Of a stretch of 52,320 nt of DNA, positions 1 to 52,320 are shown one piece after another. Position numbers and translations under genes: made by a program. The first letter of the stretch is position 1. Each line of letters opens with the position of its first letter. The notes under the pieces are model-generated. The model was not told where the DNA came from. It saw nothing but the letters and a program-made list of their open reading frames with translations, and searched no databases. The DNA comes from an uncultured Alphaproteobacteria bacterium (lineage in GTDB: Bacteria; Pseudomonadota; Alphaproteobacteria; CAAHEQ01; UBA3637), in contig CALXXA010000034.1 of NCBI GenBank assembly GCA_944392585.1, positions 1 to 52,320 on the forward strand, in the 5' to 3' direction.

Positions 1-2
1 AT

Positions 3-1337
3 AACAAGAGCTGTTGTCCATCGGATCGTCCGTTTGTGTGTGGCGGCGGTTGTTATCCGGAAGGCGGAGTTTGTTGCAACAACAGTTATTGTGACGGACG
101 ATGCTGTAACGGCGTGTGTTGTGAAGGAGTTAAGGTCTGTGGTCAAGACGGTTCTTGCACATGCCCGAACAACTTGATTTTGGATCCGGAAACAGGAGCA
201 TGCGTCTGTCCGTCCAATGCACCGAAATACAATGAACTGGAAGACGGAACGGCTATTTGTTGTGAGAACAACTATATCGCCATAGACGGCGTTTGCCAAA
301 GATTCTATTGCACCGGCGGTCCGACAAGTTATCGTTGTTATATTAATGATAAAAAATGTGGAGGGTATTGCAATTCATCGGGGACATCTTGTGAAGGTAA
401 TGCTCTTTGTGATAAAGAGAGGTGCCTTTCCGATGAGCCGTTTTCTTTAATTGAAGGAGAAAATACCTATTATGCCTGCAAACGGGATTTTGGGGATTAT
501 TATTGCTATCGGTTTGGCAATACGGGTGGATACAGATGTAATAAGGATGGACAGAAATGTATGTTTACCGATGCTTCTTTAAAGCAAACCTCCGGGGTAT
601 GCGATCCAAAAATCTGTGAAGCCCTCGGTGGAAGTTTAACCTATTGGGGAACAGATGATTCAAATTCAAAACAAGGAATGTGTAATTTTGGGAATAATTT
701 AATTTGTGTCCCCGAAGATAATTACACAAAATGGACGTGTTTTAAAAATGGATACAGCTGTGGAAGCGGGTGTTCGGATCCACTTAACTGCGGGACTTGT
801 TCCACGACCTCTTGTGCCAAAGAAGGAATGGAATATAATTCCCTCACAAAACGCTGTGAAAATAAAGACACGAAAGAATATTGTACGGCGACGAATGGGA
901 ATCGTTATCAATTTTGTTATAATCCCCAAGGAAAGCGGTGTGAAATGGTACAACATGACGGGCTTGTTATAAGAGGAAGCTGCACGGAAATCAGTTGTCC
1001 GGAAGAGTTTGAATACGGCTATGTCAGCGGAGGGGGATATTACGGCTGTGTCAACAAAACCACAGGTCTTGGATGTTACAAAGATTACTGGTTAGGATCT
1101 CGACAACGTTGTTATTATAACGGGAAATCATGTGGTGAAAGCTGTAATATGGATGGAACGAATTGTAGAGCTGCTTATATTACACCCTGTTTAGAGTCAG
1201 GTGTTTGTCCGCAGACAGGATACAAGATGACGGATGGATGTGAATGCAAAGGGCAAGTAACAACAAAAGAAAACGGAGACAGTTATTGTTGTCCTTTAGG
1301 GCATGAATATTTGGAAAGCGGATGTTCTCAAATTTAA
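3..1337 (+). CDS. Cysteine-rich EGF-like repeat protein, 5'-truncated by window edge
   Basis: The frame is open to the left edge, so the N-terminus and any signal peptide lie outside the window. The GTG at 36 is just the first possible start codon, not a real start. About 57 of the last 433 residues are cysteine, roughly 13 percent, many as CC pairs or CxC. After a CC-rich head (about 36-170), a unit of the form C-[YF]-x-N-x-x-x-C-G-x-x-C recurs at about 333-392, 735-793 and 1107-1166, in two copies ending G-T-x-C. This pattern fits a disulfide-stabilised secreted or surface protein of EGF or antistasin type. No catalytic motif is visible and the function is unknown. It is followed by two hairpins, the second a strong terminator. 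The 5' part looks richer in G+C than the 3' part. Confidence 0.75.
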   Translation, partial: NKSCCPSDRPFVCGGGCYPEGGVCCNNSYCDGRCCNGVCCEGVKVCGQDGSCTCPNNLILDPETGACVCPSNAPKYNELEDGTAICCENNYIAIDGVCQRFYCTGGPTSYRCYINDKKCGGYCNSSGTSCEGNALCDKERCLSDEPFSLIEGENTYYACKRDFGDYYCYRFGNTGGYRCNKDGQKCMFTDASLKQTSGVCDPKICEALGGSLTYWGTDDSNSKQGMCNFGNNLICVPEDNYTKWTCFKNGYSCGSGCSDPLNCGTCSTTSCAKEGMEYNSLTKRCENKDTKEYCTATNGNRYQFCYNPQGKRCEMVQHDGLVIRGSCTEISCPEEFEYGYVSGGGYYGCVNKTTGLGCYKDYWLGSRQRCYYNGKSCGESCNMDGTNCRAAYITPCLESGVCPQTGYKMTDGCECKGQVTTKENGDSYCCPLGHEYLESGCSQI

Positions 1338-1346
1338 AAGAAATTT

Positions 1347-1378
1347 ATCCCGCCACGGCGTTTCCGCCAAAGCGGGAT
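1347..1378 (+). other. Inverted repeat just after the cysteine-rich gene
   Basis: ATCCCGC (1347-1353) pairs with GCGGGAT (1372-1378), with a second possible stem GGCG/CGCC inside the loop. It has no T run, so it is probably an mRNA 3' structure upstream of the true terminator. Confidence 0.45.
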
Positions 1379-1387
1379 ATACTCTCT

Positions 1388-1436
1388 GCCCGGTTTTGTA
1401 CTCCCTTATTAAAAAAAACCGGGCTCCTTTTTTTAT
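1388..1436 (+). terminator. Rho-independent terminator of the cysteine-rich gene
   Basis: A perfect 10-bp stem, GCCCGGTTTT (1388-1397) with AAAACCGGGC (1415-1424), is followed by TCC and seven T residues on the plus strand. Read on the minus strand it lacks an equivalent T run, so it serves the cysteine-rich gene rather than rlmH. Confidence 0.88.
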
Positions 1437-1479
1437 AGCTATAAGAGATTTTAATCTTTATATGTTAAACTAACGATTA

Positions 1480-1941
1480 TTAGTCTCTATGATATGGATG
1501 ATGATGCGCTATGCTGCAAGCACGAAAAAGTTGTTCTATTAATACGGTTCTGGCTAGCATATGAGGTAATGTCATTTTTCCCATTGATAATAACAGAGTC
1601 GCTTTCTTTTTTAATATATCGCTGTGTCCGTTTGCTCCGCCTATTAAAAAGACAATATCGGTAATGTTTCTGTTTTGGCAATCTACTAAATATTGACTAA
1701 ATTCTCTTGATGTCATTTGTTGCCCTTTTTCATCCATAACGATAATAACTGCACGAGGCGGGATCGCTTTTAAAAGTAATTGACTTTCTGCGTTTTTTAA
1801 TTCTTCTGGTTTCAAAGGACGTTTTTCTTCAAACTCTTTGATTGTGATTGGCCACTTGCATTGCTTAACATATCCGGCGATTATATTAAACTCCGGACTG
1901 TTTTTCTTCATTCTCCCAATTGTCAATAATGTTATATTCAT
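1480..1941 (-). CDS. rlmH: 23S rRNA (pseudouridine1915-N3)-methyltransferase RlmH
   Basis: 153 residues, the usual RlmH length. RlmH is a SPOUT-class, SAM-dependent enzyme that methylates pseudouridine 1915 in helix 69 of 23S rRNA on the assembled ribosome. Recognition rests on the family SAM-loop motif FLIGGANGH near residue 100 and the C-terminal HHPYHRD, where the conserved YHR is expected. The start is supported by AGAGG about 6 nt upstream. The gene is convergent with the cysteine-rich gene and divergent from pgpA, so it appears to be transcribed alone. In many alphaproteobacteria rlmH sits beside rsfS and nadD, but neither is in this window. Confidence 0.95.
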   Translation of the reverse strand: MNITLLTIGRMKKNSPEFNIIAGYVKQCKWPITIKEFEEKRPLKPEELKNAESQLLLKAIPPRAVIIVMDEKGQQMTSREFSQYLVDCQNRNITDIVFLIGGANGHSDILKKKATLLLSMGKMTLPHMLARTVLIEQLFRACSIAHHHPYHRD

Positions 1942-2017
1942 AAAACCTCTTTATTCTTAACATACTCTCTTTCTGTTTAAAAACAAGACCTTTTATCTCT
2001 TCGAATAAAATCAACGC

Positions 2018-2046
2018 TTGTCAAAGGTATAAAATTTTACTATACT
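2018..2046 (+). promoter_or_regulatory. Promoter for pgpA and the FTR-like gene
   Basis: TTGTCA (2018-2023), a 17-bp spacer and TATACT (2041-2046) closely match the sigma-70 consensus. It gives a leader of roughly 20 nt before the pgpA ATG at 2072. Confidence 0.75.
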
Positions 2047-2071
2047 ATTCCCTTCAAAGGACATTTATAAC

Positions 2072-2557
2072 ATGAATTCAAAACAAAATAGCTTTAAAAA
2101 AATAGCTTTTTTATTCGCTTCTTGGTTCGGAACGGGATATAGTCCCGTCGCCTCTGGTACCATAGGCTCTCTCGCTGCGTTACCGCTCTGCTGGATCGTA
2201 AAGGAATTCACCGGATTCTGGGGAGTGTTTCTTGCCGTGCTGGTTCTGTTTGGAACAGGATATATTGCGACAAAAAAAGTCCTGAAATATACAGAGCATG
2301 ATCCTTCTTTCGTCGTCATTGATGAAGTCCTGGGACAAATGACAACCTTTTTGTTTGTTGCTTTCGTCCCTTCCTCATGGATTTTGTTCTTTCTTGGATT
2401 CCTTTTGTTCCGATTCTTTGATATTTTTAAAATTTGGCCGGCGTGTTATTTTGATGAAAAAATAAATAATGCTTATGGCGTTATGTTAGATGACCTTGCT
2501 GCAGGCCTTTACGCAGGAGGTATCCTCTATCTCTTTTCAGTTTACTTTTTAATATAG
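2072..2557 (+). CDS. pgpA: Phosphatidylglycerophosphatase A
   Basis: 161 residues. PgpA dephosphorylates phosphatidylglycerol phosphate to phosphatidylglycerol in the inner membrane. Family signatures are ASWFGTGYSP-x-ASGT-GS near residue 17-30, typical of the N-terminal loop, and VIDEVLGQM near residue 86, which carries the conserved acidic residues. Several hydrophobic membrane segments follow. A consensus promoter lies directly upstream and AAAGGA precedes the start. The downstream FTR-like gene begins 12 nt after the stop, so the two are probably co-transcribed. Confidence 0.93.
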   Translation: MNSKQNSFKKIAFLFASWFGTGYSPVASGTIGSLAALPLCWIVKEFTGFWGVFLAVLVLFGTGYIATKKVLKYTEHDPSFVVIDEVLGQMTTFLFVAFVPSSWILFFLGFLLFRFFDIFKIWPACYFDEKINNAYGVMLDDLAAGLYAGGILYLFSVYFLI

Positions 2558-2569
2558 AAAGGATAAAAA

Positions 2570-2791
2570 ATGGATAAAAATCACTTCAAACATGTCTTGG
2601 ATTTATATGCGAAAGCAAAAGGGTATCAATTGTCTCCTTTTGCCGATAAAGTAATTAATAGATGCTTGACCGCTTGCGAAGGCAAGTGTCCTTGTGATAT
2701 GTCTCGTGGATATTGCCCGTGTGGAGAACATGAAAAAGAAATTGAACAAATGGGACATTGCCACTGCAATTTATTTTTGAAAAATAAATAA
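2570..2791 (+). CDS. Small ferredoxin:thioredoxin reductase catalytic-chain-like protein
   Basis: 73 residues with the ordered motif CPC, then YCPC, then CHCNLF near the C-terminus. This is the Cys signature of the FTR catalytic (beta) chain, where the cysteines hold a 4Fe-4S cluster beside a redox-active disulfide. From memory, canonical plant and cyanobacterial FTR has CPC-x16-CPC-x8-CHC. Here the spacings are about 6 and 12, so the first loop is much shorter. GEHEKEIEQMGHCHC resembles the end of short archaeal and bacterial FTR-like proteins. It could pass electrons to thioredoxin or another disulfide partner, but the electron donor is unknown and no variable (alpha) chain is nearby. It sits 12 nt behind pgpA and has an A/G-rich RBS. 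Confidence 0.7.
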   Translation: MDKNHFKHVLDLYAKAKGYQLSPFADKVINRCLTACEGKCPCDMSRGYCPCGEHEKEIEQMGHCHCNLFLKNK

Positions 2792-2913
2792 AACTCTTTA
2801 TTTAGGTTACTTTAAACATTTTAATTTTTATTATGCCCGTATTATGTTCGAACATCATAAAACTTGATGAACAGGGTTAATTTTTTCTTTCCGTCTGACA
2901 GTCGGCGTTGTTT

Positions 2914-4287
2914 TTAAAATAATTTAAAGCCTGTCTTTTTTGATGATTTTTGAGTAAACCAAGTTTCTGCTTTCTTTAAACCTTCTGCTTTTTCAGCATC
3001 GCTTAAACGACTATCCAGTTCTTTTATTGCTTCTGTAACAAGTTCTTTAAATGGAGATTGCGCTTTTTTTATCGCTATTTGAAGCCACATGTAACATGTC
3101 GTCGGTTCTAATGGAACTTCTTTCCCTTCACAGTATAACTGTGCCATTTTATATTGAGCTTCCACATCTCCTTTTTGAGCTCCTTTTTTATACCATTTAA
3201 CGGCGTTCTTAGGATCTTGTAGACGATTTTCAACAATCTTTCCCCAAAATGTGTACGCATCGGGGCGCCCATTATCTCCTAATTCGGAGATTTTAGATTC
3301 TATTCCTATTGTATTTTTATTTAAAATCGCCGTCTCTAATTCCTCTGTCCTTATTCCGTAAGGAGAACCATCTGATAAAATTATCGCATTCCGTTCTTGT
3401 AATTGACGTAACGTGTCAACGTCATTGAAACCGGGAATAATCGGAGTAGGCTCTAATAACTCTGATTCCGGTACCGTTTCTTCCGCTGTTATCGGTTTCC
3501 ATTTCCTTGACATATCCATAGCAATTTCCATATTCTTTTTGTTTTGTATCTTATTGATTAGTTCGTTCCTTTGAGCCATCGCCCATTCTCCGATTTCATT
3601 GGAGTTATAAGCCGCTATAATGTTATACCACATGTATGCTTCAACAGGGTTTGATAAAGTCGTGCTTTTTGTCCGAAGCTCGGCTATATCATGCTGCGCC
3701 GCAACATATCCTTGATTCGCTGCGCGAGCCAACCATTTGAATGCTAACGAGAGATCTTGAGGAATTCCTCGACCGAGTAGATACAATAACCCAAGTTTGT
3801 GCTGCGCAGGAGCATATCCTTGTAATGCCGCCATCTTATAAAAACCAGCCGCATAAACATATTCTTTGGGTACGTCTTTCCCTTCCACGTAAATTTCCCC
3901 CAGTTGATAAAGAGCCTCCTTATCCCCAGCTCGCCCGGCGGTCTTTAAAAGCTCAAGCCCTTGCTCTTTGTTTTGTTCAATCCCATCCCCTTTTATCAGT
4001 AAAACCCCTAGTTTCGAAGCGGCGGTCGTGTTTCCTAACTGATACGATTTTAAATAATATTCAGCGGCTTTTAAATTACTTTGTGGGACTCCAAGACCTC
4101 CCTCATACATAAGCCCTAAATGATACGCCGCTATGTTGTTCCCTTCATCAGCCAAGTAAGAAAATTCTTCGAAAGCTTGATCGTATTTTTTCTGCATGTA
4201 AAACTTGAGACCTTCTTCTAAACCCGCAAAAACAGTAGTTGATGATATAAGCAGACAAGATAATGTTAAAATAATTTTTCTATACAT
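2914..4287 (-). CDS. Periplasmic Sel1-like repeat (TPR) protein
   Basis: 457 residues with a signal peptide (lysine-containing N-region, hydrophobic core, predicted cut after VFA near residue 22). Repeats of the Sel1 type, ending in forms such as A-x-x-x-LG-x-x-Y-x-x-G-x-G-V-P, fill about residues 25-215. Another two or three repeats follow a linker at about residues 350-425, for example DVEAQYKMAQLYCEGKEVP. Sel1 repeats form alpha-alpha superhelices that mediate protein contacts, and no enzymatic domain is visible. The RBS is AAGGGA. It lies downstream of the LytM lipoprotein on the same strand with a 67-nt gap, so it may belong to an envelope cluster or have its own promoter. Confidence 0.85.
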   Translation of the reverse strand: MYRKIILTLSCLLISSTTVFAGLEEGLKFYMQKKYDQAFEEFSYLADEGNNIAAYHLGLMYEGGLGVPQSNLKAAEYYLKSYQLGNTTAASKLGVLLIKGDGIEQNKEQGLELLKTAGRAGDKEALYQLGEIYVEGKDVPKEYVYAAGFYKMAALQGYAPAQHKLGLLYLLGRGIPQDLSLAFKWLARAANQGYVAAQHDIAELRTKSTTLSNPVEAYMWYNIIAAYNSNEIGEWAMAQRNELINKIQNKKNMEIAMDMSRKWKPITAEETVPESELLEPTPIIPGFNDVDTLRQLQERNAIILSDGSPYGIRTEELETAILNKNTIGIESKISELGDNGRPDAYTFWGKIVENRLQDPKNAVKWYKKGAQKGDVEAQYKMAQLYCEGKEVPLEPTTCYMWLQIAIKKAQSPFKELVTEAIKELDSRLSDAEKAEGLKKAETWFTQKSSKKTGFKLF

Positions 4288-4354
4288 ATTTTTTCCCTTA
4301 ACTTCTAAAATTTATTTTATGTTACTATAAAAATCTCTTTTTACCAACATATTT

Positions 4355-5299
4355 TTACTGGCTTAAATAGCTCCGAGGATTTATTGCTTTTGTCCCTTTT
4401 CTTATTTCAAAATGTAACTGAGGCGTGTTGACATTTCCTGTAGAACCTACTTTCCCTAGTATATCTCCTTTCTTTACTTTTTCTCCTCTCTTGACAGATA
4501 ATGAATCCGCATGTGCATATGCTGTCACAAAACCGTCTGAATGTTTAATGAGTAAAAGATTCCCAAAACCTTTCAACTCATTCCCCGCGTAAGCAACGAC
4601 GCCATTCTCAGCCGCTTTGAAGGCAGTTCCTCTAGGGGCTTTTATGTTTATACCATCATTATGACGACCTCCTCCAGATGGCCCAAAATTAGAAATAATT
4701 TTCCCCGACACAGGCCATGAAAAACGACCGGAACGTTTAGGAGGCTTAGGTAGAGAAATCGTTTTTTTAGACTCCTTTTTCGCTCGAGACGAAACTTTCG
4801 TCTTTGTAGAAACTACCTTTGCCGAGGAAATGTCTTTTCCTTCTTGAACCTTTGCCTGCTTTTCTTCTCTCTGTTCTCCACGCGAGGATATAGGAACAAG
4901 TGTCCCGGGCATAACAAGCGCTTGACCAACAGAAAGTGTATACGGAACATGTATTTCATTTACTCGAGCAAGAGAATTCATGTCAACATTATATGCTCTT
5001 GATATACTATATAAAGTGTCTCCTTTACGGACAATATGAACTTGAACAGGAGGAATAAACAAAAGCTGTCCGACCGATAAATTATACGGCGGAGTTAATT
5101 TATTCCTTTCTATAATGTCTTTGGGAGGAACTTTATATTGTCGTGATATAGCATAAACAGTTTCTTTTTTTTGAACCCTATGAAATTGGCCATGAGTTTT
5201 GTATGAAGGTTGTAGTTTCACATAATACTGCGCACACCCCGTTAAATAAAAAACAAGTGTCAAAAAAAAGAGCCTTTTTATTTTGTCGTAATTTCTCAT
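4355..5299 (-). CDS. NlpD-type lipoprotein: two LysM domains and a degenerate LytM (M23) domain
   Basis: 314 residues. The lipobox LTGC (Cys about residue 22) predicts an outer-membrane lipoprotein. Two LysM peptidoglycan-binding modules lie at about 38-83 and 86-131, followed by a basic linker and a LytM domain from about 195 to the end. The first two zinc ligands of active LytM enzymes appear replaced: where active enzymes have H-x-G-x-D this reads NDGINI, although the late HFE motif remains. That resembles NlpD/DipM-type proteins, which activate cell-wall amidases instead of cutting peptidoglycan. It follows rnj after 44 nt. No Shine-Dalgarno is visible; an extended -10 box stands exactly at leaderless distance from the ATG. 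Confidence 0.85.
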   Translation of the reverse strand: MRNYDKIKRLFFLTLVFYLTGCAQYYVKLQPSYKTHGQFHRVQKKETVYAISRQYKVPPKDIIERNKLTPPYNLSVGQLLFIPPVQVHIVRKGDTLYSISRAYNVDMNSLARVNEIHVPYTLSVGQALVMPGTLVPISSRGEQREEKQAKVQEGKDISSAKVVSTKTKVSSRAKKESKKTISLPKPPKRSGRFSWPVSGKIISNFGPSGGGRHNDGINIKAPRGTAFKAAENGVVAYAGNELKGFGNLLLIKHSDGFVTAYAHADSLSVKRGEKVKKGDILGKVGSTGNVNTPQLHFEIRKGTKAINPRSYLSQ

Positions 5300-5306
5300 A
5301 AGGTAA

Positions 5307-5315
5307 AGTATATCA
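5307..5315 (-). promoter_or_regulatory. Extended -10 promoter at the start of the LytM lipoprotein gene
   Basis: On the minus strand TGATATACT supplies an extended -10 (TGn-TATACT, hexamer 5307-5312). Seven bases separate it from the ATG at 5299, so the transcript would begin at or next to the start codon. No good -35 is seen. Confidence 0.5.
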
Positions 5316-5343
5316 AAGTAATAATTAAAAAATTATAAAAATT

Positions 5344-7026
5344 TTAAATGCGAACAAGATGAATTTCAATCAATGGTTTCTTTCCAAATTGTTCTGTGAT
5401 AAAACGGCGTATCGTTAATCGAATGACTTCTTTTACAAGGGAATCTTCTTTCTTGTCTTTCGTATCCATTTTCCCTACGGATTCTCTTATAAGAGCTATG
5501 AGTGTTTCCATATCTTGCGGATTGCTTTCTAACAATCCAAAAGAAGAAAGTTGTAAATGATCCGAAATATGTCCGGTCTTATCAATAACAACAGTTCCAA
5601 CAATAGTTCCTCCATCAATCATCTTGCGACGTTTCTTTAGGATATCAGAACTCAACGGTATAATTTTCTTTCCATCCACAGCTAAACATCCAACAGGAAC
5701 TTCTCCGATTATTTCCGGATCTCCATCATTAAGTTCTAAAACATCTCCTTCTTCAACTATAATTGAATTTTCGGCACCCCATTCTTTCGCAAGTTTTTTA
5801 TGTTCAATAATATACATAGGTTCCCCATGTACGGGAATAACTATTTTAGGTTTTAAGTATGAATATAATTTTTTCATGCTGTCTTGGGTCGGATGTCCGG
5901 AAACGTGAACTAACTTTTCTCTGTCCGTAATAATAGTGCAACCGGACATTAATAAGCGTTTTTGTAATGCTGAGATAGCTAATTCATTGCCAGGAATTAT
6001 ACGAGAAGAAAAAATAACAACATCTTTGGGATCTAACTGCAACTGCCCGGGGATAGGATTGAGAGTCGCTATTTTAGACAAGGCCGAATAAGGTTCTCCC
6101 TGGCTTCCTGTACAAATATAAACAATTTTAGAATATTCGACTTCTTCAGCTTCTTCTTCCGTTAAAAAATCCGGAATATCTTTCATATATCCTGAGGATC
6201 TCGCAGCATTATCTATACGCCAAAAAGAACGTCCCATTAAACAAACTTTACGACCGCTCGCATGAGCTGCCCTGTATATACTTTCTATTCGTCCGACATT
6301 TGATGCAAAACAAGTGATGATGATTCTTGAAGGGGCCGTTTTGAAAATCTCTGTCAGAGATTTACATACATCTTGTTCTGTTTTTTCTTCTTTTTCCAAA
6401 AAAATGTTTGTCGAATCTGAAACCAATGCTAGAACCCCTTGCCGCCCTAGTTCCTTTAATGCGGAAATATTTATTTCTTGTCCGATCATAGGAGATGGTT
6501 CAAATTTCCAGTCGCCTGTATGAATAATTGTCCCTTCTTGTGTGCGAATAGCTAACATGTTGGGTTCCGGTATAGAATGATTCACAGGAATAAATTCTAC
6601 TTCAAAAGGAGGGAGTTTTAGCAAAGAACCTTGTTCAACGGTTTCTAATTGAACGCGTCCTTTTAAATTAAATTCATCAAGCTTATCATCAATGAGTTCC
6701 GCCGTAAAAGGAGTCGCATAAATCGGACATTGTAAATCTCTCCATAGATAAGGAATAGCCCCTATATGATCCTCATGTCCATGAGTTATAATTATCCCTA
6801 ATAAATCTTCTTTATGAGCGGTAATAAATGCAGGATCAGGCAATAAAACATCAATCCCAGGAAAGTGTTCCCCGGGGAAGCCTATTCCGCAATCCACAAT
6901 AAGCCATTTACCCTTATATCCATATAAAAAGAAATTTTGACCAATACTTGTTACACCTCCTAAGGGAATAAAAACAAATGAGTCTTTCGGAATTACTAGT
7001 GGGGGGGTGCTTTTTTCTTCTGTCAT
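5344..7026 (-). CDS. rnj: Ribonuclease J
   Basis: 560 residues, typical of RNase J, a metallo-beta-lactamase/beta-CASP enzyme with 5'-to-3' exo- and endonuclease activity on mRNA and rRNA precursors. The zinc motif HGHEDHIGAIPYL is near residue 79, followed by PVNHSIPE near 148, HTGDWKFEP near 170 and DSTN near 205, the family order. The beta-CASP region contains FSSRIIPGNE and VSGHPTQDSMKKL, then PVHGEPMYIIEH. A C-terminal domain follows. The RBS is AGAGGAAA. It starts 8 nt after birA, the usual alphaproteobacterial neighbourhood behind the complex I operon. Confidence 0.95.
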   Translation of the reverse strand: MTEEKSTPPLVIPKDSFVFIPLGGVTSIGQNFFLYGYKGKWLIVDCGIGFPGEHFPGIDVLLPDPAFITAHKEDLLGIIITHGHEDHIGAIPYLWRDLQCPIYATPFTAELIDDKLDEFNLKGRVQLETVEQGSLLKLPPFEVEFIPVNHSIPEPNMLAIRTQEGTIIHTGDWKFEPSPMIGQEINISALKELGRQGVLALVSDSTNIFLEKEEKTEQDVCKSLTEIFKTAPSRIIITCFASNVGRIESIYRAAHASGRKVCLMGRSFWRIDNAARSSGYMKDIPDFLTEEEAEEVEYSKIVYICTGSQGEPYSALSKIATLNPIPGQLQLDPKDVVIFSSRIIPGNELAISALQKRLLMSGCTIITDREKLVHVSGHPTQDSMKKLYSYLKPKIVIPVHGEPMYIIEHKKLAKEWGAENSIIVEEGDVLELNDGDPEIIGEVPVGCLAVDGKKIIPLSSDILKKRRKMIDGGTIVGTVVIDKTGHISDHLQLSSFGLLESNPQDMETLIALIRESVGKMDTKDKKEDSLVKEVIRLTIRRFITEQFGKKPLIEIHLVRI

Positions 7027-7034
7027 ATTTTCCT

Positions 7035-7709
7035 CTAAATTATAAAAATGTCTCCGGCCGTAATGGTCCTATAACTAGTTTCTGTTCTTAGAATAAGAGC
7101 TCCGTTATTATCAATTTCTTGAAAAATTCCTATTAATTCTTCATGCGGAAGGCGGACATGAATTTGTTTCCCTTGTCCTATTGCGAATTCTAACCATCTG
7201 CGACGGATTTCTTTAAATCCTAATCTTTTATATAGTTCTAACAGATATTCAAAATTTTTTAAAATTTCATCAAGGATGTTTTTAGGTGTTGCGTTTATTC
7301 CAAGGTCTTTTAGACAAGTTGTTTGATAAAGAGCTTGAAGGGGGGAGGATTTTATATTAACCCCTATACCTATGATGAGATTTCTGGATGAATCTTCGGA
7401 TGTTTCTAATAGAATTCCACTTATTTTCTTTCCATCTATTAGTACATCATTCGGCCATTTTATTCGAGGAGATAATTTAGATAAACTCATCGCGACAGCC
7501 AGGCTGCTTATAAAACTGTAATAAAAAGCATCTTTATCAAAAGGAATAACAATAGACATAAAAAGATTCCCTTGTAAACTTGTCCATGTCCTTCCCATTC
7601 GTCCTCGACCATTCGTTTGATCCCCGGCATGAATAACCGTATAGGGGGGATATGTTTTCGCGGTGTCATTTGTACTGGATAAACTTTTAAAATAAAGGTA
7701 GTTAAACAT
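7035..7709 (-). CDS. birA: Biotin--[acetyl-CoA-carboxylase] ligase
   Basis: 224 residues, so a catalytic-only (class I) biotin ligase without the N-terminal DNA-binding domain. It activates biotin with ATP and attaches it to the biotin carboxyl carrier protein. The family motif GDQTNGRGRMGRTW near residue 30-43 binds biotinyl-AMP, KWPNDV near 80 is also diagnostic, and KISGILLE follows. The start overlaps the end of the NuoN-like gene by 8 nt and no clear Shine-Dalgarno is present, suggesting translational coupling. Its position next to nuoN sequences and upstream of rnj is conserved in alphaproteobacteria. Confidence 0.93.
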   Translation of the reverse strand: MFNYLYFKSLSSTNDTAKTYPPYTVIHAGDQTNGRGRMGRTWTSLQGNLFMSIVIPFDKDAFYYSFISSLAVAMSLSKLSPRIKWPNDVLIDGKKISGILLETSEDSSRNLIIGIGVNIKSSPLQALYQTTCLKDLGINATPKNILDEILKNFEYLLELYKRLGFKEIRRRWLEFAIGQGKQIHVRLPHEELIGIFQEIDNNGALILRTETSYRTITAGDIFII

Positions 7710-8361
7710 AAGGGAGTTTCTTTCTGGATATTGTGATAAAACTATTAACTTTTATAAAAATTCCAAGAGTAAATAATCCTAGTCCTATCAACACAAAAGA
7801 ATCTGTCAACGGAGTACTTTGAAGAGATTGTCTTAGTCCTAGAAGACTGATTTGTCCTCGAGTTAAATATAAAACAGAAAAACCATAGACTAACGCACTA
7901 TATGAAACCAGCCCTTCTTTTAGAAGGGAAAGTTGAAGAGGGCGGAGTCTTTTTCTGATGACGATAAATCCATAAAGACATATTTGAAATCCTTCTAACC
8001 CTATGATAAGTGATATTAAATCACGTGCGGTTGCCAAAAGAAAAAAACTCATAAAAGCTAATATGTAAAATATTGCAGAAAATTTTTCTACTTTCTTCTT
8101 TCTTAACAAATAAAGAATTGTCCCTATTTCTAATCCATAACCGATGATTAAATATAAAGCTGACATTTCTCCGCGAATATCGTTTAAATAATAAGATGTA
8201 TTTAAGATATTAAATAAAGAACCGCTTAAAATAAGAGTCGTAAAATAAATTAAATATGGAATGCGGCGACTAAAAAAAACACCTAAAATACCGATAGCGG
8301 CTAAAAAGAAACTTATCCAAGACGCTGTGAAGAAATATGCTTCTGATGAAAAATCAAACAT
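7702..8361 (-). CDS. Truncated NuoN-like membrane protein (complex I relic)
   Basis: 219 residues of membrane helices. Intact NuoN is about 480 residues with 14 helices. By eye this matches the N-terminal half: ARDLISLIIGLEGFQICLYG aligns with the helix carrying the conserved Glu. LLKEGLVSYSALVYGFSVLY aligns with the L-K-Y-F helix and keeps a Lys, and LGIFIKVNSF matches the later G-x-x-F-K motif. The sequence stops there, so the C-terminal lysine helices are missing. It is an uninterrupted ORF with AAGGATC upstream, not a frameshifted pseudogene. It sits exactly where nuoN is expected, upstream of birA. No other complex I gene is in the window. It may have been repurposed or be decaying. Confidence 0.6.
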   Translation of the reverse strand: MFDFSSEAYFFTASWISFFLAAIGILGVFFSRRIPYLIYFTTLILSGSLFNILNTSYYLNDIRGEMSALYLIIGYGLEIGTILYLLRKKKVEKFSAIFYILAFMSFFLLATARDLISLIIGLEGFQICLYGFIVIRKRLRPLQLSLLKEGLVSYSALVYGFSVLYLTRGQISLLGLRQSLQSTPLTDSFVLIGLGLFTLGIFIKVNSFITISRKKLPYV

Positions 8362-8803
8362 GAGAAGATCCTTTTTTTTGATGCTTTTTCAAAGTATGAA
8401 TGATTTTTTGGAGGATTATAAAACCGATTATCAATAAAAAGAAAAAACTTACTCGGTTGTTAAATGCCCAAAGCCCTTTGCAAAATGATAAAAAGCTTTC
8501 GCGGGAATAAGATAATGGAACAGGTAAATTAGACGCTAAAATACCATGTAAGCAAGAAAGACATTGAATACTGTCTAAATATAAATAAAGGCTATGCCCT
8601 ATACTGGTTAGAAAGATTCCCGCTAAAATTAACTTAGGTGTTAACCAGATAATCGGGGGCAACTTTGCTTGTTTCTGTTGATGAGAAACTACGATAGCAA
8701 TAATAAGAACAATCAATAAAAAAAACGCTCCTAAAAATGGTGTGCGAAAAAATAAACTGCTTAATCCTAAAATAGTGAGCGACCATAAAATAAGTATCTT
8801 CAT
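8354..8803 (-). CDS. Unrecognised small membrane protein beside the NuoN relic
   Basis: 149 residues from the ATG at 8803, which has an AGG about 7 nt upstream; a longer frame from a TTG at 8854 has no better support. Four hydrophobic segments are visible, plus a CLSC motif and an SFCK segment between helices three and four. The C-terminus is basic. It overlaps the NuoN-like gene by 8 nt, so the pair is probably translated together. No family was recognised. The CxxC could be redox-active or bind metal, or it could be another decayed respiratory subunit. Confidence 0.6.
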   Translation of the reverse strand: MKILILWSLTILGLSSLFFRTPFLGAFFLLIVLIIAIVVSHQQKQAKLPPIIWLTPKLILAGIFLTSIGHSLYLYLDSIQCLSCLHGILASNLPVPLSYSRESFLSFCKGLWAFNNRVSFFFLLIIGFIILQKIIHTLKKHQKKGSSHV

Positions 8804-8859
8804 GAAACCTATTGTAAGGGAAAGAAAGGCTGCTTGCAAGAGGAACCTTATCAAATTTA

Positions 8860-11703
8860 TTAAAATTCTTTTACTTTTTCTATAAGTTCTTCAGGAATAG
8901 GCTTCGGATTTGCTGATTTTATGAAATTATTTAAAGGTTTCGTAATGTTAAAACGAATTGTTGTTTTTTTCTTATCTTGAGAATTTGTCTTGTCTCCTAT
9001 AAATAAGAAGTCGGTTGTTTCATTTTCTAGTTCATTTAATATAATTGTTGCCTTTTTAAAAGGAAGATTTGTAAATATCTTTAAATTTGATTCTGGATAT
9101 TTTTCCGGAGTATACGCTATTTCCCCTTCTTGAGGAATGAGAAGTTCCATGTTTTTCATTAAAAATTTCTTGTTGTTTAACTGAAGGGAAAAACTTGCAG
9201 AAGATATATTTCCTTGCATATGAAGAGGTGTAAGGTTTATATAAGGAATTAATTGACTCATATCAATATTTTTGGCTTTGAAGAAAAGTGCTTGAACCGG
9301 AGATTGGTAAGTTAACCAAGTTGGATCAATTCGGAAAATGACGTTTGCAAGTTCTAAATTCATACGAGAAATATTTAGCTGTCTTTTTGTTTTGTCAAAA
9401 TAATAATCAATATCGACATTACTAAAAGGAACTGGTGTTTGGATGGATTCTATAAAGGCTTTTTGATTACGTCTTGTTCCAAAAGGAATAAAAGAAGTAA
9501 TGCTCATCATTGAAGATAAACGATTGACCTGAGTATTTCCATAATTAAAAGAGATATTATCCAACAGAATATTCATAGGACCATCAATACTTCTGTTATT
9601 TCGCCAATGAATTTGACCTCGACAAGTTATTATTCCCGAGACATCTCTAAAATTATTATCAATCAAACTTGTAATTTGAGACGGTTGTAATGTATCTTTA
9701 TTAAAGTGAATAGGCTGTGTTTCTACTACGGCTAAGACTTCTCCAGTGAAAGAATTAAAATAACCAGAGGCGGTTAAATTTAATTGTTTATTATTGGATT
9801 TAAGCTCCATGTTAAAGTATTGATCCGGAGAAGTTTGTAATTTTAAGGAAAACGGGATTTTTAGAATATTACTACTTACCAATGATGCGGAAGGGGTAGA
9901 AAGGGAAAGGGATACTCCATTATTGTCTGTTTGAGTCTCGATTTCAGCACGTTCAAACTTTAGTATATTATCGGCCCACTTCACATTTTTAGAAAATGTT
10001 TGTAAAGATCCGACCTTGTCAATAAAATCAAAATTTCCTTTTATTTTTGTTTCTCCCGTAGATACTAATAAGGAAGAGACTTCCGAACTTGTTCCTTTTT
10101 TAGTCAGATTATAAGAGGAATCGCGGAGGGTTGCATCAAAGGTTAAATTTGTTTTATCCAAGACAAATAAGTCTTGTTTTTCCGGGACTAAAGCAATCCG
10201 AAGAGAATCAAGAGTCGTTATTTCTGTGTCCCATATTTTTTTGGTAGGGACTGTGAGTGTAATGTCTGACGTTCGGGATTGACTAAATGTGCAAACACTA
10301 TCTTTACAGTCTAAAGCCCCATTGAGTGTAAATTGAACGGAGTCTGCTTTTAAAAAAGATGTTTGAAGGTTTGTTAATTTTATATTTAAAGGATCTTTTG
10401 TCGATAAAGACTTTAAATCATCTCCAATCGTAACATTGCGTAAAGTAAGATTAATTTGGGATGATTTTTGTTCTTCGGATTTTCCAGGGAAATCTAAAAT
10501 CATGTTCATATTTATTTTCCCGTTTAGGGCAGGAGTTAGCTGAAGGGATAATTTCTTCTCGTTATTTTCTTGTTTTAAAGAAAGGCTTGCGGTAATATTT
10601 TGCAAGGCGGTTTTTTGGGTTTTCCATGAGATAGTTCCCGATAGATTTTCTGCAGGCAGCTTGGGAAGAGTTAATTTCCCATTATCTATATTAATTAGCC
10701 AATTTGTTCCAGAAGGTTCTATTGAAATGGTTAATGATGCAGAGGTTGTTAAATAATCGTTCTGAACCGTAAAAGGAATAATAAATTGCCGTTGTTTTTC
10801 CAGATCGCCGATCCCTGAAAAATCAATAGGATAAGCTTGGTCTCCTACGTAGATTTTTGAGTTCTTGAATTGTAGCGATTGAATTTGCATTGAACTGTTA
10901 CGATCTAATAGTCCAAGTTTAACAAAAGTTGTAATTAAGTTACGAATGTTGTACCTGTTTTCTTTATCTTGCTTGATAAATATTTCCAATGAATCAACGT
11001 TAGCAAGAGTGATTTTCCCTCTTAAGAAATCTGTAAAAGTATATTGTAAGCGAATAGATTTAACTTTAAAAAGACCCTGTTTGTCTTCAATATTTTTGAT
11101 TATTAGTTCGGATAAACTATGAGAGTCTACTGTAAAAGTAACATTCGAAAGGCCTCTTGAAACAAGATATCCTTTTAATAAAGGCGTAAAGGCAAAATAT
11201 AAAACAAAAAATATTATAAAAAAAAGAAGACCACTCATGTACAGGAGACTCATGAGCAACATCCATGTAATTTGAATTCGTTTATAAATTAAAGGATTTT
11301 GTTCGAAAAAATTATGAACTTCATCTTTATATTTTTTAAAGATTTTTGAAATTGTTAAAAAATTAAATTCGAACTTTTTCTTTTGTTCTTCCTCTGGATT
11401 GTCTTCTGGTTCTGCGATTAAATCAATTAGTGATGGAGGCTTGGCCGGTACATCGAGTATTTCTTTTTCGGCTTCTTCCTCGGTTAAAGGACCGATGTGT
11501 GCTGGTGCGTGAGGAGGAACTTTGATCGTATCAGTTGTGAAATGAATAGACTTCGGAGGTCCAGCGTAGGGTTCTTCAGAGGAAGCAAGTTTGGGAGACG
11601 GAGCGAAAACAAAAAATTTTTTCCCAGTTTTATTTTTTTGGGGGGAGGCCACAGTTTTCTTCGTAGAATTTTCCAACTCTTTATTTGTTATTTTATCCGC
11701 CAT
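8860..11703 (-). CDS. Large AsmA/YdbH-like envelope protein
   Basis: 947 residues. A 130-residue charged, proline-rich cytoplasmic N-terminus precedes one membrane helix at about 147-170. The rest is a long beta-rich periplasmic region with no catalytic motif, as in AsmA-like/YdbH/TamB bridge proteins thought to carry phospholipids between membranes. The last third, with a segment around NRLSSMMSITSFIPFG and LTPLHMQGNISSASFSLQL, resembles the YdbH C-terminal domain. GAGGGG supports the start. It is first in a minus-strand run ending at rnj, and ligA ends 43 nt upstream. The YdbH assignment is tentative; the AsmA-like architecture is clearer. Confidence 0.6.
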   Translation of the reverse strand: MADKITNKELENSTKKTVASPQKNKTGKKFFVFAPSPKLASSEEPYAGPPKSIHFTTDTIKVPPHAPAHIGPLTEEEAEKEILDVPAKPPSLIDLIAEPEDNPEEEQKKKFEFNFLTISKIFKKYKDEVHNFFEQNPLIYKRIQITWMLLMSLLYMSGLLFFIIFFVLYFAFTPLLKGYLVSRGLSNVTFTVDSHSLSELIIKNIEDKQGLFKVKSIRLQYTFTDFLRGKITLANVDSLEIFIKQDKENRYNIRNLITTFVKLGLLDRNSSMQIQSLQFKNSKIYVGDQAYPIDFSGIGDLEKQRQFIIPFTVQNDYLTTSASLTISIEPSGTNWLINIDNGKLTLPKLPAENLSGTISWKTQKTALQNITASLSLKQENNEKKLSLQLTPALNGKINMNMILDFPGKSEEQKSSQINLTLRNVTIGDDLKSLSTKDPLNIKLTNLQTSFLKADSVQFTLNGALDCKDSVCTFSQSRTSDITLTVPTKKIWDTEITTLDSLRIALVPEKQDLFVLDKTNLTFDATLRDSSYNLTKKGTSSEVSSLLVSTGETKIKGNFDFIDKVGSLQTFSKNVKWADNILKFERAEIETQTDNNGVSLSLSTPSASLVSSNILKIPFSLKLQTSPDQYFNMELKSNNKQLNLTASGYFNSFTGEVLAVVETQPIHFNKDTLQPSQITSLIDNNFRDVSGIITCRGQIHWRNNRSIDGPMNILLDNISFNYGNTQVNRLSSMMSITSFIPFGTRRNQKAFIESIQTPVPFSNVDIDYYFDKTKRQLNISRMNLELANVIFRIDPTWLTYQSPVQALFFKAKNIDMSQLIPYINLTPLHMQGNISSASFSLQLNNKKFLMKNMELLIPQEGEIAYTPEKYPESNLKIFTNLPFKKATIILNELENETTDFLFIGDKTNSQDKKKTTIRFNITKPLNNFIKSANPKPIPEELIEKVKEF

Positions 11704-11746
11704 TTTCCCCTCTTTATTTGTAATTTAGTTTTATTTTACTCATAAA

Positions 11747-15486
<3,740 letters not shown>

Positions 15487-16248
15487 TTATGATACTCCAT
15501 TTTTCTTCAATAGCTTATATGCTTTTTGATACCATTTGGAATCAGGATAATTATAACCTAAAACAACAGCTGTCCGTTTGGCTTCTTGCTTTAAACCTAA
15601 TGCCAAATATGCTTCCGTCATACGATATAAAGCTTCTTGCGTGTGCATAGATGTTTGATAATGTCGAATGACATCTCCAAAACGATTTAATGCAGCGGCG
15701 TATCGGTTTTGTTTTAAATAATATCTCCCGACATCCATTTCTTTTCCGGCTAAGTGATTTTGAGTTAAGATAATTTTCCCCTTCGCATCTTTGGCATAAT
15801 CTGTGGAAGGGTATAATATGACAAGTTTCCCGAAAGTTTCCATAGCCATTTCTGTCATTTTTTGATCACGAGCAACATCAGAAATTTGTTCATAATAACT
15901 CATTCCTTTTAGATAATACGCGTAAGGAGCGTATTTATTTCCTGGATGTAATTGTAAAAAACGGTCCAGAGCTAAAACAGCATCATCATATTTAGCGTTA
16001 TGATAATTTAAATACGCAGCCATGATTTGAGCCTTCGCAGCCCATGGAGAATACGGGTGTTGCCTTTCAACTTCATCAAAAAGCTTAACCGCGTCATCGA
16101 GATTGTTTTTCTCAGCATTATTCATAGCATCATTATACAAATCGTTGACGCTGCGTTCCGGTATAAGTTGTTTTTTTTTTGATGAACAGGACACTAAAAA
16201 AAATGGGATAAGAAATAATAAACCGATTTTTTTTTTATAATAAGTCAT
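15487..16248 (-). CDS. bamD: Outer membrane protein assembly factor BamD
   Basis: 253 residues. BamD is an essential lipoprotein of the BAM complex that inserts beta-barrel proteins. The signal ends in the lipobox FLVSC (Cys about 21). TPR motifs follow, including the family sequence LFDEVERQHPYSPWAAKAQ near 62 and YAPYAYYLKGMSYYEQI near 110. DVGRYYLKQNRYAAALNRF near 177 is also typical. The RBS is AGGGAA. It leads the bamD-recN-ligA cluster, and the autotransporter and barrel protein in this window would be clients of the complex. Confidence 0.94.
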   Translation of the reverse strand: MTYYKKKIGLLFLIPFFLVSCSSKKKQLIPERSVNDLYNDAMNNAEKNNLDDAVKLFDEVERQHPYSPWAAKAQIMAAYLNYHNAKYDDAVLALDRFLQLHPGNKYAPYAYYLKGMSYYEQISDVARDQKMTEMAMETFGKLVILYPSTDYAKDAKGKIILTQNHLAGKEMDVGRYYLKQNRYAAALNRFGDVIRHYQTSMHTQEALYRMTEAYLALGLKQEAKRTAVVLGYNYPDSKWYQKAYKLLKKNGVS

Positions 16249-16308
16249 TTAAAATTCCCTTTCATATATTTTACTATAACCGTTTTTTGTACGAGAGAAA
16301 AGGAAAAT

Positions 16309-17583
16309 TTATTCGGTAGAGCTTTTTCTCAAAGTTATGGGGAGACATGGGAAGGATTTCGTTTTTAAAACAGAGCAGGCTGTTTGAGCTTCTTCTTTTG
16401 TTTCAAAACCTGAAAGACGAGAACGAAATAAATTTTTGTGGGTGTTTAATTGAATAAAAGTTGTTTTAGATTTAAGAATTTTTTGAGCCGATAACGCCTG
16501 TTTTTGAGCTTTGCTTCGAGAAGAAAAAGCTCCTACTTGAATACTCCATTCTGCTGGAGAGGAATCTCCTTGTTCAATGCTTGTTTTTTCTTCTTCGATG
16601 AAAGGTACGGATGAAGATGCTAATAAAACGGGTTTTGTCTTGGATTCAGACATTAAAGCAGCAACTTTTTGTTTTGTTTTATTTGCATTAGCTTTTAAAA
16701 TAGAATCATATTTAGATTGATGAATACTTGAAATATACGCTTTCTGAGAAAAAGGGTTCGCTTGGGTCGTTTTAAATTCTTTTTGTTTTTGGGAGATTTT
16801 CGCAAATCCTTTATCTAATAAAATTTTCATTTGATTGTCACGTTTTTTAGCAGAGTCCTGTCCGATAACAACGCCAACAAGTGTTCTTCCGTCTCTGTGC
16901 GCGGTGGAAATAATGTTGTATCCGACCGCTGAAATAAATCCTGTCTTGAATCCTTGAGCTCCTTTATAATACAAAAGAATAGAGTTATGGGAATAATATG
17001 TTTTCCCGTTGAACTGAAAACTTTTGGTCGCAAAAAGAGGGTAGTATTTAGGAAAATGATTCATGATAGCCATGGCTAAAATAGCCATATCTTTTGCTGA
17101 AGTTACTTGTTCCGGATCATGTAATCCGGAGGCATTTTTAAATGTCGTATCTTTTAATCCAAGATCATGCGCGACAGAGGTCATTATTTTTGCAAATTCC
17201 TCTTCTGAAGGAGCTAATGCCTCGGCCAAAACAACAGCGGCATCATTTGCTGATTTAACTATTAAAGCCAAAATAGCCTCTCGAACAGTCATAACAGTTC
17301 CGGCTTTTAATCCTAGTTTAGACTTCGGCTGCTTCGCCGCATGTTTTGAAACTGGGATCGGATCATTCATACTGAGATAACCTTTTTCAAGAGCTTCAAA
17401 AGTAATATAAAGAGTCATGATTTTTGTTAAAGAAGCAGGATACTGCTTCATGTCCGCGTTTTTTGCATGTAGAATGTACCCGCTTTGAGTATCTGCAACC
17501 AGTGTTGAGGGCGTTTTCCATGCTTGCACAGGTAATACGGTTAAAGTTAAAAAAAGAGATAAAACAATCTTTTTTAAAAACAT
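16309..17583 (-). CDS. D-alanyl-D-alanine carboxypeptidase (DacA/DacC type) with SPOR domain
   Basis: 424 residues from the ATG at 17583, chosen because AGAGG lies just upstream and a signal peptide begins there (cut near VQA, residue 21); an upstream ATG adds 15 charged residues. This is a penicillin-binding protein that removes the terminal D-Ala of stem peptides. Active-site motifs are SLTK (Ser51), SAN (KSANDAA near 113) and KTG (FKTGFI near 215). A Ser/Lys-rich linker leads to a C-terminal SPOR domain (WSIQVGAFSSRSKAQKQAL), which binds denuded septal glycan. The architecture suggests a role at division sites. Confidence 0.92.
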   Translation of the reverse strand: MFLKKIVLSLFLTLTVLPVQAWKTPSTLVADTQSGYILHAKNADMKQYPASLTKIMTLYITFEALEKGYLSMNDPIPVSKHAAKQPKSKLGLKAGTVMTVREAILALIVKSANDAAVVLAEALAPSEEEFAKIMTSVAHDLGLKDTTFKNASGLHDPEQVTSAKDMAILAMAIMNHFPKYYPLFATKSFQFNGKTYYSHNSILLYYKGAQGFKTGFISAVGYNIISTAHRDGRTLVGVVIGQDSAKKRDNQMKILLDKGFAKISQKQKEFKTTQANPFSQKAYISSIHQSKYDSILKANANKTKQKVAALMSESKTKPVLLASSSVPFIEEEKTSIEQGDSSPAEWSIQVGAFSSRSKAQKQALSAQKILKSKTTFIQLNTHKNLFRSRLSGFETKEEAQTACSVLKTKSFPCLPITLRKSSTE

Positions 17584-17700
17584 TTTTTCCTCTATTTTTA
17601 CTAATTTAAGTTTTATCTTTTCAAACAAAAATTAATAAACAGTTTATTTTCTTATAAATATGTATATTAAAATGATTTTAAGAAATTGTTAGAGAAATTT

Positions 17701-17732
17701 AAAGGCAACTTCCCGAGAGAGAAGTTGCCTTT
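17701..17732 (-). terminator. Terminator of the arginine decarboxylase/antiporter operon
   Basis: A perfect 12-bp stem (17701-17712 with 17721-17732, loop CCGAGAGA) begins 3 nt past the antiporter stop. The T run is better on the plus strand (CTTTTCTTT) than on the minus strand, but there is no plus-strand gene to end, so it most likely ends aaxC. Confidence 0.75.
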
Positions 17733-17735
17733 TCT

Positions 17736-19220
17736 TTAAATTTTAACGATACCTCTAATAAGAGCGTAAATTGCGAATAAAGCAAGTCCGATAATGATAA
17801 TAACCAATCCTTTTTCAACGTTTTTGAAAACAGGTTGATTAGATTCATTTTGCTTCCGTGCCCAAATGTAAACAGGTATTCCTAAAGCAATTAAAATAGC
17901 GGCCATTAGCAGGTAGTTTAGTCCTGCCGCATAGATAAGCCATAATGCATAAACGGATCCGAGAATACTTGTAATTAAAGCAGCAGATCTTTTTATCGGT
18001 GCATTTAACGGATATTCTCCATCTTCACAGATTTTCCATAAATACGCCGTGCTGGTGAGATAAGCCGGTAAAACCATGACAGCTGTAATGGAGAGCATCA
18101 TATTCCAGGCGTTATTGGAAAAATAGACGAGTAACATTCCAAGCTGCATGGCAAAACTTGTTACCCATAAAGAAACAGATGGAGAACCAGCTTGATTTTC
18201 TTTGGCGAATGCCTTAGGCATTGTTCCATCTTCTGCCATTGATTGAGGCATTTGTGCTGTTATCATTGTCCAAGCCAACCAACTTGCAAGTGTCGCGACT
18301 ATTAGCCCAATGTTCATAAGCCATGCTCCCCATGGGCCAACGGCTTTTTCTAAAACTCCGGCCGTAGATGGATCCGGAACGGCAGCTAATTCCGCTTGCG
18401 TCATAAATCCGTAAGGCAACACTGAAAGCAGTATGTAAATAATTAAACATCCCAAAAATCCAATTAATGTCGCTTTCCCTACATCAGATTGGCTTTTGGC
18501 TCGGTTTGATAAGACAACGGCTCCTTCAATCCCAATAAAAGCCCATAGAGTTACAAGCATAGTACTCTTTATTTGATCACTGACAGGACCAAGAGATTTT
18601 AATTTTCCACTTATCGCTTGTCCCCAAAAATCATAATCAAACTTATTTACGTTGAAAAAGAATAATAAAATAAGGATAAACAGAAAAATAGGAAGCATTT
18701 TTGCTATTGTCGCAATTAAATTGACTATACTGGCTTGTTGCATTCCTCGTAAAACCAAAAAGTTAAATCCCCATATCAAAAAAGAGCCTCCGATAATTGA
18801 ATAAAGATTATTCCCTCCTGTAAAAATTCCTGGGAAAAAATAATTCATGGCGTCCATTGTGATGATTGCATAGCCTACGTTTCCAAAGACCTGACAAAGC
18901 CAATAAGACCATCCAATCGTAAAACCCATGTAAGAACCAAAACCTTCTTTGCTGTACATGTAAATACCGGTTGTTAAATTCGGTTTCGCTGTGGATAGTA
19001 TTCTAAATGAATTTGCAATAAAATACATACCTATTCCTGTAATGATCCAAGCTAGTAAAACCGCTCCGATAGAAGCGCTTTGTGCCATGTTTTGAGGTAA
19101 ACTGAAGATACCTCCTCCAATCATTGAGCTAATAACAACTCCGGCTAGTCCGAATACTCCCATTTTCCCTGCGCGGGATATTTCGGAAGATGTCGTCGGG
19201 GGTGATTTTTTCTGTGACAT
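17736..19220 (-). CDS. aaxC: APC-family basic amino acid antiporter (arginine/agmatine, AaxC-like)
   Basis: 494 residues from the ATG at 19220, which has AGAGGTC upstream; the frame extends 16 residues further but without an RBS. About 12 membrane helices. The APC helix-1 motif is VISSMIGGGIFSLPQ, nearly the same as in basic amino acid/polyamine antiporters. It starts 57 nt after a pyruvoyl-dependent arginine decarboxylase on the same strand, the arrangement known from chlamydial aaxB-aaxC. The inferred role is exchange of external arginine for agmatine, consuming a cytoplasmic proton per cycle and resisting acid. Substrate assignment depends on the neighbour; an arginine/ornithine exchanger is possible. 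A terminator follows directly. Confidence 0.8.
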   Translation of the reverse strand: MSQKKSPPTTSSEISRAGKMGVFGLAGVVISSMIGGGIFSLPQNMAQSASIGAVLLAWIITGIGMYFIANSFRILSTAKPNLTTGIYMYSKEGFGSYMGFTIGWSYWLCQVFGNVGYAIITMDAMNYFFPGIFTGGNNLYSIIGGSFLIWGFNFLVLRGMQQASIVNLIATIAKMLPIFLFILILLFFFNVNKFDYDFWGQAISGKLKSLGPVSDQIKSTMLVTLWAFIGIEGAVVLSNRAKSQSDVGKATLIGFLGCLIIYILLSVLPYGFMTQAELAAVPDPSTAGVLEKAVGPWGAWLMNIGLIVATLASWLAWTMITAQMPQSMAEDGTMPKAFAKENQAGSPSVSLWVTSFAMQLGMLLVYFSNNAWNMMLSITAVMVLPAYLTSTAYLWKICEDGEYPLNAPIKRSAALITSILGSVYALWLIYAAGLNYLLMAAILIALGIPVYIWARKQNESNQPVFKNVEKGLVIIIIGLALFAIYALIRGIVKI

Positions 19221-19277
19221 TTTATTGACCTCTTTTTTTGAGTATGGAGTGTCTTTACGACACTCCATGATGCGTTT

Positions 19278-19868
19278 TTATTTCTTTAATTCTACAACAG
19301 GGGCATATTCAAAGTTTAAGAACCCTAATGCTGTTAATGAATATGCAAAGTTTTTTGTAATGTTGACATAATTGTGAAAAAATTGAAATTCACTATGTTT
19401 TTTGACATCTCTTAATTCTAATTCATGATTCATAGATTTTGTCAGCCACATTTCCGCGTGAGATTGTGCTATATTATCATCAATATAAGTATCAAAATAT
19501 TCTACATATTCTGCAGCCCATCCTCCGAGGAAATTTCCTTTCTTATCTTTTCCCCAGACAATTCCAATTCCGGTCGCTATGGCTTTATGATCTTCAATAC
19601 GCGCTCCATTGCCCGCCATAATGACTTCTAAAACGGCTCCGTGTTTAAATGTTTTTTCCACTTGTTCCACCGGGACGATGTTTCCAAATAATTCCGGAGG
19701 AAGAACGGATGTATAGGGGACGACGTTAAAATCATGAATTTTTGCTTCTTTTAATGCACTATCATAACAAAATGTTTCAAATGGTTGTGGTGGAATGCCA
19801 TCATCTGCTTGCCCAACGCCTCCGGTGTAAAATGCAAGAGTTGGATAACGTGTTCCTAGTGTAGTCAT
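19278..19868 (-). CDS. aaxB: Pyruvoyl-dependent arginine decarboxylase (AaxB-like)
   Basis: 196 residues. Members self-cleave before an internal serine, creating a pyruvoyl cofactor, and turn arginine into agmatine and CO2. The cleavage site is visible as Thr53-Ser54 in [11 protein letters not shown], the same Thr-Ser pair known in the Chlamydia enzyme (Thr52-Ser53), whereas archaeal forms use Ser-Ser. [13 protein letters not shown] near 100-112 matches the active-site region, and the N-terminal sequence with a G-x-G turn is typical. The start has AAGGAG. A consensus promoter and a hairpin at the transcript 5' end precede it, and the antiporter follows. Together they form an acid-resistance module. 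Confidence 0.88.
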
Positions 19869-19917
19869 TTTTTTCTCCTTGGTTGTAAATTAATGTTTTG
19901 TAATTTTTTAATTATAA

Positions 19918-19947
19918 AGTTGCCGAAGTCGATTCGAATATGCAACT
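19918..19947 (-). promoter_or_regulatory. 5' hairpin in the aaxB leader
   Basis: AGTTGC (19918-19923) pairs with GCAACT (19942-19947), and CGAA/TTCG (19924-19927, 19933-19936) extends the stem after a bulge. It lies at the predicted transcription start, where such stems can protect mRNA from decay or act in regulation. Confidence 0.5.
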
Positions 19948-19953
19948 ATAAAT

Positions 19954-19982
19954 AGAATAAAAATTCTTTATTAGCGTGTCAA
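19954..19982 (-). promoter_or_regulatory. Promoter of the aaxB-aaxC operon
   Basis: On the minus strand TTGACA (19977-19982), 17-bp spacer, TATTCT (19954-19959). The start would be near 19947, giving a leader of about 80 nt. Confidence 0.8.
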
Positions 19983-20019
19983 TCATATTGTCGCATGTGA
20001 AATATAGACTATTTTGTAC

Positions 20020-20048
20020 TTGATATTACAATTTTTAATTGATATATT
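20020..20048 (+). promoter_or_regulatory. Promoter of the small lipoprotein gene at 20076
   Basis: TTGATA (20020-20025), 17-bp spacer, TATATT (20043-20048); the start codon is 28 nt downstream. It is divergent from the aaxB promoter, about 40 bp away. Confidence 0.6.
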
Positions 20049-20075
20049 TATCGTGTATCAGGAAAGGAGATTATT

Positions 20076-20456
20076 ATGACAAAAATGAGACTGTTAAATA
20101 TAAGCCTTGTTTGTTCTGTTCTATTGTTTTCATGTCGTTCTGTTCAAAATTATGATGACATGTTGCATTCGTGGTTGGGACAGTCAGAGGCTCAACTTGT
20201 CGCAACTTGGGGGGCTCCTGTTAATATGCAAACAATTGCTCCGGGGAGACAAATATTTACATATATTAATGAAAAACAAGTAACGGTTCCTGGCGAAGCT
20301 CCGAATTATACGGCTTTAGGAGAAGATTCCGATTATAATACTTATGATGATTCTTTAGGGGAAACGTTTGATTACTACTGTAAAACGATATTTACCACTC
20401 AAGATGATATTATTGTCGGATACTCATGGGAAGGGGACGGATGTTTAATGCGTTAG
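20076..20456 (+). CDS. Small lipoprotein of unknown function
   Basis: 126 residues, with a lipobox FSC at about residue 20 after a short hydrophobic signal. The mature part contains SWLGQSEAQLVATWGAP, which recalls the first helix of SmpA/BamE-type folds (a short helix followed by G-x-P), then an acidic Tyr-rich loop and two late cysteines. AAGGAG gives a good RBS. A consensus promoter precedes it, so it is transcribed alone, divergent from the acid-resistance operon and convergent with the UPF0104 gene 8 nt away. The function is not recognised. Confidence 0.75.
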   Translation: MTKMRLLNISLVCSVLLFSCRSVQNYDDMLHSWLGQSEAQLVATWGAPVNMQTIAPGRQIFTYINEKQVTVPGEAPNYTALGEDSDYNTYDDSLGETFDYYCKTIFTTQDDIIVGYSWEGDGCLMR

Positions 20457-20464
20457 GAAGAGCG

Positions 20465-21430
20465 TTATTTTTTTCTTTTTATAAAATTACGTGTTTGTGA
20501 TCCTAAAAAGAATAATCCAGTTAAAAACAAAGGAACAAAGTAATATAAAATCCTAAACGTAATTAAAGCTGCCAAAATGCCTCCTTTTTCTTCGGGAGTA
20601 TGAACAAATAAATATAAAAAAGCTCCTTCAAAAACACCTAATCCCCCCGGGACTTGGGTGGAAATTCCTATCAGTTGAGCGAGTATGAAAATTGTAAGAA
20701 CGTGAATAATGTTTACATCTATGTGATAACTTAACAATGTGTAGAAAACCAAAGATGATGCAATGATATCTAAACTCCCTATAATCATCTGCTCTAGGGT
20801 CATCCTTGCCGAAGGAGCTTTAATTTGAATTTTTCTAAAAGATATTTTTCGTTTCGGATAAATAAAATAAATCCAATATAAAAAAACAAGTATGGAAACC
20901 AAAATAGCCCCTGTATAAAACCAATGAATATAAAGATTATTATGAGATTGATGAAAAAAACTTGATAAAATCAACGCTAAATCAAACACACAAGCCATTC
21001 CTAACAGATAAGTGACACTTTCAAAAGCAATCATCTTTAAAACATTTATTTCACTTAACCCTTGTTTCGAATAAAGCATGTAACGTAAAGAACCTCCGGC
21101 GATATAGGCATGTCCTGTTGTGTTTGTAACTGAAAAACTTGCCATCGCAGCCTCAATCACTTTAGCTTTGGGTAATTTTTTACCGATGTATTTAAGCGCT
21201 AAAAAATCATAACCTGAAAAAGCCATATAGTCACATAAAGTAAAAAACAGTGCTAAAAGAAGAATATAAAAGGGAGTTTGTGATATTAAGCTTAATAGCT
21301 GAGCCCAGCCTATTTTTTGTATCTCATTATATACCAGCCATAATGCGAGAACAAAAAATAAAAAAGCTAAAATCTCTAATAAAAAATCCAACCACTTTTT
21401 CATCATATTCACAAGATGTGCTCTTTTCAT
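20465..21430 (-). CDS. UPF0104 / lysylphosphatidylglycerol-synthase-type membrane protein (YbhN-like)
   Basis: 321 residues, about eight membrane helices. The motif NTTGHAYIAGGSLRYMLYSK near 105-125 and QVPGGLGVFEGAFLYL near 265-280 are characteristic of the membrane domain shared by YbhN and the flippase part of MprF. No soluble aminoacyl-transferase domain is present, so lysyl-lipid synthesis is unlikely; lipid translocation or a related role is more plausible. The start is uncertain because neither candidate ATG (21430 or an internal ATG pair eight codons later) has a clear RBS. Confidence 0.82.
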   Translation of the reverse strand: MKRAHLVNMMKKWLDFLLEILAFLFFVLALWLVYNEIQKIGWAQLLSLISQTPFYILLLALFFTLCDYMAFSGYDFLALKYIGKKLPKAKVIEAAMASFSVTNTTGHAYIAGGSLRYMLYSKQGLSEINVLKMIAFESVTYLLGMACVFDLALILSSFFHQSHNNLYIHWFYTGAILVSILVFLYWIYFIYPKRKISFRKIQIKAPSARMTLEQMIIGSLDIIASSLVFYTLLSYHIDVNIIHVLTIFILAQLIGISTQVPGGLGVFEGAFLYLFVHTPEEKGGILAALITFRILYYFVPLFLTGLFFLGSQTRNFIKRKK

Positions 21431-21449
21431 AGATTTTTCAAGAAGATTC

Positions 21450-21478
21450 TTGCAAAAACATCTTATTGTATGTTATAT
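21450..21478 (+). promoter_or_regulatory. Promoter of the lipoprotein gene at 21504
   Basis: TTGCAA (21450-21455), 17-bp spacer, TTATAT (21473-21478). It overlaps the upstream extension of the reading frame, which supports the later ATG as start. Confidence 0.5.
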
Positions 21479-21503
21479 GATATTATATTTCAGGAGGTTG
21501 GGA

Positions 21504-21899
21504 ATGAAAAGAATTTTGTTTGTTTTATTTGCTTTTGTCTGTTTAAACGCATGTTCTTCTATCAATGAGTTAGATGGATCAACAAGCATGCCGGTTAATT
21601 ATAAATCAAATATTTCCGTAAAAGACTATGAAATTAAAGGAATTGTTCGGGGAGAATACTCCAGGACGTGCATTTTGTTAGGTTTAATTTGTTCCGGAGG
21701 AGTGTATATTTATGATGATTTGATTCAAAAGTCTCAAAAACTAGGCGGGAATTCTGTTGTAAATATGGTCGTTGACAGCGAGAATTCTTCTCCTTTGTGG
21801 TATATTTTATTTTCTAAAAAGAACTATCGCGCCAATGGGTTAGCTATTAAAATTACAAGGACAAATGCCGCTGCCCGAGAACTGTACACGAATAACTAA
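21504..21899 (+). CDS. Small lipoprotein of unknown function
   Basis: 131 residues from the ATG at 21504. That start is chosen because CAGGAGG lies 7 nt upstream and a lipoprotein signal with lipobox LNAC (Cys16) begins there; the reading frame extends 18 residues upstream but across the promoter. The mature part has a Gly-rich stretch (LICSGGVYIYDDLIQKSQKL) and LGGNSVVNMVVDSE, reminiscent of small periplasmic lipoproteins of the TRL or YbjQ-like type, but I do not recognise it firmly. No operon partner is evident: the next gene starts 106 nt downstream with its own promoter. Confidence 0.72.
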   Translation: MKRILFVLFAFVCLNACSSINELDGSTSMPVNYKSNISVKDYEIKGIVRGEYSRTCILLGLICSGGVYIYDDLIQKSQKLGGNSVVNMVVDSENSSPLWYILFSKKNYRANGLAIKITRTNAAARELYTNN

Positions 21900-21955
21900 T
21901 TTTAAGAGCTTCCTTCCGAAAAACAAAATGTTCTTATAAAAATTTAAAACATGTC

Positions 21956-21984
21956 TTGTCAAAAGAAGCCTTTTCCTCTACCTT
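21956..21984 (+). promoter_or_regulatory. Promoter of the flavodiiron gene
   Basis: TTGTCA (21956-21961), 17-bp spacer, TACCTT (21979-21984). The start codon is 22 nt downstream, with AAAGGAGAAG between. Confidence 0.5.
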
Positions 21985-22005
21985 ATAAAAGGAAAGGAGA
22001 AGAAA

Positions 22006-23181
22006 ATGTCTGTACAAAAAGTTGTTGAAAATGTGTACGCTGTCGGCGTTAAGGATCCAAAAAGGCTTTTGTTTGATCAGCTAATGCCTTTAGAAGAAGG
22101 GACGAGTTATAATTCTTATTTAATTAAAGGAAGTGAGAAGATAGCTTTGATAGATACTGTTTATCCTCCCTTTGAAGAAAGTATCGAAGAAAAACTGAAA
22201 AATCTTCATATAGACCATATAGATTATATTATTGCCAATCATGGAGAACAAGATCATTCCGGAGCTCTTCCCGGACTGTTAAAAAAATATCCTAAGGCAA
22301 AAATAGTGACGAATCAAAAGTGCAAAGAAATTACAATGGGTTTTTTGCCTTTAAAAGACGATGATTATATCGTTGTCGAGGATGGGGATTCTATCAGTCT
22401 GGGAAATAAGACTTTGAAATTTATGTTGATGCCGTGGGTTCACTGGCCGGATACAATGTTTACTTTTTTGAAAGAGGATGGGATTTTATTTACGACTGAT
22501 TTTTTTGGAGCTCATGCGACTAACTTTGACTTATTTTGGGAGGATGATCCGCGTTTAATCCCGTTGGCTAAAGCTTATTATGCGGAAATCATGCAACCTT
22601 TTGCGAGAATTTTTAAAAAATATATTTCTCAAGTGGAAGAATTAAATCCTCAGATGATTGCTTCTTCTCATGGTCCTATCTATAAAAAACCTTCTTTTAT
22701 TATAGATCTTTATAAAAAATGGACCTCCGAAAATAAAAAGAATCAAGTCATTATCGTTGCTGTTTCTATGTATGGATCTACTAATTTAATGGTTGATTAT
22801 TTAACAAATATACTGACGGAGAAGGGTATCTCTGTAAAGTATTTTGACGCAGTTCATTTCAATGCGACAAGCCTGGCAAGTGAGTTAATTGACAGTATGG
22901 GGTTAATTATTGCAACGCCGACCGTTCTGACGGGACCTCATCCGGCTGTTGTCATGCCGATTTTCTTAACAAATGTTTTAAAACCAACCTTAAAGTATAT
23001 TGCTTTGATAGGATCGTATAGTTGGGGAACTTTGGTGGATAAACAAGTTATGAATATGTTGAATAATTTAAAAGATGTTCAAATCTTGCCGCCGGTTTTA
23101 GTTAAAGGAACTCCTAAAGAGGCTGATAAGTTAGCTTTAGATGGTTTGGGAGAGGAAATTATTGCCATACATAACAAGTAA
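22006..23181 (+). CDS. Flavodiiron protein (A-type flavoprotein, O2/NO reductase)
   Basis: 391 residues, the class A length: an N-terminal metallo-beta-lactamase-like diiron domain and a C-terminal flavodoxin domain, with no rubredoxin domain. Iron ligands are visible in HGEQDH near residue 79-84 (H-x-E-x-D-H), a His in PWVHWPDTMF near 147, Asp in TTDFFGAH near 166, and SSHGPIY near 223. The FMN-binding loop is SMYGSTNLM near 255. Such proteins reduce O2 to water or NO to N2O and protect anaerobes, taking electrons from rubredoxin or another partner not seen here. The RBS is GGAG and the gene is monocistronic. Confidence 0.94.
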   Translation: MSVQKVVENVYAVGVKDPKRLLFDQLMPLEEGTSYNSYLIKGSEKIALIDTVYPPFEESIEEKLKNLHIDHIDYIIANHGEQDHSGALPGLLKKYPKAKIVTNQKCKEITMGFLPLKDDDYIVVEDGDSISLGNKTLKFMLMPWVHWPDTMFTFLKEDGILFTTDFFGAHATNFDLFWEDDPRLIPLAKAYYAEIMQPFARIFKKYISQVEELNPQMIASSHGPIYKKPSFIIDLYKKWTSENKKNQVIIVAVSMYGSTNLMVDYLTNILTEKGISVKYFDAVHFNATSLASELIDSMGLIIATPTVLTGPHPAVVMPIFLTNVLKPTLKYIALIGSYSWGTLVDKQVMNMLNNLKDVQILPPVLVKGTPKEADKLALDGLGEEIIAIHNK

Positions 23182-23269
23182 TTTCTTGATATATAGAAAA
23201 CTTTTTATTTTAAAAGTATCATGAAGCGGATGTGTCAGACTTGTTTCTTAAAATGTGATTTGTATCAAA

Positions 23270-23728
23270 TTAAACAAGTTCATAAAATAAACCAGTCTGC
23301 CGCATCGCTTCTCCTGTGATAATAGCGCAAGAGAGAGCAACATTTAAAGATCTTTTATCCGGTCTCATGGGAATACGAATCCGTTCGTCTGCTTTTTGAT
23401 GAACTTCATCTGGGACACCACAACTTTCTCTCCCCATTATAATGATATCATCCTTGTGATAAGTGAAGTCCGTATATAAGCGACTGCCTTTTGTCGTACA
23501 TAAGATTAATCGGCCTGGAAGATGTTTTTGAAGAAAATCTTCCCATGAAAAGTAACGAGAAATGGTTGCTTCTTTTAAATAGTCCATTCCGGCTCTTTTT
23601 AATCCTTTGTCGTCTAGTATGAAACCACAGGGCTCAATAATATCAACAGAAAGCCCAAAACAAGTCGCCATTCTGATAATTGTTCCCGTATTTTGAGGAA
23701 TATCAGGTTGAAATAACGCAATACGCAT
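23270..23728 (-). CDS. trmL: tRNA (cytidine/uridine-34-2'-O)-methyltransferase TrmL
   Basis: 152 residues. TrmL is a small SPOUT methyltransferase that modifies the wobble ribose of certain leucine tRNAs. The start IALFQPDIPQNTGTIIR is characteristic. MGRESCGVPDEV near 107 and IPMRPDKRSLNVALSCAI near 125 form the SAM-binding knot. The start codon overlaps the stop of hemY by one base (TAATG), so translation is coupled. Confidence 0.94.
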   Translation of the reverse strand: MRIALFQPDIPQNTGTIIRMATCFGLSVDIIEPCGFILDDKGLKRAGMDYLKEATISRYFSWEDFLQKHLPGRLILCTTKGSRLYTDFTYHKDDIIIMGRESCGVPDEVHQKADERIRIPMRPDKRSLNVALSCAIITGEAMRQTGLFYELV

Positions 23729-24921
23729 TACAAGGCCTCCATGGAAGCGAATTCGTTACATATCGGACAAGTCGGAGACCATACGTCGCTTGTATAAGCA
23801 CATTTGGAACAAGAAAAAGAGTTTAAAGGTTCGGCTATCTTCATTTTATCAACCCACTTTTGAGCTTCTTTCGTATTGTGATGAGCTTCTTGTTCATAAA
23901 AAGCCATCATAGTAGCGACGGGCATGGTTAAAGTATACGCAGCTAAATAATCATCGAGTTCTTTTTTGGCTTGTCCCCATAGTTTTGCTTGTAAGGCGCT
24001 GTCAGCTAAAGCAAGGTAAGTGATTTTATTACCGGGATGTTTCGCAACGAATTTTTCAATTTTTTTATATCTGGAGAGAGCATCTTCTTTAGAAAATAAA
24101 TTTGTATATGCTTTATATACTTCCCAAGATGGTTTTTTCTCCCATGCAAAGGTTAAAATACGTGGGGCTTTTTTAGGATAAGCCTTTGAAGCGTCTAAAG
24201 CTGCTTGAGGTAACCAAGGGGCTATGTTAAAAGCCTCTAACGGCTTGTCTAATTTTAGTAATAAAGTTGCCTCTTGGGTTTTATAACATAAATCAGAAAA
24301 AACATTTAATTTTCTGGAAAGATGCAATGTTTTCAAAGCATTTTCCCAATTTTCGGTGAGAGTTTGTAATTGTAATGTTTTTTGAATAAGCCAGGGAATA
24401 TTTTTATATTTATCTAATGCTTTTTCGCATAGAGACAAAGCGGCGGTTAAATTTCCATTCTTTTGTTCAATGTCTATGAGTCCTTTCCATCCGGCGAGTT
24501 CTGTTTCTTGAGATTCCGATAATTTTTGAAAAACTTCGGGAGTCGGGTTTAAGAGAGTTTTTAAAAGTAAGTTTAAGGAAGTATTAGAAGAAAAAGTCTT
24601 ATCAATGCGCTTTATAAGAGTCTTCCCCGCATTTTCATCTTTTGCCGCGATTGCGTTTAAAACTTGGAGCATTATGTTTTCGCGTCTTTTTTGTTTTTGG
24701 CGGATAAGAGACCGTCGTATCCATCTGACAAATAAGAAAGGAATTCTTAAAATATAAACAACTAAAAAAATGAATGCAATAAATGCAAGTAAAACAGCTA
24801 CGGAAGTTGTTATTTCATAATCTAACCATGAAACAGTTATCGTGCCGGGATGATCAACGAGCCATAAACTCAGCAGAATAAAAACTAAAGCAAATAACAA
24901 AAATATTAAAACTTTTTTCAT
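23728..24921 (-). CDS. hemY: HemY-family TPR membrane protein with C-terminal zinc ribbon
   Basis: 397 residues. Two N-terminal membrane helices (about 5-22 and 40-62) containing HPGTITVSWLDYEI match the HemY_N domain. TPR-like helices follow, with KPSWEVYKAYTNL near 265. The C-terminus has CSKCAYTSDVWSPTCPIC, a rubredoxin-type metal ribbon common in alphaproteobacterial HemY and in LapB. Despite the name, HemY proteins are not established haem enzymes; a scaffold role is likelier. It lies 3 nt behind the Mic60-like gene, as in many alphaproteobacteria. The RBS is AAAGGAA. Confidence 0.88.
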   Translation of the reverse strand: MKKVLIFLLFALVFILLSLWLVDHPGTITVSWLDYEITTSVAVLLAFIAFIFLVVYILRIPFLFVRWIRRSLIRQKQKRRENIMLQVLNAIAAKDENAGKTLIKRIDKTFSSNTSLNLLLKTLLNPTPEVFQKLSESQETELAGWKGLIDIEQKNGNLTAALSLCEKALDKYKNIPWLIQKTLQLQTLTENWENALKTLHLSRKLNVFSDLCYKTQEATLLLKLDKPLEAFNIAPWLPQAALDASKAYPKKAPRILTFAWEKKPSWEVYKAYTNLFSKEDALSRYKKIEKFVAKHPGNKITYLALADSALQAKLWGQAKKELDDYLAAYTLTMPVATMMAFYEQEAHHNTKEAQKWVDKMKIAEPLNSFSCSKCAYTSDVWSPTCPICNEFASMEAL

Positions 24922-24924
24922 GTT

Positions 24925-25890
24925 TTAATTCCTTTCTTCATGAGTAAGAGATTTTATTATTTTATCCAGAGTAATACGGGCAGAAGCATTTTGTATAAAA
25001 TCTGTCATTAAAAGATATTGTTCGGGAGGTAGATTTTTAAGAGTGTCGATCATTTTCTGGAGTTGCCCTTCTTTAAGTTGGTCGTGTGCTTTGTAGAGAA
25101 TGTTCATTCCCGTAAGATTTTTATCCTGAATAACCAAAGGACGGATTTGAATGAGAGATTTAAAGAAAACACGAATATTTTCTGTCCATGACAATGTTTT
25201 TTCTTTTGTGTAGAAAGAGTAAGCGACTATTTTAGCTTCTTGAACATAAAATTGTTGTAATTGTGGAAGTGTCGGAATTCCGGTTATACCAAAACTACCC
25301 AATTGTTGTTGGACTTGTATGGCGAAAATGTTTTGAGGATCATTCAATAAAACTTTTTGCAACTGCTTTTGGTAAGGACGCCCGGTCGAAATTAAATAAT
25401 AAAGAAATAAAGAATCTATTATTTTTTGATTTTGACGTTCTTTTAATGAATTAAGTTCTTTTTCCATTTCTTCGATTTTTTGGGTTTCTTTTTCAAGACA
25501 CTCTGGCGAGGAGGCAGCAGGATAGGAAACATCATCGAAAGTGGACGAGGGAGAAGAAAGAAGACCTTGTTCTTTTGCGGAAGAGACAGAAGGGGTATCA
25601 TAATCTAAAACAGAAGAGGGCAACGGCGCTGGAATTTTTGGGGAGGGATTTACATAAATAGGGTTAAGTCGATTTTGTGAAGGTGCAAAAAAATAAATAT
25701 AAAAAATAAAAACAGTTAAAATACATATACTAATCCAGAAAATAACTTTAATAAAGGAAGAAACAGTTGGGGAAGCTCTTTTTATATTATCGTCAGAAGT
25801 AGATTTTGTTTCTTTATATGGTATCTCAGAAACAGATGTTTTAGAAAGTGTTTCTGTCAGAAGATTTTTCCCCTTGGATTTTTGAACCAT
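24925..25890 (-). CDS. Mic60/mitofilin-like inner-membrane protein
   Basis: 321 residues. A Ser/Lys-rich cytoplasmic N-terminus, one membrane helix at about 46-68, a Pro/Ser-rich linker, a short coiled coil near 130-155 (CLEKETQKIEEMEKELNSL), then a helical C-terminal domain. The segment around IRVFFKSLIQIRPL is like the Mic60 C-terminal domain. Position is the stronger evidence: in alphaproteobacteria the Mic60 (COG4223) gene sits just upstream of hemY, as here. Alphaproteobacterial Mic60 shapes intracytoplasmic membranes and relates to mitochondrial cristae. This one is short, mostly in the coiled coil. The start has GGAGGG. Confidence 0.65.
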   Translation of the reverse strand: MVQKSKGKNLLTETLSKTSVSEIPYKETKSTSDDNIKRASPTVSSFIKVIFWISICILTVFIFYIYFFAPSQNRLNPIYVNPSPKIPAPLPSSVLDYDTPSVSSAKEQGLLSSPSSTFDDVSYPAASSPECLEKETQKIEEMEKELNSLKERQNQKIIDSLFLYYLISTGRPYQKQLQKVLLNDPQNIFAIQVQQQLGSFGITGIPTLPQLQQFYVQEAKIVAYSFYTKEKTLSWTENIRVFFKSLIQIRPLVIQDKNLTGMNILYKAHDQLKEGQLQKMIDTLKNLPPEQYLLMTDFIQNASARITLDKIIKSLTHEERN

Positions 25891-25988
25891 TTTTCCCTCC
25901 GTTAAATAATTTTAAATAAGTGTAGCATTGTCTTTTTTAAAAAGAAAGTTTTTGATGAAAAAAAGTGAAAAAAAAATTGTGTTTATAA

Positions 25989-27095
<1,107 letters not shown>

Positions 27096-27110
27096 AAAAG
27101 GAAGCGGTCC

Positions 27111-27971
27111 ATGAAAAGCAGGATGGGTCGCATCCGAATATTTAAATTCTTTTACCGCCGTTTCGGGGTTTATTTATATTTTTTGTTGGCATGCGGATTG
27201 CTTCTGTTAGGGCTTTCAAAACATCCTATTTTAGAAAAAACCAGGTCTGTTATTGCCGATTTTACTTGTGAGATAGTTTCCATTTTATATACACCTTTCC
27301 AAGGGTTGGGGTATATAGGTGAATATATGAGCGACTTTTGGGATATATATAATGAAAATCTTCTTTTAAAAGAAGAAAACGATAAATTGCTCTATTGGGT
27401 GAATCGTGCGCAGCAATTAAAACAAGAAAATGATTCGTTAAAAAAAGAATTAAATTTTGCTGTTCCTTCTTTAGGAAAAACAATAACGGCTTATATCGTC
27501 GCCGATAATGGAGGCGCCTTCACGAGATCTGTTCTAGTGCAGGCAGGTGAAAAAGAGGGTGTTCGAAAAGGGTTTGTAGCCCTTTATAACGCAGGGCTCC
27601 TTGGACGAATCGTTTCCGTTGGAGAAAAAGCTTCAAGATTGTTATTATTGACGGATTATGCCTCTCGTGTTCCTGTTTATGTCGGAGAAAGACGTTATTT
27701 AGGAATCGTTGAGGGAAATAATTCTTCTATTTTGCATTTAACCTCCTTACCGGAAGGTGCTATTGTTCGAGAAGGTGATTATATTACAACCTCCGGTCAT
27801 GCCGGTGTTTTTCCTATGGGGTTGGCTGTCGGGACTGTTTCTAAAATCAGAAAAGATGAAATTGAAGTTATTCCTTTTGTTTCTCAGGAAAAAGTGGATT
27901 TTGTCCGTTTGGTAGATTTCGGAATCGGAGGTCTCTTGCCTAGTGAAATAATAATTGAGGAGAAAAAATGA
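27111..27971 (+). CDS. mreC: Rod shape-determining protein MreC
   Basis: 286 residues. One N-terminal membrane helix (about 22-42), a coiled coil near 80-115 (ENLLLKEENDKL, LKQENDSLKKEL), then the two beta-barrel domains with family sequences such as LLTDYASRVPVYV near 182 and GDYITTSGHAGVFPMGLAVG near 225. MreC binds PBP2 and activates the RodA-PBP2 elongation machinery in the periplasm. It lies 15 nt after mreB and overlaps mreD by 4 nt. Confidence 0.95.
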   Translation: MKSRMGRIRIFKFFYRRFGVYLYFLLACGLLLLGLSKHPILEKTRSVIADFTCEIVSILYTPFQGLGYIGEYMSDFWDIYNENLLLKEENDKLLYWVNRAQQLKQENDSLKKELNFAVPSLGKTITAYIVADNGGAFTRSVLVQAGEKEGVRKGFVALYNAGLLGRIVSVGEKASRLLLLTDYASRVPVYVGERRYLGIVEGNNSSILHLTSLPEGAIVREGDYITTSGHAGVFPMGLAVGTVSKIRKDEIEVIPFVSQEKVDFVRLVDFGIGGLLPSEIIIEEKK

Positions 27972-28489
27972 AATTTCGGGATATTTCTCCTTATTTAATG
28001 GATGGATTTATTAAAAGTATTCCTTTTCTTACATGTTTTAGCTTCCTTTTTTTAGGTTTGTTTCCTTTTCGTCTTTCTTTTTTTATCGAGCTTTTTCTTC
28101 CTTTTACCTATATTTCTCTTTTTTGTTGGCTGATTTTACGTCCGGATTTACTTCCTCCTGCTTCTATTTTCGTTTTAGGATTGCTGTCTGATTTGATATA
28201 TATGAATCCATTAGGTATTAATACTTTTGTTTTTATGTTGTTTTATTTAATTGTTTATACTCAACGGAGGTTTTTAATCGGACATTCTTTTTTATTCCTA
28301 TGGAATACTTTTGCCATTTTTATCATACCGTTGTTTATTCTTCAATGGGGTTTAGTCAGTCTGTTACGAGGACAGTTCATGCCGATTAATTCTATGATTG
28401 GACAATGCTTTTTGTTAATCGGATTTTATCCGTTTATAGCATGGTTTTGCTCAAAATTATATAACTCTTATTTGGATGATATCTCATGA
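27968..28489 (+). CDS. mreD: Rod shape-determining protein MreD
   Basis: 173 residues, five or so membrane helices and little soluble sequence, as expected for MreD, a membrane partner of MreC. The family-type segment is GLLSDLIYMNPLGINTF near 75-92 with the conserved D/G-x-P-L-G pattern. It is identified mainly by position: it overlaps mreC and mrdA by 4 nt each (ATGA), between the other rod genes. Confidence 0.92.
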   Translation: MKFRDISPYLMDGFIKSIPFLTCFSFLFLGLFPFRLSFFIELFLPFTYISLFCWLILRPDLLPPASIFVLGLLSDLIYMNPLGINTFVFMLFYLIVYTQRRFLIGHSFLFLWNTFAIFIIPLFILQWGLVSLLRGQFMPINSMIGQCFLLIGFYPFIAWFCSKLYNSYLDDIS

Positions 28490-30330
28490 CTTGGCAGGCA
28501 GATGGAGTTAAAGAAATAACAAGACGAACTTTCCTGATGGGAGGAATTCAAATCGCTTTAGCCTGTGTTTTGTTCGGAAGAATGTTTTATTTACAGGTTA
28601 TTGAAGCAGATAAATATAAAATGTTAGCAGATAAAAACAGAATAGGAGTAAGGCTGATTGCTCCTCCGCGAGGATTGATTTTAGATTATAATGACATTCC
28701 TTTAGCTTATAATAGAAAAGCTTTTCGGAGTGTTATTGTTGCAGAAGATACAAATGGCAGTGTTCGGTCTACTTTATTAAACCTTAGTAAGTTAGTTCCT
28801 ATTTCCGATGAGGAAATTGAACGAATCGTTAAAGAAATTAAACAAAAACGTTCTTTTATGTCTGTTCGTATAAAAGACGATTTATCTTTTGATGAAATGG
28901 CTTCTATTCAGCTTAATATACCGGATCTGCCGGGAATTTCCATTGAAGATAGTTTAATGCGAGTTTATCCTACTGCGGAAAAAAGTGCTCATGCCATCGG
29001 ATACATATCTTTTATGACAGAAGAAGATTTAAAAGAACAAGAAAAACTTCAAAAGATGCCGGATGTTCGTATCGGGAGAACTGGTGTTGAAGAATTTTAT
29101 GAGGAGAAATTGTACGGGAAAACTGGAACCAGAAAAGTCGAAATTAATGCAGTTGGGCGAGAGGTTCGTGAATTAGAAAAGCAAGATGCCGTCCCGGGAG
29201 AAAATTTAAGGTTATTTTTGGATTCTAGATTGCAGGAAATCGGATATAACGCTTTGAAAGAGGAAGCCGCTTCTGCTGTTTTGATAGATATAGAAACCGG
29301 AGGAGTGAAAATGTTGGTTTCTACACCTTCTTATGATCCAAATATATTTAATGCTCCGTTAGATATGAAAACGTGGGAGAACTTATCAAAAAATGAACGG
29401 CGTCCTTTAATGAACAAGGCAATAGCCGGTTTGTATTCTCCGGGATCCGTTTTTAAAATAGTTGTTGCTCTTGCAGCTTTAGAAAATAATGTTATTAATG
29501 AACATACACGAATTCAATGTGACGGGAGACTTTTAGTCGGTAATCATCCTTTCCATTGTTGGAAGAAAAATGGACATGGTGCTTTAAATTTAGTTGAGGC
29601 TTTACAACATTCTTGTGATATTTTCTTTTATCAGGTCGCATATGACACGGGTGTCGATAAAATCGTAGAAATGGCTGCTCGGTTAGGATTCGGAGAAATA
29701 ACAGGGATTGATTTAATCGGCGAAAAAGGAGGGCTTTTGCCGTCTCGATTATGGAAAGAAGCAAAATATGGAGATGCTTGGCGGCGAGGGGACACAATGA
29801 ACTTGGGTATCGGGCAGGGATTCTTATTAGCAACGCCTCTTCAAATGGCGTTAATGATGGCTCGTGTCGCTGGTCAGGGGAAAAAAATTATTCCGAAATT
29901 AGCTCAGTCGGAGGAAGTGAAAATTGAAGAAACTTTAGATATTTCTCCTAAAAATTTGAAATTGGTGTTAAAAGGACTAAATGCTGTTGTTAATGAACGT
30001 GGAGGAACTGCATATCATACCAGAATTAATGTTAATGGTCAGCGGATGGGAGGAAAAACAGCGAGTACTCAAATCAGACGAATCACTCTTAAAGAACGAG
30101 AAGAAGGTCTTAAACAGCAACATGAGCTCAAATGGAAAGATAGAGACCATGCTTTTTTTGTAGGGTACGCTCCGACAGATAGACCAAAGTATGCTTTGGT
30201 GGTTGCTGTTGAACACGGAGGCGGAGGAGGCTCAAAAGCGGCTCCGATTGCAAGTGAGATTATGCGAAAAGTTTTGGAATTAGAACAAATTGATGTGGAA
30301 ACAAAAAAAACAAAGGAAAGTCAGAAATGA
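28486..30330 (+). CDS. mrdA: Penicillin-binding protein 2 (elongation transpeptidase)
   Basis: 614 residues. An N-terminal membrane helix (about 14-35), a dimerisation/pedestal domain and a transpeptidase domain. It cross-links glycan strands during elongation with RodA as glycosyltransferase. SxxK is SVFK in SPGSVFKIV near residue 324, SxN is SCD near 380 as in other PBP2 proteins. The third motif reads GGKTASTQ near 521, so the usual K-T/S-G is K-T-A. HGGGGGSKAAPIA near 570 is the expected tail. It overlaps mreD and rodA by 4 nt each. Confidence 0.95.
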   Translation: MTWQADGVKEITRRTFLMGGIQIALACVLFGRMFYLQVIEADKYKMLADKNRIGVRLIAPPRGLILDYNDIPLAYNRKAFRSVIVAEDTNGSVRSTLLNLSKLVPISDEEIERIVKEIKQKRSFMSVRIKDDLSFDEMASIQLNIPDLPGISIEDSLMRVYPTAEKSAHAIGYISFMTEEDLKEQEKLQKMPDVRIGRTGVEEFYEEKLYGKTGTRKVEINAVGREVRELEKQDAVPGENLRLFLDSRLQEIGYNALKEEAASAVLIDIETGGVKMLVSTPSYDPNIFNAPLDMKTWENLSKNERRPLMNKAIAGLYSPGSVFKIVVALAALENNVINEHTRIQCDGRLLVGNHPFHCWKKNGHGALNLVEALQHSCDIFFYQVAYDTGVDKIVEMAARLGFGEITGIDLIGEKGGLLPSRLWKEAKYGDAWRRGDTMNLGIGQGFLLATPLQMALMMARVAGQGKKIIPKLAQSEEVKIEETLDISPKNLKLVLKGLNAVVNERGGTAYHTRINVNGQRMGGKTASTQIRRITLKEREEGLKQQHELKWKDRDHAFFVGYAPTDRPKYALVVAVEHGGGGGSKAAPIASEIMRKVLELEQIDVETKKTKESQK

Positions 30331-31487
30331 GGCTTTTTTTAGATAGAAATTGTTATTTTAAAGATTTTGAAATGTCCCTGCAAGACAAGCTATTAAATAT
30401 GAGTTGGTCTTTCTTTTTTTTAATTTGTTGTGTGGTCGGTATTGGGCTTATATTACTTTATTCTGCCGCCGGAGGTTCAATGGAGCCATGGGCTGAACGA
30501 CAATTTTTTAGATTTATTTTAGGGTGTGGCGTTTTTTTTACGATCTTGTTAATTGACTTAAGATTTTGGATGAAATATGCATATGTTTTTTATGCAATTA
30601 GTCTGCTTTTACTGGTAGCTGTCGATGTTCGAGGAGTCGTCGGAATGGGAGCACAGCGTTGGTTGGACCTGGGATTTGTGCAGCTTCAGCCTTCAGAACT
30701 AATGAAAATTAATTTGGTATTAGCATTGGCTCGTTATTTCCACGGGAGCAGTAAAGAAGATATTGAACGTACGACATACTTGATTATTCCTATAATTATG
30801 ATGTTATTACCTGTGGCTCTTATTTTATTACAGCCGGATTTGGGAACCGCATCTATGTTAGTTTTCGTAACCGGCGCAATTTTCTTTTTGGTCGGAGTTC
30901 AATGGTGGAAGTTTATAATTGTTGGATTAGTAGGGTTGGCTTCTATCCCAATAGGGTGGCATTTTTTACATGATTATCAAAAACAACGAGTATTGACTTT
31001 TTTGGATCCGGAAAGAGATCCTTTGGGAACTGGATATCATATTATGCAATCTAAAATTACCTTAGGGTCCGGGGGACTTTTTGGGAAAGGTTTCTTAGAA
31101 GGAACTCAAGGGCACCTGAACTTTATCCCGGAAAAACATACGGATTTTATTTTTACTGTTTTATCAGAAGAATTCGGATTAGTCGGTTCCTCAGTATTGC
31201 TTGTTTTGTATATGGCGATTATTATCTTAGGTCTTAGAATGGCCTTGAAAAGCAGTAATTTCTTTGGGAAAATTCTGGCATTAGGGTTAGTTGTTAATTT
31301 TTCTTTGTATGTATTTATTAATACGGCAATGGTTATGGGATTGTTGCCTATTGTCGGTGTTCCTTTGCCGCTTGTTTCTTACGGAGGATCGGCAATGATG
31401 GTTTTAATGGCCGGATTCGGCTTTATTGAGTGTGTTTATGTTAACCAAGAAATGGTTATCGGGCGGTTAGGTCTTCAAGATGAGTAA
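30327..31487 (+). CDS. rodA: Rod shape-determining protein RodA (SEDS peptidoglycan polymerase)
   Basis: 386 residues with about ten membrane helices. RodA polymerises lipid II into glycan during elongation. SEDS motifs: QRWLDLGFVQLQPSELMKI near residue 110-128, LQPDLGTA near 170, QSKITLGSGGLFGKGFLEG near 240-260, FIPEKHTDFIFTVLSEEFG near 265-283, and LPLVSYGGSAMM near 348. It is the last gene of the operon, with an ATGA overlap with mrdA. Its stop lies 2 nt from the stop of convergent recO, with no terminator between. MSLQDK (30372) is an alternative start. Confidence 0.96.
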   Translation: MRLFLDRNCYFKDFEMSLQDKLLNMSWSFFFLICCVVGIGLILLYSAAGGSMEPWAERQFFRFILGCGVFFTILLIDLRFWMKYAYVFYAISLLLLVAVDVRGVVGMGAQRWLDLGFVQLQPSELMKINLVLALARYFHGSSKEDIERTTYLIIPIIMMLLPVALILLQPDLGTASMLVFVTGAIFFLVGVQWWKFIIVGLVGLASIPIGWHFLHDYQKQRVLTFLDPERDPLGTGYHIMQSKITLGSGGLFGKGFLEGTQGHLNFIPEKHTDFIFTVLSEEFGLVGSSVLLVLYMAIIILGLRMALKSSNFFGKILALGLVVNFSLYVFINTAMVMGLLPIVGVPLPLVSYGGSAMMVLMAGFGFIECVYVNQEMVIGRLGLQDE

Positions 31488-31489
31488 AA

Positions 31490-32167
31490 TTACAGGTATT
31501 TTAATAATCTTTGGCGTGTAAGAGGAATTTTCTTTATATGTAAGTCTAAAAAATATCCTGTCAACATCAAAGCGTTTTTTATATCTTGAGTTTGTACAGG
31601 AGCGTTTTTATATAAAAAAGCCGGTAAAATTAAGAGCTTTTCTTTGTATGGTTCCCCTTTTTCCTGACTAACAGCACAAGCCGTTTTAGGGGAAACATAA
31701 GTTAAGTTATTTGGATCTCCTCCGCCGGCGCATTTTGTTAAATCTAAACCGAATCCTAGAATCTTTAAAAGTTGAAGCTCCAGCTGAATATACAAAATAA
31801 TCCAATTTTCTTCTTCTAAATGACTTAAAAAGGTTAGAAGTTGATGAAAAAAATCAGGTAAAATTTCTCTTTCAGGGAGTGATTCATCTAAAAGTTGACA
31901 TATCGTCGAAAGTCCGGCTAAACGCAAAGAGTCATCTAAATAACGAATGCTAAAAGGATTAATTGTCTCATAAGTGTAGTTGCCTAAGTGTTCTGCTAAT
32001 CGGGCATGCCATTTTACAGATACAAATGTCCCGGGTTGTGGAAGCGTCTTATTGCGAAGTAATCCTAAATATTTTCCGTGATGTTGTGTGAAAACACTTA
32101 AAATCATAGCGTTTTCTCCATGACGATGACATGATAAAACAAGTCCCGTATCTTTGAAATCAGGCAT
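31490..32167 (-). CDS. recO: DNA repair protein RecO
   Basis: 225 residues, the usual length. RecO works with RecR and RecF to load RecA on gaps. The N-terminal OB fold has GLVLSCHRHGENAMILSVFT and HHGKYLGLLR near residues 7-37; the alpha-helical domain includes KCAGGGDPNNLTYVSPKTA near 140-158, where many alphaproteobacterial RecO proteins keep a C-x-x-x-G motif. It overlaps era by 8 nt, last gene of lepB-rnc-era-recO. Confidence 0.93.
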   Translation of the reverse strand: MPDFKDTGLVLSCHRHGENAMILSVFTQHHGKYLGLLRNKTLPQPGTFVSVKWHARLAEHLGNYTYETINPFSIRYLDDSLRLAGLSTICQLLDESLPEREILPDFFHQLLTFLSHLEEENWIILYIQLELQLLKILGFGLDLTKCAGGGDPNNLTYVSPKTACAVSQEKGEPYKEKLLILPAFLYKNAPVQTQDIKNALMLTGYFLDLHIKKIPLTRQRLLKYL

Positions 32168-33059
32168 TAAAATCTAATCCCCACTCTTGATACCGCTCAG
32201 GATCGTTGAGCCAATTTTCTTTGACTTTCACAAATAAAAATAAATGAACTGTTCTCTTTAACAAGTGACTTAATTCATTTCTTGAAGATGCTCCGATTTT
32301 CTTTAGCATAGAACCTTTTTCTCCAATAATAATGGCTTTTTGTCCTTCTCTTTCAACATAAATGGTTTGTTCAATCTTTATCTCTTTGGTTTCTGTCTCC
32401 GTCCAACGTGTCGTTTCTACTGTTAGAGAATAAGGAAGTTCTTGCCGTAAATACAAATATAGCTTTTCGCGTGTTACTTCCGCCGCAAACAACCGAATCG
32501 GGAGATCAGATAAATTATCTTCGTTGAACAGATAAGGACCGGAAGGCATTTGGGAGGATAGATAGTTTAAAAGGTCTTTAACATTTTCTCCTGTCTTAGA
32601 ACTAATGAAAAAAATTTGTGTGAAAATCTCAATATCCTTCAATTGATTAATTAATGGTAAGAGCTTTTCTTTCTCTATTAAATCAATTTTATTGAAAACT
32701 AAAATAGATTCTTTTTTGTTTTTTCTTAGATTTTCAATAATCATAGAAGTGTCGGAGTCAATTCCTTTTCGGGCATCAATTAATAATAAACGTATGTCGG
32801 CATCATTGGATTCTGTCCAAGCTGCAGCTATCATGGCTCTGTCTAACCGTCGTTTCGGTTTAAATATTCCGGGGACGTCAACTAAAATAATTTGTGTGTT
32901 CCCTGCCATAACGATTCCACGCACTCTGGAACGAGTTGTTTGTACTTTCGGAGAAACTATTGAAACTTTCGCTCCGACCAATAAATTGACTAAAGTTGAT
33001 TTTCCCGCGTTCGGAGCTCCTAATATTGCAACGAAACCACATTTCGTCTTATTACTCAT
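32160..33059 (-). CDS. era: GTPase Era
   Basis: 299 residues from the ATG at 33059. Era binds 16S rRNA 3' end and assists small-subunit maturation. GTPase motifs: G1 GAPNAGKS near residue 14, G3 DVPGIF near 61, and G4 NKID near 121, followed by SSKTGENV (G5-like). The KH domain near 210-290 includes the IGEKGSMLKKIG loop. It overlaps rnc by 8 nt, and that order is conserved. Confidence 0.96.
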   Translation of the reverse strand: MSNKTKCGFVAILGAPNAGKSTLVNLLVGAKVSIVSPKVQTTRSRVRGIVMAGNTQIILVDVPGIFKPKRRLDRAMIAAAWTESNDADIRLLLIDARKGIDSDTSMIIENLRKNKKESILVFNKIDLIEKEKLLPLINQLKDIEIFTQIFFISSKTGENVKDLLNYLSSQMPSGPYLFNEDNLSDLPIRLFAAEVTREKLYLYLRQELPYSLTVETTRWTETETKEIKIEQTIYVEREGQKAIIIGEKGSMLKKIGASSRNELSHLLKRTVHLFLFVKVKENWLNDPERYQEWGLDFNA

Positions 33060-33699
33060 CAAAAGACACCTTTTTTAAAAATTGTTCCGCTGCGGCTTGT
33101 TCCGCATGCCTTTTAGAGCTTCCTTCCCCTGTTACTCCTTTATAACCAGGAAGTTTGACTTCTATTTTGAAATGGGGAGCATGGTCAGGACCTGTTCGGT
33201 CAATGGTGTTATAAACAGGTAAACCTAACTTATGCTTAAGACTCCATTCTTGTAACATTGTTTTTGAATCAACCGGGGGTTGAATTTTCTGATTGATTAA
33301 ATCTGTATATAAAGGAATAATAAAATTTTGAGCCGCTTTTATCCCTCCATCTAAATACAAGGCACCCATTAAAGCTTCCAAAACATCAGCTAAAATGGAT
33401 TGATTATAACGTAATTCCGGTTCATTTGTTTTTAGATTCTCATGGAGACTTAAGTTATGAGCCAATATAGCAAGGGTTTCTTCTCGGACCAATGCGGTAA
33501 ATCTTTTAGCTAAATCACCTTCTGATTCTTTAGGATGTTGTTTATATAATAGTTCTGCAATGGTTAAGCCTAAAACACGATCTCCGAGAAATTCCAAGCG
33601 TTCATAAGAGGCTGCTTTTCGACCATGCGCTAATGTTATTATTTGTGTTATCAGAGTTTTATCTTTGAAAATGTATCCGATTTTTTTTTCTAAAGTCAT
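33052..33699 (-). CDS. rnc: Ribonuclease III
   Basis: 215 residues. RNase III cuts double-stranded RNA in rRNA precursors and some mRNAs. The catalytic signature ERLEFLGDRVLGL is near residue 33-45, and DVLEALMGALYLDGG near 105-120 carries the other acidic ligands. The C-terminal dsRNA-binding domain (about 145-215) ends with GEGSSKRHAEQAAAEQFL. The start overlaps the lepB stop by 4 nt. Confidence 0.96.
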   Translation of the reverse strand: MTLEKKIGYIFKDKTLITQIITLAHGRKAASYERLEFLGDRVLGLTIAELLYKQHPKESEGDLAKRFTALVREETLAILAHNLSLHENLKTNEPELRYNQSILADVLEALMGALYLDGGIKAAQNFIIPLYTDLINQKIQPPVDSKTMLQEWSLKHKLGLPVYNTIDRTGPDHAPHFKIEVKLPGYKGVTGEGSSKRHAEQAAAEQFLKKVSFDE

Positions 33700-34469
33700 G
33701 GCTTAATCCTCATAAAGAGCCTGTCCCAACGTATGGATTGACCCCAATTCCAAAATGCTAAAAAAGGAGATTCCCCATTATTAGAGTAAAAAATAAACTG
33801 AGCTTTCCCTATTAAATTTTCTTTTGGTATGTAACCAATCATGTCAAACCGACTGTCTTGAGAGTTATCTCTGTTATCTCCCATAAAGAAAAAATGATTT
33901 TCCGGGACGCGGTAAATAGGTGTGTTGTCTACTGGACCACTGTCGGAGAGTTCCATTATCTCATGAGTTACTCCATTTGGTAAGGTTTCATCATAGATTG
34001 TATAAGTAACGGAGTGTCCATACGTAGTTTCTGTTTCATATCTTTTAAAAGTTCTTGGAATAAGCTCCCCATTAATATAAAGGCGTCCGTTCTTTACCTG
34101 GACCGTGTCTCCAGGCATCCCTATAAGGCGTTTGATATAGTCTTCGCTCGTTAAAGCTCTTTTCCAATAAGGAATATCGGAATCTTGAACACGTCGGAAT
34201 ATTACGACATCACCTCTTTCGGGTTCTTTATAAAAAAGACGATCCGAAAAAGGTATAAAACTAAAAGGAAAAGAATGTTTAGAATAACCATATGTGTATT
34301 TACTGGCAAAAAGATAATCTCCAACAAGTAAGGAAGGGATCATAGATCCCGAGGGAATGTTAAAAGGGGCTCCTACTAAACTTCGGATTATTATCGCTAT
34401 GACAGCTGCCCATAAAATAGCTTTTATATTTTCTTTGATTTTATTCGGTTTATTTTTTGTTTCAGTCAT
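33696..34469 (-). CDS. lepB: Signal peptidase I
   Basis: 257 residues. It cleaves signal peptides of exported proteins at the inner membrane. One N-terminal membrane helix (about 14-30), the Ser in PSGSMIPSL near 41, Lys in DYIKRLIGMPGD near 103-114 and MGDNRDNSQDSR near 207-218 are the box motifs. First gene of lepB-rnc-era-recO. The RBS is weak (AAAGACA), and the gene is divergent from tgt across 89 bp. Confidence 0.96.
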   Translation of the reverse strand: MTETKNKPNKIKENIKAILWAAVIAIIIRSLVGAPFNIPSGSMIPSLLVGDYLFASKYTYGYSKHSFPFSFIPFSDRLFYKEPERGDVVIFRRVQDSDIPYWKRALTSEDYIKRLIGMPGDTVQVKNGRLYINGELIPRTFKRYETETTYGHSVTYTIYDETLPNGVTHEIMELSDSGPVDNTPIYRVPENHFFFMGDNRDNSQDSRFDMIGYIPKENLIGKAQFIFYSNNGESPFLAFWNWGQSIRWDRLFMRIKP

Positions 34470-34558
34470 TTTTTGTCTTTTTTTTTATGATATTTTTTGT
34501 TATAAGAAGGCATATACTATAAAACTTTTTAATTTGAAATTCAATAGGCACAATATAT

Positions 34559-35677
34559 ATGTTGGACTTTAAAATAATAAAAAAATCAAGGAAGGCTCGA
34601 AGAGGCGAATTAAAAACAGCTCATGGGTCTATTCAAACGCCGGCTTTTATGCCTGTTGGAACTGCAGCTACCGTAAAAGCCATGTTTCCTGAGTCCGTTG
34701 CGGCTACCGGAGCTGAGATTATCTTAGGAAATACCTATCATTTGATGCTTCGTCCGGGGGCTGAGTTGATTGCTCAACTAGGCGGGTTACATCAGTTTAT
34801 GGGGTGGAATAAGTCTATTTTAACCGATTCAGGTGGTTTCCAGGTTATGTCTTTATCTCAATTGCGTAAAATTACAGAAGAAGGTGTTTCTTTCGCTTCT
34901 CATATTGATGGGAAACGCTATATGTTGTCTCCTGAAAAGTCCATTGAAATACAATATTTACTGGATTCGGACATTACGATGGCTTTTGATGAGTGTATGC
35001 CTTTCCCTTCTTCTTATAAAGATGTCCAAAAATCAATGGAACGGTCTATGCGATGGGCAGAACGTTCTAAAAAATCTTTTAATAATAGAGAGGGATATGG
35101 GATCTTTGGAATTAATCAAGGAGGAATGTTTTTGGATTTAAGAGAATTTTCTGCTCGAAAGCTAATAAGTATCGACTTTGATGGGTATGCTATCGGAGGG
35201 TTGGCCGTCGGGGAAGGGCAAAAAATTATGTTTCAAATGTTAGATTCTATTCCTGATATGCTCCCTGATAATAAACCGCGCTATTTAATGGGAGTTGGGA
35301 AACCTTCGGATATCGTCGGCGCTGTTTTGCGAGGCGTTGATATGTTCGATTGTGTTATGCCGACACGTTCCGGAAGAACTGCTTTAGCTTTTACTCGAGA
35401 GGGAACTTTGAATTTACGAAACGCTACGCATCAAGAAAGTCCAAATCCTTTAGATTATCACTGCTCTTGCCCCGCCTGTACCCATTACTCCAGAGCTTAT
35501 TTACATCATTTGTTTAAGGCTAAAGAGATTTTAGGAGCTATGTTGTTGACTTGGCATAATATTCAATATTATCAAGACTTAATGCATTCTATTAGAAATG
35601 CTATTGAACATGATTCTTATGAGGATTTTGCAGAGACTTTTTTCGAAAAACAAGAAAAATCAAAGAGACCTTTATGA
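34559..35677 (+). CDS. tgt: tRNA-guanine transglycosylase (Tgt)
   Basis: 372 residues. Tgt exchanges guanine-34 for preQ1 in tRNAs Asp, Asn, His and Tyr, a step of queuosine synthesis. [10 protein letters not shown] near residue 96 contains the first active Asp, the second Asp lies in [11 protein letters not shown] near 263, and the zinc site is [16 protein letters not shown] near 303-318. No clear RBS is present: AGG lies about 12 nt upstream. A TATACT at about 34512 is a possible -10. It overlaps the DUF721 gene by 4 nt. No queA was seen in the window. Confidence 0.96.
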
Positions 35678-36162
35678 AAAATACTTCAAACCGTAATTTC
35701 GGATGTCAACCATTCATTTCGAATTTAAAAAAACTAACGAAATCCATTTTCGAAAAAAGAGGCTTCTCTTGTATGGATATTATTGAATATTGGGTTGATA
35801 TTGTCGGTATGGATTTAGCTCAGGGAGTTAAGCCTGAAAAAATCTCATATTCTCAGAAAAACAAAGGAACCTTACATGTTTCTTGCTTCGCGGGGGCGTA
35901 TGCGACTTTGTTGGAACATCGTAAAAAAATTGTGTTGGAGAAAATTAATACTTTCTTTGGGAAAGAAGTTATTCGAGATATAAAAATCCGCCAAACTCCT
36001 TCTCTTTTAATAAAAGAAAATCCTCAAAGTGAAAAAAAACAACTCATTTCCAAAGAAATTAAACAAAAAGTACAAGAAAAAATACAGATAATTCCTGATA
36101 AAGATCTTCGGCAGGCGGCATTTCAATTAGGAATATCAATTTTTCAAAAGAAAGTTGATTAG
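35674..36162 (+). CDS. DUF721 (DciA-like) protein
   Basis: 162 residues. The N-terminal half, with a [19 protein letters not shown] segment near 37-56, fits DUF721, the domain of DciA, a loader of the replicative helicase DnaB. In alphaproteobacteria DUF721 genes commonly sit next to a DsbA-like gene, as here. The C-terminal 60 residues are lysine-rich and less conserved. It overlaps tgt by 4 nt. The DnaB-loading role is inferred from family membership. Confidence 0.78.
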
Positions 36163-36165
36163 GAC

Positions 36166-36194
36166 TTGCTTTCCAAATAAGAACGAATTAAACT
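36166..36194 (+). promoter_or_regulatory. Candidate promoter of the DsbA-like gene and F0 operon
   Basis: TTGCTT (36166-36171), 17-bp spacer, TAAACT (36189-36194), right after the DUF721 stop; the start codon is 25 nt downstream. Confidence 0.45.
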
Positions 36195-36219
36195 AATCAA
36201 TTATATGAAAGGGAGAAAA

Positions 36220-37005
36220 ATGAAAGGATTATGGGCAATTATTTTATTAGCTTTGTTGGTATGGGGGTATATTTATTACCGAAACAATCAGTATTCAACT
36301 TTGGGGGAAATTGCTGTTCCTTCTTCTGATCCGCAGGATACTTATGAACCTTTAATTCTGGGAAATAAAGATAAAGGAATATGGTCTATCGTTGCTAATG
36401 CTGCCGAATTAAAAAAGGAAACTCTTTCTGTCAGTCCTAAAACAGGAGAGAAATCTCAAACAATACATGTCTTGCCTGAGCAACCAAGAATGATGGGGAA
36501 GGAAAATGCTCCGATTACGATGTATTTGTTTTCCTCATTAACTTGCAGCCATTGTGTGGTATATCATCTGAAAACTCTACCTGAATTGGAAAAAAAGTAT
36601 ATTGATACCGGGAAAGTAAAGTTGGTTTATATTGACTTGCCTTTTGATCGTAGAGCATTGGCCGGCGCTATGTTAACAAGGTGTGTCAAACCGGAAACAT
36701 ATTGGAAGTTTTTGAATGTTTTGTTCGAAAATCAAGATCAATGGGCTTTTAAAGAAAATGCTCAGGATATCATCGAGAAATATGCTGCTCTGGCCGGATT
36801 GGGCAAAGCAGATATGCAGTCTTGTTTGTCAAATAAAATCTTACAGCAGTCGTTGATACAAAACAGAGATATTTTTATGGAAAAATATGATATTCAAGGG
36901 ACTCCTACAACCGTTTTAATAAAAAATAATATTATTAAAAAAATTGTGGGGGCTGATTTGAAAGAATTGGAGGACGCTATTAATGCGTTGGATTCTCATG
37001 AATGA
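36220..37005 (+). CDS. Membrane-anchored DsbA/thioredoxin-like thiol:disulfide oxidoreductase
   Basis: 261 residues from the ATG at 36220, chosen because GGGAG precedes it; an upstream ATG at 36205 overlaps that RBS. An N-terminal membrane helix (about 2-18) anchors a thioredoxin-fold domain with active site CSHC near residue 106-109 (LTCSHCVVYH) and the cis-Pro loop GTPTTV near 230. This fits the DsbA/BdbD class that oxidises or isomerises periplasmic disulfides. The cysteine-rich secreted protein at the left end is a conceivable substrate. Its last codons overlap atpI, so it may be co-transcribed with the F0 genes. Confidence 0.85.
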   Translation: MKGLWAIILLALLVWGYIYYRNNQYSTLGEIAVPSSDPQDTYEPLILGNKDKGIWSIVANAAELKKETLSVSPKTGEKSQTIHVLPEQPRMMGKENAPITMYLFSSLTCSHCVVYHLKTLPELEKKYIDTGKVKLVYIDLPFDRRALAGAMLTRCVKPETYWKFLNVLFENQDQWAFKENAQDIIEKYAALAGLGKADMQSCLSNKILQQSLIQNRDIFMEKYDIQGTPTTVLIKNNIIKKIVGADLKELEDAINALDSHE

Positions 37006-37303
37006 ACAAGAACAGATTCTTATTAAATCCAAAGAATTGGAAACAAAAATAAAAAGTCTTCATGAACAAGTTGCCGAAAAAACTTCTGATAAGACAAAAC
37101 AGCAAGACGTAAGTTTGGGCGTTGCTATTATGTCGGATTTGTTGGGAGGAATTATCGCCGGGGCTGCAATTGGGTTTTTAATTCAGCAGTTTTTTGATAC
37201 AAAGCCGTTTGTCTTAGGAATTTTTATTTTCTTGGGAGGAATTGCCGGTATATTAAATGTTTATAAATATGTTCGTCGAGCCGAGAAGAGGGAAAATAAG
37301 TGA
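36983..37303 (+). CDS. atpI: ATP synthase accessory protein AtpI
   Basis: 106 residues. A charged, partly coiled N-terminus followed by two membrane helices (about 42-64 and 70-92), with DLLGGIIAGAAIGFLIQQFF as the typical alphaproteobacterial AtpI sequence. AtpI helps assemble the c ring and may bind magnesium. It starts inside the DsbA-like gene; GGAGG 9 nt upstream supports the ATG at 36983, although one at 36998 is possible. It overlaps atpB by 4 nt. Confidence 0.88.
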   Translation: MRWILMNEQEQILIKSKELETKIKSLHEQVAEKTSDKTKQQDVSLGVAIMSDLLGGIIAGAAIGFLIQQFFDTKPFVLGIFIFLGGIAGILNVYKYVRRAEKRENK

Positions 37304-38028
37304 ATATTCAGCCTTTAGAACAATTTGAATTGAAAACTCTTATCCCAATTCGTATAGGATCGATAGATATTTCTCTGACGAATTCCAGCGTTTCTATGAT
37401 TTTGGCGACGGTGCTTGTTTTGTCCTTAATGTTTGTTATGACACGGCGGTTGAAAATTATCCCGCATCCTGCACAGTCTATTGTTGAAGTTTTTTATAGC
37501 TTTATAGCTAAAATGGTCTATGAGACAATAGGGATGAAAGCTGAAAAGATTATTCCATTTATTTTTACTTTGTTTCTTTTTATTTTATTTGGAAATCTTT
37601 TAGGATTATTCCCTTATACTTTTACTTTTACGACTCATCTGTCCGTTGTGGGAGCTATGGCTTTGCTAGGATTGACTTTGTCAACAGTTATAGGAATATA
37701 TCATCAAGGATGGGAGTGGTTACGTGTTTTTTTCCCCATCGGAGTTCCTGTTCTGTTGGCGCCGATTATTATTCCTATAGAAATTATTTCCTTTTTATCA
37801 AAACCATTTAGCCTTACCGTTCGATTGGTCATGAATATGGTTGTCGGGCACATTATGTTAGATGTAATAGCGGCATTCGTGGTGGTTTTAGGATTGGTTG
37901 GTTTTGTCCCTTTATTTTTTGTGGGTATTCTTATTATTTTTGAAGCGGGAATAGCATTGCTTCAAGCGTATATTTATACTATCTTAACATGTATTTATTT
38001 ATCGGAATCTTTTGAAAAACAACATTAA
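37300..38028 (+). CDS. atpB: ATP synthase F0 subunit a
   Basis: 242 residues with a GTG start overlapping the atpI stop (GTGA). Subunit a forms the two proton half-channels against the c ring. The essential Arg is in FSLTVRLVMNMVVGHIML near residue 170-187, where the family has S-L-R-L-F-A-N-M-x-x-G-H. About six membrane helices. FGNLLGLFPYTFT near 95-107 is also typical. Given the odd c subunit, its interface with subunit a deserves attention. Confidence 0.95.
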   Translation: MNIQPLEQFELKTLIPIRIGSIDISLTNSSVSMILATVLVLSLMFVMTRRLKIIPHPAQSIVEVFYSFIAKMVYETIGMKAEKIIPFIFTLFLFILFGNLLGLFPYTFTFTTHLSVVGAMALLGLTLSTVIGIYHQGWEWLRVFFPIGVPVLLAPIIIPIEIISFLSKPFSLTVRLVMNMVVGHIMLDVIAAFVVVLGLVGFVPLFFVGILIIFEAGIALLQAYIYTILTCIYLSESFEKQH

Positions 38029-38040
38029 AAGGAGAAAATT

Positions 38041-38286
38041 ATGGAAGAGAATTATTTACAATATATTGCACAAGCTGCGAAGTATTTATCAGTCGGTATT
38101 TGCAGTTTAGTTATGATTTCTGTTGCCAGATGGGTCGCAGAGGTTTGGATTACGATTATTTCCTCAATCTCTCGGAATCCCAGTGCGAAAAATGACATTA
38201 CCTTGTTCGGATATATCGGGGCTGGTATGACAGAGGCGATTGCTCTTTATGCATTAGTTTTAGCCTTTATGATGTTATTTTCATAA
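38041..38286 (+). CDS. atpE: ATP synthase F0 subunit c with atypical helix 1
   Basis: 81 residues. The polar loop SRNPSAKND (Arg45) and helix 2 with the ion-carrying Glu65 (GMTEAIALY) are normal. Counting from Arg45, the helix-1 glycine motif positions hold Ser27, Ala29, Trp31 and Ala33; only Gly19 remains in the stretch. Arg30 and Glu34 lie in the same helix, four residues apart, on one face. The site facing the carboxylate, equivalent to Gln32 in sodium-type rings, is Val32, so a proton ring is likelier. The motif controls helix packing and ring size in other bacteria. The RBS is GGAG. The gene is intact and placed correctly in the operon. Confidence 0.93.
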   Translation: MEENYLQYIAQAAKYLSVGICSLVMISVARWVAEVWITIISSISRNPSAKNDITLFGYIGAGMTEAIALYALVLAFMMLFS

Positions 38287-38300
38287 GATAGGTCTTTGGT

Positions 38301-38795
38301 ATGCCTCAGTTTGAACTTTCTTGGTTCCCAAGTCAAATTTTTTGGTTGGTTGTTTGTTTCTGTATTTTATATTGGACAATTTCGCGGATTTTATTGCCTC
38401 CGGTTGTTCGTGTTATGAAAGAGAGAGAGCAAAAGATCCAATCTGTTTTAAGGCAGGCCGATGAGTTAAACGCCCAAGTCGATCTTTTGATACAAACACG
38501 CCATAAATACTTAAATAAAGCTCAAGAGAAATCTGATGAAATTATTCAAAAAGCTCATGAAGAAATTACCAATAACCATATTCTGCAAGAGCAGCATTTT
38601 TTAAATGTGTTAAAATCAAATACTGCTAAGACCGAAAAAGAATTAAATGCAAAACGAAGAGAAGTTTGTTCTCACCTGAAAAATATAACAATCCAATTTT
38701 TAGAAATTATTTTTAAAACAATATATCATGTTCATCCTCGTAAAAGCTCAATAGATAAGGCAATGGATGCTCATTTGAAGGAGTTTTCTAAATGA
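38301..38795 (+). CDS. atpG: ATP synthase F0 subunit b'
   Basis: 164 residues. An N-terminal membrane helix with PQFELSWFPSQIFWLVVCF, typical of the b' form, and a long charged helix (about 40-140) forming the stator stalk. Paired b' and b subunits occur in alphaproteobacteria, cyanobacteria and chloroplasts. It starts 14 nt after atpE and overlaps the b gene by 4 nt. Confidence 0.92.
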   Translation: MPQFELSWFPSQIFWLVVCFCILYWTISRILLPPVVRVMKEREQKIQSVLRQADELNAQVDLLIQTRHKYLNKAQEKSDEIIQKAHEEITNNHILQEQHFLNVLKSNTAKTEKELNAKRREVCSHLKNITIQFLEIIFKTIYHVHPRKSSIDKAMDAHLKEFSK

Positions 38796-39331
38796 ATACA
38801 ACGCTTGTCTTAATACAAGATGTTATTAAAACAGAATCTTTTTGGAAGGCAATAGCTTTTGTTCTTGTTGTTTTATTGACGCTTGCTCCTGTTTATACAT
38901 TTTTAATGCGGCGAATGCAACAACGCTCTGTTCAGATTCAAAATCATATTAAAGAAGCTTTAAAGCTGCGGAAAGATGCTAAAGACCTTTTAGAGGACTA
39001 TAAAAAAAAGGACGCTTTAAAAGAAGCCGAACAGTTGGATATCTTAGAAAAAGCAAGAAAAAATGCGGCGATCTTAAAAAATGAGGCCCTGATTCAGTTG
39101 AAAGAGCGTCAACGAATGAAGGAAAAAGAAATTTTAGACCGTGTGAAGATGATGAAATTAAATGGTTTAAAGGAAATTAAAGATGATGTTTTGGCGTTTG
39201 CTGTTAAAACAACAACTTCTTTTATGGAAACAGATGATAAATTTCGTTCTGAAAAGGAATTTTTTGATCATGCTTTGAGTGAAGTTGAGCACGTCTTAAG
39301 TGATACAAAAGAAGTTGAAAAAGTTTTTTAA
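38792..39331 (+). CDS. atpF: ATP synthase F0 subunit b
   Basis: 179 residues. One N-terminal membrane helix (about 18-37), then RRMQQRSVQIQNHIKEALKL and a long charged helix that forms the stator with b'. It is the last F0 gene; the F1 genes are not in the window, as usual in alphaproteobacteria where F0 and F1 operons are separate. Confidence 0.92.
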   Translation: MNTTLVLIQDVIKTESFWKAIAFVLVVLLTLAPVYTFLMRRMQQRSVQIQNHIKEALKLRKDAKDLLEDYKKKDALKEAEQLDILEKARKNAAILKNEALIQLKERQRMKEKEILDRVKMMKLNGLKEIKDDVLAFAVKTTTSFMETDDKFRSEKEFFDHALSEVEHVLSDTKEVEKVF

Positions 39332-39373
39332 TGCTTTATAATAACTCCTATTTTTATAAGAAAGGGATGACTG

Positions 39374-39577
39374 ATGGAAAATGAGATAAATTCTGGGGAT
39401 GCATATGTGAAAAATGATCGTGTCCCTTCTGTTTGGATTGTTGATCGTGTATTAAGCGTTTATACGCCGCCTCATGTCAGATTAATTGAGCAAGGAGGAA
39501 ATGGTCGGACGGCCACTGTTGCTGTGAATACTCTGTTGGATGAAAAGTTCTGGCGTAGAGTAGTTCAAGAAAAATAA
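39374..39577 (+). CDS. Small conserved-looking protein downstream of the F0 operon
   Basis: 67 residues with an acidic N-terminus, VPSVWIVDRVLSVYTPPHVRL near 17-37 and TVAVNTLLDEKFWRRV at the end. The pattern, with PPHVRL and a terminal Trp-Arg, looks like a compact folded domain rather than a random ORF, and AAAGGGA precedes it. It has no catalytic motif I recognise. It is 42 nt from atpF and may share its transcript. Confidence 0.6.
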   Translation: MENEINSGDAYVKNDRVPSVWIVDRVLSVYTPPHVRLIEQGGNGRTATVAVNTLLDEKFWRRVVQEK

Positions 39578-39705
39578 AAACTTCTTACCAAAAAGAGGAG
39601 AGTTTCCTTTTTGTTCGTATAAAAAAAAAGAATTTTAGTACGAAATTTTAAAAAGAAGAAATAAAAGTTTTTTATATTAGAATAAATAAGCAAAGGATCT
39701 TATAA

Positions 39706-40374
39706 TTACTCTATTCCCATAATAAGATCATTTAAATCCTGACGTTCTTTATCATCGTAAAAAGATCTTTCTTCCAGAGGTTCTTTTTCAACTTCTGATT
39801 CGATTTTTTTATCAGGGGTAGATTTTTCAATAAGATTTTCGTGCTCCATTAACTCTTTAATACTATCAGCGTGGTTCCCTGACTTTTCTATGTTTTCCAT
39901 AAGAGTTGGAGGTAATAGTCTTTCTAATATTTCTGTTGATTTTTTGATATAAGGAATAGAGAAGTTTGTCTTTTCATATTTTTCTATATCTTGTTTCGGG
40001 ATAAGAAGAGAGGCTGAAAAATAAATAATTGTGATTAATAACGCGCCGCGCAAAATCCCAAAGAATAAGCCGAGTAATCTATCTAACCCGCTTAAAGCAG
40101 ATTGTCGAAGCTTCCCAGTAATATATGCATTAAATAAAGTGCAAATGACTAAAATGACAAGGGCTATACAACCGGCTCCGATTATATCGGCAATTGTTGG
40201 GTTTGAAATTATCTTTCGGAAAAGAGGTCTGACATAGTAAAGTCCATAAAGGGCTCCTAAAGCAGCGAGAATCCAAGCGGTTAATCCTAGAAGTTCTCGA
40301 ACTAATCCCCGGTAAAAAGCAAATATAACTGAAATCAAAATTGTTAATAAAACAATAATATCAATAATTCCCAT
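39706..40374 (-). CDS. cvpA: CvpA family membrane protein
   Basis: 222 residues from the ATG at 40374, which has GGGGGA upstream; the frame extends 8 residues further. Four membrane helices with the CvpA-type start MGIIDIIVLLTILISVIFAF and FYRGLVRELLGL near 22-33, then SGLDRLLGLFFGILRG near 95-110. The acidic C-terminal 70 residues are not conserved. CvpA is associated with colicin V secretion and envelope homeostasis. It overlaps the radA end. No purF, the usual alphaproteobacterial neighbour, is present. Confidence 0.87.
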   Translation of the reverse strand: MGIIDIIVLLTILISVIFAFYRGLVRELLGLTAWILAALGALYGLYYVRPLFRKIISNPTIADIIGAGCIALVILVICTLFNAYITGKLRQSALSGLDRLLGLFFGILRGALLITIIYFSASLLIPKQDIEKYEKTNFSIPYIKKSTEILERLLPPTLMENIEKSGNHADSIKELMEHENLIEKSTPDKKIESEVEKEPLEERSFYDDKERQDLNDLIMGIE

Positions 40375-41764
40375 TGTGTCCCCCGATAAATAAATCAACG
40401 ATTCCTTTTAAATGTCCTTCTTCTTTAATATGAATGGTTGTTCGTCGTTCTGTTTTTTTTGTTCGAGCCGGAGGCATAAGTGCTTTTTTAAAACCTAATT
40501 TATCAGCTTCTTTTAAACGCAGATCCATTTGTGCAACCGCTCGAGTTTCTCCAGATAATCCGATTTCTCCGAAAACAACCATATCTGCCGGGACAGGGAT
40601 TTGTGATAATGAAGAAATAAGAGCTGTTGCGACCGCCATATCTGCGGCGGGCTCTGTGATTTTTAAGCCTCCGGCAACGTTTAAGAAAATATCTTTATTT
40701 CCCAGAGTAAGACCGCATCTGGCTTCTAGAACAGCGATTAACATGGAAAGACGATTTGAATCCCATCCAACAACGGCTCGACGAGGAGCTGTTCCGGTTG
40801 AAGGCGCTATTAAAGCTTGAATTTCAACAAGCATTGGTCGACTGCCTTCAATCCCTGCGTAAACACACGAACCTGAAATATTTCCTCTGCGCTCTGCTAA
40901 AAATAAAGCAGATGGATTGGGAACTTCCGATAATCCTGTCCCGGTCATTTCAAACACACCGATTTCATCTGTTGCTCCAAAACGATTTTTGACCGCCCTT
41001 AAAATACGAAAATGATGTCCTCTATCTCCTTCGAAATAAAGAACAGTATCTACCATGTGTTCTAAAACTCTGGGACCAGCTAATGTTCCCTCTTTTGTTA
41101 CATGACCGACTAAAAACAGAACAAACCCTTTACGTTTGGCCATACGAATAAGCTCATGACCTGCCGCTCGAACTTGTCCGACCGTCCCCGGAGCGGAATC
41201 AAGAGTATCAACATACATTGTTTGAATAGAATCAATGACGACAATGTCTGCTGTTTCAGGGCCATCTAAGGATGTAATAATATCTCGCACATTCATGGAA
41301 GATGCTAAATCAATATGTGCATTTGTCAGTCCTAAGCGGTGAGCCCTTAAGCGAATTTGGTCAATAGATTCTTCCCCGGAAATGTAAACGCAACGAGTGT
41401 GATTTTCTTTTTTATTTACTACTTCTGCTAATTTAGCTGTTGCTTGCAATAATAAAGTTGATTTTCCTATTCCCGGATCGCCTCCAACTAAAATAACGGA
41501 TCCGGGGACAAGTCCTCCTCCACAAACACGGTCTAGTTCTGTTATTTGGGATTTTAAACGAAAGGTCTGTTCACTGGTGCCTTTTAATGTGACAAAGTTT
41601 AAATGATGTCCTGCTTTTAAAGAGACCGATTTAGGACCTTCCGCCGAAACAATTTCTTCTTCTACGAGTGTGTTCCATTTCCCACAAGCGTCACACTTTC
41701 CGGCCCATTTAGGAAAAATAGTTCCGCATTCTTGGCATACGAAATGAGAAGTTGCTTTACCCAT
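40361..41764 (-). CDS. radA: DNA repair protein RadA (Sms)
   Basis: 467 residues. RadA extends recombination intermediates as a RecA-like helicase. The N-terminal zinc finger is CQECGTIFPKWAGKCDACGKW near residue 10-30, Walker A GGDPGIGKST near 93-102, the RadA-specific KNRFG near 257, and a Lon-like C-terminal domain from about 290. It starts 1 nt from mlaF, and cvpA begins inside its 3' end. Confidence 0.96.
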   Translation of the reverse strand: MGKATSHFVCQECGTIFPKWAGKCDACGKWNTLVEEEIVSAEGPKSVSLKAGHHLNFVTLKGTSEQTFRLKSQITELDRVCGGGLVPGSVILVGGDPGIGKSTLLLQATAKLAEVVNKKENHTRCVYISGEESIDQIRLRAHRLGLTNAHIDLASSMNVRDIITSLDGPETADIVVIDSIQTMYVDTLDSAPGTVGQVRAAGHELIRMAKRKGFVLFLVGHVTKEGTLAGPRVLEHMVDTVLYFEGDRGHHFRILRAVKNRFGATDEIGVFEMTGTGLSEVPNPSALFLAERRGNISGSCVYAGIEGSRPMLVEIQALIAPSTGTAPRRAVVGWDSNRLSMLIAVLEARCGLTLGNKDIFLNVAGGLKITEPAADMAVATALISSLSQIPVPADMVVFGEIGLSGETRAVAQMDLRLKEADKLGFKKALMPPARTKKTERRTTIHIKEEGHLKGIVDLFIGGHNGNY

Positions 41765-42624
41765 TATTCATTTTCCTTCACAGTCATTTGTATAGGACCT
41801 TGAGCAGAGCCGTTAATAAATTGGACAACATATGGATTTTTAGTTTTTTCAATTTCTTTTACGGTTCCTATCCATATAATTTTCCCTTTGTATAACATGG
41901 CTATGCGATCCGCTATTTTCCTAGCGGAAGCCATATCATGCGTAATTGTAATAGCTGTTGCCCCAAGTCTTTTGACGCTGTCTACGATTAAGTCATTGAT
42001 GACATCAGACATAATAGGATCTAATCCTGTTGTCGGCTCGTCGAAGAAGATAATTTCCGGATTGGCTGCAATGGCGCGAGCTAACCCGACTCTTTTTTTC
42101 ATCCCTCCGGATAAATCCGCCGGGTATAATTCTCCGACATCATGGGTTAATCCGACTTGAGCCATTTTTTCTAAAGCTATTTTTTTGGCCTCTTTTTTTC
42201 TCATTTTATGACCTTGTATCAATCCGAACGCAACATTTTCCCAAACAGGCATGCTGTCAAATAAAGCGGCTCCTTGAAAAAGCATTCCGATTTGAGAATT
42301 CATTGCTTCGTGAACTTTGGAGGAGGCATTGATAATTTCAACTCCATCTATCGTAATAGATCCTTCTTCCGGGGTTAATAAACCTAAAATTGATTTTAAA
42401 GTGACGGATTTTCCTGTTCCTGAACCGCCGATGATAACTAATGATTCTCCTTTTCTGACCTCTAAATCCAGACCGTCTAAGACGACTTTTTTCCCAAAGG
42501 ATTTATGTACATTTACTAGTTTTATTTTGATAGGGATTTCTCTTTTAGATGAAAAAAGAGCCATTGTTTTTTGAACAAGAGTTTTATTAAATTTCTTATG
42601 TTCCGAATCTTTATTTTCAATCAT
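41764..42624 (-). CDS. mlaF: ABC transporter ATP-binding protein MlaF
   Basis: 286 residues. Walker A GGSGTGKSVTLKS near 68-78, signature LSGGMKKRVGLARAIA near 168-183 and Walker B IIFFDEPTTGLD near 192. The phrase GVEIINASSKVHE and its place after mlaE identify the retrograde phospholipid transporter. A 30-residue N-terminal extension precedes the domain. The substrate-binding MlaD is not in the window. It ends one base into radA. Confidence 0.92.
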   Translation of the reverse strand: MIENKDSEHKKFNKTLVQKTMALFSSKREIPIKIKLVNVHKSFGKKVVLDGLDLEVRKGESLVIIGGSGTGKSVTLKSILGLLTPEEGSITIDGVEIINASSKVHEAMNSQIGMLFQGAALFDSMPVWENVAFGLIQGHKMRKKEAKKIALEKMAQVGLTHDVGELYPADLSGGMKKRVGLARAIAANPEIIFFDEPTTGLDPIMSDVINDLIVDSVKRLGATAITITHDMASARKIADRIAMLYKGKIIWIGTVKEIEKTKNPYVVQFINGSAQGPIQMTVKENE

Positions 42625-42635
42625 TATTTATTTCC

Positions 42636-43409
42636 TTATGAATTAAAGAAAATCTCTGTTAAAATATAATTGAATATTAATATAAGAATAGAAGCAGAAA
42701 CAACAGCTCTTGTCGTTGCAGAACCTACTCCTTGAGCGCCTCCTTTGGAGTTGTAACCGCTGTAACATCCAAGCAGTGTAATAATAAAACCGAAAACAGA
42801 AGCTTTTACAAGGCCTGATATAATATCCATTGGAACCATAAAATTCCATGTGTTGACAAGATAAGAAGAGGCATTAAAATCAAGTTTATAAACACCTATA
42901 ATATACCCGCCGCAAATTCCAATAATATCTCCGATTAAAACTAAAACAGGCATCATAAGAACGCCGGCTAAAATCCTGGGGGATATGAGGTATTTAAAAG
43001 GGTTCGTCGACAATGTCGAAAGAGCGTCAATTTGCTCTGTTACCCGCATGGTTCCTATTTCCGCGGCCATCGCTGCTCCAATTCTCCCCGCTACCATTAA
43101 TCCTGCCATAACCGGAGCTAATTCTCTTGTAACGGCGATTAAAACAACCATAGAAACGGCTCCTTCCGCAGAAAACCTAGAAAACCCAGTATATGTTTGT
43201 AAGGCAATAACTGCTCCTGCAAAAAAAGTTGTTAATGCGACAACCGGTAAAGAGTAAAAGCCTATTTCTATTAATTGTTCCGCGATTTTTTTGAAATAAA
43301 AGGGTGGCGTAAAGCAATGATAAATAGATTTGAGTGTGAAAATGCCGAGTTGTCCCGTCGCTCTTAAAAAACGGATAAAAACACGTCCGAGAAGTGAAAT
43401 AAATTCCAT
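42636..43409 (-). CDS. mlaE: ABC transporter permease MlaE
   Basis: 257 residues, about five membrane helices. MlaE motifs are VALTTFFAGAVIALQTYTGF near 56-75, VTRELAPVMAGLMVAGRIGA near 93-112, and EIGTMRVTEQIDAL near 118-131. It forms the inner-membrane part of the lipid-asymmetry (Mla) transporter. The RBS is AGAGG. A consensus promoter lies 30 nt upstream. It is divergent from lexA. Confidence 0.95.
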   Translation of the reverse strand: MEFISLLGRVFIRFLRATGQLGIFTLKSIYHCFTPPFYFKKIAEQLIEIGFYSLPVVALTTFFAGAVIALQTYTGFSRFSAEGAVSMVVLIAVTRELAPVMAGLMVAGRIGAAMAAEIGTMRVTEQIDALSTLSTNPFKYLISPRILAGVLMMPVLVLIGDIIGICGGYIIGVYKLDFNASSYLVNTWNFMVPMDIISGLVKASVFGFIITLLGCYSGYNSKGGAQGVGSATTRAVVSASILILIFNYILTEIFFNS

Positions 43410-43439
43410 TACAGACCTCTTTTTGTACTTTCTTTAAGG

Positions 43440-43468
43440 ACTATATCTGTAATTTATCTTTTTTGCAA
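43440..43468 (-). promoter_or_regulatory. Promoter of mlaE-mlaF-radA-cvpA
   Basis: On the minus strand TTGCAA (43463-43468), 17-bp spacer, TATAGT (43440-43445). The mlaE ATG is 30 nt downstream. Confidence 0.65.
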
Positions 43469-43487
43469 TAGGAAACACGTTTTTCTA

Positions 43488-43516
43488 TTGACAAAAAAAA
43501 AGAACCAATATAGAAC
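43488..43516 (+). promoter_or_regulatory. lexA promoter
   Basis: TTGACA (43488-43493), 17-bp spacer, TAGAAC (43511-43516). The second half of the SOS box coincides with the -10 box, so bound LexA would block it. Confidence 0.8.
43502..43516 (+). promoter_or_regulatory. LexA-binding SOS box (alphaproteobacterial type)
   Basis: GAAC (43502-43505), seven bases, GAAC (43513-43516): the exact GAAC-N7-GAAC direct repeat of alphaproteobacterial LexA, overlapping the lexA spacer and -10. It indicates autoregulation. Confidence 0.88.
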
Positions 43517-43549
43517 AAAACGAGTATATTGTATGAGGAAAAAAATAAA

Positions 43550-44224
43550 ATGCTTACAAAAAAACAATATGATTTGCTTCTTTTTATCGATAAATATTTG
43601 AAAAAAAACGGCGTTTCTCCTTCTTTCGATGAGATGCGAAGTGCTTTGAGATTAAAGTCAAAATCCGGAATCCATAGGTTAATTCAAGGGTTGGAGGAAA
43701 GACGATTTATTCGACACATCCCTAATAAAGCAAGAGCTTTAGAAATTATCCGTATGCCGGAGAACTTAAAAGCTGAATTTTTACAAAAGGATGATTCAGA
43801 TACCTTTGTAGAAAAACAATTTAAATCTTCTTTTAAAACAGAGTTTACAGATATTCCTCTTTATGGGAAAATAGCTGCCGGTGTTCCTATCGAGGCTGTG
43901 AGAGATGTTACTACAACAATCAGTATTCCTTCTCAAATGATCGGTATGGGTGAATATTATGCTTTAACGGTTGAAGGTGATTCTATGATTAACGCCGGTA
44001 TTTTAGATGGTGATACAGTGGTTATTAAACGTATACAAACAGCTGAAAACGGAACTATTGTCGTCGCCTTGGTGGATGGAATGGAAGTTACCTTAAAAAG
44101 ATTCCGTCAAAAAGGAAATATGATTGCTTTGGAACCTGAAAATCCTAGATATGAAACAAGGATTTTATCTTCTGACAGAGTCGTCGTTCAAGGACGGCTT
44201 GTTGGATTAATGCGTCATTACTAG
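43550..44224 (+). CDS. lexA: LexA repressor
   Basis: 224 residues from the ATG at 43550; GAGG lies 11 nt upstream and an in-frame TTG at 43529 is rejected. LexA represses DNA-damage genes and self-cleaves when RecA filaments form. An N-terminal winged helix (LTKKQYDLLLFIDKYL, then SPSFDEMRSAL and SKSGIHRLI), an Ala-Gly cleavage site in KIAAGVPIEA, and the catalytic dyad Ser (EGDSMINAG) and Lys (VTLKRF) are all seen. Its operator is directly upstream. Confidence 0.96.
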   Translation: MLTKKQYDLLLFIDKYLKKNGVSPSFDEMRSALRLKSKSGIHRLIQGLEERRFIRHIPNKARALEIIRMPENLKAEFLQKDDSDTFVEKQFKSSFKTEFTDIPLYGKIAAGVPIEAVRDVTTTISIPSQMIGMGEYYALTVEGDSMINAGILDGDTVVIKRIQTAENGTIVVALVDGMEVTLKRFRQKGNMIALEPENPRYETRILSSDRVVVQGRLVGLMRHY

Positions 44225-44547
44225 TATTTTGTTTTTCTAACTTTAAACTAAATTAAAAGTAATTCTTTAAGCTTTTGTAATGTTCAAATCCTCTATGTGA
44301 TTTTTAACCGTTACGGTTACGGTAGAACCGAAGCTGCTTTTCTGGGGGTAGTTTCAACATTCATTACGAAAATTTTTTTGATGTTTTGTCCTATTAATAT
44401 GACTTTTAACGACCATGTATTGTAGAGATTAGGAATCGATCGAACTGTCGAGGTTTTGAATTGGTCTATTTTAAAATGTATTTGTTTATTGTTATCATAA
44501 GATATATGAATGGTAATGAGGTTTATATATTTAGGCTTTAAGCGTAA
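44225..44547. other. Non-coding stretch between lexA and thyX with competing hairpins
   Basis: There is no convincing ORF. AACCG (44306-44310) can pair with CGGTT (44314-44318), and that same CGGTT can pair with a second AACCG (44326-44330), so two hairpins exclude each other. A G/C-rich segment up to about 44355 follows in an otherwise A/T-rich stretch. No T-rich terminator follows lexA. It could be a leader or small RNA, or chance. Confidence 0.4.
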
Positions 44548-45219
44548 CTATTTTAATAAATATTCTAAGTCATTGAAAAATGTAGGATAATTTTTAATAC
44601 AGTATCTTAGAAATTGACACATTAGATTTCTTAATGTAGGATGAGCATGGGTGTCGCATCTAGTTTTAAATATGTGCCGCCATTCTCTTAAGTTAGCCGT
44701 TACAATGACATCAGCTTTTAAGCTATGACTTAATTCCATACGTCCAATATCAACTTTAGATGTATTAATTCCGTTTATTTGAGAAGGATAATTAGTAGCC
44801 TCTTCAACTAGTTCAAAATAAGCTTTTTCCTCTTGTTCCCTATGCTTATACCATAATCTGAATAACTCTGTTCCTTCTGGAATATGAACAGGTTTAATAA
44901 AAGTAAGCTCGTTTCCATACTTATCTCCCGTATAGTTACACCAACGAGTACTTTCAATCGCATAAGCACAGAGACGATGTCTAGTTAGATCTTTATACGC
45001 TCCAACATCCATAGTGAACTTAACTGTAATACTATCGTGTTCTAACATAGCCATATGGCCTAATTTTATTAATCTAGATACCATTTTATAGCAAGAATCG
45101 GTTGTAATATTTCCTTCTGATTTATAACAATTACGGGCACACAATTCTATCTTTTTTGCATATTCTTCATCTGTTTTGGCATCAATTAATTCAAATTTAG
45201 GTTCGACTAACTTAACCAT
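44548..45219 (-). CDS. thyX: Flavin-dependent thymidylate synthase ThyX
   Basis: 223 residues from the ATG at 45219, where GGAG is 8 nt upstream; an ATG four codons earlier has none. ThyX makes dTMP from dUMP using FAD, NADPH and methylene-tetrahydrofolate. The signature RHR-x7-S is present (RHRLCAYAIES near residue 86-96). SHSLKADVIVTANLREWRHIF near 168-188 is the other family motif. It is the alternative to ThyA, common in reduced genomes. It is convergent with lexA. Confidence 0.94.
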   Translation of the reverse strand: MVKLVEPKFELIDAKTDEEYAKKIELCARNCYKSEGNITTDSCYKMVSRLIKLGHMAMLEHDSITVKFTMDVGAYKDLTRHRLCAYAIESTRWCNYTGDKYGNELTFIKPVHIPEGTELFRLWYKHREQEEKAYFELVEEATNYPSQINGINTSKVDIGRMELSHSLKADVIVTANLREWRHIFKTRCDTHAHPTLRNLMCQFLRYCIKNYPTFFNDLEYLLK

Positions 45220-45335
45220 TATCTTCTCCATAATTCAATATGTTAGTTATGTATTTATTTTAAACATATTTTTTAGAGGAAATCAAATCCTTATAATAAA
45301 GTTTAAAACAAATATCAAAAACGGGACTTGTTTTT

Positions 45336-46553
45336 TTAGAACAATAAATTAACTCCTAAGCGGTAGGCTTGATAGTTGTTTGAACCGAAAGCGTAATGTC
45401 CTACTAGTGCCATACCGGATAGGAAACTTCCTTCTTCGAATTTGCGAATCAAGGCAAGTCCTGTATCATGATAGTCATCAATAAACAACTCGGAACCGGT
45501 ATAGAATGTATAGGCGTAAGAACCATTTAAAGCCCATTTTTGGGTAAAATCCCAACGTACGGAAAGGCCGTTTTTGAAAATACCGTTTTGTAAATCATAT
45601 TCAACTTCGTAATCATCAATCTTTAAAGAGTAATCACGAATATATCCACCCATATTGGTTATCCCATAAGTAAATTTTCCGACAGATATTTGTAAGTCAC
45701 TGGTCATCGTTCCGGTGTATAGTATTCCGCCAGAGAGCATATCTTCTGAACCGATGGCTCCAACACGACCTGCGGGAATTAAGTTCCATTTGATTCGGGC
45801 ATTATTAATAATTGGAATTTTCAATCCTAAGCCAAGCTGTGCCGCATAAGAAATAGAGCCGTCTATATCTGCATAAGTCAAAGGCATATCCAATAGTAAA
45901 GCGAAACCGCTGTCTCCAAACTTAAATGTCTTTGCCATAGGAAGAGAATAAAGCGTCGCTTTCTTTGTTTCTCCATTAAAATCAAAGCTGTGTCTCGAAG
46001 CAGTTGGAGATATATAAGACACAAAGCTTCCCAATACACCACCGCCAGCACGTTGGAATGAAGTGTCCGCCATCGAGGCCATTAAAGAGTTTGGATTCCC
46101 GGCAACCATGTCATAAGGTGTTTTTTCTACTCCGGCTTTTAAGATTTTTTTCATTAGGCCGTCTTTATTGTCTTTGAGCCAATTTTTTAAGAGTTTAAAG
46201 CTTTCTTCTTGAGAACCTCCGTTAAAAGTCAAATTATGAATATCAGCATCAGGAACATTGAATGTTAGTAAAGCATCATCATCAAAGCTCAAGAACATGG
46301 GAATCCCTCGGAAATCAACTTGACCAAAAGATGCTTGAGTATCATTATATCCATTGATTATAGAATCTAAAGAACCATCTTCGTAACGATCAAACAAATC
46401 AATGACAGATTTAAACCCACGGGTTTCATCAATACTTCCTTGTTGCAGATGCAAAGTAAACAGATCTGCTTTAGCATCGTTAGCAAAGCACAAAATAGCA
46501 AGAATAAACGCAAGTCCTTTTTTGCTAAAAAATTTCTTGATATTGTTATCCAT
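45336..46553 (-). CDS. Predicted outer-membrane beta-barrel protein
   Basis: 405 residues from the ATG at 46553, with AAGGAAC upstream; an ATG six codons earlier overlaps that RBS. A signal peptide ends near residue 30 (AKA, then DLFTL). A globular region (about 30-170) is followed by alternating hydrophobic beta strands, and the sequence ends RLGVNLLF with the C-terminal Phe expected of BAM substrates. No enzymatic motif is visible and I do not recognise the family. It starts 66 nt after the autotransporter stop, with a hairpin between, so it may be the second gene of the same operon. Confidence 0.7.
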   Translation of the reverse strand: MDNNIKKFFSKKGLAFILAILCFANDAKADLFTLHLQQGSIDETRGFKSVIDLFDRYEDGSLDSIINGYNDTQASFGQVDFRGIPMFLSFDDDALLTFNVPDADIHNLTFNGGSQEESFKLLKNWLKDNKDGLMKKILKAGVEKTPYDMVAGNPNSLMASMADTSFQRAGGGVLGSFVSYISPTASRHSFDFNGETKKATLYSLPMAKTFKFGDSGFALLLDMPLTYADIDGSISYAAQLGLGLKIPIINNARIKWNLIPAGRVGAIGSEDMLSGGILYTGTMTSDLQISVGKFTYGITNMGGYIRDYSLKIDDYEVEYDLQNGIFKNGLSVRWDFTQKWALNGSYAYTFYTGSELFIDDYHDTGLALIRKFEEGSFLSGMALVGHYAFGSNNYQAYRLGVNLLF

Positions 46554-46586
46554 ATGTAAAGTTCCTTTCATTGGTTTTAAGTATGC

Positions 46587-46606
46587 TCCGAAGTAATTCC
46601 TTCGGA
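46587..46606 (-). other. Hairpin between autotransporter and barrel protein genes
   Basis: TCCGAAG (46587-46593) pairs with CTTCGGA (46600-46606). There is no run of T after it on the minus strand, so it is more like a processing or stability element than a terminator. Confidence 0.45.
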
Positions 46607-46619
46607 CAAAGAGTTTAAA

Positions 46620-49600
46620 TTAAAAATTATGTTTTAATCTTAACATTCCCGTATGGCTGATGTAGTCATCGCGAATACCCGCATCATAACCAACGGAGAA
46701 CTTCCAGTCGTTGATATCGGCTTCAAATGCAAGTCCGGCTTCAACTCCAAAACGATTAAGTTTTTCCCCATTGACATCATAATTGATTCCAACAATATTA
46801 ACATTGGTATTATTGTCATCGCTCATAATATCATAAGTCAAGGCTGCTCTGGCTTTCGGAGTCCAATGAATTCCGGATTTACTGGTGAAAGTCTTAAGGT
46901 ATTTAGCTCCAGCAACCAAAGTTAGAATATTATTGCTGTCAACACTGATATGTTGGCCGGCGTAGTCTGTGTAATCGTCTTGACTGACGTGGATGAAACG
47001 TAGGCCGCCTTCCGGGGTGAGCCCGTTTGGTAAATCATACCCGGCATAAGCAGTCAACCCGATGTTTTGAACGTTATAATCGGCCGAGTTTCGGCTGCCG
47101 TTGACATCGGCTTTTTCTTGATAATCGGCAAAGCCGTAATGAGCTGTTCCGCGGGTATACCATCTTCCAGACTGATACTTGCCATAAACGAACAAAGTAT
47201 GTCCGTCAACATCAATGTTGCGCTCAAGTGTATCAACATCCGTTTTGTTATAAGCATATCCGAACCCAAGTGTTATATCTTCATCAATTCTACCATCCAA
47301 ACCAAAGACAAAACCGGCCGTTTTCCCGGTAAATCCGGCATTGGAAGAAGAATTATCTTGTTTAGAATAGTTATACAGACCTTCTACCCACATCCCGACA
47401 TTTTGGAAGACATCTCCGCCACTTATGCCTTGAATATTTTGATGGTGTTCAATTTGGCGGCTGATAAGATTATTAATATCAATGGTGGTACGGGCTATCG
47501 CTTGAGAATCTGTCGGAGCAAGATTGTTCAAAGCTTTAATATAGCCAGAGCTGTCATGTTGCGACAATTCGTTTAAATGTGCCTGCATGGCATCTATCAC
47601 GGCGTTTCCGGTTGTCGGAATCTTCTCCCAAGCTTCGGCTATTTGTACATTGTTGCTATTCCCTCTGTTCCCATTGACAATATCCGTTGGCGAAGAAGTG
47701 TAGGTAATTTTGAATTTACCGTTCTCACTCGTACTTACCTCATAACGATTATTCGAAAGCATTTGAGAAAATACTCCCGTAGACGTTCCACTTACTTGAA
47801 TCAGCTCTAATTCTCCGGTGGAAGCATCTTTTTCAGTAATCAGACCAGGCGCGACCGTTAACGATAATTTTGACTCTTTACCCAGAGTTAAGTCGGTGGC
47901 GATCAACTTGCCGCCTTCATAATCACTAGAATCTTGCTCTATATCAGTAATAGTCATTTTTAATGTGCCATTAATAATCATGTTATCCAAAGAAACATCT
48001 GTTGTCCCAATATCTAGTGAACCGCTTTGCGCGATTGTTACATTCCCTAGCTTGGCCCCTGTTCCCCAGAGCATATTGCCACTGATTATTGTAGAGCCGT
48101 TACCGTTAATAGCTTGAGTCAACATTCCGCCGTTTAATATAAGACCATTCTCAACGGCGTTTGTTACCGTATTACCTAAATTGGTTGCCGACGTTGTTAA
48201 ACTTCCGCTTTGAATGCGCACTGTTTGAGAAATAGAAGCATCACTTATGATATCTCCCGCGATAATAGTTGTTCCGTTTCCTTTGATACTTTGAACCAAT
48301 GTGCCGCCATTTAAGATAAGTCCGCCGTCGACTTCATTTACAATCCTTCCTGTCAATCCTTTTGCCGAAGTTGTTAGACTTCCTCTTTCAATCCGTACTT
48401 CTTGAGCAATCGTTTCCCCCGTGTTTTCAACATCTCCGATAATTTTAGTTGTTCCTGAACCGCTGATGGCAGAAGTAAGCATCCCATTTCCTAATGTAAT
48501 GATTCCGTCGTTATTGATGATATTTTTAATTTTTAAACTACCTGCGTCAATAACTAAACTCGAGCCGTCTTGGATATTTAATGTATTTTGTGTAATTGCG
48601 TTTGCAATAACCGTTGCTGATGTGTTCTTTGTTCCTATATTTGTTGTTCCAAGTGGAGTTATATCATCTGTTATTGCACTTAAGATTTTAATGTCCCCTT
48701 CGTTAAGATTGAGTTCGCCGACATTAAATATATCATTGGTCGCGTTATTTGTTGCGGCATTAAATATTATACTATTATTATCCTTGGCGTTCAGGTTCAG
48801 AGTTCCTTCAGATCTATTGTATATAGCACCGCCATTAAATTGAGCATGATTATTTTCGAATAAAACGTCTTTATTTTCTGCAATTATGGCTGCTGCGGCG
48901 CTGTTATCAAGTGCTCCTCCATAGACAGACTCATTTTCTCTAAAAGTTGAGTCGATGATGGTTGCCGTGCCGTTATTATAAACTGATCCGCCAACATAGG
49001 CTGTTTTATTTCCTCTAAAAGTTGAACTTGTTATGATTAGTGTGCCATTATTACCAATTGCTCCTCCGTAAGAGGCTTCATTTCCGTTGAAGGTTGAGTC
49101 GGTTATAGTTGCTGTGTCGTAATTATAAATTGCTCCGCCAAAACTCCCCGCTTTGTTTTCACTGAAGGTTGAGTGAGTTATAGTTACTGTATTCTGATTA
49201 TAAATAGCGCCCCCGGTATAACTACTGGCTTCATTTTTATTAAAAACCGAGTCTATTATAATTACCTTGCCAGCATTATCAATTGCAGCACCAAAAGCTC
49301 TATTAAATCCGCAGATTCCTTGTGAACCTACATCAGAGAGATTCCCGACTTTGTTAATTGTTAATATTTGCCCGTTATTGACAATAATGCCGTTAATATG
49401 ATCACTGTTTGCAATAATGTCGTTTGTATTCCCAAAAATCGTGAAGTTTCTGTTATGACCGGCAAGGGTTCCAAGATTTTTAGTAACAGCTTCCAGCTGC
49501 CATATAGAATACGCGTTTATTGTGTTGTCGGTAATCGCTTTTGTTAAGCTGGGGCTTTCAAGGTCGCTTTCTTTTGCAACATTGAAGACTCCGAAATTTT

Positions 49601-51374
49601 GATCGTCTAATGTAAATGTATATTTATAACCTCCTGAAGTGAGCGTAGTTAGTTCAGGTGTCTGAGATAGTGTGATTTTGTCGCTTTCAGATGATTCGAT
49701 AAACACACCATTGTTTGCGTTGCCATCTTTGGTTACATTTATTCCCCCGAGATTAAATTTTACGGAGTCTATCCCTGTTTCAAATTCATTGATAACTAAT
49801 TTATCTGTCGTTCCGGAACTTGCGTCAAAATCAATACTTAAGTTTGTTATATTTTTATTTGCACCTAATTTTTTAATCGTTAATACATCTCCAGCATTTT
49901 CGTTTCGTAAATCTAATGAGCCTCCGTATGCGCCTAAGAAAGAAAGTGTTTGATTTGCAGCTGTTTTTCCTAATTTTAAAGTCCCGACATTACCGTATAC
50001 TCCACCGCCGAGATTAATTCCATATCCACCCTCAATAGCTTTGTCCAATATGACTGTACCTGAATAATTCTTAGTGAAGTCAGTATTGATATTTAACATT
50101 GAGTTTGAATCGGCAAATTTGATTGTATCGATTATCGCTAAAGTTCTGTCATTAGAGGCTAAAGCATTGAGTGACCCCGTTAAATAGATACCGTTTCCTG
50201 TACCGTCAGTTGTTCCTGTTGAATTATTATTTTCAAAAATAACATCTTTTAAATTAGCTTGAATCGTTGTTAAAACAGATGATTCATTATAAATTGCACT
50301 GCCTTCTGAAGCCACGTTATTCCTGAATGAAGAATCTATTACGGTTAACCCCGTGACATCTGATGAAGCGTAGATTGCACCACCTTTTGAAGAGTTCCCA
50401 GTCGATTTGTTCGAGGTGAAATCAGTATTTTCAATAGTTAATTCTATATTCGCGGAACTTGTTATTTCTGATTTTTTGGCATATATGGCACCGCCTTTAT
50501 TTACTGTTTCGTTGCCTGTGAAAGTAGAATTTTTTATGGTTGAAGATATATCATATACAGGAAGATAAGCTATGGCGCCACCTGAGTTTGTTGATTTGTT
50601 AGAGATAAAGGTGACGGTGTTAAAATCTGAATTGGCGGAAGCAACCATTATTGCTCCGCCGTCTTGCACCGTCGTCTGCGGTGTCGAAAGGTAGTCTTTT
50701 ATTCCGTTATTGTTAAAGGTTGAATCTGAAATTATTAAATTATTAACATAAGATTCTATTGCTCCGCCATAGGACTGCGCTGAGGCACTATGTACCGTGT
50801 TCCCTGTGAAAATAGAATTAGATATCGTAACCTTATTTGCACTGGATAGTTTAAGAGCGCCTCCTTGTCCGTAACGGCTTGTATATTGACCGGTCACATA
50901 GTTATTGATAAAATTCATATTTGTTATTTCAAGTTCACTATCATTGACCTGCCAATAAAGAGTTGAATTAATCGCATTTTGTATAGTTCCATCTTTTACC
51001 TTAGTTTTGTTTCCTTCCGCAAATCCCTCGAAGTAGAACACTGAATTGTGAGAAAGACCGTATGATTCATAACCTTGATTGACTTGAACATCTAAAATGT
51101 TAAGATTTAAATCAATCACTTCGGGAATAGTGTCTTTGGAATAGATTGCGTCAACATTGTTTGCTGTGATATTTCCATCAAATACCACACTTCTTCCGGT
51201 TTCTATGTTAGACTTTAATGCAGCCCAATCGGAAACAAGGGTTTCTGCCGCAAAAACATCCCCAGAAAAGCCTATTGTCCCCAAAGCCATCGCCGTATTT
51301 AAGATGGCGCATTTCATCAATACACTTTTATAATTTTTGGTGAGGAGAGTTATTGCTGTCCGTGTGTATTGCAT
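46620..51374 (-). CDS. Autotransporter with beta-helix passenger
   Basis: 1584 residues from the ATG at 51374 (GAGG upstream). An extended signal peptide of about 42 residues ends at VFA. The passenger (about 43-1290) is a repeat-rich pectin-lyase-type beta helix: units of the form S-x-F-x-x-N-x-a-x-x-x-GGAIYN occur at about residues 160-430 and 720-890. A 59-residue tandem repeat lies near 1000-1110. The last roughly 280 residues form the autotransporter barrel, with G-M-W-V-E-G-L-Y-N near its start and a C-terminal LRLKHNF. It is probably surface-exposed. No protease or lipase motif was noticed in the passenger, so an adhesin or self-associating role is inferred. The barrel protein follows. 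Confidence 0.92.
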   Translation of the reverse strand: MQYTRTAITLLTKNYKSVLMKCAILNTAMALGTIGFSGDVFAAETLVSDWAALKSNIETGRSVVFDGNITANNVDAIYSKDTIPEVIDLNLNILDVQVNQGYESYGLSHNSVFYFEGFAEGNKTKVKDGTIQNAINSTLYWQVNDSELEITNMNFINNYVTGQYTSRYGQGGALKLSSANKVTISNSIFTGNTVHSASAQSYGGAIESYVNNLIISDSTFNNNGIKDYLSTPQTTVQDGGAIMVASANSDFNTVTFISNKSTNSGGAIAYLPVYDISSTIKNSTFTGNETVNKGGAIYAKKSEITSSANIELTIENTDFTSNKSTGNSSKGGAIYASSDVTGLTVIDSSFRNNVASEGSAIYNESSVLTTIQANLKDVIFENNNSTGTTDGTGNGIYLTGSLNALASNDRTLAIIDTIKFADSNSMLNINTDFTKNYSGTVILDKAIEGGYGINLGGGVYGNVGTLKLGKTAANQTLSFLGAYGGSLDLRNENAGDVLTIKKLGANKNITNLSIDFDASSGTTDKLVINEFETGIDSVKFNLGGINVTKDGNANNGVFIESSESDKITLSQTPELTTLTSGGYKYTFTLDDQNFGVFNVAKESDLESPSLTKAITDNTINAYSIWQLEAVTKNLGTLAGHNRNFTIFGNTNDIIANSDHINGIIVNNGQILTINKVGNLSDVGSQGICGFNRAFGAAIDNAGKVIIIDSVFNKNEASSYTGGAIYNQNTVTITHSTFSENKAGSFGGAIYNYDTATITDSTFNGNEASYGGAIGNNGTLIITSSTFRGNKTAYVGGSVYNNGTATIIDSTFRENESVYGGALDNSAAAAIIAENKDVLFENNHAQFNGGAIYNRSEGTLNLNAKDNNSIIFNAATNNATNDIFNVGELNLNEGDIKILSAITDDITPLGTTNIGTKNTSATVIANAITQNTLNIQDGSSLVIDAGSLKIKNIINNDGIITLGNGMLTSAISGSGTTKIIGDVENTGETIAQEVRIERGSLTTSAKGLTGRIVNEVDGGLILNGGTLVQSIKGNGTTIIAGDIISDASISQTVRIQSGSLTTSATNLGNTVTNAVENGLILNGGMLTQAINGNGSTIISGNMLWGTGAKLGNVTIAQSGSLDIGTTDVSLDNMIINGTLKMTITDIEQDSSDYEGGKLIATDLTLGKESKLSLTVAPGLITEKDASTGELELIQVSGTSTGVFSQMLSNNRYEVSTSENGKFKITYTSSPTDIVNGNRGNSNNVQIAEAWEKIPTTGNAVIDAMQAHLNELSQHDSSGYIKALNNLAPTDSQAIARTTIDINNLISRQIEHHQNIQGISGGDVFQNVGMWVEGLYNYSKQDNSSSNAGFTGKTAGFVFGLDGRIDEDITLGFGYAYNKTDVDTLERNIDVDGHTLFVYGKYQSGRWYTRGTAHYGFADYQEKADVNGSRNSADYNVQNIGLTAYAGYDLPNGLTPEGGLRFIHVSQDDYTDYAGQHISVDSNNILTLVAGAKYLKTFTSKSGIHWTPKARAALTYDIMSDDNNTNVNIVGINYDVNGEKLNRFGVEAGLAFEADINDWKFSVGYDAGIRDDYISHTGMLRLKHNF
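48045..48399 (-). repeat. Tandem 177-bp repeat within the autotransporter passenger
   Basis: The segment beginning VRI[EQ][RS]GSLTTSA and running through GLILNGG to an N-G-x-T-I-I-x-G turn occurs twice with a 59-residue period (starts of the units near 48399 and 48222 on the minus strand). A partial third copy lies upstream toward 48540. The copies have diverged, so this is not a recent duplication. Confidence 0.7.
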
Positions 51375-51431
51375 AAAAACCTCTTTAACTGGAATAATCA
51401 TTTGGTCTGGGTTGATAAGCTTAGTTAAGTA

Positions 51432-51459
51432 ATTTTATAAAATTATTTTTTTTTATCAA
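51432..51459 (-). promoter_or_regulatory. Candidate promoter of the autotransporter
   Basis: On the minus strand TTGATA (51454-51459), 16-bp spacer, TAAAAT (51432-51437), about 58 nt upstream of the ATG at 51374. Confidence 0.45.
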
Positions 51460-51902
51460 GAAAAAATTTCATTTTAGATTAGATATTTTGCCTGATAAAT
51501 GAAGTTGAACTTTTACAGAAGGAATATTTCCTAGATATTAAAAAGCATGTATTAGATGTTTCTTAAATTTGTTTTGTTTCTTTTATATCAAGGAATGTAT
51601 TTTCTTCTGTTTAAATGTTTCTGACGGAGGAGTTGCTTCTGTGAACTTTCCGAAAAAAACGCTGATATGGGAATATATAAGGAAGTAGTATCGGATGCGA
51701 GCTTTTAGTTAGTGATAAGATATAAAACCTTGATAAATGAGACTTTGTAAAGTTTTGGTAGATCGGTAGAGTAAGTATTTAAAGTTGTATAACTGTTAAA
51801 TTTTTGTGTTTTATATTATAGCCCATGACACATAATAGAGCAAGCGAAAGTTGTAAGTGAATTGATGGTGGGATTGTTAAGTCCGAATAAGTAAATATGA
51901 AA
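51460..51902. other. Non-coding stretch upstream of the autotransporter
   Basis: I see no supported gene, RNA or repeat here. Reading frames are short and lack ribosome binding sites. Confidence 0.4.
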
Positions 51903-51929
51903 AAAAACCTCGTCTGAAACGAGGTTTTT
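51903..51929. terminator. Bidirectional terminator-like hairpin
   Basis: AAAAACCTCG (51903-51912) pairs perfectly with CGAGGTTTTT (51920-51929). The run of A on one side and T on the other lets it work in both directions. No flanking gene ends here within the window, so it may end a small RNA or a lost gene. Confidence 0.7.
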
Positions 51930-52143
51930 GGTGGTGGATAAGACCGCATTGGATTGAGATTATTAAAAAAACATGTGAATACAAGGAGATGAAATAGATA
52001 CAAGGTCAGATCGGATTGACCTTATATCACATTTTCAAATCCTTATGTTTTAAGATGCGACCCCATGCAGTCCTATGTTTTACAAGGACTTTCCCCATTT
52101 CCCAAATTGGTCTGGTCTCATGTTCGCCAAAATCATAAATTTC
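51930..52143. other. Non-coding stretch with small inverted and direct repeats
   Basis: AAGGTCA (52002-52008) pairs with TGACCTT (52017-52023) around GATCGGAT. Near-identical segments TCCTTATGTTTTA (52040-52052) and TCCTATGTTTTA (52071-52082) follow, and GTCCT (52070-52074) pairs with AGGAC (52085-52089). No gene, tRNA or integrase was seen, so these cannot be called attachment sites. Confidence 0.4.
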
Positions 52144-52172
52144 TTGATTTTTTCTTTGTTTTATGCTATACT
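52144..52172 (+). promoter_or_regulatory. Promoter upstream of the right-edge gene
   Basis: TTGATT (52144-52149), 17-bp spacer, TATACT (52167-52172) with an extended -10 TG. Transcription would start near 52179. Confidence 0.75.
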
Positions 52173-52183
52173 AATCTTTAGTT

Positions 52184-52212
52184 AATCGGGATAATTGTAT
52201 CCCGATTTTTTT
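52184..52212 (+). terminator. Terminator-like hairpin 1 in the leader
   Basis: AATCGGGAT (52184-52192) pairs perfectly with ATCCCGATT (52199-52207), then T residues to 52212. It begins about 5 nt past the predicted transcription start. Confidence 0.7.
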
Positions 52213-52214
52213 AT

Positions 52215-52245
52215 GCCTGTTTGATATCTCAAACGGGCTTTTTTT
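52215..52245 (+). terminator. Terminator-like hairpin 2 in the leader
   Basis: A 10-bp stem (52215-52224 with 52229-52238, one G-T wobble) with loop TATC is followed by seven T residues. It ends 16 nt before the start codon at 52262. Confidence 0.75.
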
Positions 52246-52261
52246 ATGAAAGGATACTAAA

Positions 52262-52320
52262 ATGAAACTAAATATAATTATTTCTGATTTTACTTATATG
52301 AAAGAAAATTACTGTATTGC
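52262..52320 (+). CDS. 5' end of a gene leaving the window
   Basis: The ATG at 52262 is preceded by AAAGGA 7 nt upstream. Nineteen codons are readable (starting MKLNIIISDFTYMKE) plus two bases of the next. S-D-F-T near residue 9-11 and the C-I at the edge resemble openings of some nucleotide- or nucleic-acid-binding proteins, but the fragment is too short for a call. Two terminator-like hairpins stand between its promoter and this start. Confidence 0.6.
   Translation, partial: MKLNIIISDFTYMKENYCI

Follow-up and report, generated by a model that had tools for sequence, protein, structure and literature searches.

The c subunit of ATP synthase (AtpE) encoded in the window, that is, in the whole stretch of 52,320 nucleotides that was analysed, is a genuine and unusual form of the F-type c subunit. 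Comparison of sequences indicates that it represents a small-genome gut family, referred to here as f1, which appears to carry a charged residue where the rotor interior of the relatives is hydrophobic. The determinants of c-ring size are incompletely understood, and c-ring lumens have been described as normally hydrophobic and filled with lipid (PMC5323039; PMC6897951). The conserved charge in f1, which is predicted to face the lumen, and the charge of opposite sign in the sister clade would allow ring packing and the filling of the pore to be studied as an experiment made by nature.

Identity and setting of the window c subunit

The translation of the atpE ORF (81 residues) agreed exactly with the residues listed in the first-pass annotation: Ser27, Ala29, Arg30, Trp31, Ala33, and Glu34, with Arg45 in the loop and Glu65 in helix 2. 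Numbered with the loop Arg as Arg45, helix 1 reads Met25-Ile-Ser27-Val-Ala29-Arg30-Trp31-Val-Ala33-Glu34-Val-Trp36. The glycine motif is indeed nearly gone, with S-A-W-A at positions 27, 29, 31, and 33. A Pfam profile search matched AtpE to PF00137 with 34.3 bits (cut-off 24), whereas the scores were below the curated c-subunit cut-offs of NCBIfam (57.9 against 85 for NF005733 and 26.9 against 43.95 for TIGR01260). Since AtpE lies above the Pfam cut-off and under the NCBIfam equivalog cut-offs, it can be recognised as a c subunit but has diverged. Its top sequence matches in the PDB were mitochondrial c subunits, the best being 5fl7. The AlphaFold2 single-chain model (pLDDT 81) was all helix, with helices at residues 2-45, 47-51, and 54-80, and its best fold matches in the PDB were c subunits, with weak E-values. 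AtpE has the helical hairpin, the conserved polar loop, and the ion-binding acid in helix 2 by which c subunits are recognised, and atpE is encoded with other F0 genes, between atpB and atpF'/atpF (Table 1).

Table 1 Features of the atpE region in window coordinates
Feature	Position	Strand	Basis
atpI-like ORF	36983..37303	+	PF09527
atpB, subunit a, essential Arg in FSLTVRLVMNM	37300..38028	+	profile matches, alignment
atpE, F-type ATP synthase subunit c, 81 aa	38041..38286	+	ORF, PF00137, AlphaFold2 model
Remnant of the helix-1 glycine motif (Ser27, Ala29, Trp31, Ala33)	38119..38139	+	alignment
Arg30 codon AGA, basic residue, predicted to face the lumen from spinach c14 equivalents (PMC6897951)	38128..38130	+	K/R in 27/27 distinct f1 sequences
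Trp31 codon TGG	38131..38133	+	one gain on the tree; single 8-genome clade only
Glu34 codon GAG, evolutionarily labile polar position	38140..38142	+	alignment, tree
Loop Arg45-Asn46-Pro47, intact	38173..38181	+	translation, alignment
Ion-binding Glu65, intact	38233..38235	+	translation, alignment
atpF', subunit b'	38301..38795	+	profile matches
atpF, subunit b	38792..39331	+	profile matches

AtpE did not fall into three established subtypes. Its S-A-W-A sequence is neither the canonical GxGxGxG motif (Gly at 27, 29, 31, and 33) nor the AxAxAxA motif of alkaliphiles. Na+-type c-rings combine Gln or Glu at 32 and Ser or Thr at 66 with Glu65, and AtpE has Val32 and Ala66; because neither Gln32 nor Ser66 is present, AtpE is probably of the proton type. 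The c subunits of Alphaproteobacteria and mitochondria (Yarrowia/yeast c10, Paracoccus c12) share with AtpE the hairpin, the RNP loop, Glu65, and the operon order atpI-B-E-F'-F, but AtpE differs from them in the reduction of the motif and in the basic residue at the presumed lumen position 30. Alkaliphilic Bacillus rings of the AxAxAxA type (c13; PMC2914638) and the Gly-to-Ser ring of Bacillus TA2.A1 resemble AtpE in having small non-Gly residues in the motif, whereas no lumen charge or Trp has been reported in them at the AtpE positions.

The window corresponds to contig C34 in a draft genome of 1.16 Mb and 55 contigs. This genome encodes two rotary ATPases, namely an F-type enzyme (F0 on C34, F1 on contig C6) and an N-ATPase, or alternate F1F0 enzyme, on contig C47. 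The window genes scored best on F-type models and do not belong to the N-ATPases. The C47 operon looks complete, and its c subunit is orthodox, with Glu32, Glu65, and Thr66 (loci L001 / L261); its b and a genes scored best on the alt_F1F0 models, yet under their cut-offs. This second enzyme is of the kind known from B. pseudomallei (c17; PMC5376962); the N-ATPase c subunit has Glu32 and an uncharged residue 30, unlike that of the F-type window operon. Since the other c gene belongs to this separate operon and C6 carries the F1 genes of the F-type enzyme, it was ruled out that AtpE is a paralogue or a pseudogene.

The named relatives are gut metagenome assemblies labelled Alphaproteobacteria, largely from ruminants and other herbivores, an affiliation that would suit the GTDB order RF32. 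Five f1 genomes (G005, G009, G011, G022, and G029) gave no F-type c match. PF00006 hits numbered four in G009 and three in each of the remaining four; three is the count expected of an N-ATPase and Rho only. Some members of f1 may therefore have lost the F-type enzyme. In the window, a DsbA-like thioredoxin-fold gene (36205-37005) lies directly upstream of atpI, and a similar gene was found upstream in another genus (L030).

When the window gene was compared with the relatives that carry Trp31, pS was mostly 0.65-0.9, which is near saturation, and pN was 0.04-0.12. AtpE in the Trp31 clade is under strong purifying selection. The earlier view that the gene seems used, taken from the intact Glu65 and operon, is supported. 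Glu65 of AtpE and the essential Arg of subunit a are conserved. A draft genome in 55 contigs could raise the suspicion of misassembly or sequencing error. However, the same residues were found in different codons in eight separately assembled genomes (position 30 is encoded by AGA, CGT, AAA, and AAG), which refutes this explanation and leaves it practically no weight.

Residues 30, 31, and 34 among relatives

The reference set consisted of one or a few genomes from each of ~150 alphaproteobacterial families, and the c subunits were aligned on the loop. For comparison we used 126 distinct F-type alphaproteobacterial c subunits outside f1 and the other clades described here, together with a phylum-wide sample of 46 distinct c sequences, some of them alphaproteobacterial, from which 15 of the best-scoring loci were left out since they gave no loop that could be aligned. 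Residue 30 was Lys or Arg in all 27 distinct c subunits of f1, whereas the comparison set had I, L, V, M, A, W, T, or F at this position and a charged residue in none of the 126. The phylum sample had only I, V, or L at 30 and G or A at 31, so that neither a charged residue 30 nor Trp31 was found among the 46. Position 31 in the comparison set was Gly in 118, Ala in six, and Ser in two sequences, and Trp in none. Trp31 was present in six distinct sequences; these came from eight genomes, each assembled separately, that belong to three genera. Non-Gly residues at 27, 29, and 33 occurred in 9, 17, and 9 of the 126, respectively; Gly-to-Ala or Gly-to-Ser changes at these positions are therefore uncommon but not unique. 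Position 34 was mostly Asn in the comparison set, with Lys or Arg in 11 of the 126. Glu34 was confined to f1, where it occurred in 8 of the 27 sequences, the remainder having Gln, Ser, or Thr. Because position 34 is normally polar, Glu34 is the least unusual substitution of AtpE. The first-pass annotation had regarded the bulky Trp and the two charges as unexpected; the alignment with alphaproteobacterial AtpE upholds this for the charge at 30 and for Trp31, which are not frequent in ordinary c subunits, and not for Glu34.

No firm case was obtained for residues in helix 2 that compensate for Trp31. Gly62 accompanied Trp31 in six of six sequences but was also found without it, and Ile59 and Val73 were common outside f1 as well. 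Trp at position 30 itself was observed in L071 and L213, which belong to two other lineages of the gut clade.

The history of these positions was traced on an AtpB tree of 90 sequences with SH-aLRT support. The gut lineages formed one clade (49 rows, support 98), in which f1 was sister to a second gut clade, L060-L076 (support 83), and the Trp31 sequences formed a single clade of eight (support 96). The minimum number of changes on this tree was two for charge at 30, one for Trp31, and 11 for charge at 34. Most simply, a positive charge at 30 would have been gained once and reversed once to a negative one; the proposed ancestor with Lys30 depends on the branch of modest support (83). The second gut clade resembles f1 in having a charge at 30 and an altered glycine motif (x-A-G-S), but it differs from AtpE in retaining Gly31 and a normal separate delta subunit, and in carrying Lys26, Glu30, and Lys34, an i/i+4/i+8 ladder of charges along the putative lumen stripe. 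Its basal member L062 has Lys30 and Lys34 without an acidic partner. As read from these sequences, the new feature that has been conserved is the charge at 30, and its would-be partner at 34 is labile.

Orientation of residue 30 and the inner ring surface

Positions 28 and 32 of helix 1 face the helix-2 carboxylate, as do Ala24 and Ile28 of E. coli. In an ideal helix, residues 30 and 34 lie ~3 Å below and above residue 32, respectively. By crude idealised geometry, the beta-carbons of 30 and 34 within one chain are 6.4 Å apart, and those of neighbouring residues 30 in the ring are 5-7 Å apart, with the handedness of this ring assumed. In the spinach c14 ring, the residues that line the pore are Ala7, Ile11, Leu15, and Leu19; towards the inside, a water molecule connects Val26 with Thr30 (PMC6897951). 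Adding 4 to the spinach numbering gives positions 11, 15, 19, 23, 30, and 34 of AtpE. It is thus inferred that 26, 30, and 34 form a lumen stripe, while the motif positions 27, 29, 31, and 33 would make the contacts between helices. A charge in the lumen is well supported by sequence and homology, and the predicted orientation of residue 30 follows from this homology together with helix geometry. The two charges had originally been placed in the packed inner ring; the homology to spinach c14 (PMC6897951) moves both of them to the lumen side. No charged lumen residues in c-rings were found in the literature collection searched.

We consider it probable that AtpE is a working proton-type c subunit and that a clade of gut Alphaproteobacteria has remodelled the inner surface of its c-ring. 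Gly29 and Gly33 were replaced by small non-Gly residues, a basic residue 30 appeared and was kept, and Trp31 came later in the subclade of the window. Residues 30 and 34 would line the lumen on either side of the level of Glu65. Close to the narrowest point of the pore, each ring would then contain a basic belt of side chains, in a zone that is hydrophobic in other rings. We propose that this belt can be tolerated since the side chain of Lys or Arg at 30 could snorkel to the polar cytoplasmic vestibule at 34 (Glu, Gln, Ser, or Thr) or to anionic head groups of the lipid plug. With bulkier contacts through Ser, Ala, and Trp, the inner helices would probably pack less tightly or form a ring of larger diameter. 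Such widening is plausible by analogy with Bacillus rings, in which Ala or Ser in place of Gly in the motif leads to wider rings (PMC2914638), and with the c17 ring of the N-ATPase, in which changes of the glycine motif go together with a larger ring (PMC5376962); a review likewise describes enlargement of rings by changes in this motif (PMC7003800).

The first-pass annotation had explained the same residues by an intramembrane salt bridge between Arg30 and Glu34 in the packed inner ring, which together with Trp31 would widen the ring. The i/i+4 spacing is about right for such a pair, as the idealised distance between the beta-carbons indicates, and changes in the motif do widen rings elsewhere. 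However, Glu34 is restricted to a minority of f1, charge has changed 11 times at 34 against twice at 30, and both residues are expected from homology to face the lumen and not the interface. Since the charge at 34 is labile, the salt bridge was rejected as the selected unit, and we regard this explanation as improbable. A similarly low probability is given to drift, in which gut bacteria with reduced genomes would tolerate a degraded glycine motif that has no functional meaning. The small genomes (1.0-1.8 Mb) agree with it, as do Lys34 or Arg34 and losses of Gly in some other small-genome Alphaproteobacteria, but it leaves unexplained why the charge at 30 is kept in every f1 sequence through exchange of Lys and Arg, with only two charge changes on the tree, and why pN is so far below pS.

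It is unlikely, if slightly less so, that the basic belt is a site for a specific occupant of the lumen, such as an anionic lipid, a small protein, or a cofactor, and not a consequence of packing. Known pores are filled by densities without an assignment, which could be isoprenoids or lipids (PMC6897951), and an occupant would fit the retention of the charge at 30 without its partner within the helix. Against this, no candidate partner was found, and the reversal of sign in the sister clade, with its Lys26/Glu30/Lys34 ladder, fits self-compensation better. The rebuilding of the inner ring surface around residue 30 is the reading we prefer.

Delta-alpha fusion in the F1 part

The AtpA of the window's genome is encoded outside the window, on contig C6 (L254:2262-4082), and is 607 residues long. 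Its residues 10-85 match the C-terminal half of delta/OSCP (PF00213 positions 97-172, E 8e-15), and a complete alpha subunit follows. The ATG at L254:2280 has a Shine-Dalgarno-like AAAAGGGG in front of it. AtpA of f1 is ~600 residues long, and in 21 of the 21 f1 genomes tested the C-terminal domain of delta was fused in frame to AtpA and the N-terminal domain of delta was gone. A PF00213 search of the same 21 genomes found a separate delta gene (atpH) in none; the other PF00213 hits in f1 were only in frames of 255-266 residues, like the b gene of the N-ATPase. An open, fused frame of 594 residues was also present in G415 (L059) and in G070 of family f38. An ordinary full-length delta was found in eight of the nine genomes of the second gut clade tested and in the outgroups G034, G053, and G195, and among the other Alphaproteobacteria that matched best, most have a stop codon between delta and alpha.

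Ueno et al. (2025) engineered a delta-deltaN-alpha fusion in the Bacillus PS3 enzyme, which led to up to three peripheral stalks and an H+/ATP ratio of 5.8, and proposed Acidaminococcus fermentans as a natural case (PMC12229609). The window's enzyme has the features of this design, namely the OSCP C-terminal domain fused in frame to the N-terminus of alpha, the loss of the N-terminal domain, and no separate delta gene. It differs from the PS3 construct (PMC12229609) in being natural and alphaproteobacterial and in having a heterodimeric b/b' stalk and, as predicted, a remodelled c-ring. Since the fusion corresponds to the engineered design, the natural f1 enzyme can be regarded as a candidate for a multi-stalk ATP synthase, one whose c-ring has also been rebuilt. 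The f1 family would be a second candidate natural case, from a phylum different from that of Acidaminococcus, with the fusion fixed in the f1 genomes tested, and the proposal of natural multi-stalk ATP synthases made in 2025 becomes testable in a second, unrelated lineage.

An F1 part with this fusion could accommodate several peripheral stalks and a subunits, and additional stalks and a subunits would raise the H+/ATP ratio in cells where none of the respiratory-chain components searched for was found. The search covered nuoH (complex I) in the window's genome and CydA and Rnf/Nqr in 13 f1 genomes, and it was negative for all of them. From these negative results, the cells may plausibly live at low proton motive force, where a high H+/ATP ratio would be an advantage. 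It is possible, and we put it forward only tentatively, that ATP synthesis in the whole gut family depends on a natural multi-stalk enzyme with as many as three stalks and three a subunits and a c-ring with a charged lumen, and that its H+/ATP ratio exceeds those of the natural enzymes known so far. Because Lys30 is present in L062, which belongs to the clade with normal delta, the lumen charge probably arose before the fusion. No functional connection has to exist between them, and to propose one is speculation.

The gamma subunit of f1 is ~355 residues long (L254:4081-5145, L255-L260), compared with the usual ~290, owing to an insert after the strand that ends with EQIVPIQ. This site is presumably that of the regulatory insert of chloroplast gamma, near the residues that contact the c-ring. 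An insert at the same place was larger in G053 and almost missing in G195.
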